Source: Bacteroidales bacterium (GTDB lineage Bacteria > Bacteroidota > Bacteroidia > Bacteroidales > UBA932). From it: a stretch of 40,599 nt of DNA. This document shows, piece by piece, positions 1-40,599 of this stretch; the first letter of the stretch is position 1; each line of letters begins with the position of its first letter. The position numbers and the translations under genes are program-made. The notes under the pieces were generated by a model. It ran no database searches, was not told the DNA's origin, and was given only the letters and a program-made list of their open reading frames with translations. The stretch lies in contig JAKSJM010000024.1 in the NCBI GenBank assembly GCA_024398075.1, positions 1 through 40,599 of the forward strand, given 5' to 3'.

Positions 1-197
1 TCGAGAAGAGACACGAGGAGCGCTACCGCGCACTTCTCAAGAACGTCGAGACCGCTCAGGTATTCGAGAAGTCAGAGGTCAAGGTTTGGGAGTGCCGTAA
101 CTGCGGTCACGTAGTAGTAGGCACCAAGGCTCCAGAGCTCTGCCCTGTATGTGCTCATCCACAGGCTTACTTCGAGGTACACAAGGAGAACTTCTAG
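1..197 (+). CDS. Rubrerythrin, C-terminal part (gene starts outside the window)
   Basis: The reading frame that begins at base 3 is open for 64 codons and stops with TAG at 195-197. It encodes the end of a four-helix ferritin-like domain followed by a rubredoxin-like iron site. The site is visible as two CxxC pairs, in 'WECRNCGH' and 'ELCPVCAH', ending in 'AYFEVHKENF'. This ending is typical of rubrerythrin, a cytoplasmic non-haem iron protein that reduces hydrogen peroxide in anaerobes. The N-terminal diiron domain lies upstream of the window, so its metal ligands cannot be checked. A strong terminator follows about 30 bp after the stop codon. Confidence 0.93.
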   Translation, partial: EKRHEERYRALLKNVETAQVFEKSEVKVWECRNCGHVVVGTKAPELCPVCAHPQAYFEVHKENF

Positions 198-227
198 TCA
201 TCCCAGCCCTCCCGCGAGGGACCAGAA

Positions 228-265
228 AAAGGAAGACCGCGACCAAATGGCCGCGGTCTTCCTTT
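228..265. terminator. Strong intrinsic terminator after rubrerythrin
   Basis: A perfect 14-bp stem is formed by AAAGGAAGACCGCG (228-241) and its complement (252-265) around a 10-nt loop. The A-rich left flank and T-rich right flank make it able to act in both directions. It ends the rubrerythrin transcript and may also stop the minus-strand gene that ends at 327. Confidence 0.85.
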
Positions 266-326
266 ATCTTCGCATTTTCTGCGCAAACTCCGCCGTTTCC
301 GCGGGTGCGAAAAACTGCGGGAATGG

Positions 327-962
327 CTAGAACGAATACGACAGGCCAGCCTCAACGGAGAAGAGTCCTTTCACGGTCTGGACTTCGTCGTATATGTTCA
401 TGTACTGGTAGTTGTTCGTGAGGTTGTAGTGAAAACCTGGCATGAGTTTGAAGCAGAACTTCCAGAGCCTGAAGTTTATGTCCGCACCAGCGTCAAGCGT
501 AGTGGAAAACGCGTCATAGATTATGCCAGGCGTGATGCCTGCATAAACATCTACGTCACTGAACAAGCCCATAATGAAGCTGCCCAGCATACTGGAGAAT
601 GACCTGTCGTACCACGCTGAAAAGGCAGCGCCGTACGCTGCATTTCTAAGGCGTGTTTCCGAACCAATGGATCTGGTCTTGTAGACGAGAGCCAGAGGGA
701 CCTCCATGAGGTTTCTGCCGTCGTACATCTTCTGAGTGAACTGAAGACCAGCTCTGTAGCCCAGGCCGAAATCATTGAAACGGGAAAGGTCCACGCCGTA
801 GACAGTGGCATCATCCATCTCATGAGTCGAGCTCGTAGGCATGACTACGCCACTCCTAATGGTGATCTCACTGGACGAAGTTCTGAAAAAGTCCTGTCCA
901 AAAACGCTGAGAGTGCTAAACACCCCCAGCGCCATGGTAAGAAATATCTTTCTGATGTTCAT
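327..962 (-). CDS. Secreted outer-membrane beta-barrel-like protein of unknown function
   Basis: A 211-residue protein with a clear signal peptide (about residues 1-22, cleavage after 'LSVFGQ'). The mature part has alternating hydrophobic and aromatic stretches, glycines and a C-terminal 'FSVEAGLSYSF'. Such a terminal aromatic strand is usual for small outer-membrane barrels of Bacteroidetes. No catalytic motif was seen. The start codon overlaps the stop codon of the upstream flavodoxin gene by one base (TAATG), so the two are probably translated together. Its role is unknown. A link to the lipoprotein flavodoxin is suggested only by the coupling. Confidence 0.7.
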   Translation of the reverse strand: MNIRKIFLTMALGVFSTLSVFGQDFFRTSSSEITIRSGVVMPTSSTHEMDDATVYGVDLSRFNDFGLGYRAGLQFTQKMYDGRNLMEVPLALVYKTRSIGSETRLRNAAYGAAFSAWYDRSFSSMLGSFIMGLFSDVDVYAGITPGIIYDAFSTTLDAGADINFRLWKFCFKLMPGFHYNLTNNYQYMNIYDEVQTVKGLFSVEAGLSYSF

Positions 963-1768
963 TATCTTACTACCCTTGTGAATTCAGGTGCGATGCCGTT
1001 CTGAGCGAGCACATAAACCTGTGCGAGCGCTGGGTTACCATTTGCGTCCTGGCTTTCTACATTGTAAAGGTACTCTGTGCCACCTACTCTAGATCTAGAG
1101 CATACAGAAAGTGGAGTGCCGATAGGCATAGGATAGCTACCGCAAGCCTGGTTGAAGATCTCGAGGGTCTGGTCAGAAAGTGCCTCCATCTCTGAGAACT
1201 CATGCATGACCTCACGGATATCATCAGTGAATGCGTTCTCTGCGAGGAACTGCTTGACCTCACGATCTACGTTCGCGATTCTGGCGTTTCTGATACCGAA
1301 GCCATTCTGGACGTTAGCCTTAGGGAAGAGAGCCTGGAGAGCCTTGGTGGAAGACTCGAGGCCACCGCTACCGAAAGTACAGAAAGGAACGACTGTCTTT
1401 CCCTCAAGAGAAACCTTCTTTGAGAGTGACATCACTGGACGAGCGCAAGTGCCAAACCATACAGGATAGCCGATGAAGATAGTCTCGTACTTGGAAACAT
1501 CTGACTTGAGTTCCTTGAGAGCTGCTAATGCATCTCCCGAAGACATCTCATCCTGACATCTCTGGATGGTCTCCTCATAAGTGCCATCGTAAGGCTCCAC
1601 TACATCGAAAGCCTCGATGTCAGCACCAAGTTTGTTTGCGATAGCCTCAGCGACTGTCTTTGTGGCGCCAGTCTGAGAATAATAGAGAACCAGGGTCTTT
1701 GACTTCTGGTTCGATGTACATGACACAAGAGCTGCGAGTGTCATGATAGCAGCAAAAATCTTTTTCAT
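962..1768 (-). CDS. Lipoprotein flavodoxin
   Basis: A 268-residue protein. It starts with a lipoprotein signal peptide and lipobox 'LVSC' (Cys about residue 17), so it should be anchored in an envelope membrane. The flavodoxin domain spans about residues 27-180. Its FMN phosphate loop reads 'YYSQTGATKTVAEAI' and later flavodoxin features are 'IFIGYPVWFGTCARPV' and 'FCTFGSGGLESS'. An extra C-terminal part of about 80 residues, containing 'SVCSRSRVGGTEYLYNVES', is not part of a standard flavodoxin and I do not recognise it. Similar lipoprotein flavodoxins are common in Bacteroidales and are thought to carry electrons at the envelope; the partner is unknown. It is the first gene of a two-gene unit. 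Confidence 0.88.
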   Translation of the reverse strand: MKKIFAAIMTLAALVSCTSNQKSKTLVLYYSQTGATKTVAEAIANKLGADIEAFDVVEPYDGTYEETIQRCQDEMSSGDALAALKELKSDVSKYETIFIGYPVWFGTCARPVMSLSKKVSLEGKTVVPFCTFGSGGLESSTKALQALFPKANVQNGFGIRNARIANVDREVKQFLAENAFTDDIREVMHEFSEMEALSDQTLEIFNQACGSYPMPIGTPLSVCSRSRVGGTEYLYNVESQDANGNPALAQVYVLAQNGIAPEFTRVVR

Positions 1769-1815
1769 ATGCTTAAATTATATTCAATTTTCGGGCCTTG
1801 ACATATCAAGGCTCG

Positions 1816-1823
1816 CAAAGATA
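1816..1823 (-). promoter_or_regulatory. Likely -7 element for the flavodoxin operon
   Basis: On the minus strand this reads TATCTTTG, a full match to the Bacteroidetes -7 consensus TAnnTTTG, 47 bp ahead of the flavodoxin start. A TTTG lies upstream at 1850-1853, but the 26-bp spacing is longer than the usual 19-21, so the -33 part is uncertain. Confidence 0.45.
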
Positions 1824-1857
1824 CACATAAATTGCCGATGTATTTCTCACAAATATG

Positions 1858-1865
1858 TATATTTG
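1858..1865 (+). promoter_or_regulatory. Likely -7 element of the glycoside hydrolase operon
   Basis: TATATTTG matches TAnnTTTG and ends only five bases before the ATG at 1871. TTG at 1832-1834 could be the -33 element with a somewhat long spacer of 23 bp. The position argues for the start at 1871 rather than the in-frame ATG at 1832, and implies a leaderless or nearly leaderless mRNA. Confidence 0.45.
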
Positions 1866-1870
1866 AGGTC

Positions 1871-4195
1871 ATGAACACTAAACATCTGATAACTCTTGCG
1901 CTCTCACTGTCAGTGATAGCGTGTACACACAAGGAAATGTCCATCGACCAGAAAGTTAACGAGCTCTATGAGCGCATGACCCAGCAGGAGCGCATCGCAC
2001 AGCTCAGAAGCACATACCTGAACGATTTTTTCAGAGCAGACGGCACGCTCGACACAGCGAAGTGTCGCAAGCTGATTCCGGCGGGCATCGGTCACTTCTC
2101 GCAGTACGCCAGCCAGAACTCTGCAGATCCGAATGAGATACGCGACAAGGTAGCGGTGATGCAGGACTGGCTCATGCATAACACCCCGAGCGGCATACCT
2201 GCGCTCTTCCACGAGGAAGTGCTGACGGGAGTCTGCACGCGTGACGCAGCCGTGTATCCTCAGCAGATAGGACTCGCTTGCTCGTTCAACCCAGAACTCG
2301 CCGAGCTCAAGGCCGTCCAGACGGGCTTGACGCTTAGACAGATAGGAGGTTTCCTCTCGCTCTCCCCTATGGTGGACGTGGTGCGTACACCATCGTTCAA
2401 CCGCCTCGAGGAGTCGTACGGCGAGGACGCCTACCTCTCGGCTGTCTTCGGCACCGCCTTCGTGAAAGGCCTCCAGAAGGGCGGCCTTCGCACTGGCGTC
2501 GGCGCCTGCAGCAAGCATTTCCTGGGATATGGCGGTGGCGGAAATGCCGAGGAGAAGGAACTCATGGAAGAGATTCTGCTCCCTCATGAGACCATGATAC
2601 GCCTCGGCGGGGAGAAGGTCGTCATGACCGGCTACCACGCCGTGCACGGCACGAAGTGCGTGGCCAGCGCCGAGCTTCAGCAGGAGATTCTGCGCGAGTA
2701 CATTGGCTTCGACGGCATGATGGTGAGCGACTACGGATCCATTGACCAGATACCGGATTTCGAGGACAATCTTCATCGCGGAGCGGCTGCGATCAATGCT
2801 GGCAACGATGTAGATTTCCCACGCGGAGACAGCTATGGACTGCTGCAGGAGGCCATTGACGAAGGTCTCGTGAGCCAGCAGACTCTCGAGAGGGCGGTGA
2901 AGAATGTGCTCACTTACAAGGCTCTTGTGGGCCTTCTCGACGAGCAGCCTAAGCTCTACAGCAGCGAGCACATCGTATTCGACACCCCAGAGGAGCGCCA
3001 GACCGCATACACCCTCGCCACTCAGTCGGTAGTGATGCTGAAAAACGACGGCACGCTGCCTCTCAAGCAGCCTCAGAAGATATTCCTTACCGGTCCGAAC
3101 GCAAACTCCATGTGGGCTATGCTCGGCGACTATACCTTCCACTCTATGAGATACTTCTGGCAGAAGCAGACCGAGGATGCGCTGCATCCGAAGATCGTCT
3201 GCGTGAAGGAAGGACTCGAGAAGAACATGCCGGAAGGATTCAGCGTAGCGTATAGCTGCGGATGCGACTGGACCGAGGTCATAGAGACCCAGATCGAGGA
3301 GGGTGGAGACGAGAGAGCGCAGTGGATGCGCACCATCCTCGGGAGGAAGGTGCAGCATCCTGACGAAGCGAACGAGGCGGAGGCTCTCGCCATGGCAGCG
3401 CGCAGCGACGTGATCGTGGCGGCTATGGGCGAGAACGTGCTCCTGTGCGGTGAGAACCGCGACCGCACGTCTCTCTACCTCCCGGGCAAGCAGGAAGCGT
3501 ACGTAGAGAGCCTTATCGCGACCGGCAAGCCTGTGATTCTCGTGGTCTTCGGTGGCCGTGCGCAGGTCATCTCCCGCATCGCTGACCGCTGCGCCGCCAT
3601 CATCCAGGCATGGTATCCTGGCGAGGAAGGAGGTAACGCAGTGGCTGACATCCTTTACGGCAAGGTATCTCCATCTGGCAAGTTAAGTGTCTCATACCCA
3701 AGCGTTGAGATCAATGAACCCGTATGCTATAACTACTCCGACTCCGCCGATCCACGCATCGCTTGGCCATTTGGATACGGCCTTAGCTACAGCACGTTCG
3801 AGTACTCAAACCTCACAGTGGACAAGGAAGTGGCTACGAGCGCAAGCGCCGTAAAGCTCTCATTTGAAGTGAAGAACACTGGCGACATGGAAGCCGACGA
3901 GGTGGCACAGATCTACCTCTCCCCTACCAGCGGCTCCCAGAACATACGCCCTATCCAGCTCCAGGGATTCGGTCGCGTGAGCCTCAAGCCAGGCGAGTCG
4001 AAGACGCTCAGCTGCGAGCTCAGCACAGAGCAGTTCGGATACTACGAGAACCACCAGTGGAATATCGCTCCAGGAGAGTTTATCGTGAAGGTAGGAGCAT
4101 CATCACAGGACATCAGGCTCAGCGGAGAGGTGAGACTTACAGGCGAAAAGCTGACCATGCCTCTCAGGAGCACATATTTCTCAAATGTAAAATAG
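1871..4195 (+). CDS. Glycoside hydrolase family 3 lipoprotein (beta-glucosidase or beta-xylosidase type)
   Basis: A 774-residue protein from the ATG at 1871. That start gives a clean lipoprotein signal peptide with lipobox 'VIAC'; an in-frame ATG at 1832 lies upstream of the likely promoter and is disfavoured. The domain order is that of a full GH3 enzyme. The N-terminal barrel contains 'SYGEDAYL' and the nucleophile Asp287 in 'MMVSDYGS'. A second alpha/beta domain contains 'GENRDRTSLYLPGKQ' and 'WYPGEEGGNAVADILYG'. The C-terminal fibronectin-like domain contains 'VKNTGDMEADEVAQIYL'. GH3 enzymes remove sugars from the non-reducing end of beta-linked glycans with retention. The exact substrate cannot be told from sequence. 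It leads an operon with two more secreted proteins. Confidence 0.93.
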   Translation: MNTKHLITLALSLSVIACTHKEMSIDQKVNELYERMTQQERIAQLRSTYLNDFFRADGTLDTAKCRKLIPAGIGHFSQYASQNSADPNEIRDKVAVMQDWLMHNTPSGIPALFHEEVLTGVCTRDAAVYPQQIGLACSFNPELAELKAVQTGLTLRQIGGFLSLSPMVDVVRTPSFNRLEESYGEDAYLSAVFGTAFVKGLQKGGLRTGVGACSKHFLGYGGGGNAEEKELMEEILLPHETMIRLGGEKVVMTGYHAVHGTKCVASAELQQEILREYIGFDGMMVSDYGSIDQIPDFEDNLHRGAAAINAGNDVDFPRGDSYGLLQEAIDEGLVSQQTLERAVKNVLTYKALVGLLDEQPKLYSSEHIVFDTPEERQTAYTLATQSVVMLKNDGTLPLKQPQKIFLTGPNANSMWAMLGDYTFHSMRYFWQKQTEDALHPKIVCVKEGLEKNMPEGFSVAYSCGCDWTEVIETQIEEGGDERAQWMRTILGRKVQHPDEANEAEALAMAARSDVIVAAMGENVLLCGENRDRTSLYLPGKQEAYVESLIATGKPVILVVFGGRAQVISRIADRCAAIIQAWYPGEEGGNAVADILYGKVSPSGKLSVSYPSVEINEPVCYNYSDSADPRIAWPFGYGLSYSTFEYSNLTVDKEVATSASAVKLSFEVKNTGDMEADEVAQIYLSPTSGSQNIRPIQLQGFGRVSLKPGESKTLSCELSTEQFGYYENHQWNIAPGEFIVKVGASSQDIRLSGEVRLTGEKLTMPLRSTYFSNVK

Positions 4196-4207
4196 TAGAA
4201 CATCGAT

Positions 4208-5200
4208 ATGAAAAAGACTTTGCTCACAGCAGCGCTGATACTCTGCGCTGCCACATCGTTTGGACAGAAAATGCCCAAGCGCCCGGAACCCAAGGTAGAG
4301 TTCAACCAGAAAGGCATCGAGACCCAGAGGAGCAAGGAGAGCGTCCAGGGCACAGCCGTCTGGGGCGACCTTCTCTTCAGCATGCGCAACACAGGTCTCT
4401 GCGTGGTCATCGACATGAAGAAGAAGGAACTCGTATCCGAGTTCAAACTCGCCTCCTATGGCGAAATGAATCATGCCAATGATGCCTTCTTCGGACCCGA
4501 CAAATACGATGAGAACGACAAGTTCCCGCTCATCTACATCTCCCAGTGCAAGGACAAACCGGTGAAGGAGATAGGTCTTCCCGAGACAGACTCTCACTCG
4601 CGTCTCTGCTTCGTGGAGAGGATACTCACAGACGAGACAGGTAAGCCTATAGGCACTCAGATAGTGCAGCTTATCTATCTGAAACTCAGCAAGAAGCACT
4701 CACGCCTCATGGAGTTTGATCCTAAGAACCCTCAGTATCTGTATACTTTCGGAAACACTGTGGGCAATGAGAAGCCGGGAAACCATATCATCTTCCAGAG
4801 ACTTCCTTTCCCTAAGTTCAGCAAGGATAAGTTCCTCGTGGAGCTCTCAGAAGATGACATCCAGTACTCATTTTACATAGACGAGGTGCTTCCAGAGGGC
4901 GTCAAGGGTCCTCAGGAGAACATTCTTCAGGGAGGACTCGTGTACGATGGCCTGCTCTACCTGCCTGTAGGTGCGGGAAGCAAGCATCCTTCACATCTCT
5001 ATGTGATAGACCTTAGGTACGGAGAGGATCACTCCATCAGGAAGGGCTGCTGGTACGACTATTCAGACGTCATCACCTGCGAGATGGAGGACATGGACGT
5101 ATGGAGAGGCAAGATAGTCTGCACCACAAACAGCCACGAAGCTGTAAGACCCGTCTATAGCTTCAAGCGCAAGAGTTTCAAGATCGTAAACTTCAAATAA
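4208..5200 (+). CDS. Secreted protein of unknown function in the glycoside hydrolase operon
   Basis: A 330-residue protein with a standard signal peptide ending near 'AATSFGQ' (about residue 20). The mature protein has regularly spaced beta-strand-like segments and motifs such as 'GTAVWGDLLFSMRNTGLCVVID', 'NHANDAFFG', 'NILQGGLVYDGLLYLPVG' and 'LYVIDLRYG'. This pattern suggests a beta-propeller, but I do not recognise the family with confidence. It starts 12 bp after the GH3 stop, and the GH18 gene follows after one base, so it belongs to the same operon. Sugar binding or sensing would fit the context but is only a guess. Confidence 0.75.
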   Translation: MKKTLLTAALILCAATSFGQKMPKRPEPKVEFNQKGIETQRSKESVQGTAVWGDLLFSMRNTGLCVVIDMKKKELVSEFKLASYGEMNHANDAFFGPDKYDENDKFPLIYISQCKDKPVKEIGLPETDSHSRLCFVERILTDETGKPIGTQIVQLIYLKLSKKHSRLMEFDPKNPQYLYTFGNTVGNEKPGNHIIFQRLPFPKFSKDKFLVELSEDDIQYSFYIDEVLPEGVKGPQENILQGGLVYDGLLYLPVGAGSKHPSHLYVIDLRYGEDHSIRKGCWYDYSDVITCEMEDMDVWRGKIVCTTNSHEAVRPVYSFKRKSFKIVNFK

Positions 5201-5201
5201 A

Positions 5202-6296
5202 ATGAGAGTACATACCATTCTAACAGCCATATCATTGGCTTTCATCATCACATCGTGTGGAAGCAAGGTTGACCCTGAGCAGCCAGATCCCATTCAGAAG
5301 CCCGACCTCCCCACTACCACAAAGCTGGAGTATCCAGCGCCAGAACATACTGGATTTGAGAGAGTTGCATACTTTCCTTCATACAGGAACGTAGGCACAT
5401 TGTACGTCCCGGACTACATCTATGAGAGTGTGGATGTGTGCTGCTACGCATTCGCCACCATCAACGCCCAGAACAAGGTCTCGCTCCAGCAGGAGAAGAC
5501 CCTCAAGGCGCTCGTGGACCGCGCTCATGCGATGGGAAAGAAGGTGCTCATCAGCCTCAACGGAGACCACAAGCTTTACGCGCAGATGACCTCTTCCATG
5601 GCCAGCAGAATCACCTTCGTGAACTCCGTGATGGACATCGTGAAGAACTATAACCTCGATGGCGTGGACAATGACTGGGAGTATCCCAAGGCCTCGGACA
5701 ACTCATCCAAGGGCAACTACGAACTCATGAAGCAGTTCTCAAACATCCTTCATGCACCAGGCGAGAACAAGCTCCTGACCATGGCCATCACACCTGGCAA
5801 GTACGCTGGATCCATCCGTGACGGCATCCTCACAGAGGTGTTTGACTGCGTGGACTGGTTCAACATCATGGTCTATGATGATTACACCACCGAAGTGGCC
5901 GGCAGGAACCACGCCTCATGGGAACTCATGACCACAGCAGCGAGCTACTGGATAGGAGAAAGAAAAATGCCTAAGAAGAAATTTGTCTGCGGCCTTCCAG
6001 CATACGGAAGGGCATCCGGCATCACCCAGAGCGGCACCACCCTATCCTACTCAGTCATCCTCGATAAGGGTGGAGACCCATACTCGGACAGCGCTATGGT
6101 ATCGTCAGACTCGCATCCAGAGTCATACGAGATATTCTACAACGGCATAACCACCATCAGAAAGAAAGTGGCATACTGCATGGAGAATGATCTCGGAGGC
6201 TACATGTTCTGGGAGCAGGGTCAGGACTGCTACACGGACAAGGAAAAGTCGCTGCTGTACAACGCCAGCGACGAATACATGACATCAAAAAAGTAG
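5202..6296 (+). CDS. Glycoside hydrolase family 18 lipoprotein (chitinase-like)
   Basis: A 364-residue protein with a lipoprotein signal peptide and lipobox 'ITSC'. The GH18 active-site motif is intact: 'DGVDNDWE' at residues 153-160, with Glu160 as the general acid. Further family features are 'VLISLNGDHK', 'WFNIMVYDD' on the beta-6 strand, and 'GGYMFWEQGQD' near the end. GH18 enzymes cleave beta-1,4 N-acetylglucosamine linkages, either in chitin or, as endo-beta-N-acetylglucosaminidases, in N-glycan cores. In a gut Bacteroidales the host-glycan role is plausible, but the subfamily cannot be settled by eye. It starts two bases after the preceding stop codon, so the two are likely coupled. 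Confidence 0.92.
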   Translation: MRVHTILTAISLAFIITSCGSKVDPEQPDPIQKPDLPTTTKLEYPAPEHTGFERVAYFPSYRNVGTLYVPDYIYESVDVCCYAFATINAQNKVSLQQEKTLKALVDRAHAMGKKVLISLNGDHKLYAQMTSSMASRITFVNSVMDIVKNYNLDGVDNDWEYPKASDNSSKGNYELMKQFSNILHAPGENKLLTMAITPGKYAGSIRDGILTEVFDCVDWFNIMVYDDYTTEVAGRNHASWELMTTAASYWIGERKMPKKKFVCGLPAYGRASGITQSGTTLSYSVILDKGGDPYSDSAMVSSDSHPESYEIFYNGITTIRKKVAYCMENDLGGYMFWEQGQDCYTDKEKSLLYNASDEYMTSKK

Positions 6297-6316
6297 GGCC
6301 AGCGCCCTACTTTTTT
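6287..6316. terminator. Bidirectional intrinsic terminator between convergent genes
   Basis: A 13-bp perfect stem (AAAAAAGTAGGGC, 6287-6299, against 6304-6316) with a four-base loop CAGC. The A-run and T-run on either side allow termination in both directions. It overlaps the stop codon of the GH18 gene and the last codons of the convergent UGSC-like gene. Confidence 0.87.
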
Positions 6317-8265
6317 TGTCCTATGAGCTCGGACCAATTGTCCGGAAGCTCTATCTTCACTGTGGCATAACCGCCACCTGGCATAGTCTGGGCCTTGTTT
6401 CTGGCCGCATCGCCCGTGATGATGAAGGCAGTCATGCCGTACTTCATCGTAGGGATGGTCGACATCTGCTCTTCTGGAGAGTCATACCATGCCGGAGTCT
6501 TGGTCATCTCTGCGCCTTCGCTCTTCGCCAAATGTGCACTGTACTGCCTTAGGTTATGCTCGCCTCCATCCTTGGTGCCACCAGGATTTGCATAGTAGTT
6601 CGCGAAAGCGCGCTCTTTAAGAGGACGTCTCGAATTCCTGATCAGAGCCTTCTCCAGGGCATCTGGAGAGTTATACTTGCGAGCCAGGATGGCAGCCACA
6701 GGCTCGGTCATCAGTATGGTCCTATAGGTATACTGCTTGCCGCTTCCGAGCGCGAACTGGCATCTCTCGGAGATGTCCCACGCGAGCAGTTCCATCATCT
6801 TCTGAGGGTCTGTGGTCGAAGGAGCCATATTGTTTCCCCACAAAAGTGTGGAAGCCACTGTGATGGTGCTCTCTTCTGGCGCGAAACCATTGCGCACATG
6901 ATAAGGCTTCCAGCCAATGCGCTCGCACGCTTGCTCATCCTCGACCATGCACCAAGGCATAGGGTAGCCGAATGTGCCCATGCGGTCCTGCTTCACGTAA
7001 TAGCCGGCTAGGTTCATCAACGCGAGGTTCATGAATCGGCCAATGGCTACGTTTGCGGCTTCATTGATCTGTCCCTGTCCACAGTCGATGCCTAGCTGTG
7101 CGGCGAGCGGGCCATTCAGCCAGCAGAAAGGCGCCCAGGCGTGCGTGCTGGCGAGTGTGCGCCTGAAGTTTCCGTCGCCCATGGCCTTCGTCATGGCGAT
7201 GAGGATAGGCATGTACTCGGGCTTGCAGCCGGCCATGACGGCGTTTACTGCGACATGCCATGCGGTGGTGTTTCTGTGCGCCACAGGGAGCACGGCGACC
7301 GTCTCGTCCCACTTGTAAGGGGTATATTTCAAATACTCGTTCACCTTCTCGAAGGTAGGCGGCACGATAGGGAGTCCGTCTGTCCAGAGGTTTTCTGCGA
7401 AGTAGTCGTTGATTTCGTCCAATGTCCCATAAAAGACGTCATCGCGTATGTCGCCACGGCTGGCATTCATGCCCTCAGTGCGCTCAGAGGCCGAAATCGG
7501 TCTCGTAAGTGCGTCCACGATCTGTGGCCACAGCACCTCGCGCGTGTTCTTTATAAGTTCTTCCTCAGTGTGCGAGGCGAATGCTCCCGGATACTTGGCT
7601 ATACGCATCACCGGCACACCGTTGTTCAGCGCAGTATAGCGCGCCTGATCCACGAAGCCGGGACCAGCGATGATGACCGACGGCACGCCGATGTACTCGG
7701 CTGCGATGCAAGATCCCGTTTCCTTCGGAGTACAGAGGCCGCAACCACCATTTCCAGAGATGACGGCGTCGACCTTCATCGACTTTAGTTTGGCCTGGAA
7801 CTCGTCCTTAGCCCTTCTGGTGACGCCAGGAGCGGGATAGACGCCGGCAGCGCCTATCTCATCGAGGAGTATGACCTTCGCTGTAGGATAATGCTCAAGG
7901 ATGAGCCTTTTTATCTCTGGATGCGTTATGTGGGTCATGAAACTTACTCCCACTATGGCAATGGTCTTACCCTCCAGAGTATTCAATCTCGGCGCCTGAC
8001 TTATCATTTCGACAGTCGTACGCCCTACAGGACTTACTACCGCATAGTTTACTTCTTTTGCTGCGGCAGTCTTCGAAGTCGATGTAGTCTGTGTCTTTTT
8101 GACAGTCGTGGATGTCGTTTGAGACGAAGGTTTCGCAGATGTGGTCTGCTTCGTCGGAGCGCTCCACTCTATTTTGCAATTCTCGTCGCAAACCATTCTT
8201 CTGGGCTGCGCATTCACAAGTGCACAAAGCGTGAAAAATGCTAAAACAGTGACAACTTTCTTCAT
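6307..8265 (-). CDS. Secreted UGSC-family-like protein, two-domain
   Basis: A 652-residue protein from the ATG at 8265, chosen because it gives a clean signal peptide ('MKKVVTVLAFFTLCALVNAQ'); an ATG four codons earlier (8277) is possible. Residues about 32-66 form a Thr/Ser/Lys/Gln-rich linker. Residues about 75-245 resemble the UGSC family: 'VDAVISGNGGCGLCTPKE' places a CGLC motif (Cys175, Cys178) where family members have Sec-Gly-Ser-Cys, followed by 'GVPSVIIAGPGF'. The larger C-terminal part ('YFAENLWTDGLPIVPPT', 'NTTAWHVAVNAVMAGCKPEY') I know only as a region that travels with such proteins. The motif suggests thiol redox chemistry, but no reaction is established. It is a single gene, convergent with the glycan operon. 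Confidence 0.7.
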   Translation of the reverse strand: MKKVVTVLAFFTLCALVNAQPRRMVCDENCKIEWSAPTKQTTSAKPSSQTTSTTVKKTQTTSTSKTAAAKEVNYAVVSPVGRTTVEMISQAPRLNTLEGKTIAIVGVSFMTHITHPEIKRLILEHYPTAKVILLDEIGAAGVYPAPGVTRRAKDEFQAKLKSMKVDAVISGNGGCGLCTPKETGSCIAAEYIGVPSVIIAGPGFVDQARYTALNNGVPVMRIAKYPGAFASHTEEELIKNTREVLWPQIVDALTRPISASERTEGMNASRGDIRDDVFYGTLDEINDYFAENLWTDGLPIVPPTFEKVNEYLKYTPYKWDETVAVLPVAHRNTTAWHVAVNAVMAGCKPEYMPILIAMTKAMGDGNFRRTLASTHAWAPFCWLNGPLAAQLGIDCGQGQINEAANVAIGRFMNLALMNLAGYYVKQDRMGTFGYPMPWCMVEDEQACERIGWKPYHVRNGFAPEESTITVASTLLWGNNMAPSTTDPQKMMELLAWDISERCQFALGSGKQYTYRTILMTEPVAAILARKYNSPDALEKALIRNSRRPLKERAFANYYANPGGTKDGGEHNLRQYSAHLAKSEGAEMTKTPAWYDSPEEQMSTIPTMKYGMTAFIITGDAARNKAQTMPGGGYATVKIELPDNWSELIGQKK

Positions 8266-8339
8266 TTTTTCGAACAATTTGCTTTGTTAGACAAGAAAAA
8301 CCGAAAAAAGTAAATATCTTTTGTGAACTATTTTCAAGC

Positions 8340-9140
8340 ATGCATCTTCGAGCGAGAATATGGATACGGATAGCGATGGTGGCCACGGCCATCATCGCGG
8401 GAGCATCGCGCCTGGGAGCGCAGGAGATGCACGACGTCCTGAAGGAGTCGCGCATCAGCGCAAAGGGCGCGAGGCGGTCTATGCCTCGCTTCGGCATCCC
8501 GCTCGTAAAGGAAGAGAAGCCAGCGACAAACATACTCTGCACACACCTGATCGAAGAGAACATCGTGTCGAAAAAGAGAGTCTGGAGTGCCACAGAGACC
8601 GCTACAGGCATGCCTGCATGGGTGAGTTGGGATCTGGTGCCAGCGGATAGTACAGAGGCATTGGCACACTTCACCGAGAGGCTCGGACCAAATGCCACTG
8701 CGACGGAAACATGGCAGAAAGTAGCCGGAATCTGCCGCGAATGGGCCAGCGAGAAGCCATCAGTCGCGACCACTGTCGTGTGCGGTCCAATGGTGATGAA
8801 AGGTTCAAGCACACCTTATGCCTACTTCGTGGCGATATGCCGAAGGACCAAGTCACGCATCGGCTTCAAGTCCATTGGTTTTCTCATAGAAAACAGCCCT
8901 GCAGTGCCTTCCAGCGCATATAATATCTCCTGCTCCGTAAACTTCCTGGAGTACCTCAGTGGCTATGACCTCTTTCCACTACTACCGAAGAACATCCAGG
9001 AGATGGTAGAAGACATGACCACCTACGAGCTATTCAGCAGGTATCAGGAGAACGGAGACTACCTCGACATGTACGAAGGCATTGACCCTGAAGACTTCAG
9101 GAACGAGCTGTTCGAGGATATGCGATACGGGCACGACTAG
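8340..9140 (+). CDS. Secreted NUC-type DNA/RNA endonuclease homologue, probably inactive
   Basis: A 266-residue protein with an N-terminal signal peptide (to about 'GASRLGAQ', residue 28). Several landmarks of the DNA/RNA non-specific endonuclease fold appear in order: 'GMPAWVSWDL' (like PxWVAW), 'VPADSTEALAHF' (like the segment just after the catalytic motif), 'WQKVAGICREWA', 'TTVVCGPMV' (like VVTGP) and 'NISCSVNFLEYLSGYDLFPLLP' near the C-terminus. The DRGH motif that carries the catalytic histidine is absent. About 40-50 residues appear to be missing between 'WVSW' and 'LVPAD'. If the family call is right, the protein cannot be a normal nuclease and may bind nucleic acid or have lost function. 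Its stop codon overlaps that of the convergent EamA gene. Confidence 0.65.
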   Translation: MHLRARIWIRIAMVATAIIAGASRLGAQEMHDVLKESRISAKGARRSMPRFGIPLVKEEKPATNILCTHLIEENIVSKKRVWSATETATGMPAWVSWDLVPADSTEALAHFTERLGPNATATETWQKVAGICREWASEKPSVATTVVCGPMVMKGSSTPYAYFVAICRRTKSRIGFKSIGFLIENSPAVPSSAYNISCSVNFLEYLSGYDLFPLLPKNIQEMVEDMTTYELFSRYQENGDYLDMYEGIDPEDFRNELFEDMRYGHD

Positions 9141-10030
9141 CGTCTGAAGCTCTTCAAGCCAGCGAGCCATACACCCAGAAGGGTGACAATGGAACCGATA
9201 AGAGACAGTGTGGTCATCTTCTCCCCCAGCAGTATCACTGCGCCGATAAGGGTGAATACTGGATTAAGATAGAGATAGTTTGTGGACTTCACAGGGCCCA
9301 GGTACTTGATCACAGGGGTCCAGAGGGCATATCCGCCAAGCGATGCGACCACAGCAAGGAAGGTGAGATTCAGGATGAGATCAGGCTCTCTGAAGGCCTC
9401 CCAGTTCATAGGCACTCCCTGCACCCAGATGACTGGGAGTATGGTCAGGAGGCCATAGAAGAAGACCTTTCTGGCCACGAAAGCTGTCGAGTATTTCTCA
9501 GATATGTCGCCAATGAGTATGGTATAGAACGCCCATGTGAGCGATGCCACCATCGCGAGCAGATAGCCGCTCACCGGGATACCCTCAAACACGCTTCCGT
9601 TCAGCATGACCATGGCGATGCCGACCAGCGCGATGACGCTGCCGATGGCAAGAGGCGCAGTCATGCGAGCGCCCTTTCGGCGAAGAGCGATGGCCAGAAG
9701 GCTCGTGACCAGAGGCGTGGTGCAGACGATGAATGATATGCAGCTCGCCTGGTTCGAGACGGCCAGAGCAGTGTTTTCGCCGAAAAAGTACAGCGAGCCA
9801 CCGGTTATGCCGGCGAAAAGAAGGCGGACCTCGTCACGCCATGACTGGGACATCAGTGGCTTCGGAGCGAAGAACCACATGCCAATGTATGCGACCAGGA
9901 ACCTGAAGAAGAATATCTGCGAAGGAGTCAAGTACTTGAGGCACTTGATGGTAGAGATGAAGGTCATACCCCAGACCGCCACTATGGCGAGGGCCAGGAT
10001 ATCGTATATGAGAGTGCTGCGTTTTTCCAT
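9137..10030 (-). CDS. EamA/DMT-family transporter
   Basis: A 297-residue inner-membrane protein with about ten hydrophobic segments in two homologous EamA halves (about residues 10-140 and 152-290). Typical features are 'AIVAVWGMTFISTIKCLKYLTP' at the start and 'YLYLNPVFTLIGAVILLGEKMT' in the second half. Members of this drug/metabolite transporter superfamily export amino acids or other metabolites; the substrate cannot be predicted. The gene stands alone. Its stop codon (TAG, minus strand) overlaps the TAG of the convergent upstream gene inside the tetramer CTAG. Confidence 0.92.
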   Translation of the reverse strand: MEKRSTLIYDILALAIVAVWGMTFISTIKCLKYLTPSQIFFFRFLVAYIGMWFFAPKPLMSQSWRDEVRLLFAGITGGSLYFFGENTALAVSNQASCISFIVCTTPLVTSLLAIALRRKGARMTAPLAIGSVIALVGIAMVMLNGSVFEGIPVSGYLLAMVASLTWAFYTILIGDISEKYSTAFVARKVFFYGLLTILPVIWVQGVPMNWEAFREPDLILNLTFLAVVASLGGYALWTPVIKYLGPVKSTNYLYLNPVFTLIGAVILLGEKMTTLSLIGSIVTLLGVWLAGLKSFRR

Positions 10031-10038
10031 TTCGTGTG

Positions 10039-10046
10039 CAAAGATA
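10039..10046 (-). promoter_or_regulatory. Likely -7 element for the EamA gene
   Basis: The minus strand reads TATCTTTG eight bases before the ATG. No clear -33 TTTG was found. The short distance suggests an mRNA with almost no leader. Confidence 0.45.
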
Positions 10047-10069
10047 GCAGATATTCTAAATATTAGAGT

Positions 10070-10077
10070 TACTTTTG
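10070..10077 (+). promoter_or_regulatory. Likely -7 element for the MFS transporter gene
   Basis: TACTTTTG matches TAnnTTTG and lies 21 bases ahead of the ATG at 10099. A -33 element is not evident. It is divergent from the EamA promoter element in the same short intergenic region. Confidence 0.4.
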
Positions 10078-10098
10078 TGGCCCTTAAACTTTACTGCT

Positions 10099-11289
10099 AT
10101 GGCGTCGACAAACATTTTCAAGGAAAATACCAGATACAAGGCTCTCTTTCTGTCACTTCTTCTTTCTGCGATAGGCTTCGGACTATACAAGGGAGTGATA
10201 GATAACTATATGGCAGAAGTCGTGAAGATGGGAGAGATGGACCGAGGCATCACCGAGTTCTTTAGGGAGCTTCCAGGACTGCTCCTGGTGCTGGTGCTGG
10301 CCATATTCTACAGGTTCTCAGCAGAGAAGATGTACAAGATGGGTATGGTGATCATGGTAGCAGGAATGTTCCTTCAGGCATTCATCTCGCCGGTGAAACT
10401 GCTTGTCATCATGGCCATTTTCTTCTACTCTCTGGGAGAGCATATCCAGCTCGGCATGAAGAACACCCTCTCACTTGAATACTCGAAGGAAGGAGCTGGA
10501 GGTCAAGCACTTGGATATCAGAACTCGATCTATCAGGTGGGCAATCTTCTCGGCTACGCAGCCGTGATCGCCCTCTTCGCCGCCATAGGCGGCACCGGGC
10601 TCTTCAAGCCTATCTTCGTAGCCGCCGCAGCATTCATGACCCTTGCCATGCTCGCGGCATTCCGCCTCACCGGAAACAGCGAGACCGACAGTTCCAAGCG
10701 TCGATTCTACTTCAGGAAGAAGTTCAACAAATACTACATGCTCGAGGTCTTCTACGGAGCCAGAAAGCAGGTATTCTTCACTTTCGGTCCTTATGTCCTC
10801 ATCCTCTTTTACGGCGCTGACGCCGGCGTCATCAGCCTGCTCTTCGCCATTTCGGCGATCGCATGCTTCCTCCTCGCGCCGCTTGTCGGAAAGCTGATCG
10901 ACAGGGTCGGATACAAGCCTGTGATGATCGCGGATACATTGATCCTCGTGATCGTATGCTTCTTCTACGGCTTCGCACACAGGATTTTCCCTATGCACAC
11001 CGCATTCATCGTGTGCTGCGTGAACTACATCCTTGACTCCGTGATATCCCTCGCCTCCATGGCGTCAAACGTGTACGTGCAGGACATCTCCGACTCCAAG
11101 GAAGAGATGAGGGCGACCATCTCCACCGGTATCTCGGTGAACCACCTCATCACCATCTTCATCGCCCTTCTGGGCGGCTGGATCTGGAAGGTGCTCGGCA
11201 TCGAGACTCTCTTCATCGTATCTGCCGTGCTGGGCCTGTGCAACAGTGCATACGCCGCCACCATCAAAACGAAGAAGCAGGGCTCTTAA
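10099..11289 (+). CDS. Major facilitator superfamily transporter
   Basis: A 396-residue protein from the ATG at 10099; the in-frame ATG at 10075 would overlap the likely -7 element and is disfavoured. About twelve hydrophobic segments are present in two groups of six. They are separated by a charged loop near 'GNSETDSSKRRFYFRKKFNKYY'. The first half has 'AIGFGLYKGVIDNYMAEVV', and the second half has the loop 'LVGKLIDRVGYKPVM', which resembles the MFS loop motif GxxxDRxGxR/K. Substrate unknown. It is divergently transcribed from the EamA gene and convergent with the tricorn-type protease gene, 14 bp away. Confidence 0.9.
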   Translation: MASTNIFKENTRYKALFLSLLLSAIGFGLYKGVIDNYMAEVVKMGEMDRGITEFFRELPGLLLVLVLAIFYRFSAEKMYKMGMVIMVAGMFLQAFISPVKLLVIMAIFFYSLGEHIQLGMKNTLSLEYSKEGAGGQALGYQNSIYQVGNLLGYAAVIALFAAIGGTGLFKPIFVAAAAFMTLAMLAAFRLTGNSETDSSKRRFYFRKKFNKYYMLEVFYGARKQVFFTFGPYVLILFYGADAGVISLLFAISAIACFLLAPLVGKLIDRVGYKPVMIADTLILVIVCFFYGFAHRIFPMHTAFIVCCVNYILDSVISLASMASNVYVQDISDSKEEMRATISTGISVNHLITIFIALLGGWIWKVLGIETLFIVSAVLGLCNSAYAATIKTKKQGS

Positions 11290-11296
11290 GCCCTGC
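11277..11296. terminator. Possible weak bidirectional terminator
   Basis: An 8-bp stem, GCAGGGCT (11277-11284) with AGCCCTGC (11289-11296), encloses a four-base loop between two convergent genes. There is no clear T-run, so function as an intrinsic terminator is uncertain. Confidence 0.35.
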
Positions 11297-11303
11297 CTCT
11301 CAG

Positions 11304-14300
11304 CTATTTCTGTATCTCTTTCAGCATCTCCTTGACCGCAGCCTCAAGCTGCTGGTCTTCGCCTCTCATGACAGCCGCTGGGTCATTGTAAACCAGGATG
11401 TCAGGCTCGATCTGGAGGTTCTCGATAGGACGGTCATCCTTGAGTCCCCATGCGGTGACCTCTGGGATACCGAAGACGAGCGAAGCGTCTACCTGGGTCT
11501 CCCACCATACAGCGGTCATGGTGCCTGGCACTGGCGCACCGATGAGCTTGCCGATGCCGAGTGACTTATAAACATAAGGGAATCCACATGCGTCAGAGTA
11601 GTTATCCTCGCCAATGAGTACGCATGAAGGCTTGGTCCACTTGTCGTAAGGGTCGGTGCCGATGTACTGGCCACGAGGGCGATACTCGATGTAGGCCTTA
11701 CCATTCAGGAACTGAGCGAGGTCCTCGTGGAGCCATCCACCACCATTGTGACGGGTATCGACGATAAGCGCCTCACAGCCTCTGTACTTGCCCAATGCAT
11801 TTGAGAACACAGTCCTGAAGCTCTCTGAATCCATGCCCTTGACATGCACATAACCGATCTTTCCACCAGAAAGCTTCTCCACCATCTGCTCACGCTGGCG
11901 CACCCATTTGGTATAGAGAAGTGGCGAGTCGGACGAGTTCGGTGTGAGGTAAAGTGTAGTTTTCTTGCCGCTCTTCTCCACCACGAGCTGCACTCTCTTG
12001 CCTGACTTCCAAGCAAATGCCTCGTACCAGGTCTTTCCTGCTGGAATCGCCTGACCGTCAATGGCCAGAATCACGTCACCAGCCTTGATCTCAGGATCTA
12101 CATTTCCAAGCATGCCGCCAGGAAGCATCTCCGCGATCTTCAATCCCTTGCCGGTGTAGTTCATGTCGTAAAGGACGCCAATGTGTCCGGCATTTGGAGC
12201 TCCGGAAGGAGCTGATGGGCGGTAGCGAGCACCTGTGTGCGAGCCGTTCAGCTCGCCCAGCATCTCCGAGAGGAGGTCCTGGAAGTCATAGTTGTTTGTG
12301 ATGTATGGAAGGAACTGAGCGTAGTTATCATGCATTGACTTCCAGTCGAGACCGTGGATATCCTTGTCGTAGAACTTCTCGTCCACCTGCTTCCAGCAGT
12401 GCTCGAAGATGTATGCTCTCTCCTCTGCAGGATAGTAGTCATACTCTCCGCTGAAACTTACCGACTTCGTGCTTCCTGTCTTAAGATCAAGCTTAGATAC
12501 GCTCAGAAGGCCGATCATATAGACATTCTTTCCGTCCTTATCTGGGAAGAAACGGCCACGCACGCCCTTCTTGACTACTTTCTGCTCCCTGGTTCTGAGG
12601 TCTACCGAGCAAAGGTCGCCACCACTTGTGAAGTAGAGGACTCCGTCTGGAGACATGATGAGGTCGCCTATGCTTGACGAAGCGCGAGTAAGGCGGATGG
12701 TACGGTCCTCGATGCCTGCGAGGTCGAGCTTCACAGGCTCTACCTTGCCCTTCTTCGCATTCTTGGTGCTGTCCTTAGCCTCCTTGGCCTCCTGTTTCTC
12801 AGCTTTCTTGTCACCTTCCTTCATGAGTTTCTCGATGTCGACCTCATTCTGAGCACGGGTGTACTCGTAGTAAGCCTTGCCATCGAAGAACATGATGTAT
12901 GCGTCTCTGTATGAGCCCCAGCTACCATGGCTGCGATAGCCGGCGCGGTCTGAGGTCCAGATCATGGCCTTGCCGCCGAGTGCCCAGCGGAAGTCGCCAT
13001 CCTTATATCCGCTCTTTGTGAGGTTTGTGACCACGCCGCTCTCCACATCTATGAGAGCCACGTCTTCATTGTTCCAGCCACCCAGAGCTCCATAATTACA
13101 CAGGATGGACTTGGAGTCAGGGCTCCAGGAGTAGTCCTGATCACCATCTGAGTATGAGTAGTTTACGTCCTTAAGAAGAGACTTCTCCTCGCCAGACTTG
13201 ATGTTCTTTACGACTATCTCGGTACGGTCGCGAAGGAAGGCAAGGTACTTGCCGTCTGGCGACACCTGAGGCTGGAAGCAGGTCTGACCAGGGGTGGTCA
13301 CCCTCTCCTCCTTGAAGTCGTAGGCGAGAGAGAAATACTTGTCATCCTTGTCAGCAAGTGTGGTCTTGTAGACACCCCACTCACCATTGCGCTCAGAAGC
13401 GTAGTAGAGAGTACGTCCGGTCTCGTCAAATGAGATGCCTCTTTCCTGACATGCTGTATCAGTGATTCTTCTGGTGCTCTTGGCCTCGGTAGATGTGACA
13501 TACACATCGCCACGGCTGATGACTGCGATCTCCTTTCCTGTAGGAGAAGGAGCGATGGTGCGCACGCTGTATGAAGCTGACTGACGTATGGACTCGCGAT
13601 CCACGATGTCCTTCGCGATGGTGATCTCGACCTTCTTAGGCTGGGTTCCCTCCTTCACGGTGTAAAGGTCACCATTGTACGAAAGAAGTACGGTTCCATC
13701 CTGCGCTGCGCTGATGTGACGCACTGGATGAGTAGAGAACGATGTCAGCTGTTTAGGTGCGGAACCATCTAAGGATGAGCGCCATACATTCAGGGAACCG
13801 CTCTTCTCTGAAAGGTATGCGAATGACCTGCCATCACCGAGGAAGGCTGGGCAGAGATCCTCACCTGCGAAGTCTGAGAGCTTTCTGTAGCTGCCGTCTG
13901 CAGGATCGAACGCCCAGATGTCCCTGGTCACTGAAGAGGTATGGTGCTTACGGAGTGGGTCCTCATAGCCCTTGTTATCCTCGTAGAGCATCACGCGGGC
14001 GGCATTCACGCTCACGGCTGTCATGGTGACAGAGGTCAGCTGCTTAGGCGCGCCGCCGTCGAGCGACACCTCATATACCTGTGCCGAGCCGGGGAAATTT
14101 GAGTAAGATGGATCCAGCTGTATGTTTGCGCTGAAGATGACTGTGCCGTCAATGGTGGTAGCGAGAGGCGTCTCAGCGCCCTGGTACGCGGTCACGCGGA
14201 CTGGCGCGCCACCTTCTGCGGCCACCTTCCAGATGTCCTTCGTAAGCTCGCGGGTAGAGCTGAAGACGATATACTTGCCGTCCTTGGTCCAGATAGGATC

Positions 14301-14501
14301 AGCGTCATGGGCTGGGTTTGTAGTAAGCTGACGAGCCACGCCGCCTGCCGTAGGGACGGTCCAGATGTCGCCCTGGTATGCGAAGGCAATGCACTTGCCA
14401 TCAGGCGATATGGAGCTCTTTCTGAGCCAGCGTGGAGTGGTCTGGGAAAATGCGGCCATGGAGATGGCGCACAGGATCACAGTCAATGTGAACTTCTTCA
14501 T
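11304..14501 (-). CDS. Tricorn-type S41 protease with beta-propeller domains, secreted
   Basis: A 1065-residue protein with a signal peptide ending at 'MAAFSQ' (residue 20). It follows the tricorn layout. The N-terminal half has repeated PD40/TolB-like blades ('ISPDGKCIAFAYQGDIWTVP', 'VSPDGKYLAFLRD', 'WSPDSKSILCNYG'). A charged Lys/Glu/Ala-rich insert at about 550-600 is followed by a second propeller, a helical segment, a PDZ domain ('PEIKAGDVILAIDGQ') and the S41 catalytic domain. The catalytic residues fit tricorn protease: His755 in 'NGSHTGAR' and Ser969 in 'NYSDACGFPY', near the archaeal His746 and Ser965. Relatives degrade peptides; the signal peptide places this one in the periplasm. 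It is a single gene. Confidence 0.93.
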   Translation of the reverse strand: MKKFTLTVILCAISMAAFSQTTPRWLRKSSISPDGKCIAFAYQGDIWTVPTAGGVARQLTTNPAHDADPIWTKDGKYIVFSSTRELTKDIWKVAAEGGAPVRVTAYQGAETPLATTIDGTVIFSANIQLDPSYSNFPGSAQVYEVSLDGGAPKQLTSVTMTAVSVNAARVMLYEDNKGYEDPLRKHHTSSVTRDIWAFDPADGSYRKLSDFAGEDLCPAFLGDGRSFAYLSEKSGSLNVWRSSLDGSAPKQLTSFSTHPVRHISAAQDGTVLLSYNGDLYTVKEGTQPKKVEITIAKDIVDRESIRQSASYSVRTIAPSPTGKEIAVISRGDVYVTSTEAKSTRRITDTACQERGISFDETGRTLYYASERNGEWGVYKTTLADKDDKYFSLAYDFKEERVTTPGQTCFQPQVSPDGKYLAFLRDRTEIVVKNIKSGEEKSLLKDVNYSYSDGDQDYSWSPDSKSILCNYGALGGWNNEDVALIDVESGVVTNLTKSGYKDGDFRWALGGKAMIWTSDRAGYRSHGSWGSYRDAYIMFFDGKAYYEYTRAQNEVDIEKLMKEGDKKAEKQEAKEAKDSTKNAKKGKVEPVKLDLAGIEDRTIRLTRASSSIGDLIMSPDGVLYFTSGGDLCSVDLRTREQKVVKKGVRGRFFPDKDGKNVYMIGLLSVSKLDLKTGSTKSVSFSGEYDYYPAEERAYIFEHCWKQVDEKFYDKDIHGLDWKSMHDNYAQFLPYITNNYDFQDLLSEMLGELNGSHTGARYRPSAPSGAPNAGHIGVLYDMNYTGKGLKIAEMLPGGMLGNVDPEIKAGDVILAIDGQAIPAGKTWYEAFAWKSGKRVQLVVEKSGKKTTLYLTPNSSDSPLLYTKWVRQREQMVEKLSGGKIGYVHVKGMDSESFRTVFSNALGKYRGCEALIVDTRHNGGGWLHEDLAQFLNGKAYIEYRPRGQYIGTDPYDKWTKPSCVLIGEDNYSDACGFPYVYKSLGIGKLIGAPVPGTMTAVWWETQVDASLVFGIPEVTAWGLKDDRPIENLQIEPDILVYNDPAAVMRGEDQQLEAAVKEMLKEIQK

Positions 14502-14526
14502 AGGGGAATATTATTTTAAATTCATT

Positions 14527-14534
14527 CAAAGTTA
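14527..14534 (-). promoter_or_regulatory. Likely -7 element for the tricorn-type protease gene
   Basis: The minus strand reads TAACTTTG, matching TAnnTTTG, 25 bases ahead of the ATG at 14501. No TTTG at the usual distance was found. Confidence 0.4.
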
Positions 14535-14563
14535 TGCAATCCCGTTCAAACATCCTAAAGAGT

Positions 14564-14595
14564 TTTGGTGTTTTCGGGGAAATGGGTTATTTTTA
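14564..14595 (+). promoter_or_regulatory. Likely promoter of the esterase-Dcu operon
   Basis: TTTG (14564-14567) and TATTTTTA (14588-14595) are separated by 20 bp. This fits the Bacteroidetes -33/-7 pattern with one mismatch, the last base of TAnnTTTG. It lies 20 bases ahead of the ATG at 14616. Confidence 0.5.
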
Positions 14596-14615
14596 CTTGA
14601 CTAACTACACAAGTA

Positions 14616-15947
14616 ATGAAAGGAAAAATAATCGCACTCGCATTGGCATTCTGTCCAGTATCACTTTTCGCACAGTTCGCATGGCAGCCTCAGCAGGCGG
14701 AGACTCCCGTCGTGGAGAAAGGAGCCGGCATCACTAAAGTCGTAGCCCACACGAAGGTGGGCGACTGGGGCACGCTCGTGGAGAGCATCGAAGTCACCGT
14801 GAAGAAGGACAAGATGCTGAAGAAGCTTACCGCTGCCGATTTCGACATCATTGGCAATGTATCAAACACCATGTACGACCCAGCCACAGGCGAGATGGTC
14901 GCAGACTACCTGGATGACGAGCTCAGCATCGAGGTGAATGGCAGCGTGCTCACCATCAAGGCGAAGCCGTTTGACGCTGACGGAAAGAGAAACCAGATGT
15001 GGAAGAAGGAGCCTTGGCAGGTAATCTGTACAAACCCAGCCCTTTCCTTCTCGGCGAAGGACGTGGATGAGAAGACCATAGCAGTCATAGACGACTGCAT
15101 CAAGGGCAGCTTCAGCTACGCCGGCATCACCAGAGAGTACATGCTCTACCTGCCGAAGGACGAGAAGGGCGAGGTCATCCCGAATGTCCCTCTGTTTGTT
15201 TGGCAGATCGGAGGTGGCGAGTATAATCAGGACCTCATGACTGTCGCACTCGCAAACAAGTGCATGGCATCATTGCCACAGAACGGCTACAGATGCGCTA
15301 CGCTGGTGTTTGCACTCGCGAACCCGAACTACTCGTACAGCGCATCACTCGACCCTGAGAAGATCAAGCTCATCGATAAGAACAATGCTCTCCAGATGGC
15401 CTTCATCGACCAGCTCATCGCGGAGGGCAAGGTGGATGGCTCGAAGCTTTTCTGCGCAGGAGCATCCAGCGGCGGTGGCTGCACCATGCGCTTCATGATG
15501 CAGTTTGCATCGCGCTTCCAGGCCGCCATCCCTATCTGTGCCATGGATCCTATCGTCCCTATCCACATGCCGCTTCGCGAGAAGCCAGGCACAAACATGG
15601 GCCAGTTCACAAACGAAGTGGAGAAGGTTTGGCGCGGCTCAGAGGCCATCTACAAGTGGAATGGCAGCGAGATGGTGGCGCAGCCTATGGATATCGAGGC
15701 GTTCGCGAAGCTCCCTATGTACTTCGCTCACGCCCAGGACGACAACACCTGCAGCGTCCTCAGCACCTACATCTACAGTGACGCGCGCAAGCGACTCGGC
15801 GCGAAGGATGACCTCATCCGCATCTACAGCGACGACGATATGCGCGCCTTCGGCTTCGGCGGCATGCTCAGCCACTTCAGCTGGTGCCGCGTGCTGAATG
15901 ACTATGCCGATGGAGAGCCTATGGGCTGGCTTGTAAAGAAATTTTAA
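14616..15947 (+). CDS. Secreted alpha/beta-hydrolase (esterase-like)
   Basis: A 443-residue protein with a signal peptide ending near 'VSLFAQ' (residue 20). The first 150 residues form a beta-rich domain. The rest is an alpha/beta-hydrolase: the nucleophile elbow is 'GASSG' with Ser284, and plausible partners are Asp in 'YFAHAQDDNT' and His in 'GGMLSHFSW'. The layout resembles secreted Bacteroidetes feruloyl/acetyl esterases and PHB-depolymerase-like enzymes that act on plant or host polymers. The exact substrate is unknown. It is the first gene of a three-gene operon with a C4-dicarboxylate transporter (12-bp gap) and an outer-membrane protein. Confidence 0.8.
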   Translation: MKGKIIALALAFCPVSLFAQFAWQPQQAETPVVEKGAGITKVVAHTKVGDWGTLVESIEVTVKKDKMLKKLTAADFDIIGNVSNTMYDPATGEMVADYLDDELSIEVNGSVLTIKAKPFDADGKRNQMWKKEPWQVICTNPALSFSAKDVDEKTIAVIDDCIKGSFSYAGITREYMLYLPKDEKGEVIPNVPLFVWQIGGGEYNQDLMTVALANKCMASLPQNGYRCATLVFALANPNYSYSASLDPEKIKLIDKNNALQMAFIDQLIAEGKVDGSKLFCAGASSGGGCTMRFMMQFASRFQAAIPICAMDPIVPIHMPLREKPGTNMGQFTNEVEKVWRGSEAIYKWNGSEMVAQPMDIEAFAKLPMYFAHAQDDNTCSVLSTYIYSDARKRLGAKDDLIRIYSDDDMRAFGFGGMLSHFSWCRVLNDYADGEPMGWLVKKF

Positions 15948-15959
15948 AGTATCTGATAC

Positions 15960-17336
15960 ATGACACTACTCATGATCATCGAGCTGCTTGTAGTTCTTCT
16001 CGCGCTCTATGTAGGTTCTCGCTATGGTAGTCTGGCTCTCGGTGCCATCTCGGGCATTGGCCTCGCCATACTGGTATTCGGATTCGGGCTTAAGCCAGGT
16101 AATCCGCCTACCGATGTCATCTACATCATCATTGCCGCCATCACATGTGCTGGTATGCTTCAGGCAGCGGGAGGTATGGACTGGATGATACAGATAGCGG
16201 AGCGCATGCTCAGAAAGCATCCCGACCACATCACGTTCTACGCGCCTCTGTGCACGTTTTTCCTCACTGTGCTGGTCGGCACCGGTCATGTAGTGTACAC
16301 GCTCATGCCTATCATCTGCGATATCGCCTTGAAGAAAGGCATACGCCCTGAGCGCCCTTGCGGCGTGGCCAGCGTAGCGTCGCAGGTCGGCATCACCTGC
16401 TCCCCTATCGCGGCAGCCGTGGCTTCGTTTGTGGTCATCTCAAATGCCAATGGTTTCGATGTGAACAACCTCCAGGTGATCGCCATCACCATCCCAGCGT
16501 CCATCATTGGCCTTATCGCGGCATCTGCATGCTCGTACAAGAGAGGCAAGGACCTCGACAAGGACCCAGCCTTCCAGGCGAGATGCGCCGACCCTGAGAT
16601 GTATGAATATATGTATGGTCACTCAGCGACCACCCTCGACAAGGTCATCAGCAAGTCTGCGAAGATGTCGGTGTACATCTTCCTCGCTGCCATCGGAGTG
16701 ATCGTGGTCATCTCGCTCTGCCAGATTCTGGGCTGCGACATACGTCCACGCTTCGCCACAGGCGCGCTCGATGACGCTGGAAACCCTGTCACCAAGCCTC
16801 TCGCGATGAACCTCATCATCCAGATAGTGATGCTCGCAGCTGCCGCATTCATGGTCATCTGCGCCAAGGCGAGCCCTAAGAAGGCCGTTGCAGGCACCGT
16901 ATGGCAGGCCGGCATGGTCGCAGTCGTCGCCATCTACGGCATCGCATGGCTCGCCGACACCTACTTCGGAAACTACCTCACACAGATGCAGGAAGGACTT
17001 TCAGGCATCGTCAAGGCATATCCTTGGGCCATCGCATTTGCGTTCTTCGCAGTGTCGGTGCTCATCAACTCCCAGGGCGCTGTGGTAGTGGCAATGCTTC
17101 CGCTCGCCTACTCCCTCGGCATCCCGGGCCCAGTCCTTCTGGGCGTCCTGCCTTCGGTCTACGGCTACTTCTTCATCCCGAACTACCCTTCGGACATCGC
17201 CACAGTGAACTTTGACCGCTCAGGCACCACCGTCATCGGCAAGTACCTGCTGAACCACTCGTTCATGATGCCCGGCCTGGTGAGCGTGATCGTAGCCACC
17301 GTCGTGGGATATCTGATGACAATGATAATTTATTAA
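15960..17336 (+). CDS. Anaerobic C4-dicarboxylate transporter, Dcu family
   Basis: A 458-residue inner-membrane protein with about ten to twelve hydrophobic segments. Family signatures are near the N-terminus ('GLKPGNPPTDVIYIIIAAIT', 'AAGGMDWMI'), the conserved 'GTGHVVYTLMPII', 'PERPCGVASVASQVGITCSP' and 'FIPNYPSDIATVNFDRSGTT' near the end. DcuA/DcuB proteins exchange fumarate, succinate, malate or aspartate, and in fumarate-respiring Bacteroidales they typically export succinate. The length is close to the usual 430-460. It sits between the secreted esterase and an outer-membrane protein, both only a few bases away. I do not assign DcuA versus DcuB. Confidence 0.95.
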   Translation: MTLLMIIELLVVLLALYVGSRYGSLALGAISGIGLAILVFGFGLKPGNPPTDVIYIIIAAITCAGMLQAAGGMDWMIQIAERMLRKHPDHITFYAPLCTFFLTVLVGTGHVVYTLMPIICDIALKKGIRPERPCGVASVASQVGITCSPIAAAVASFVVISNANGFDVNNLQVIAITIPASIIGLIAASACSYKRGKDLDKDPAFQARCADPEMYEYMYGHSATTLDKVISKSAKMSVYIFLAAIGVIVVISLCQILGCDIRPRFATGALDDAGNPVTKPLAMNLIIQIVMLAAAAFMVICAKASPKKAVAGTVWQAGMVAVVAIYGIAWLADTYFGNYLTQMQEGLSGIVKAYPWAIAFAFFAVSVLINSQGAVVVAMLPLAYSLGIPGPVLLGVLPSVYGYFFIPNYPSDIATVNFDRSGTTVIGKYLLNHSFMMPGLVSVIVATVVGYLMTMIIY

Positions 17337-17341
17337 GATAT

Positions 17342-18523
17342 ATGAAAAGATTGCTAGCACTTTTATTGATGCTCCAGGTATGCAGTCTGGCATCTGCACA
17401 GATAGGATTTGTCAATGGCTATTTCATCGATAATTCCGGTATCAAGAAGGATGTCCTGATGAAGGACTGGGACAAGAATAACGTCCCAAAGAAGATTACC
17501 TACAAGGAGAATGCGGACAGCCCTGAAGTGTCCAGACAGATAACTGACTTCAAGGAGGTACGCATAGCCGAGAAGGTCTATGTCAGAGCCCTTGTAAACG
17601 TAAACGTCTCTCCTACAGCGATAGAACAGCTCTCAAATGACCCGAAGCCTGAGTTCGAGCAGCATGAGGTGTACCTCAAGCAGATGAACGAGAGTGGAGC
17701 CATGCTGTACGTCCTCTGGTGGGAGAACCTCCCACAGTACTATTTCTCCATGGATGGAGGAAAGACCATCGTGCCTCTGGAGTTCAAGTCTTACAAGCTG
17801 AGCGACGACTCAATCAAGGAGAACCGAGCATACAGAAACCAGCTCTACAAGGCCCTCGACCACTCGAAGATAAGCTGGGATGAGATCAATGATCTCGACT
17901 ACACAGGCAAGGCCCTGCTTGCTGCCTTCGACAAGCACAACGGAGTGGTCAGAAAGAAAAGCAGCAAGATGAAGGTCAATGTAGGTCTTTCTGCCGTATA
18001 TGGAGGAGGTAACTGCTCCATGACCTCGGACAAGGACTTCAAGGAGTTCGACTTCGGATATGAGTCCATGTACGCGATAGGAGGCGACATAGAGTTCTGC
18101 CTTCCTTACGAGAGAGGCAAGTGGTCCATCCTGCTTTCTCCAGCCCTTGCATACAGCTCGAAGACTGCGGAGGGCACTTACTTCGCATCGTATGACGTGT
18201 ATACAAACAAGAATGAATTCCTGGCTCTTGACATGGGTATCTCACTGAGGTACAAGATGTTCCTCAAGAACCAGAGCAAGGCATACGTAGATGTGTTCTG
18301 CACTCCATCACACAGCTTCTCTTCTACCTCCCTCACCACTTTCTGGCAGATAGCGAGACCTACCAAGCCAGTGGTTCTTTACTATGGAGTAGGCGCGGGC
18401 TACTTCCTTAACAAGCATCTCTATACCGGTGTGATGCTCTGTTCTTCACAGCAGTACTACTGGGGAAAGAGTGCGAAAGTGCAATATCCGACCTTCAGGA
18501 TAAAGGCGGGTTTCATGTTCTAG
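17342..18523 (+). CDS. Secreted protein with C-terminal outer-membrane barrel region
   Basis: A 393-residue protein with a signal peptide ending near 'SLASAQ' (residue 20). The first about 200 residues have the pattern 'GYFIDNSGIKKDVLMKDWDKNNVPKKITY', seen in many Bacteroidetes proteins of unknown function. Then comes a lysine-rich bridge ('VRKKSSKMKVNVG') and about 180 residues of alternating beta strands typical of a small outer-membrane barrel, ending in 'FRIKAGFMF'. It follows the Dcu gene by five bases. Its stop codon overlaps that of the convergent gene inside CTAG. Role unknown. Confidence 0.75.
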   Translation: MKRLLALLLMLQVCSLASAQIGFVNGYFIDNSGIKKDVLMKDWDKNNVPKKITYKENADSPEVSRQITDFKEVRIAEKVYVRALVNVNVSPTAIEQLSNDPKPEFEQHEVYLKQMNESGAMLYVLWWENLPQYYFSMDGGKTIVPLEFKSYKLSDDSIKENRAYRNQLYKALDHSKISWDEINDLDYTGKALLAAFDKHNGVVRKKSSKMKVNVGLSAVYGGGNCSMTSDKDFKEFDFGYESMYAIGGDIEFCLPYERGKWSILLSPALAYSSKTAEGTYFASYDVYTNKNEFLALDMGISLRYKMFLKNQSKAYVDVFCTPSHSFSSTSLTTFWQIARPTKPVVLYYGVGAGYFLNKHLYTGVMLCSSQQYYWGKSAKVQYPTFRIKAGFMF

Positions 18524-18930
18524 GAATCCTTCTTGAAAAGAGATACGAAATAGACTATACCAGCAAGCGAAAGAGCGCTTCCCAGGCCCACGTAGAAGAA
18601 AGATATGAAGCTACGTGGGACTGCTGGATTATGCCGCAGGTACACGCCCAGCGAGATCATGAATATCATGATGAGGTATGACTTCAGGGTCATGAAGTTA
18701 TAGAACTTCCTCTGCTCTGCAGGCATGGCATGGATGCGCTTCACGTTCTTCTGCGAAAGCTTGAAGAACATCGCGCCGAAAGCCATGAAGGTAAGGACAA
18801 GGCCGATGATCATACCTGCGCTGCAGGACCATCCGAGGTCCGCCCAGGTGAGGACACCCATCCTCACCACGTTTACTCCTGCCGCGAGCCAGATCACGCC
18901 GGCAGTCGCTATAAGTGCTTTTGGACTCAT
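18520..18930 (-). CDS. Small inner-membrane protein of unknown function
   Basis: A 136-residue protein with four strongly hydrophobic segments (about residues 6-25, 35-58, 83-100 and 110-131). A basic cytoplasmic loop separates segments two and three ('KLSQKNVKRIHAMPAEQRKFYN'). Related short membrane proteins occur widely in gut Bacteroidales without a known role. No catalytic or binding motif was seen. It is a single gene, divergent from the CYTH gene. Confidence 0.7.
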   Translation of the reverse strand: MSPKALIATAGVIWLAAGVNVVRMGVLTWADLGWSCSAGMIIGLVLTFMAFGAMFFKLSQKNVKRIHAMPAEQRKFYNFMTLKSYLIMIFMISLGVYLRHNPAVPRSFISFFYVGLGSALSLAGIVYFVSLFKKDS

Positions 18931-18955
18931 ACTCTAACGATAAGGTTCAATATCA

Positions 18956-18963
18956 CAAATTTA
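18956..18963 (-). promoter_or_regulatory. Possible -7 element for the small membrane protein gene
   Basis: The minus strand reads TAAATTTG, a match to TAnnTTTG, 25 bases before the ATG at 18930. No -33 element is clear. Confidence 0.35.
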
Positions 18964-18977
18964 CAGAATCTTTTTCA

Positions 18978-18985
18978 TATATTTG
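18978..18985 (+). promoter_or_regulatory. Possible -7 element for the CYTH gene
   Basis: TATATTTG matches TAnnTTTG and lies 20 bases ahead of the ATG at 19006. This supports the short form of the CYTH protein over a longer in-frame reading from 18730. Confidence 0.4.
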
Positions 18986-19005
18986 AATGTCAAAAGCTGA
19001 AGGAT

Positions 19006-19479
19006 ATGCTTCAAGAGATAGAGAGAAAGTTCCTCATACACGGCGACTTCAAGAAAGACGCCTTCAAGGCCACGCGCATCACCCAAGGATATCTTAACTC
19101 TTCCCCAGAGCGCACGGTACGTGTGCGCATCAAGGGCGAGAAGGGATTCATCACCATCAAGGGAGTGGGTGACGCCACAGGCGTGGCTCGCTTCGAGTGG
19201 GAGAAGGAGATTCCGGTGGAGGAGGCCCAGGCGCTCCTGAAACTCGCGGAGCCGGGCGTGATCGACAAGACCAGGTACCTCGTGAAGAGCGCCGACGGCC
19301 TCCACACCTGGGAGGTCGACGAGTTCCATGGTGCGAACGAAGGCCTCACCATGGCCGAGATCGAGCTCTCTTCCATCGATGAAGCCTTCGACAAACCGTC
19401 CTGGCTGGGCAAAGAAGTCACAGGCGACCCGCGCTACTATAACTCCTCGCTGAAGAACCATCCGTATAAGGACTGGTAA
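19006..19479 (+). CDS. CYTH-domain protein (inorganic triphosphatase type)
   Basis: A 157-residue protein that is a single CYTH domain of normal length. The N-terminal signature 'EIERKFL' (ExExK) binds triphosphate and metal. Basic and acidic tunnel residues follow in 'RTVRVRIKGEKGFITIKG', 'FEWEKEIP', 'IDKTRYLV', 'WEVDEFHG' and 'AEIEL'. Bacterial proteins of this kind are mostly short-chain triphosphatases; class IV adenylate cyclases share the fold. The start at 19006 puts the ExExK motif at residues 4-8, as usual. An upstream extension to 18730 is open but runs antisense through the neighbouring membrane protein gene. Confidence 0.92.
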   Translation: MLQEIERKFLIHGDFKKDAFKATRITQGYLNSSPERTVRVRIKGEKGFITIKGVGDATGVARFEWEKEIPVEEAQALLKLAEPGVIDKTRYLVKSADGLHTWEVDEFHGANEGLTMAEIELSSIDEAFDKPSWLGKEVTGDPRYYNSSLKNHPYKDW

Positions 19480-19510
19480 AAGCCCGTCACACTTCCATCA
19501 CGTCTCTGCC

Positions 19511-19642
19511 CTACTCGTCGCCAAACTCCGTTCCCGGCTCCATCGGGTCAATGCTGAAGTTCATGAACCCAGCGCCCTCAGGCACGAGATCCACCATCTC
19601 CAGCATGGGGGATGCGTATGGGAAAGCGTCGATTCCTGTCAT
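19511..19642 (-). CDS. Orphan 43-residue peptide of the YxxP-LEM-acidic type
   Basis: A short open frame of 43 codons. It contains 'YASPMLEMVDLVPEGAGF' and ends in an acidic tail ('PMEPGTEFGDE'). The order (Tyr-x-Ser/Ala-Pro, then Met/Leu-Glu-Met/Leu, then a Gly-containing acidic end) matches the small peptides encoded ahead of the surface lipoproteins at 25.7, 31.6 and 35.5 kb. A full -7 element (TACATTTG) lies seven bases before the ATG, which supports expression. Unlike the others it has no lipoprotein gene after it; the next gene in that direction is on the other strand. Function unknown. Confidence 0.5.
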   Translation of the reverse strand: MTGIDAFPYASPMLEMVDLVPEGAGFMNFSIDPMEPGTEFGDE

Positions 19643-19648
19643 ATAGCA

Positions 19649-19656
19649 CAAATGTA
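19649..19656 (-). promoter_or_regulatory. Likely -7 element for the orphan peptide gene
   Basis: The minus strand reads TACATTTG, a full match to TAnnTTTG, six bases upstream of the ATG. It sits within about 50 bp of the start of repeat array A. Confidence 0.4.
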
Positions 19657-19687
19657 GCAATTATTGCGGGAAGTTCAGCGCGTCGCG

Positions 19688-20562
19688 GGCGTTTTCTGCC
19701 TCCCCCATCCCACTCCGCCACTGAATCAAGCATTTCATGGCGAAATCTCCATTTTCCCGCGCCCAGGCCATCGGAAGCGTGCTTTTGATGGCCGTTTCCC
19801 TGCCTCCCACCCCACTCCGCCACGGACTCAAGTATTTCATGGCGAAATCTCCATTTTCCCACGCCCAGGCCATCAAAAGCGGGCTTTTGATGGCCGTTTC
19901 CCTGCTCCCCCACCCATTCCGCCACCGAATCAAGCATTTCATGGCGAAATCTCCATTTTCCCACGCCCAGGCCATCGGAAGCGGGCTTTTGATGGCCACT
20001 TCCCTGCTCCCCACCCCATCTCGCCACCGAATCAAGAATTTCATGGCGAAATCTCCATTTCCCCAGCGCGAAGGCCATCGGAAGCACGCTTTTGATGGCC
20101 GTTTCCCTGCTCCCCACCCCATCTCGCCACCGAATCAAGCTTTTCATGGCGAAATCTCCATTTTCCAGCGCCCAGGCCATCGGAAGCGGGCTTTTGATGG
20201 CCGAATCTCTACCGCCCACCCCACTCCGCCACAGAATCAAGCATTTCATGGCGAAACCGTCCACTTCCCACCGCGAAGGCCATCGGAAGCGAGCTTTTGA
20301 TGGCCGTTTCCCTGCTCCCCATCCCACCTCGCCACAGAATCAAGCTTTTCATGGCGAAACCTCCATTTCCCCAGCGCCCAGGCCATCGGAAGCGTGCTTT
20401 TGATGGCCGTTTCCCTGCTCCCCACCCCATTCCGCCACCGAATCAAGCATTTCATGGCGAAACCGTCCACTTCCCACCGCAGCGGCCATCGGAAGCGGGC
20501 TTCTGATGGCCGATTCCCTGCTCCCCACCCCATTCCGCCATCGAATCAAACTATTCATGGCG
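19688..20562 (+). repeat. Repeat array A1: about 8.5 units of 102-103 bp, one hairpin per unit
   Basis: Direct tandem repeats. The segment TTCATGGCG recurs with its ATG at 19737, 19839, 19941, 20043, 20146, 20248, 20351, 20454 and 20557, a period of 102-103 bp. Each unit has a hairpin: GGCCATCGGAAGC, a two-base variable spacer, then GCTTTTGATGGCC. Hairpins start at 19766, 19868, 19970, 20073, 20175, 20278, 20381 and 20484. The array starts in a decayed unit and ends just after TTCATGGCG at 20562, where the toxin-antitoxin cassette begins. Open frames run through on both strands, but the mixed 102/103 period shifts the frame, so coding is unlikely. There are no CRISPR-like spacers. Confidence 0.92.
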
Positions 20563-20576
20563 CATGTTACTTTAGC

Positions 20577-20607
20577 TTTGTTTTATCGTGTCTTTTTCAT
20601 ACCTTTG
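20577..20607 (+). promoter_or_regulatory. Promoter of the toxin-antitoxin cassette
   Basis: TTTG at 20577-20580 and TACCTTTG at 20600-20607 are separated by exactly 19 bp, a full match to the Bacteroidetes -33/-7 promoter. It lies 15 bp after the end of array A1 and 48 bp ahead of the toxin start. The cassette therefore carries its own promoter. Confidence 0.82.
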
Positions 20608-20655
20608 TACCTAGATATGTCATCTTATAGTTGAATTGCATCATTAGGTTACTGT

Positions 20656-20946
20656 ATGGCAACAAGAAGTGAAGTGGAACTGTTTCTGAATCAGTTCAAG
20701 GTTAAGTTGGAGATTTGGGATCGCTTGAATGTGGTGAAAAGCATAGAGGTGGAGGATTATTCTGAAGGGCCGATTAAGGACCAGCTGAACGGCTTTGGGG
20801 AGATGTGGGTATTCGGAAAGGACATTGATGGTCACGAAATGTACATCAAAATCACTTTGGGCCATCCTGGCACGAACACAATCTGCATTTCGTTCCACAT
20901 AGCTGAATATCCGATGCAGTATCCGTTGAAAATAAAGGAAGAATGA
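20656..20946 (+). CDS. MqsR-like small toxin (first gene of a toxin-antitoxin pair)
   Basis: A 96-residue protein, about the length of MqsR (98). Its segments 'GEMWVFGKDIDGHEMYIKITL' and 'NTICISFHIAEYPM' resemble the beta-strand core of MqsR/RelE-fold RNA-cleaving toxins ('VYLKITV...LIVSF'). The N-terminal 'EVELFLNQFKVKLEIWD' is helical. It overlaps the following gene as ATGA and has a strong promoter of its own. If it is a toxin of this fold it would cut mRNA and be held inactive by the product of the next gene. The MqsR assignment rests on remembered patterns; an unrelated toxin class paired with the same antitoxin type is possible. Confidence 0.62.
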   Translation: MATRSEVELFLNQFKVKLEIWDRLNVVKSIEVEDYSEGPIKDQLNGFGEMWVFGKDIDGHEMYIKITLGHPGTNTICISFHIAEYPMQYPLKIKEE

Positions 20947-21959
20947 CTATGCTGAACGACAAGAAGAATTTGGTGAGTCCGATGACGGGCGGACAGATGA
21001 TCCTGAAGTGGGACTTGGAGGAAGTCGTGTACCGCAAGGAGACGTTTAAAGTTTGGTATCCCTACTATGAATGTATGGATACTGGCAACCGCTTTACGAC
21101 CACTGAGAGTGACGGCGTTTGGTGTAGGCAGGTGCATGAACAGTATTGCCAGAAGTACGGCATACCATATACAGATGAGATAGTCGCACTTAGGGCGCGG
21201 TATGGACTTTCAGCCCAGAAGATGTCACTGATTCTTGGCTTCGGCGAGAATCAGTGGCGCAAGTATGAGCAGGATGAGATACCCAATGTGTCAAATGGCA
21301 GAGTGATACGTTCTGCCATGAATCCGAATATGATGATGGACTTCGTGAATAGCGCCCGTGGCGTGCTGACGGACAAGGAATACGAGACGGTGCGCGCAAA
21401 GGTGCAGAATGCCATTGGCCAAAATGAGGCAATGCGTATCGAGGCGTACGAGACGGAAAGGGTCTTTGCCTACGCCCGTGGCGAGGAGAATGGGTACGCG
21501 CCATTGTCGCTGAAGCGTCTGAAGAATGTGATGCTGCGCGTGCTGGAGCAGTGCGGCGAGATGTGGGTGACGAAGATGAACAAATTGCTCTTCTACATCG
21601 ACTTCGTATCATATCGCGAGAGGGGCATGGCAATGACCGGGCTAGCATATCGCGCCATCGACTACGGTCCCGTGCCTGAGCGTTGGCAGAAGGTATACAG
21701 CGAATTTGACGAGATCAGCCAGGAACCTCGCGACATGGGCGAGTACGAAGGGCAGATACTGGTAGCCAAGGCCAATGCTGACGATGGCATCCTCTCGGAA
21801 GAAGAGCTATCAATCATCGACACCGTATGTAACAAACTGAAGGACTGCTCTTCGCGCGAAGTGTCAGCCATGAGCCACGAGGAGAAAGCCTGGCTCGACA
21901 ATCACGAGTCCCACAGGATGATCCCATACGCAGCCGCATTTGAGCTGAGGCTGATGTAG
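20943..21959 (+). CDS. Antitoxin with MqsA-like HTH and Panacea (DUF4065/SocA) domain
   Basis: A 338-residue protein; a start two codons later (20949) is possible. Residues about 1-60 resemble an MqsA zinc-finger region, but most cysteine ligands are missing ('SPMTGGQM' where CPxCG is expected, then 'YYECMDTGNRF'). Residues about 75-125 form an MqsA-type helix-turn-helix ('LRARYGLSAQKMSLILGFGENQWRKYEQDEIPN'). The C-terminal half is a Panacea/DUF4065 domain ('VTKMNKLLFYIDFVSYRERG', 'YRAIDYGPVPERW', 'MSHEEKAWLDN'). Panacea domains neutralise many different toxins, while the HTH part usually represses the operon. Array A2 begins directly after its stop codon. Confidence 0.88.
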   Translation: MTMLNDKKNLVSPMTGGQMILKWDLEEVVYRKETFKVWYPYYECMDTGNRFTTTESDGVWCRQVHEQYCQKYGIPYTDEIVALRARYGLSAQKMSLILGFGENQWRKYEQDEIPNVSNGRVIRSAMNPNMMMDFVNSARGVLTDKEYETVRAKVQNAIGQNEAMRIEAYETERVFAYARGEENGYAPLSLKRLKNVMLRVLEQCGEMWVTKMNKLLFYIDFVSYRERGMAMTGLAYRAIDYGPVPERWQKVYSEFDEISQEPRDMGEYEGQILVAKANADDGILSEEELSIIDTVCNKLKDCSSREVSAMSHEEKAWLDNHESHRMIPYAAAFELRLM

Positions 21960-22149
21960 CCCCGCCAGGCCATCGGAAGCGGGCTTTTGATGGCCGAATC
22001 CCTGCTCCCCACTCCATTCCGCCACCGAATCAAGCATTTCATGGCGAAACCTCCATTTTCCCAGCGCGAAGGTCATCGGAAGCGGGCTTTTGATGGCCGT
22101 TTCCCTGCTCCCCACCCCATTCCGCCACAGAATCAAGCTTTTCATGGCG
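21960..22149 (+). repeat. Repeat array A2: two units, continuation of array A after the cassette
   Basis: Two units of the same family as array A1. Hairpins start at 21968 and 22071, 103 bp apart, and TTCATGGCG ends at 22046 and 22149. The first unit begins eight bases before its hairpin, directly after the antitoxin stop codon. Like A1, the array ends in phase right after TTCATGGCG. The second hairpin has GGTCATC in place of GGCCATC, which still pairs as U-G in plus-strand RNA. Confidence 0.9.
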
Positions 22150-22186
22150 TCGTCTGCGCTGTCCGACTCCTGCCCTGCGCGAACGC

Positions 22187-22265
22187 TTATCGTAATTCGA
22201 TAAAAAATGGACTACTCCGACCCAAAGCGTGTCGAAGTAGTCCATTTTTTATCGTGAAACGATAA
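22187..22265. repeat. 79-bp hairpin element C, copy 1 (inverted orientation)
   Basis: Both ends are 17-bp palindromes of the form TTATCG-N5-CGATAA (N5 is TAATT on the left, TGAAA on the right). The inner arms AAAATGGACTACT and AGTAGTCCATTTT enclose a 19-base centre. The whole can fold into one long hairpin with an A-run and T-run at the base, so it could also act as a terminator. Two other copies, also 79 bp, lie at 31766 and 37582. This copy is inverted relative to them, judged by the constant N5 (TAATT here, AATTA there). It lies 37 bp after array A2. Confidence 0.8.
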
Positions 22266-22428
22266 CGCTCTGTCACATATAGCCCTCACATGTGTCCCGA
22301 CAGTCCAGCACATCACGGTGACATAACGGAAGGCTGGCGGCTAGGGAGAAACCAGTAAAAAGAGATGGCTACATTTTGACGCATCACTATACAAAGAGTG
22401 GCAGCTAACTCTAGCGAGTTGCCGCCAC
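22266..22428. other. Intergenic stretch with a decayed hairpin at its end
   Basis: No gene was seen in these 163 bp. The last part (from about 22397) forms an imperfect hairpin: AGTGGCAGCTAACT pairs with AGTTGCCGCCACT with one bulge and one mismatch. It is related to the perfect GTGGCAGCAAC hairpins at 22679 and 32684. It touches the point where the IS66 transposase fragment begins. Confidence 0.45.
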
Positions 22429-22632
22429 TTGTTAGGCCTAAATAACTATCTCTTCTGCGGCAACCATGACGCCGCCGTCCGGGCTGCCATCGTCTACTCA
22501 CTCTTTACCTGCTGCAAAGTTCACGATATCGAGATCCGTCCATGGCTCGAGGACACCCTCAAAAGGCTGCCGACCGAAAAGGACATTACAATGTTACTTC
22601 CTGAGAAGTGGCAGCCAGTGACGGCAAAGTAA
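22429..22632 (+). pseudogene. IS66-family transposase, C-terminal fragment
   Basis: A 67-residue remnant that matches the C-terminal (IS66_C) part of IS66 transposases: 'NNYLFCGNHDAAVRAAIVYSL', then 'CCK', 'RPWLEDTLKRLP' and 'LLPEKW' before the stop. A full transposase has about 500 residues, so nearly all of the DDE domain is missing. The frame upstream is open but enters the decayed hairpin at 22397-22428, where similarity ends. It has no proper start codon at the junction (TTG). The fragment is followed by 10-bp iterons and an IS end at 22753. Confidence 0.85.
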
Positions 22633-22753
22633 CAGTCAATGACAGCCTGTGACGGTCAGTGACACGTCACTAGACGAAAGTGGCAGCAACTTGCGCGTAG
22701 TTGCTGCCACTTCGCTGTTATAAAGTGTTACATGTACTTTATCGGAGGCTTAC
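22618..22753 (+). mobile_element. Probable right end of an IS66-type element: iterons, hairpin and terminal repeat
   Basis: After the transposase fragment, RTGAC recurs at 22639, 22649 and 22659 with an exact 10-bp period (with related words at 22618 and 22629), followed by ACTAGAC at 22669. A perfect 14-bp stem (AAGTGGCAGCAACT, 22678-22691, loop TGCGCGT) follows. The segment ends with GGAGGCTTAC, whose complement begins GTAAGCC, similar to IS66 terminal repeats as I know them. Bases 22669-22753 (85 bp) are identical to 32674-32758. Confidence 0.6.
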
Positions 22754-22787
22754 AGCGCCCCTTTTTGCGTCTACCCCCGAAAGATGG
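22754..22787 (+). repeat. Single fragment of repeat family B
   Basis: AGCGCCCCTTTTTGCGTCTA followed by CCCCCGAAAG closely resembles part of the 104-bp unit of array B at 27.3-27.8 kb. It starts at the very base after the presumed IS66 end, so the IS may have inserted into, or recombined with, a B repeat. Confidence 0.55.
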
Positions 22788-22807
22788 TCGACACAAGGCC
22801 AAACAAT

Positions 22808-22845
22808 AAGTCCGGGCCTTCTGCACTGGAAGAGGGCCCGGACTT
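22808..22845 (-). terminator. Likely terminator of the first FISUMP lipoprotein gene
   Basis: An 11-bp GC-rich perfect stem, AAGTCCGGGCC (22808-22818) with its complement (22835-22845), and a 16-base loop that can partly pair further. It lies 20 bp downstream of the gene that ends at 22865 on the minus strand. The T-run after it is weak (ATTGTTT). Confidence 0.55.
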
Positions 22846-22864
22846 CAGAAATTGCTTCAGTGAG

Positions 22865-25678
22865 TTATAGTATCTTCTGGCAGCGGACACTAAAACCATA
22901 TGGCGGCTTTGGTGCATTGACATATGCAGTGCTGTTAACGCTTATGGCCCCCAAACATGTTCCATAGTATGCGTGAGTGGCTACGTTCACTATTGTTTGT
23001 CCATCAAACTTTCCTGCTCCAGGATACCATATGGAAGCAGCATCTCCAAATACTCTATTTGTGCCACCAAGGTCCAGTCCATGATATGTTGAACTCCATG
23101 CTTTTATTATTCTGAATGTATCTCCTCCTACAGTTTTTTTCCATATTCCGTCATCTCCACCATCAGGTATTCTATACCCCACTGGACATGGGTCATTAAT
23201 ACTCTTACTACTTTCCCATGAATGGCTGTCAGAGTTTAACCCTTCCGCAGCAATGACAAATGTCATAGGATGTGACTTAGTATATTCAAGGCTTCCTCTT
23301 GTCGTGGTATAGTTCACTGATGCAGGCCAAGTTGCAGTTGAAGCTGCTTGGTCTTTTGAGGAAACACTTTTTGCACCCAAGAATGGATCTTTTCTTCCAT
23401 ACTGGTAGAATAATCCTAATGCTTTGCCATCACCTCGTTTGGCGGATGTTGCCCCGAGATTTCTGTCTAACATGACTCCTGTGTTGCCATAGTAGGTTTG
23501 ATCTTCCGGCTGGTCGGTCATCCAGATGTGCCAGCTCCAGAGGATGGTGCCTGATGCGTCCTTGGCGGCGATGGAAGCGTTTCCCTTCAATGCTGAAGCT
23601 TTGAATTTGATGTATTCACCATCAACGGAGACGTTGCTTACAAGGTCTCCGACTGATGGGGCAACATTGGTGCCGAAACTCTCCCAGAGGACTTCAGCAG
23701 AAGCGACTGAACCCACTGACTCAGAGGAGTTTCCCCTGACGGCCTTGATTTTGTAATCGCCGGCTGCGCTGACGATGTACGAGTTCGCGGTGCCGTCGGC
23801 AGAAAGGTCCATCGCGTCGGGCTCTGGCTCGGTGGTTGATTCTTTCACGCAGCGAACAGATCTACCGGTTGCACGTCCCTGTGATTGTGTAGGAAATACG
23901 CTGCCGTCATCCCAGTATCCAAAATAACACCCGTCGTACGTCCAGGTGGCGTATGTCCATACTCCTCCACGTCGTCCAACATTACTGATTCCCCCAAAAT
24001 AACCATCTATGTCACCAGCAAATGGATACCAAATGACAGGGGCCATTCCTAGCTTATGGTCTGTGATTGAGAAGTTCATTCCCTTATTTGTTGCATCTAC
24101 ATTTGAAGGGGTGGTCCAATTGGCACTCACATTCAATGCCTTGAACCAGAAGCCATCGAATGAGCCACTAGGGACCTTATATCCTGGTGGACAAGGATCA
24201 TAGACTGTCTTGGTGTCTTGCCATCTTGTATCTTCATAGATAGATAAAGAACTGGTGTAATACCAATCATAACTTGACTTTATGAATGTTGTAGGATATG
24301 AAGTCGCATACTCAATTGTGCCACATGAAGCATCTTTTTCGATAGGGGCAGGCCACGATGCGGTAGATTTTGCCTGTACGCTAGATGATATACTCTCACC
24401 ACCAAGGAATGGATCCTTACGGCCCCACTGGTAGAGGAGGCCAAGCGCATGGACATCTCCAGGAGTGGCAGATGTGGCGCCGAGGTTGCGGTCCATCATG
24501 GTGCCGGCGCCATTGTTATAGACCTGGTCGGAAGGCTTGTCGGTCAGCCAGATATGCCAGCTCCAGAGGATGTCCTCGTTGCGGTCCTCAACGGCGATGA
24601 CGGCGTTGCCCTTGAGGGCGGAGGCGGTGAAGTGGATGTAACCGTCCTTGAAGCTGACGCCGGAGATGAGGTCGCCGACTGTCGGTGCGACATCGGTGCC
24701 AAAGGACTCCCAAAGCACCTCGGCGATGGCAGGGGTGCCGTCAAGCGGCTCGGTGCTATTGCCCTTAACATTGGCCTTGATCTTATAGTTGCCGGGCTCG
24801 GAGATGATGTAGCAGTTTGCGGTGCCCTCGGCGCTGAGGTCGGTGTACATCTTCTCGATGCGTGTGTCAATGATGCCGAGATTCAGCACTTTGTTTGCCC
24901 TGACCTCAACTGATTTCGAGGTGGACGCTGAGCCGAGGTAGGTGCCTGCGGCGTCGTAGCAGTCGGCCTGGAAGCCTTCTGCCAATGTGCATGGCAATGT
25001 CGCGATGTAGAAGGTTCCGGCGCCGCCATTGAGGACGGTGATCGACGAGCCGCCCTCGCTGCCAAACGCAGCTGATGGGGTCTCGTCTGGGAGGCTTACT
25101 GTGACGGAGCCATTGCCATGCAGCTGGGTGGCGTCGTTCGCCTTGAAGACCACCTTCGCCACGTCTGAGCGGGTGAGGGTGAACTTCAGGTAGCTGACAA
25201 TGTTATGGAAAGTCAGAGACTGCTGCGTCACGTCGTAGGTCTTCGTGATGGCCACGTGGTGGTCGCCGAAGACGCCTGTCTGCTCGGTTGGGATCGCGCC
25301 CTGGATGTTGACGCTGCTGCCGAGGTTGTCGGTGAGGGCTGTGCCGCCGTAGACACCGATCAGGAAGTTTGCTGTCGAGGCTACATCGAGCGCAAGTTCC
25401 GCTTTCGCGGATGGCGCGTCTATCGTGTATGTTTTCACCTCGCCGTTCTTCTGTGAGTAGTAGCGGATCAGGTCGCCCTGCTCCCAGGTCACCTTGCCGG
25501 TGGCGTCGATGGTGGTCTTAGTGACCTCGTTAAGACCTGCCTCGTATGTTCTTGTGACATAGATGGTTCCGTCGCTCGGAACCTCCTTCTCGTCGAATGC
25601 TCTGTTACAGCTCACTGCGGTCATCATGGATGCGGCAGCGATAATCATTGTGATAAACTTCTTCATGCCTTTATCCAT
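22865..25678 (-). CDS. FISUMP surface lipoprotein 1, with fimbrillin-like N-terminal domain
   Basis: A 937-residue protein with a lipoprotein signal peptide (lipobox 'AVSC', about residues 21-24). A start at the fifth residue Met is possible, but the first ATG overlaps the stop codon of the peptide gene upstream (TAATG). Residues about 30-270 resemble the fimbrillin/Mfa-like lipoprotein domain. Then come two modules: a beta domain ('AEVLWESFGT', 'ILWSWHIW') followed by a FISUMP-type domain ('DRNLGATSA', 'GRKDPFLG', 'YDPCPPGYKVP', 'GRSVRCVKES'). The protein is probably exposed at the cell surface; ligand unknown. The first about 190 residues are nearly identical to those of the second FISUMP lipoprotein. 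It probably shares an operon with the upstream ATPase. Confidence 0.88.
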   Translation of the reverse strand: MDKGMKKFITMIIAAASMMTAVSCNRAFDEKEVPSDGTIYVTRTYEAGLNEVTKTTIDATGKVTWEQGDLIRYYSQKNGEVKTYTIDAPSAKAELALDVASTANFLIGVYGGTALTDNLGSSVNIQGAIPTEQTGVFGDHHVAITKTYDVTQQSLTFHNIVSYLKFTLTRSDVAKVVFKANDATQLHGNGSVTVSLPDETPSAAFGSEGGSSITVLNGGAGTFYIATLPCTLAEGFQADCYDAAGTYLGSASTSKSVEVRANKVLNLGIIDTRIEKMYTDLSAEGTANCYIISEPGNYKIKANVKGNSTEPLDGTPAIAEVLWESFGTDVAPTVGDLISGVSFKDGYIHFTASALKGNAVIAVEDRNEDILWSWHIWLTDKPSDQVYNNGAGTMMDRNLGATSATPGDVHALGLLYQWGRKDPFLGGESISSSVQAKSTASWPAPIEKDASCGTIEYATSYPTTFIKSSYDWYYTSSLSIYEDTRWQDTKTVYDPCPPGYKVPSGSFDGFWFKALNVSANWTTPSNVDATNKGMNFSITDHKLGMAPVIWYPFAGDIDGYFGGISNVGRRGGVWTYATWTYDGCYFGYWDDGSVFPTQSQGRATGRSVRCVKESTTEPEPDAMDLSADGTANSYIVSAAGDYKIKAVRGNSSESVGSVASAEVLWESFGTNVAPSVGDLVSNVSVDGEYIKFKASALKGNASIAAKDASGTILWSWHIWMTDQPEDQTYYGNTGVMLDRNLGATSAKRGDGKALGLFYQYGRKDPFLGAKSVSSKDQAASTATWPASVNYTTTRGSLEYTKSHPMTFVIAAEGLNSDSHSWESSKSINDPCPVGYRIPDGGDDGIWKKTVGGDTFRIIKAWSSTYHGLDLGGTNRVFGDAASIWYPGAGKFDGQTIVNVATHAYYGTCLGAISVNSTAYVNAPKPPYGFSVRCQKIL

Positions 25679-25806
25679 TAGTCCCAGTTGAAATCCTCGT
25701 TTCCGTAATCATCGATGTCGCCGCTAGTGGCGATCGCCTGCTCCATCAGGAGCTCCAGAAGCTCCATCTCGGGAGCGGCGTAAGTTTCGTTTTCTGAGTG
25801 TATCAT
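25678..25806 (-). CDS. 42-residue peptide translationally coupled to FISUMP lipoprotein 1
   Basis: An open frame of 42 codons: 'MIHSENETYAAPEMELLELL' followed by 'MEQAIATSGDIDDYGNEDF' and a short end. Its TAA stop overlaps the ATG of the lipoprotein gene as TAATG. The copy at 31561 has the same length and differs at only two residues (N6 to H, A24 to V), which argues for a real, conserved product. It has no signal peptide. It is helical in the middle and strongly acidic at the end. Possible roles are a coupling leader, a regulator or a precursor peptide; none is shown. It follows the ATPase gene by seven bases. Confidence 0.75.
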   Translation of the reverse strand: MIHSENETYAAPEMELLELLMEQAIATSGDIDDYGNEDFNWD

Positions 25807-25813
25807 TGTTCGA

Positions 25814-27163
25814 TTAGTTGTTTCTCTGTCGTTCCTTCAAGAATCTTTTCAAAAGAAATGCAAGGAAATATGGGAATGTATAATATTTTCCACTCCATCC
25901 GATGTTTTTATAGCCGAACTTAATTCCGAACTTCACATCAGGGAATGACTGCCAATCTATTAGGTTGTTCAGTGAAACTGTGGCTCCATCATTTGCTTTG
26001 ACCTCCACGGGAACTAGGGAATCAATGTCACGGACAAAGAAGTCCATTTCAAGAGAGGGGTTTTCGCGCTTGTAAAAATATAACTGTTCGTATCCGGATT
26101 TAATTAGCATCTCTCCTACAATGTTCTCATAGATTGCACCTTTATATGTCCCGAAGTTCTTATTGGCACGGAGATCCTCCTGCGCTTCCTCGTCAAGAGA
26201 AGCAATCAGAAGACCGGTGTCGTGGTAATATATCCTGTAATTCGATGGGTCGTAGTTACCTTTCAGAGGCAGTTCCGCGTTTTGCAGGCAATATGCCACA
26301 TTGATTACTCCCGCCTTATCCAGCCACTCCACGCTGCCGACATATTCTCTCGACCTGGCGTTCTTGGCAACCTTTGTGATCTGGAACTTCTTATTCTCCT
26401 TGGCAAGGAATGTGGAAATGTGATTGTATACAGCAAGAATTTTTGACTTGTCTGTTTTATCTGCGTATTTGGTAATATCTTCCTCGTAATCAAGAAGGAG
26501 CTGGCGCTGAATCTTAAGAGTGCCTCCGAAATGACCATTGGCGATATATGTCTTGACGACCTCGGGCATTCCTCCTAGTGTCATGTAGTCGCGGAATATT
26601 TCGGTCATTGTGTCTAGTTCCAACTTTGAAAAAGGAGTCAGAGAGATCATGTGAGCATACAGATTCTCCACTTGCTCGTTAGAATATCCCTTGGCCCAGA
26701 GGAATTCCTCGAAATCCATTGAGTGCATCTCGTAGTCTTCCTTGTATCCGACGGCATTGGATTCAATCTCTTCATAGTAGATACCCATAAGTGAACCAGA
26801 GCATATTACATCATATCTTCTGTCTTGACAGAACGATTTCAGTGACGTGGCGCAGTCTGGACATTTTTGAAGCTCATCAAAGAATATTAAGGTCTTGCCG
26901 GGGACGAACTCCCATGATGGTCTGAGGAGTGATATGTTTTTAATAATGGTATCAACCTCATAACCATTGTCAAATATAGGCCTGAATTCCTTCTGCAAGG
27001 CGAAGTTGATTTCAATCACATAGTTGTAATTTGCTCGTCCGAACGCTCGGATTGATTCTGTCTTTCCTATCTGCCTCGCTCCTTTTATGATGAGGGGTTT
27101 ATGGTCAACTCTTGCTTTCCAATCAGCAAGAATACTGTCGACTTTTCTTTTCAGAAGTGCCAT
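25814..27163 (-). CDS. AAA ATPase with DUF4143 domain
   Basis: A 449-residue protein. The Walker A motif 'GARQIGKT' is at residues 28-35 and Walker B 'LIFFDELQ' at 92-99, followed by the sensor-like 'ICSGSLMGI'. The C-terminal half carries the DUF4143 nuclease-like fold with 'EMDFFVRD' and 'VPVEVKAND', a PD-(D/E)xK-like pattern (Glu-Met-Asp, then Val-Glu-Val-Lys). These stand-alone ATPases occur in many copies in Bacteroidales genomes; their role is not settled. Three direct repeats upstream may regulate it. The peptide gene and FISUMP lipoprotein 1 follow on the same strand with a seven-base gap. Confidence 0.92.
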   Translation of the reverse strand: MALLKRKVDSILADWKARVDHKPLIIKGARQIGKTESIRAFGRANYNYVIEINFALQKEFRPIFDNGYEVDTIIKNISLLRPSWEFVPGKTLIFFDELQKCPDCATSLKSFCQDRRYDVICSGSLMGIYYEEIESNAVGYKEDYEMHSMDFEEFLWAKGYSNEQVENLYAHMISLTPFSKLELDTMTEIFRDYMTLGGMPEVVKTYIANGHFGGTLKIQRQLLLDYEEDITKYADKTDKSKILAVYNHISTFLAKENKKFQITKVAKNARSREYVGSVEWLDKAGVINVAYCLQNAELPLKGNYDPSNYRIYYHDTGLLIASLDEEAQEDLRANKNFGTYKGAIYENIVGEMLIKSGYEQLYFYKRENPSLEMDFFVRDIDSLVPVEVKANDGATVSLNNLIDWQSFPDVKFGIKFGYKNIGWSGKYYTFPYFLAFLLKRFLKERQRNN

Positions 27164-27164
27164 C

Positions 27165-27240
27165 TTTCACATTTTTAGATGTGTAAAGATAGTGATTTTT
27201 CACATTTTTCGGGGTTATTTTAATGAATTTTTCACATTTT
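27165..27240. promoter_or_regulatory. Three direct repeats upstream of the ATPase gene
   Basis: TTTCACATTTTT occurs at 27165-27176 and 27198-27209 and, shortened by one base, from 27230. The spacings of 33 and 32 bp are about three helical turns, so a protein could bind all three on one face of the DNA. The minus strand also shows TATCTTTA at 27184-27191, one mismatch from a -7 element. Confidence 0.45.
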
Positions 27241-27296
27241 AGATTGGCGGGAGCAGAAGAATATATCAATTATCAACTGTACGATTACATTAACCC
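27241..27296. other. Spacer between the ATPase regulatory repeats and array B
   Basis: These 56 AT-rich bases hold no gene, hairpin or promoter that I can see. Confidence 0.4.
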
Positions 27297-27847
27297 ATCT
27301 CTTTGCGTCTGCTGAGCGCCTCTCCGGTCCCACGGGACGCAAAAGCGCCCCTCTTTGCGTCTATGGCCTCTGAAAAGTGGGTTCGCTGCTGCAAATACCC
27401 ATCTCTTTGCGTCTGTTCAGCGCCCGGAAGGTCCCACGGGACGCAAACGCGCCCCTCTTTGCGTCTCCCGCCGCTGAAAAGTGGGTTCGCAGCTGCAAAT
27501 ACCCATCTTTTTGCGTCTACAGAGCGCCTCGCCGGTTCCTCGGGACGCAGAAACGCCCCTCCATGCGTCTCCCGCCGCTGAAAAGTGGGTTCGCAGCCGC
27601 AAAAAGCCATCTAAATGCGTCTGCCGATCGCCTCTCCGGTCCCACGGGACGCAGAAGCGCCCCTCCATGCGTCTCCCGCCCCTGAAAAGTGTGTTCGCAG
27701 CCGCAAATACCCATCTCTTTGCGTCTGCAGAAGGCCTCACCGTCCCCACGGGACGCAAAAGCGCCCCTCCTTGCGTCTACTGCCGCTGAAAAGTGATGTA
27801 GCAGCCGCAAATCCCCATCTTTTTGCGTCTACAGAGCGCCTCGCCGG
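27297..27847. repeat. Repeat array B: about 5.3 units of exactly 104 bp
   Basis: Direct tandem repeats. The word CTGAAAAGTG recurs with its TG at 27371, 27475, 27579, 27683 and 27787, a constant 104-bp period. Each unit contains GACGCA...TGCGTC, which forms a hairpin with a loop of about ten bases (GACGCAAA/TTTGCGTC in the first two units). Just ahead of it is GTCCC-AC-GGGAC, a small hairpin that would compete with it. Unit sequence is unrelated to array A, though the period is alike. The array ends inside a truncated peptide gene at 27847. Long open frames occur on both strands, as expected from GC-rich repeats. Confidence 0.9.
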
Positions 27848-27890
27848 TCTCCAAAAGCTCCATCTCGGGAGCGGCGTATAGTTCATTCAT
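27777..27890 (-). pseudogene. Truncated peptide gene fused to repeat array B
   Basis: The ATG overlaps the stop codon of FISUMP lipoprotein 2 (TAATG). The first 14 codons read 'MNELYAAPEMELLE', the same 'YAAPEMELLE' core as the intact peptide genes at 25678 and 31561. The frame then runs straight into array B sequence and stops after 37 codons. The break lies at about 27848. It appears to be the remnant of a further peptide gene whose 3' part was replaced by the array. Confidence 0.65.
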
Positions 27891-30800
27891 TAGTTGAAGG
27901 TAGTTATCTTGATGAGTTTGCTCTTTATGAAGCCTTTTGTTGAAGGTGGCAGATAGTAACCAATGGTTGTGGAGAACGTGCCTGTAAGTTTGTATGTGTA
28001 ATATTTGTTTACGTCCCACTCTCCAGTACTGTCACGGTCTCTTCCTGAGAATGAACCAGTTAAGTAATAGGTCGTTCCCACTGCAGAATAACCAGCCTTA
28101 GCCAGCATGTCCTTGTATGTAGAGTACTTGTTGATCATAAGCTGAGCCTGGTCCTTGCTTGGAATACCAGATGTCGTGTAAGCTCCAGTTGTCTCTGTCA
28201 GGTTGATCGCGATAGCAGTAGTGGTCGAGGTACTGATTAGAACATATGGAGTTGAGCATGATAGTGTCCATGAAGAAGATCCATCATGTACAATCTTGGT
28301 GCTTCTGTTGACCAGAATTGACGGGAATGTCTTGATAGAGCCGACGGTAATCGTGGCAAGACTTGTACATTTGTTGGCGTAGACCCAAACGAGTTTGGTA
28401 TTCTTCGATATGTCAAGCGAAGTGATTGGAAGTCCACTTACATTCAAATACTTCAATGCAGTCAGTTTCTCGATACCGCTCAGTGAATTGAACGACTGAG
28501 CAGAGAGGTCAAGATTTGTAACTGCTGCGATTTCTGTAGAATTCATTGTTCCATCCTTGTTCGTGTCATAATGCGCAAGGATATATGCCCAGAAGCTATT
28601 GACCACTGTGACTGCACATGTCGCTTTCAATCCATTATTTGAAGTCGCTGTGATTGTGCATGTGCCAACTGCTTTTGCAGTCACGAGTCCAGAGGCAGAA
28701 ACTGTAGCGACTGTAGAGCTACTTGTACTCCAGGTGACGGTTTTGTTCGTCGCGTTTGTAGGGGTGATCGTGGCTGTGAGTTGCAGAGTCTTGCCGTTCT
28801 CGATTGTGGCTGAGGTCTTGTTGAGAGAGATGGCTGTGACAGGTGTTGTCACGGTAATCTCGCATGTCGCCTTAAGACCATTATACGAAGTCGCGGTAAT
28901 CGTGCAGGTTCCAGCGCCTTTTGCACTTACGAGACCGTCTTGAGCGACTGTCGCGACGGCAGAGTTGCTTGTGCTCCAAGTCACAGTCTTTACATTTGCA
29001 CTAGCAGGAGTAATGGTCGCTGTGAGTTGATCTGTCTTACCGTTCTCGATTGTGGTAGAAGTCTTGTTGAGAGAGATGGCAGTCACCGGTACGAAGGTTG
29101 AGCTTCCTTCCTTGTAGCAGCGGACGGACATGCCATTCGCACGTACGTTGTTGACTCCTAGGTAAACAGATCCGTCACTCATTATCCTAAAACTATTTCC
29201 ATAGTAGCTGTTGACAGCAGTAGACCATGTATAGCCATGGGTGCCAATGCTACATAGGCTACCAGTCTCATGATTCAAGAATCCTGAAGCGGGATACCAA
29301 ATAGTGCCTGTGCCCAATGTCTTCTCAGTTTTTCCAAAGTTCATTCCATTATTTACAGAATCCCAATTGGATATATTAGTGAATGGCGTCACGTCGCCAA
29401 AAGCATATGTCCATATTCCGGTGTTACCTCCGTCAGGGACGCGATATCCTACAGGACATGGGTCGTACATTGTTTTAGCCTTGTCTGTGGTCTTCCAGCG
29501 CGTATTGTCTGTAGTCGAGTCTCCAGTATAGTACCAGTCAGAATTGTGCGAATTCATCGATACAAAAGTCATCGGATGCGAAATAGAATAGTCTATCGTA
29601 CCGTATGATGGGCTGGATTCTACTGCTGATGGCCATGTCGCTGTAGACTTTGCAAAGTTTTGGTCGGTGTCTGTAGAATACGAGGTGGCATCTCCACTGA
29701 AGAACGGATCTTTCCTGCCCCACTGGTAGAGGAGGCCAAGGGCGTGCACATCACCAGGGGTGGCCGATGTCGCGCCGAGGTTGCGGTCCATCAAGGTGCC
29801 GGCGCCATTGTTGTAGACCTGGTCGGCAGGCTGGTCGGTCAGCCAGATATGCCAGCTCCAGAGGATGTCTTCGTCGCGATTCTCGACAGCGATCACTGCA
29901 TTGCCCTTAAGTTCGGAAGCTTCAAACAATATGTATCCGTCCTTGAAGGTGACATTGGATACCAGATCTCCAACGGAAGGAACTACATCTGTACCGAATG
30001 ACTCCCAGAGTACTTCAGCACGGTATGGTGTGCCGTCGAGGTCTGTGGTGCTGTTGCCTTTCACGTTCGCTTTGAACTTATAGTAGCCAGCCTCTGTGAC
30101 AATATATGAGTTCGCTGTGCCTGTAGCGCTGAGGTCTACGCGAGACTGAACAGGGCGGCTGTTTCTTTCATATATAGCTCTTACTGGCCTTCCTAATGAA
30201 GGACCATAAGCAAGACTGGCAGTTTCGGACGCGCCCATATTAGAATCATCATCATCAATAAACTCATGTAGGCCTTCAACATTTCCGCGATTTAGATCGT
30301 CAGACCTCCAATATGAGAATACATATCTAGATTGATCCAGAATGTGTCCGCAATCATTAGATGGAATAAAAATCTCATTCCCGTTAATGTCACTTACCAC
30401 TCTATAACCGGCAATGCCATTTAGCGTAGTCAGTGTCCATGTGCAATTATTTTTCAGTTCGTCCCATTCCTCCATGGTAGGGATAGACCATTTGTCTCCA
30501 AACAAGCAAGTGGCCACATCATCCTCCGCCATCAGGCTATCGCCTCCCGAGTACTTTAAGAATGTAAACTCCTGACCGTTGTTTGACCACTTGTAGTTAT
30601 CCCAATCATATCGTGTTTTTGTGGCAATCTCTCCCCATGCGTACAGGTCTCCACCTCCTTCTGCGACATTGGCTCCGATGTTACATTTCGCCCACTTTGC
30701 AGAAAGACCGAGGTCGACATATTCCATATTATATGTCTTAATCCTAGAGTCTAAGACGCCAAGATTTAAGATCTTCCCATGTGCCAACTGTGCTTTGTTC

Positions 30801-31561
30801 CCGGTTAATGCTGAACCAATTAGGTCGCCATTTGCATCGTAAAAATCCACTTTGAAGCCTGCATTCATAGAGCAAGGAAGCGTGGCGATGTAGAAGGTGC
30901 CAGCGCCTCCGTTATTGACAGTGATGCTGCTGCTTCCTGTTTCGGTGAATTCGACTGCGTCTATAGCTTCGCCGTCGAATGAGACTCTGATGCCGTCGCC
31001 ACAAAGTGTGGTCGCATCATTCGCCTTGAAGACCACCTTCGCCACGTCGGTGCGCGTGAGGGTGAACTTCAAGTAGCTCGTGAGGTTATGGAATGTCAGA
31101 GACTGCTGCGTCACGTCGTAGGTCTTCGTGATGGCCACGTGGTGGTCGCCGAAGACGCCGGTCTGCTCGGCAGGGATCGCGCCCTGGATGTTGACGCTGC
31201 TGCCTAGGTTGTCGGTGAGGGCTGTGCCGCCGTAGACACCGATCAGGAAGCTGGCCGTCGAGGCGACGTCCAGGGTGAGGTCAGCGTGCGCTGCGCCCTC
31301 GGGGATGGTGTACTCCTTCACCTCGCCGTTCTTCTGCGAGTAGTAACGGATCAGGTCGCCCTGCTCCCAAATCACCTTGCCGGTGGCGTCGATGGTGGTC
31401 TTCGTGGGCTCGTCGAGGTCCGCCTTGTATGTTCTTGTGACATAGATGGTTCCGTCGCTCGGAACCTCCTTTTCGTCGAATGTTCTGTTACAGCTCACTG
31501 CGGCAAAAATGAATGCGGCAGCGAGAATCATTGTGATAAACTTCTTCATGCCTTTATCCAT
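27890..31561 (-). CDS. FISUMP surface lipoprotein 2, with Ig-like domains
   Basis: A 1223-residue lipoprotein (lipobox 'AVSC'), with its ATG overlapping the stop of the peptide gene upstream. Residues about 30-270 are the same fimbrillin-like domain as in lipoprotein 1. A classic FISUMP domain follows ('YVDLGLSAKWAKCNIGANVA', 'LYAWGEI'), then a 'VLWESFGTDV' beta module with a second FISUMP-type domain ('DRNLGATSATPGDV', 'YDPCPVGYRVPDGG', 'GMSVRCYKEG'). Next are two Big_2 Ig-like domains ('VTAISLNKTS...'), an EF-hand-like loop ('DTNKDGTMNSTE'), a few leucine-rich-like strands ('LTALKYLNVSGLPITSLDI') and an unknown C-terminal region. The build suggests a surface adhesin or structural protein. 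The two Ig-like domains are near-identical, as in recent duplication. Confidence 0.88.
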   Translation of the reverse strand: MDKGMKKFITMILAAAFIFAAVSCNRTFDEKEVPSDGTIYVTRTYKADLDEPTKTTIDATGKVIWEQGDLIRYYSQKNGEVKEYTIPEGAAHADLTLDVASTASFLIGVYGGTALTDNLGSSVNIQGAIPAEQTGVFGDHHVAITKTYDVTQQSLTFHNLTSYLKFTLTRTDVAKVVFKANDATTLCGDGIRVSFDGEAIDAVEFTETGSSSITVNNGGAGTFYIATLPCSMNAGFKVDFYDANGDLIGSALTGNKAQLAHGKILNLGVLDSRIKTYNMEYVDLGLSAKWAKCNIGANVAEGGGDLYAWGEIATKTRYDWDNYKWSNNGQEFTFLKYSGGDSLMAEDDVATCLFGDKWSIPTMEEWDELKNNCTWTLTTLNGIAGYRVVSDINGNEIFIPSNDCGHILDQSRYVFSYWRSDDLNRGNVEGLHEFIDDDDSNMGASETASLAYGPSLGRPVRAIYERNSRPVQSRVDLSATGTANSYIVTEAGYYKFKANVKGNSTTDLDGTPYRAEVLWESFGTDVVPSVGDLVSNVTFKDGYILFEASELKGNAVIAVENRDEDILWSWHIWLTDQPADQVYNNGAGTLMDRNLGATSATPGDVHALGLLYQWGRKDPFFSGDATSYSTDTDQNFAKSTATWPSAVESSPSYGTIDYSISHPMTFVSMNSHNSDWYYTGDSTTDNTRWKTTDKAKTMYDPCPVGYRVPDGGNTGIWTYAFGDVTPFTNISNWDSVNNGMNFGKTEKTLGTGTIWYPASGFLNHETGSLCSIGTHGYTWSTAVNSYYGNSFRIMSDGSVYLGVNNVRANGMSVRCYKEGSSTFVPVTAISLNKTSTTIENGKTDQLTATITPASANVKTVTWSTSNSAVATVAQDGLVSAKGAGTCTITATSYNGLKATCEITVTTPVTAISLNKTSATIENGKTLQLTATITPTNATNKTVTWSTSSSTVATVSASGLVTAKAVGTCTITATSNNGLKATCAVTVVNSFWAYILAHYDTNKDGTMNSTEIAAVTNLDLSAQSFNSLSGIEKLTALKYLNVSGLPITSLDISKNTKLVWVYANKCTSLATITVGSIKTFPSILVNRSTKIVHDGSSSWTLSCSTPYVLISTSTTTAIAINLTETTGAYTTSGIPSKDQAQLMINKYSTYKDMLAKAGYSAVGTTYYLTGSFSGRDRDSTGEWDVNKYYTYKLTGTFSTTIGYYLPPSTKGFIKSKLIKITTFN

Positions 31562-31689
31562 TAGTCCCAGTTGAAATCCTCGTTTCCATAATCATCGATG
31601 TCGCCGCTGGTGGCGATCACCTGCTCCATCAGGAGCTCTAAAAGCTCCATCTCGGGAGCGGCGTAAGTCTCGTGTTCTGAGTGTATCAT
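31561..31689 (-). CDS. 42-residue peptide translationally coupled to FISUMP lipoprotein 2
   Basis: Same length and nearly the same sequence as the peptide at 25678, with the core 'YAAPEMELLELLMEQ' and end 'GDIDDYGNEDFNWD'. Its TAA stop overlaps the lipoprotein ATG (TAATG). The frame is open upstream to 31824, but the ATG at 31689 matches the start of the paralogue. The extension would run through the hairpin element at 31766. The minus strand has TACCTTCG at 31710-31717, one mismatch from a -7 element, 20 bases before the ATG. Confidence 0.75.
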   Translation of the reverse strand: MIHSEHETYAAPEMELLELLMEQVIATSGDIDDYGNEDFNWD

Positions 31690-31765
31690 TGTTCGAATTT
31701 TCTTCTTCACGAAGGTAGTAATATTTAGGTGTCTTTTCAAGAAAATGCGGTAGGCGAGGGGACTT

Positions 31766-31844
31766 TTATCGTGCCACGATAAATTTTCGACTACTTCGAC
31801 AGGGTTCGTGTTTGAGTAGTCCATTTTTTATCGAATTACGATAA
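31766..31844. repeat. 79-bp hairpin element C, copy 2
   Basis: The ends are TTATCG-TGCCA-CGATAA and TTATCG-AATTA-CGATAA. The inner arms GACTACT/AGTAGTC pair, but the left arm outside them has decayed (ATTTTC in place of AAAATG). Length is again exactly 79 bp. It sits between the end of the deoxyribosyltransferase-like gene and the start of the peptide-lipoprotein pair, where a terminator would be expected. Confidence 0.78.
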
Positions 31845-31862
31845 TGACTATTGCTATGATGC

Positions 31863-32501
31863 TTATCGCTTTTCGGCCTGAATCGCGGCGATGGCGTCGG
31901 ACAGGGTGGGATAGAGCGGGATGCCGTAGCGGGTGCAGGTGATGCGTACATTGTCGTAGCGATAGAAGCCCTCCGGGCAAATGACGCGCAGCTTGCCGCT
32001 TTTCGCGTGCAAGCCGAGCTCCAGCAGCGTGATCGGTGATTGGCTCCCCGGCAGGAAGTTCATCAGGATGACGTCCGCCGCCTCCAGATGCTCCAGTTCC
32101 CAGTTCACCTGGTAATCCATTTCCCCTTCGCGTGTCGGGTCCCAATGCGCCTGCCTCGGGTTATAGAGTATCCAATTCCCGTCTCCGGCCGCGAACATCT
32201 CCTCCGCGGTCTTCTGCCAATCCTCTCCCTTTCCCATGTCAATGGTCCCGGCCAAGAACACCGTCCGCCACCTCCCCGCCTCGGCTTGTGCGCCCGTGCC
32301 CGCCTGTGCTCCCGCTCCCGCTGGCAGCTCCTCGTGCGGGTGGAGCACATAAACGCGTGCTGCGCTCTCCTGGGCGCTTGCTTGTGCTCTTTCCTGCGCG
32401 CTTTCCTGTGTGAGCTCCGTGGTGTTCTTATGCGCGCCCTCGTGGGCGCTCGCACCGCACGCCAGTAGGGCGGTTATGACTAGTGTGAGCTTTTTCTTCA
32501 T
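31863..32501 (-). CDS. Secreted nucleoside 2-deoxyribosyltransferase-like protein
   Basis: A 212-residue protein from the ATG at 32501, chosen because it gives a signal peptide ('MKKKLTLVITALLACGASAH'); the frame is open to 32558, but a -7 element lies between. Residues about 21-75 are low complexity, rich in Ala, Glu, Gln and Ser ('TQESAQERAQASAQESAA'). The rest resembles the Nuc_deoxyri_tr2 family: 'VFLAGTIDMG', 'DWQKTAEEM', 'WILYNPRQAHWDP', 'ADVILMNFLPGSQSPITLLELG', where the Glu of 'LLELG' would be the catalytic residue, and 'VICPEGFYRYDNVRI'. Such proteins normally act in the cytoplasm on nucleosides or nucleotides, so the signal peptide is unusual. It is a single gene. Confidence 0.75.
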   Translation of the reverse strand: MKKKLTLVITALLACGASAHEGAHKNTTELTQESAQERAQASAQESAARVYVLHPHEELPAGAGAQAGTGAQAEAGRWRTVFLAGTIDMGKGEDWQKTAEEMFAAGDGNWILYNPRQAHWDPTREGEMDYQVNWELEHLEAADVILMNFLPGSQSPITLLELGLHAKSGKLRVICPEGFYRYDNVRITCTRYGIPLYPTLSDAIAAIQAEKR

Positions 32502-32524
32502 GGTGGGGTGGGATTTGTGTGATG

Positions 32525-32532
32525 CAAAGATA
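32525..32532 (-). promoter_or_regulatory. Likely -7 element for the deoxyribosyltransferase-like gene
   Basis: The minus strand reads TATCTTTG, 23 bases ahead of the ATG at 32501. Its position favours that start over the open extension to 32558. No clear -33 element. Confidence 0.45.
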
Positions 32533-32633
32533 GGGAATTTGGTTGGGATGAGGGCCATTTGTTTGAGGGAAGTGGGGATGCGTAGGATATGCGCTTTGCT
32601 ACTCCATGAGAATTTGCAACCGGTTATAGTATT

Positions 32634-32758
32634 GTGACCGCCTATGACTGCGAATGACGCCTAGTGACGCTTTACTAGACGAAAGTGGCAGCAACTTGCG
32701 CGTAGTTGCTGCCACTTCGCTGTTATAAAGTGTTACATGTACTTTATCGGAGGCTTAC
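32634..32758 (+). mobile_element. Solo IS66-type end with iterons (second copy)
   Basis: RTGAC recurs at 32634, 32644, 32654 and 32664 with an exact 10-bp period, then ACTAGAC at 32674. The 85 bp at 32674-32758 are identical to 22669-22753, with the 14-bp stem-loop and the terminal GGAGGCTTAC. No transposase sequence is next to it. It is either what remains of a deleted element or a small non-autonomous derivative. Confidence 0.6.
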
Positions 32759-32771
32759 GAACTAGCAGATA

Positions 32772-32833
32772 GTGACGCAATTGACGTGTTATTTACTGAA
32801 ACTGGCAGCAACATTCAATAGTTGCTGCCAGTT
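32772..32833 (+). repeat. Related hairpin with changed stem, following the solo IS end
   Basis: AACTGGCAGCAAC (32800-32812) pairs perfectly with GTTGCTGCCAGTT (32821-32833) around an eight-base loop. It is the same hairpin type as at 32684, but one G-C pair of the stem is flipped to C-G, so the fold is kept. GTGAC (32772) and TTGAC (32781) precede it, like the iterons. It lies 57 bp downstream of the lipoprotein gene ending at 32890 and could end its transcript. Confidence 0.55.
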
Positions 32834-32889
32834 CTAATATGCAGTGCGTCCTAATGTGCTATTACATCAGATTCATTATTTGGGACACA

Positions 32890-35451
32890 CTACTTTGCTG
32901 GGCTGTATGTGATTGATACATTGCTTACACCAGATCCCTTACTTGATGAGGCACCGAGACAAGCAATGGTGACAGAACCATTTCCAGATACAGATACTGG
33001 AGATTCAATAGTGTAGTCTGTGAGAGTTGTTGATTTTGGAGCAATTGTTCCAATGATGGTATCTCCGAACTTCACTGTAATAAGGGCTTGACTTGCATTT
33101 GGCCCTCCATAGGTCCTTGCCTTAAGAGTTACTTTCACAATCTTATCACAATTAAATGATGGAGACTGTATATATGAGCTATTATTAATCAGCTGTATAT
33201 ATGAGTTTCCTCCTCCTACGCCACTCCACCCTGTAGGCAATGATGAGACGCTCTTGGTTTCTGCAGATAAAACTACATCAGAAGATACAGAGATGTTCAA
33301 AACAGTTGTTTTACCTCCATATGTAATAGAGACTGTTTTATCTGATTCTTTGAGTTTGTAGCCTAAAGATGGATTGAAGGTAAACTCAGACTCGTGACCG
33401 CCATATGCTACGTCCTCTTTACTGCCGTCATCCATAGTCTTTCTAATTTCAAGACCTGTTGGGTCAAAGGAATCGCCAACAGAATAATTCTTTTTCGGAT
33501 CTGTTTTAATTGAAATACTAGAGAGAAGTATTTCGCCATCCTCAAGCGTTATTACAACAGAAGAAAGAGTAATATAACTTTCAGCATTATCTGGACGGGT
33601 AAAAGTAACACTTTTTGCTCGGCCACTCCATGAAAGCCCACTAGTAGTACTCGTGCATGTGTTAGCATTGGTCGTCACATCGTTTTTAAAAGTAGAACCT
33701 CCCCAAACTATAGAGTTAATTAACTTCCCGTCTGGAGCAGTAAATGTTATCGTGTTACTTTTATAAAAACGAATGGCATTAATATTTGCATATAGATTGC
33801 TTCCATTTCTTGTATACTCTATATGTACATTATTCACTGTTGCTTCGACTTTGTCTAATGTAGTACCGCTAAACGAAGCGTTACGTCCCCAAAATTCATA
33901 ACCGAGATTAGAGATTGTAATCGTATTATCATCGATTACTTCTTCAAACTCAGCACTCACTGTCACGTTTGAGGCAGGCATTACGAAGGTGTTTGAGGCG
34001 GATACTTCCACAGAAGAGCCATTATTTGTGTTAACAACGTTCCAAGAACTGAATCGGTACCCCTCTGAAGCAGTAGGGGTCAAAGTGATTACGGTACCCG
34101 ACTTGGCGCTAGAAGCAGAGGCGGCAATAGAACCTCCTGTCACATTGTTAATAGTAATAGCATATGAAGGATTATCAGCTTTAACATATGTCACCTTAAT
34201 TGACTTAATTTGAACATTTCCGTTTTTGTTGTCAGTGCTTTCAGTCTGAGAAACGCCAAATGAAACAAGAGATGAATTGGATGCTGACAAAGTAGCAGGT
34301 GACTCAAGCTTGCTCTCTCCATACAGAATGACACCATTATTCTTAGAGTCATATTCAACGGCAACGGATTGGATAGCAAAACCGGCTTTTGCGGATACAC
34401 TGACAAGTGCGTTATCAGTCTGATACACACGCCAAGTTTTATTGGTTGCATAATATTTGCCATTATTCGTACCGTCTGTGACTGAAACCGAGATAACGTC
34501 ATTGAGGTCAAATGACAAAACCTTGCTCTCGCTAACCCACGATTTAGCGTCCGCAATATCTCCGATTACAGCATTAACTATAATTGGCTCTGGAGACATT
34601 GAAGGTACTACTCTTACTGTATAGCCCTTTACGTTTCCTTCAGTAAGAGTAAGAGCCGGTGCGGTGGTTTTTGTATAGTTGACACCATCTACTGTCAAAT
34701 CTACAGTGATGCTTGCATTTGAGATAGGGCGAGAAACGAAATATACAACGATTCCCTCGTCTGCGTTCTCGACAGTCTCTAAACATGAGATGTCAATCTT
34801 ATTGCTTTCAGGTGTAGACCAGCTGGACGAAAGTACATCATATGTACCCACCAATGGAGTATCAGCATTTGCAGAGACGGTTACATTATCGACTTCAGCA
34901 CCAACAGGAAGGCCCTTGATGGTCATTTTTGAGATTGCAACGATTCTTGAGAAAGAGAACTCAACATCGTCGATCATCTCCGCGTCATCCTGAGTCCTGG
35001 TTGCTGTACCCTTTGCAAGAAGAACGTCGGAGTTTCTGTCATAGAAATGGGCTTCATCATTGCATGATGTCTGCCCTGACTGAACTGTTCCATTCATGAT
35101 TCCGGTGAATGAAATTTCTCCAGAAGGGAGAGCAGAGTCAAAAATGGCATCTAAAAGCAATTTGTTGCTAGCACCGTCTATTTTTGCATCAACCACACTA
35201 GCAGGGTTAGTACCCTCATATACCTGGAACCAATCATCAGTGTCTGCGTCTTCGCTATCCCAGCTATAGCGGACAACATTGTCATTGCCAATCTCCATAG
35301 TAGTCTTGGAGGTTGCAAACGATGAGACAAAGCGCACTACATGGCTTGATTCAGAATTCTGGTCATTTGTAGGCTCAACTTCTTTATTACATCCCGTTAA
35401 TGAGAGAATCGCCAATGAAAGGAGAGCTGCAATATTAACAAACTTCTTCAT
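32890..35451 (-). CDS. Large surface lipoprotein with fimbrillin-like, InlB-type and Ig-like regions
   Basis: An 853-residue protein with a lipoprotein signal peptide (lipobox 'LTGC', Cys near residue 21). Residues about 30-290 follow the fimbrillin/Mfa-like pattern ('WDSEDADTDDWFQVYEG', 'VKGYTVRVVPSMSPEP'). Residues about 430-505 form an InlB B-repeat-like domain ('GSIAASASSAKSGTVITLTP', 'EGYRFSSWNV', 'FVMPASNVTVSAEF'). Residues about 630-720 resemble a bacterial Ig-like domain ('DPKKNYSVGDSFDPTGLEIR'). The C-terminal about 130 residues are a beta-sandwich-like region ('GWSGVGGGNSYIQL'). It is probably a surface adhesin or polymer binder. A peptide gene lies 11 bp upstream on the same strand. 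It is AT-richer than the housekeeping genes on the left. Confidence 0.85.
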   Translation of the reverse strand: MKKFVNIAALLSLAILSLTGCNKEVEPTNDQNSESSHVVRFVSSFATSKTTMEIGNDNVVRYSWDSEDADTDDWFQVYEGTNPASVVDAKIDGASNKLLLDAIFDSALPSGEISFTGIMNGTVQSGQTSCNDEAHFYDRNSDVLLAKGTATRTQDDAEMIDDVEFSFSRIVAISKMTIKGLPVGAEVDNVTVSANADTPLVGTYDVLSSSWSTPESNKIDISCLETVENADEGIVVYFVSRPISNASITVDLTVDGVNYTKTTAPALTLTEGNVKGYTVRVVPSMSPEPIIVNAVIGDIADAKSWVSESKVLSFDLNDVISVSVTDGTNNGKYYATNKTWRVYQTDNALVSVSAKAGFAIQSVAVEYDSKNNGVILYGESKLESPATLSASNSSLVSFGVSQTESTDNKNGNVQIKSIKVTYVKADNPSYAITINNVTGGSIAASASSAKSGTVITLTPTASEGYRFSSWNVVNTNNGSSVEVSASNTFVMPASNVTVSAEFEEVIDDNTITISNLGYEFWGRNASFSGTTLDKVEATVNNVHIEYTRNGSNLYANINAIRFYKSNTITFTAPDGKLINSIVWGGSTFKNDVTTNANTCTSTTSGLSWSGRAKSVTFTRPDNAESYITLSSVVITLEDGEILLSSISIKTDPKKNYSVGDSFDPTGLEIRKTMDDGSKEDVAYGGHESEFTFNPSLGYKLKESDKTVSITYGGKTTVLNISVSSDVVLSAETKSVSSLPTGWSGVGGGNSYIQLINNSSYIQSPSFNCDKIVKVTLKARTYGGPNASQALITVKFGDTIIGTIAPKSTTLTDYTIESPVSVSGNGSVTIACLGASSSKGSGVSNVSITYSPAK

Positions 35452-35462
35452 GATTGATTACT

Positions 35463-35621
35463 TTAAAGTTCACCTTCAATTTCTGAATAAGAGCCATCCT
35501 GTCCAGCTTCACCTGAACGTCCAAAACTCTGACAAATCAACCCCTCGAGCTTGGCGTTGATCACTTTCGCTACGGGAGCAATGTAGCTCGGAGTAGCTGA
35601 CATTTCATTGTTTGTTTTCAT
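35463..35621 (-). CDS. 52-residue peptide upstream of the large lipoprotein
   Basis: An open frame of 52 codons from the ATG at 35621; the ATG one codon earlier is also possible. It contains 'YIAPVAKVINAKLEGLICQS' and an acidic Gly/Ser-rich end ('DGSYSEIEGEL'). It shares the Tyr-x-Ala-Pro start of the core and the acidic end with the 42-residue peptides, but little else. The stop is 11 bp ahead of the lipoprotein ATG, so the pair is close but not overlapping. Function unknown. Confidence 0.62.
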   Translation of the reverse strand: MKTNNEMSATPSYIAPVAKVINAKLEGLICQSFGRSGEAGQDGSYSEIEGEL

Positions 35622-35684
35622 CATTTGTTTGTATGTTTTAGTTTTTATATTTCGATGTATTTGGGCATAATTGCTTAAATCCTC

Positions 35685-35692
35685 CAAAATTA
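35685..35692 (-). promoter_or_regulatory. Possible -7 element for the peptide-lipoprotein operon
   Basis: The minus strand reads TAATTTTG, matching TAnnTTTG, 63 bases ahead of the ATG. TTTG at 35716-35719 could be the -33 element with a 23-bp spacer. The region is very AT-rich, so a chance match is possible. Confidence 0.35.
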
Positions 35693-35862
35693 ACAAAATT
35701 TTGTGTAATTTGTATCAAAAAATAGTACAAAAGCATTGATAATTAGGACAATTAGCGTTTTTGTTGGGATGACTACAAGTGGGAAACCTCTTATTTTCGA
35801 AAAATACACAGTATTGGCATTAAATAATGTCGTCTATCCATTAATTCACGGGAGAAATCGTC

Positions 35863-35870
35863 TATCTTTG
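35863..35870 (+). promoter_or_regulatory. Likely -7 element for the WG-repeat protein gene
   Basis: TATCTTTG lies 27 bases ahead of the ATG at 35898. It lies inside the open extension to 35736, which supports the shorter protein. Confidence 0.45.
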
Positions 35871-35897
35871 GGAAAGTCAACAAATAGTCCATTGTCG

Positions 35898-36902
35898 ATG
35901 AAAGCATTTATCAAAACTTTGTCAGCACTGCTGATGTGCCTTCTGTTCTGCCCTGCAATAATGGGACAGGAAAAGGAAGAGATGATTCTTTTTGCCGAAG
36001 GTCTGGATGGTTGGTATAGTGTCACCCTTCCGAAAGAATCACCTGCGGATACGCTTCTGTGCGGGGTGTTCTTCGCGGAGGACGAAGATGCACCCATCTT
36101 TACCTTGATAGATCTTTACAACAGCTTGAAACAGAAGAAGATTCTTTACCAGGGTATGCTCAATGTAGAAAAGGAGGTTGAGAATGCTGCAAAGACACAC
36201 TATGATAGTGCTGCCGAAGCCGAGATGATACAGCAAGGATTGAAACTTGCCCAGGAGCAAATGTATAAACTATACGGTCGCCCTTCCGATTTTGACACTC
36301 AGGAATGGAGCGAAACACGTTTGATGACCATCAAGGCAAGCATTTCCAAAGAATGCGGAGGCGGCAGGCTTTTGGGGGTGTCAAGCATCAGGGGGCCTCG
36401 CCACGGTCTGGCTGCGGCGGCCAGAAGAGATGCTGCCGGGAAGCTAAAATGGGGATTTATTGACACGACCGGCAGAGTGGTTGTTCCGCACCAATATGAC
36501 GTTGTCTACGATTTCAATAACAGACGCTACTGGTCCTACTCCGGTTTTGATAGCAGGCCGGATCAGGACTATCGCCCTTGGACCGTGGTGCGTAAAGGCA
36601 ACCTCATTGGAATGATCAACAAGACCGGCGAGGTGATGGTGCCCATTGCCTTCGCCCTCTATCAGGATTCAGAGACAATGATCTTCCATGAAACCCCGTC
36701 TGGCGAGTTTGCAGCAGCCAAGGACCCTAAGACGAAACTGCACGGCATCATTGACAGGAAAGGCAATTGGGTGATTCAGCCGAAGTATGAGGAACTGGCG
36801 TGGGATGGCAATGACAATTGTTTCTATGCAATGACCAGCAAATATGACCATGGTTCCTGGACGGGTTACGACAAGACCGCATTGGACCCTAAAGCGAAAT
36901 GA
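35898..36902 (+). CDS. Secreted WG-repeat protein
   Basis: A 334-residue protein from the ATG at 35898, which gives a signal peptide ending near 'PAIMGQ' (residue 23). The second half has three WG-type beta repeats: 'KLKWGFIDTTGRVVVPHQYD', 'GNLIGMINKTGEVMVPIAF' and 'LHGIIDRKGNWVIQPKYEEL'. WG repeats form small beta units of unknown ligand and are common in secreted Bacteroidetes proteins. The N-terminal part (about residues 25-180) is mixed helical and not recognised. The next gene starts two bases after the stop codon, so the two form an operon. Confidence 0.82.
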   Translation: MKAFIKTLSALLMCLLFCPAIMGQEKEEMILFAEGLDGWYSVTLPKESPADTLLCGVFFAEDEDAPIFTLIDLYNSLKQKKILYQGMLNVEKEVENAAKTHYDSAAEAEMIQQGLKLAQEQMYKLYGRPSDFDTQEWSETRLMTIKASISKECGGGRLLGVSSIRGPRHGLAAAARRDAAGKLKWGFIDTTGRVVVPHQYDVVYDFNNRRYWSYSGFDSRPDQDYRPWTVVRKGNLIGMINKTGEVMVPIAFALYQDSETMIFHETPSGEFAAAKDPKTKLHGIIDRKGNWVIQPKYEELAWDGNDNCFYAMTSKYDHGSWTGYDKTALDPKAK

Positions 36903-36903
36903 T

Positions 36904-37524
36904 ATGAACAGAATCAAGACTTTGATTGTCATCTTCGCTGTACTTTGTTCGGCATCTCTTCACGCTCAAGAAGGAAAGAAAGTTACCCCGGTCCTTGAAA
37001 TTGGCACAGGACTTTCCGTGGAGGCGAATTCTGGCTACGGTGAGTGTGTAAAAGGGCTTGCAACCGAGCTTAGTTTTGGTCTTGATATCCGTCTGGATGA
37101 AAAGTGGTCTATGATGCCACAGATAGGTCATAACATTATGTTTGGTGATGCCTGGTATCTCTTCCGTGGCTACATCGGTGCCGACTATGATGTCTTCAGT
37201 TTCTACAATGCCTCCGTCCTAGGCCGGTACAAACTCGATGATGGGGTTGCCGTCGGATTTGGCCCCGCTGTATTCATCACCGAAGGGGAATCTACCTACT
37301 ACATTGATGCTGATCCTTCCGATCCACGAGGTGGCCTTGTAAAGATTAAACCCTGCGATTTCGGTTTTCGAGCCGCGTTGACCAATGATTATGGAAAACA
37401 TTGGCGCTTAGGAGTTCTTGCCAATGTTGGATTGCGCGATATGCTGTATCAGCATCCGGATGTTGGGATAACAGGCCACACACACTTGTTCTCCCTTTGC
37501 ATAACTGGCGGTTTTCGCTTTTAA
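36904..37524 (+). CDS. Outer-membrane beta-barrel protein
   Basis: A 206-residue protein from the ATG at 36904, giving a signal peptide that ends at 'ASLHAQ' (residue 21). The frame is open to 36844, but that part overlaps the previous gene. The mature protein has eight or more amphipathic strands ('TELSFGLDIRLDEKWSMMPQ', 'VGFGPAVFITEGES', 'WRLGVLANVGLRDML') and ends in 'LFSLCITGGFRF'. The aromatic last residue is the usual outer-membrane assembly signal. No specific function. Confidence 0.75.
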   Translation: MNRIKTLIVIFAVLCSASLHAQEGKKVTPVLEIGTGLSVEANSGYGECVKGLATELSFGLDIRLDEKWSMMPQIGHNIMFGDAWYLFRGYIGADYDVFSFYNASVLGRYKLDDGVAVGFGPAVFITEGESTYYIDADPSDPRGGLVKIKPCDFGFRAALTNDYGKHWRLGVLANVGLRDMLYQHPDVGITGHTHLFSLCITGGFRF

Positions 37525-37581
37525 CAGTAATGATTTGATACTGTAGCCATCCCTCTTTCTGTGCGAAGGAGGCGCTTACTG

Positions 37582-37660
37582 TTATCGCGTCACAATAAAA
37601 AATGGACTACTGCGCCACGAGTCGTGGTCGAGTAGTCCATCTTTTATCGAATTACGCATA
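37582..37660. repeat. 79-bp hairpin element C, copy 3
   Basis: The ends are TTATCG-CGTCA-CAATAA and TTATCG-AATTA-CGCATA, each with decay in its last part. The inner arms AAAATGGACTACT and AGTAGTCCATCTT pair with one mismatch. The 19-base centre holds its own stem, CCACGA-G-TCGTGG. Length is again 79 bp. It lies between two plus-strand genes and may end the transcript of the first one. Confidence 0.78.
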
Positions 37661-37667
37661 TTTTGTT

Positions 37668-37675
37668 TATATTTG
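37668..37675 (+). promoter_or_regulatory. Likely -7 element for the barrel protein gene at 37712
   Basis: TATATTTG matches TAnnTTTG, 36 bases ahead of the ATG. It begins eight bases after hairpin element C copy 3, so any -33 element would lie inside the repeat. Confidence 0.42.
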
Positions 37676-37711
37676 TTACCCAATGGTTTAACAATTAAAT
37701 TGGTATTGCAC

Positions 37712-38431
37712 ATGAAGACGCTTCGTAGACTATTTGTTGTGTGCCTGTTTGCACTTGCCGCTTCTGTTTCATCACTTGCCCAGGTCGGCGGCGACATGGA
37801 CAGGGCAAGGCTGCGCGAGCTGGAGAGGCAGCAGCAGCAGCGTCAGTACAATGACTTCATGAACAAGGATTTCGGCAAGGGAAGCCTCAGCGGCTTTGGC
37901 ATGGTGGAGGATTATGCCCCATTCGAGAAGGCGTGCCCCGTCTTTGTGAGGGGCGGCGTCGGCGTGGGCATGTCTGACGGCTCCGCCATTGGCTACAACG
38001 CGTCGATTGGCGTACAGTTCGGCGGCTTCAGCGGCTTCATCTTCAACCCCGAGGTCGGCATCGGATCGCGCTTCATCGATGACCGCTGGGGGGACATGTT
38101 AAATGATTACGCGGTCGAGTTGAGTTCCCTGAACCTGAAAGTGCGCCCCATCCAGGCGGGCGCGTCATTCTGCCTTGGGCCAATGGCAATGTCCGCGTAC
38201 GGCGGCCTTTACGCCAGCTATGACCTGTACAACAAAGCCGACTACCGCGTCATCAGGGGCTCTGCGGGCAAACAGCCAGAGTATCATCCCCTCGACCTAG
38301 GCGCAGGCTTCGCCCTCGACTTCGTCTTCTACAGGTTCGACATCAGCTTCGTCTTTGACTTCGGCTATGTGCCAATGTTCACGGACGGCCCATGCTGGTC
38401 CGAAGTCGCCTTCATCGGCTTCTGGCTATAG
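37712..38431 (+). CDS. Outer-membrane beta-barrel protein with charged N-terminal stretch
   Basis: A 239-residue protein from the ATG at 37712, with a signal peptide ending near 'VSSLAQ' (residue 24). An in-frame ATG at 37673 overlaps the likely -7 element. After the signal comes a charged Gln-rich stretch ('DRARLRELERQQQQRQYNDF'), probably helical or a short coiled coil. The rest is a barrel with glycine-rich strands ('FVRGGVGVGMSDGSAIGYNA', 'AMSAYGGLYASYDLY', 'FDISFVFDFGYVPMF'). The role is unknown. About 170 bp without any recognised feature follow before the next gene end. Confidence 0.72.
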   Translation: MKTLRRLFVVCLFALAASVSSLAQVGGDMDRARLRELERQQQQRQYNDFMNKDFGKGSLSGFGMVEDYAPFEKACPVFVRGGVGVGMSDGSAIGYNASIGVQFGGFSGFIFNPEVGIGSRFIDDRWGDMLNDYAVELSSLNLKVRPIQAGASFCLGPMAMSAYGGLYASYDLYNKADYRVIRGSAGKQPEYHPLDLGAGFALDFVFYRFDISFVFDFGYVPMFTDGPCWSEVAFIGFWL

Positions 38432-38603
38432 CATACTTCCAATTGTTCTCGTTTCGCGATAAGCTAGCCTCCGGAAAAGGCGGCATAGGAGTTTCAGCAA
38501 GCTGGCAGTCTGGCAAACACCTTCATTGCAGCATTGGCGCTGAGACCAAACTGCGAGCAGAGAGAGTCAAAAGACTTTTTGAGTTCTGAGTCCATTGTGT
38601 GAC

Positions 38604-39215
38604 CTATAATCCAAACTGTGAAAGGCAGAAGGCGATGATCTCAGGCTTGCATACGATCGGGAAAAGCAGCCCGTAGACCGCACCCCAGAAATGGGCGGTG
38701 TGCCCGATGTTGTCCATGTTTCGCTTCGCCATGTACCAGCAGTAGAGAAGGTAGAGCGGGGCGAAGATGTATCCAGGAACAGGGATGGGTATCAGGTAGA
38801 TGTAGATGCCCATCTTCGGCGCGAAGAGGATCGAGGCGAAGAGTATCGCAGATACCGCTCCCGAGGCGCCGAGCGCATTGTAATTCCAGTCGTCACGATA
38901 CTTGATGAGGTCACCAATGGAGGAGACAGCGAGCGCCGACACGTACAGCACCACGTACAGGATCGCGCCGGTGACATTGCCGAAGGCCGCCATGAAATAC
39001 TGTTCCACCACTCTTCCGAAGAAGTACAGCGTGAGCATGTTGAAGAACAGGTGCCCCCATCCGGCATGTATCAATCCTGATGTGAGCATGCGGTACCACT
39101 CTTTCCTGTGCCATACCTGGTAGGAGTTTAAGAGCAACCTGCTGCCGTTCAGCCTTCCGTTGAAGCAGAGGATGCTGACAAGGCACGTAATTGCTATGAT
39201 GACTACTGTGATCAT
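38604..39215 (-). CDS. Rhomboid family intramembrane serine protease
   Basis: A 203-residue membrane protein with about six hydrophobic segments. The rhomboid signatures are complete: 'HAGWGHLFFNM' (residues 50-60) in the second segment, the catalytic Ser118 in 'LGASGAVSA', and the catalytic His175 in 'GHTAHFWGA'. Rhomboids cut membrane-spanning substrates within the bilayer; substrates in Bacteroidales are mostly unknown. It is on the same strand as the redox cluster to its right, with a 27-bp gap to the truncated flavodoxin, so it could be co-transcribed. Confidence 0.95.
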   Translation of the reverse strand: MITVVIIAITCLVSILCFNGRLNGSRLLLNSYQVWHRKEWYRMLTSGLIHAGWGHLFFNMLTLYFFGRVVEQYFMAAFGNVTGAILYVVLYVSALAVSSIGDLIKYRDDWNYNALGASGAVSAILFASILFAPKMGIYIYLIPIPVPGYIFAPLYLLYCWYMAKRNMDNIGHTAHFWGAVYGLLFPIVCKPEIIAFCLSQFGL

Positions 39216-39242
39216 ATTTTATCTCTGCCATCCTGAATCCCG

Positions 39243-39641
39243 TCAGAATCCCAGTTTCTTCAGCCATGCTTCCACACTCTTCTTTCCGCTGGTGCGCACA
39301 TCGTGGCCATAGATTGAGAAGGCGTCCTTGAATTCAGGAAGTTCACCTTTCTGCTGTTCCTCCTTCGCCAGGTTGATGAGTGGAGTGTAAGCCATGTCAT
39401 AAGACTTCTCGGCTACAATCTCGAAGCGGTCAGCACCTGTAGCCTCGCAGATCATGTCTGCCACAAGCTTTGTGTTACCTTCCTTGATATTGCCTACTGA
39501 GTAGTTGTCTCCCGCGTGGGAGAAATAGATTACGATTGCTTTCATATCTTTCGGTCCATTATCTGCTTTTGTGCTGCCATAACAGGCCATTGGTATCAGA
39601 GCCGTCATGGCCGTAATAATAATTGCCAGATACTTCTTCAT
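39243..39641 (-). CDS. Secreted flavodoxin with internal deletion
   Basis: A 132-residue protein from the ATG at 39641, which gives a lipoprotein-like signal peptide with 'PMAC'. An FMN loop is present ('IVIYFSHAGDNYSVGNIKEG') along with 'EIVAEKSYDMAYTPLINLAK'. After 'QQKGELPEFKDA' the sequence jumps to 'YGHDVRTSGKKSVEAWLKKL', which is the last helix of a flavodoxin. The middle (the GxPxWW region and the FxTxGGSG loop, about 60-70 residues) is missing. The frame is intact, so this is an in-frame deletion or a frozen pseudogene. FMN binding is doubtful. Confidence 0.75.
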   Translation of the reverse strand: MKKYLAIIITAMTALIPMACYGSTKADNGPKDMKAIVIYFSHAGDNYSVGNIKEGNTKLVADMICEATGADRFEIVAEKSYDMAYTPLINLAKEEQQKGELPEFKDAFSIYGHDVRTSGKKSVEAWLKKLGF

Positions 39642-39648
39642 GTTTTTG

Positions 39649-40146
39649 CTATTCAAACTTGATGGTGACATCCGCGCTTCCTAGAGCCTTCTTGAGACTT
39701 GCAGTATCCTTGACCTTGCCAATCCTTGTGTAGCTGTATGATGTCTTGAACGTCTCGTAGAACACAACGATACAGTTGCTGCCGAAGAGCATGATGTCAC
39801 CTGCGTTGATTGTGCCGGGGTTACTTGATGCCGTCGGGAGCGAAGAATCTATGTAGCAGTACTTCTCGTTCCCGTTCAACTCTTCCATCTTGAGAGTTAC
39901 AGGGAGCATCTTTTTGAATGCCTCAGCCGTGTTGTTGTCTGCGTATTCCACGTCGAACGTGTATTCACCTACTATCATCTTCATACTGATCATATTCTTG
40001 TCATCATCCTTGCCATTCCCAGTTTCTGGTTCCTCAGTTTCCTGTTTTGGCGGTTCCTTTGCATCCGGGATTACAGGAGTGCAACTTAGTAGTGCCATAA
40101 ACAGAGATACGCTCAATAAGGATGTGATAACAGGTCTTATCTTCAT
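39649..40146 (-). CDS. Cyclophilin-like lipoprotein
   Basis: A 165-residue protein from the ATG at 40146, with a lipoprotein signal peptide (lipobox 'LLSC'). A flexible linker follows, rich in Pro, Glu, Lys and Asp ('KEPPKQETEEPETGNGKDDD'). The C-terminal about 110 residues match the cyclophilin-like fold found with flavodoxins in Bacteroidales: 'YTFDVEYADNNTAEAFKKML', 'INAGDIMLFGSNCIVVFYET' and 'SYSYTRIGKV'. It lies between two flavin protein genes with gaps of only four and seven bases, so a shared redox role is likely but unproven. Confidence 0.82.
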   Translation of the reverse strand: MKIRPVITSLLSVSLFMALLSCTPVIPDAKEPPKQETEEPETGNGKDDDKNMISMKMIVGEYTFDVEYADNNTAEAFKKMLPVTLKMEELNGNEKYCYIDSSLPTASSNPGTINAGDIMLFGSNCIVVFYETFKTSYSYTRIGKVKDTASLKKALGSADVTIKFE

Positions 40147-40150
40147 TTGA

Positions 40151-40599
40151 CTAAATGCTCTTGCCCATCTCGTAGGCGTCATTCAGATTATCATTGTCCT
40201 TTATGTCCCCAGGAGACGTAACTCCTCCTGCGAAGACCATGCCCTTGAGTGAACACTTAGGGAAGCAGTCGATCCATCCTGACAGACCGATTTCTGCACG
40301 CTTTGGAGTCTCCGGCTCATTCTCTGCTGCCGTTGTCAGGAGATAGATATCACGGAACTTGTAGTCCGTTGTGTAAAGAGGGTTGCCACGGTCGATCATG
40401 ACCTTCATCTGACCGCTCATCTCATAGTAATAGATAGGCGTTGCCCAGCAGATGACGTCGGCATCGTGCATCTTCTGAATGATTGATGCTGCATCATCCT
40501 TGATGACACATGCCTTTGAGCAGTCACCTTCAAGAAACATCTCTTTCACGCCTTCTCTCTGGCATGCAAGGCAGCCCTTGCAGAACTGGATGTTCTTCT
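40151..40599 (-). CDS. NADPH-dependent FMN reductase/iron-sulfur flavoprotein, N-terminus outside the window
   Basis: The frame is open to the window edge, so the ATG at 40549 is internal. The reading upstream of it gives 'FCKGCLACQREG', the Cys-x-x-Cys-x-x-Cys region of flavodoxin-fold FMN reductases, followed by 'GDCSKACVIKDD'. Then come 'ADVICWATPIYYYEMSGQMK', typical of the flavin-binding fold, and 'LLTTAAENEP'. The family transfers electrons from NADPH or ferredoxin to flavin. The N-terminal phosphate loop lies beyond 40599. It leads the cyclophilin-like and truncated flavodoxin genes. Confidence 0.88.
   Translation of the reverse strand, partial: KNIQFCKGCLACQREGVKEMFLEGDCSKACVIKDDAASIIQKMHDADVICWATPIYYYEMSGQMKVMIDRGNPLYTTDYKFRDIYLLTTAAENEPETPKRAEIGLSGWIDCFPKCSLKGMVFAGGVTSPGDIKDNDNLNDAYEMGKSI

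Follow-up and report, generated by a model that had tools for sequence, protein, structure and literature searches.

Array A and its surroundings

What does a tandem array of palindromes do behind the genes of a Bacteroidales bacterium? The window, meaning the whole stretch of 40,599 nucleotides analysed here, is contig C17 of a 2.49-Mb, 71-contig, 82%-complete Bacteroidales bacterium genome and carries such an array (array A) in two blocks. An earlier note had read its palindrome, from the letters of the DNA alone, as a plus-strand RNA stem under selection, revealed by compensating changes on one strand only. The features of this region are as follows.

19006 to 19479, + strand: CYTH-domain gene upstream of the main block (Pfam PF01928); its stop lies 236 nt before the first H2
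19703 to 20562, + strand: main block of array A, direct repeats found by TRF; 8.4 units of 102-103 bp
19716 to 19742, + strand: first copy of palindrome H2 (sequence)
19818, 19920, 20022, 20125, 20227, 20330, 20433, 20536, 22020 and 22123, + strand: starts of the other H2 copies (sequence)
19766 to 19793, + strand: first copy of palindrome H1, 28 nt (sequence)
19868, 19970, 20073, 20175, 20278, 20381, 20484, 21968 and 22071, + strand: starts of the other H1 copies (sequence)
19794 to 19817, + strand: example of a C-rich, G-poor spacer (composition)
20656 to 20946, + strand: 96-aa ORF from the ORF list, overlapping the Panacea gene by 4 nt; no Pfam match
20943 to 21959, + strand: SocA/Panacea-domain antitoxin-like gene between the blocks, preceding the second (Pfam PF13274; plasmid relatives)
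21965 to 22149, + strand: second block of array A, two units

TRF assigns the main block a period of 103, 8.4 copies and a score of 1204, and gives a 51-bp period too. Each unit runs H2, spacer, H1, spacer, in two half-units of about 51 bp with one palindrome apiece. H1 has the form GGCCATC..AAGC-NN-GCTTTTGATGGCC, and H2, present in 11 copies in the window, has the form CGCCAC.GAATCAAGC.TTTCATGGCG plus variants. All ten H1 palindromes previously reported are in place, as are their listed departures (AA at 19868, C at 20484 and T at 22071), which keep plus-strand pairing, and the two middle bases do vary (GT, GG, AC and GA; nucleotide diversity over the ten units, 0.42). The repeat pitch of about 102 bp likewise holds, with H1 copies spaced by 102 or 103 bp. 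The hairpin had been drawn as a 13-bp stem with a two-base spacer; the palindrome is real, but RNA folding predicts a 12-bp stem closed by a CNNG tetraloop, and an RNA loop of 2 nt is sterically unlikely. That description of the unit captured H1 but missed H2.

When two 27-nt copies are left out, the H1-to-H1 distance is 102 in 17 of 22 intervals and 103 in the other five, all of them in the window; the pitch is kept fixed while the spacer sequence drifts. The first H1 of the second block, at 21968, starts 8 nt past the stop codon that ends at 21959. The 96-aa ORF is possibly a toxin partner of the Panacea gene, and the pair at 20656-21959 may be a toxin-antitoxin unit inserted in, or flanked by, array A.

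A coding reading of array A in the window was rejected because its units, being 102 or 103 bp long, do not stay in one frame. Open frames cross the array there on both strands; elsewhere the period of 102 bp is divisible by three, and the arrays are crossed by open frames as long as 127 aa. None of the H1 copies of the genome lies inside a Pfam-supported gene, and some fall within array-crossing open frames of up to 249 aa. No tRNA or tmRNA was found in the window, where Rfam gave no match at the gathering score; the phage search returned no match to array A, and viral contigs gave none to the H1 pattern. CRISPR arrays consist of near-identical repeats parted by unrelated spacers, and this class was rejected because the array A spacers share homology among themselves (diversity, 0.19 to 0.28). 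An integron-like cassette array, in which the Panacea gene would be a cassette and the repeats attC sites, fits a toxin-antitoxin-like gene between two blocks and repeats that stand in sense behind stop codons. It is hardly credible all the same: the core consensus of attC is GTTRRRY, and an attC array was rejected because this core is absent from 19703-20562 and from 21965-22149, while the Pfam-named genes at the other loci are ordinary chromosomal genes.

Conservation and pairing of the palindromes

Sequence variation among the ten units is unevenly spread. Variable columns number 4 of 26 in the H1 stem and 4 of 20 in the H2 arms, compared with 13 of 24 in the first spacer and 15 of 24 in the second (nine copies); this amounts to 8 of 46 columns in the arms and 28 of 48 in the spacers (Fisher p = 5e-5). 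Measured as nucleotide diversity, the H1 stem (0.031) and the H2 arms (0.060) vary far less than the two spacers (0.19 and 0.28, the latter from nine copies). Constraint on the arms of array A exceeds chance, the palindromes being held while the spacers drift. The first and last bases of the four-base H1 tip are C..G, U..G or G..A in 38 of the 38 copies scored, a count that leaves out two 27-nt copies. Stable tetraloops start and finish with such base combinations.

The earlier reading took the H1 stem to be selected as plus-strand RNA, seen through compensating changes, and perhaps as part of a small-RNA array. In an alignment of 40 rows from both genomes that carry H1 (21 distinct copies), 255 of 271 pairing cells (94.1%) pair in sense and 227 (83.8%) in antisense, which favours that reading. 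Six of the 13 H1 pairs are invariant. At pairs 8 and 9 the changes are one-sided (G-U, A-U and one G-C), with a 3' arm that is nearly fixed and a 5' arm that mostly drifts among purines, a pattern for which selection on pairing is not required. A two-sided change, also in favour of an RNA stem, is seen at pair 12 only, where one subfamily has C-G and the other (the window copies and C12:87324) has G-C; this exchange is taken as one historical event, a subfamily split.

The departures within the window are one-sided rather than two-sided compensations, and by arithmetic 15 of the 26 possible single transitions in the H1 stem keep plus-strand pairing, which gives four of four a p value of about 0.1. 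A few G-U/A-U exchanges within one tandem array are not evidence of covariation. The covariation check gave a two-sided change in 1 of 13 H1 pairs and 0 of 10 H2 pairs, and the H1 covariation score (0.161) is near that of the slid control with the partner shifted by -1 column (0.147). A shuffle control does favour structure in H1 (0/500), an outcome that related sequences give without structure. Copies in a sister species break pairs 1, 6, 8 or 9, which also counts against the reading. The inference from one strand only does not extend to the whole unit either: in 13 window-type copies of H2 (10 distinct), 80 of 100 cells pair in sense and 84 of 100 in antisense, with no two-sided change in the 10 pairs.

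Folding speaks more clearly for RNA. A two-unit stretch folds better than its shuffles in sense (z = -6.06) and much less so in antisense (z = -1.38), and the sense z is the lower one at each of the 10 A-type places folded of the 16 known (30 shuffles each). The raw folding energy is lower in antisense at nine of these ten, however, and sense is favoured only against shuffles. Folding against shuffles is better evidence for RNA than pairing changes on one strand, and compensating changes are weak evidence as proof of an RNA stem. Selection on a plus-strand stem is partly supported, by the better sense pairing of H1, by folds that beat shuffles and by elements that mostly follow stop codons in sense, against a covariation near that of the slid control. 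For a small-RNA array, the 2 promoter-like sites in 19400-22400, against 2.1 expected, both lie outside array A; an independent small RNA is not supported, and the context is that of message 3' ends. As an explanation of array A, the reading from compensating changes is improbable.

Copies in this genome and in a sister species

A pattern search of the genome gave 28 forward matches, of which 27 are H1; the copy at 22071, which reads GGTCATC, brings the H1 total to 28. They lie on contigs C11, C12 (three places), C17 (two blocks), C19, C34, C36 (two places) and C48, so that A-type loci are scattered and include single units as well as arrays. A pattern scan of contigs from named genomes gave nine stretches: two are arrays with the same spacing, both in the MAG "Bacteroidales bacterium isolate Horse_feces46", and seven are single palindromes from other taxa. 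This MAG carries 12 H1 copies within the stretches read and, on sequence comparison, is a sister species. The MutS proteins of the two genomes are 98% identical, and the DNA is 93.6% identical over the 2864 nt of mutS and the array start and 94.2% identical over the 518 nt from inside the mutS array to past the next element. Together the two genomes yield 40 H1 copies from 16 places, 11 here and 5 in the sister. A palindrome with a different interior that matches a loose pattern in both genomes (C8:14043 and G085 C49:23960) was set aside.

In both genomes, arrays stand 3' of mutS and of a GH63/trehalase-like gene. The mutS array of the sister has one unit fewer, and copy number varies among loci and between the sister species; loci L080 and L081 may be the two ends of a single array split by the assembly. 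The search for relatives of the unit succeeded in the sister species but yielded no DNA match in 60 other congeners and no pattern match in 60 relatives. In the stretches read, the A-type unit was absent behind mutS at all 29 loci (40 congeners searched) and behind ychF at all 18 (17 of 19 genomes). Genus-wide sequence conservation of array A was rejected, the matches being confined to the genome and its sister.

Position and orientation relative to genes

A gene could be assigned at 14 of the 16 places, the other two (the C36 end and L081) being at contig ends. The A-type repeat is in sense to the nearest stop codon at 13 of these 14 (binomial p = 0.0018) or, minus two orthologous sister-species loci, at 11 of 12 (p = 0.006), counts in which, as in those of composition, the copies are homologous and hence non-independent. 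The nearest stop was counted because a convergent context always puts the element in sense to one gene. The first palindrome begins about 8-65 nt past the stop at 12 of the 14 places. One exception is the window's main block, at 236 nt; the other is C34, whose unit has the sense gene about 75 nt away and, at a distance of 5 nt, the stop of an antisense transporter gene that converges on it. Pfam matches above the cut-off were obtained for 11 of the 14 upstream genes, those at C19, C34 and C36 having none. The matched genes encode CYTH, Panacea, MutS (both genomes), GH63/trehalase-like (both), YchF, MetH, esterase, LpxK and GH92/125 products.

Relation to REP repeats and other known elements

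Array A looks like the REP repeats already known, not like a new class of small RNA. In the general sense given in a portion of PMC12306157, a REP is a short extragenic palindrome (14-40 nt) that occurs in similar copies in one genome and is transcribed; the genome contains 28 extragenic H1 copies of 27-28 nt. Passages of PMC3733652 describe REP/BIME elements as extragenic palindromes of 20-40 bp that occur in several copies as singletons, dimers or tandem clusters and mostly follow genes, in gaps between ORFs that run the same way or converge. The A-type repeat shares these traits. It is unlike them in having two different palindromes at the half-period, C-rich and G-poor spacers, and a sense orientation to the nearest stop at 13 of 14 places. 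BIMEs have palindromes that alternate in inverted orientation and are joined by conserved linkers; H1 and H2 alternate at 51-52 bp, align better direct than inverted (by eye) and are joined by variable linkers. Unlike members of the GTAG/CGTC REP superfamilies, H1 has no unpaired end tag: GTAG, CTAC, CGTC or GACG was found within 8 nt of either flank in 0 of 38 copies. In a part of PMC12306157 that cites earlier work, E. coli REPs near stop codons are said to down-regulate translation. Similarly, 3 of the 14 places begin within 15 nt of the stop (8, 9 and 14 nt), whereas 11 begin further off, and the arrays hold several hairpins. REPs of this phylum appear only as a mention or as counts in the available portions of PMC3733652 and PMC12306157.

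Within the order, BrickBuilt of Porphyromonas gingivalis is described in sections of PMC4596501 as a minisatellite/MITE of 23-nt repeats without spacers, with a leader and tail that have small inverted ends, and with bidirectional promoter activity. Judged by descriptions, not sequence, array A is like it in being a species-limited, intergenic tandem repeat of Bacteroidales with predicted stem loops, and unlike it in its spaced units of 102-103 bp. As to MITEs, which as whole elements are bounded by terminal inverted repeats and target-site duplications, the ends of the arrays have no common inverted ends (by eye). None of the titles and abstract openings found in the open-access literature with the keywords tried is an account of the array A repeat.

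The main rival to a function in RNA is that these are selfish or passive REP/MITE-like palindromes, which spread, amplify in tandem and survive where they harm least, just past stop codons, their arms being kept as a substrate of mobility or amplification and not for any host use of the RNA. The confinement to this genome and its sister (0 of 60 other congeners by DNA, 0 of 60 relatives by pattern) fits this explanation, as do the scattered loci with single units and arrays, the second inverted-repeat element that adjoins at five places (three here and two orthologous ones in the sister), and the occurrence of REPs elsewhere mainly behind genes, stated in a portion of PMC3733652. A Y1 transposase (PF01797, RAYT) was not found in this 82%-complete genome, however, and the 13/14 orientation bias would need a directional insertion rule. 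The stretch from the mutS array to the element is, moreover, as conserved as the gene with the array start. A passive or mobile repeat is possible if rather doubtful as the whole account, and it is compatible with a role at 3' ends; the two are not mutually exclusive.

Other repeats nearby and in congeners

Several further repeats share the layout or the neighborhood of array A.

Window 27293-27849: array B, inverted repeats TTTGCGTC...GACGCAAA; period 104, half-period 52 (TRF)
L055 ~785-932, L056 ~5760-5920 and ~13330-13475, L083 ~1055-1200, L079 ~270-360: element of ~150 bp with inverted ends GCAATTCGTTT...AAACGAATTGC
L018 8955-9998, L058 ~13150-13230, L057 ~3430-3480: hairpin ATAATACGATTATCGCCACC...GGTGGCGATAA.TG.ATTAT
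Congener G016, L095 8261-8626, L096 19094-19303, L105 1027-1264: period-74 arrays with ends GAGGGTGCA/TGCACCCTC and a GTGCCACAGA-like core

Array B is unrelated to array A in sequence and has the same layout. In the window it is antisense to the nearest stop and G-richer on the strand of the nearest gene; a homologue that opens contig C11 (L055 60-720) is in sense to the nearest gene and C-richer on that strand. The ~150-bp element follows A-type repeats at five places in the two genomes, with two orthologous pairs among the five, and has a central palindrome where fully read; GTGCCACAGA, a motif inside it, is found again in the G016 arrays of period 74. The ATAATACGATTATCGCCACC-type hairpin adjoins A-type repeats at three loci and, at C19, lies about 20 nt past the stop of a PD-(D/E)XK (PDDEXK_2) transposase-family gene. 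Strong inverted repeats also stand 3' of array A in the window: at 22187-22265, arms of 35 nt enclose TGGACTACTCCGAC, and AGTGGCAGC..GCTGCCACT hairpins occur repeatedly at 22397-22731.

In 400 kb of G016, palindromic tandem arrays of periods 52 and 74 occur, and a period-102 array (L094 5262-5885) reads like a TPR-type coding repeat. The period-74 arrays are on the strand of the preceding gene at three loci, and a single copy lies at L090 ~3960. No array of period 52, 74 or 102-104 was found in 387 kb of 20 other congeners or in 261 kb of 20 same-order genomes; the architecture is sporadic across the genus. Directly behind ychF, other repeats occur at three of 18 congener loci: L186 and L190 have tandem repeats (at least 35 of 50 matches) and L183 a short C-rich repeat. 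Two of the three are C-rich with CTGTCAT motifs and one is a tandem GGTTCGG/CCGAACC palindrome, as if the ychF 3' flank gathered different repeat families.

These periods bear on a third explanation, that the array works as DNA, its palindromes every 51-52 bp (about five helical turns) binding a nucleoid or topology protein in phase. Gyrase binding has been proposed for the BIMEs of E. coli. The spacing fixed despite spacer drift is in its favor, along with the period of 104 and half-period of 52 bp in the unrelated array B and the period-52 and period-74 arrays of G016. A symmetrical DNA site would be expected to show neither the consistent gene orientation nor the strand-asymmetric G-T pairs of H1, though, and the fixed spacing may merely reflect recent duplication, which leaves a DNA-level role distinctly unlikely.

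A possible role in 3'-end formation

On the sense strand, C makes up 49% and G 8.6% of the array A spacers taken together (452 nt); at eight other A-type places, H1 excluded, the shares are 36-42% for C and 15-19% for G. Over the first 120 nt past the stop, the nine sense A-type flanks of the genome have C minus G values of 0.11-0.20, above the mean of -0.007 (sd 0.08) in 36 other flanks, a background that includes the C-rich stretch at 19480-19577 (C minus G, 0.23) and a spurious array ORF. The p value of 0.007 covers all 13 array-touching flanks, four of which are antisense or belong to array B (-0.04 to -0.08). Portions of PMC7815308 describe Rut sites as C-rich, G-poor, unstructured RNA, and 3'-5' exonucleases as processing the 3' ends made by Rho. 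The predicted RNA of array A is C-rich and G-poor behind stop codons, as in Rho-dependent terminators; unlike these, it is repeated in tandem and alternates with stable hairpins. A Rho gene is present in the genome. Sense terminator-like hairpins were found downstream in two of the five regions scanned (L017 9556 and L018 8967), where Rho may be dispensable.

We tentatively propose, as the likeliest of the explanations compared, that array A belongs to the 3' untranslated region of the genes preceding it, as a REP/BIME-like palindromic repeat amplified in tandem, and that it acts in 3'-end formation. Its repeat structure, conserved arms, position and orientation are observed; from the last two we infer that the array would be transcribed. 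In that case, 12-bp H1 hairpins with tetraloops would alternate along the sense RNA with weaker H2 hairpins, parted by C-rich, G-poor single strands of about 24 nt. Rho could load on these spacers past the stop codon and end transcription, and the hairpins would block 3'-5' exonucleases, which would leave the message with a 3' end both defined and stable; with several copies in tandem, each step would become surer. Against this explanation, the mutS and ychF loci of congeners do without the repeat (0/29 and 0/18), H2 has no sense-strand preference, and look-alike arrays differ in composition (C 0.26-0.30 and G 0.26-0.31 in G016). It is unlikely, though conceivable, that the unit is a modular 3'-end cassette of alternating Rho-loading spacers and exonuclease-stopping hairpins at a fixed 102-nt pitch, set in sense behind ordinary genes, whose copy number tunes termination and message life, and that unrelated palindromic tandem arrays of the genus, with periods of 52, 74 and 104, may do likewise. 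No description of such a cassette for Bacteroidales was met in the literature examined.

To our knowledge, the ending of transcripts has been little studied in gut Bacteroidales. Should array A be a passive repeat only, it would still represent a REP-like family without a tag at H1 and without a detected RAYT. Rut-like spacers and hairpins that stand in sense behind housekeeping genes, in copy numbers that vary, would provide a natural series for tests of Rho termination and of 3'-end protection.
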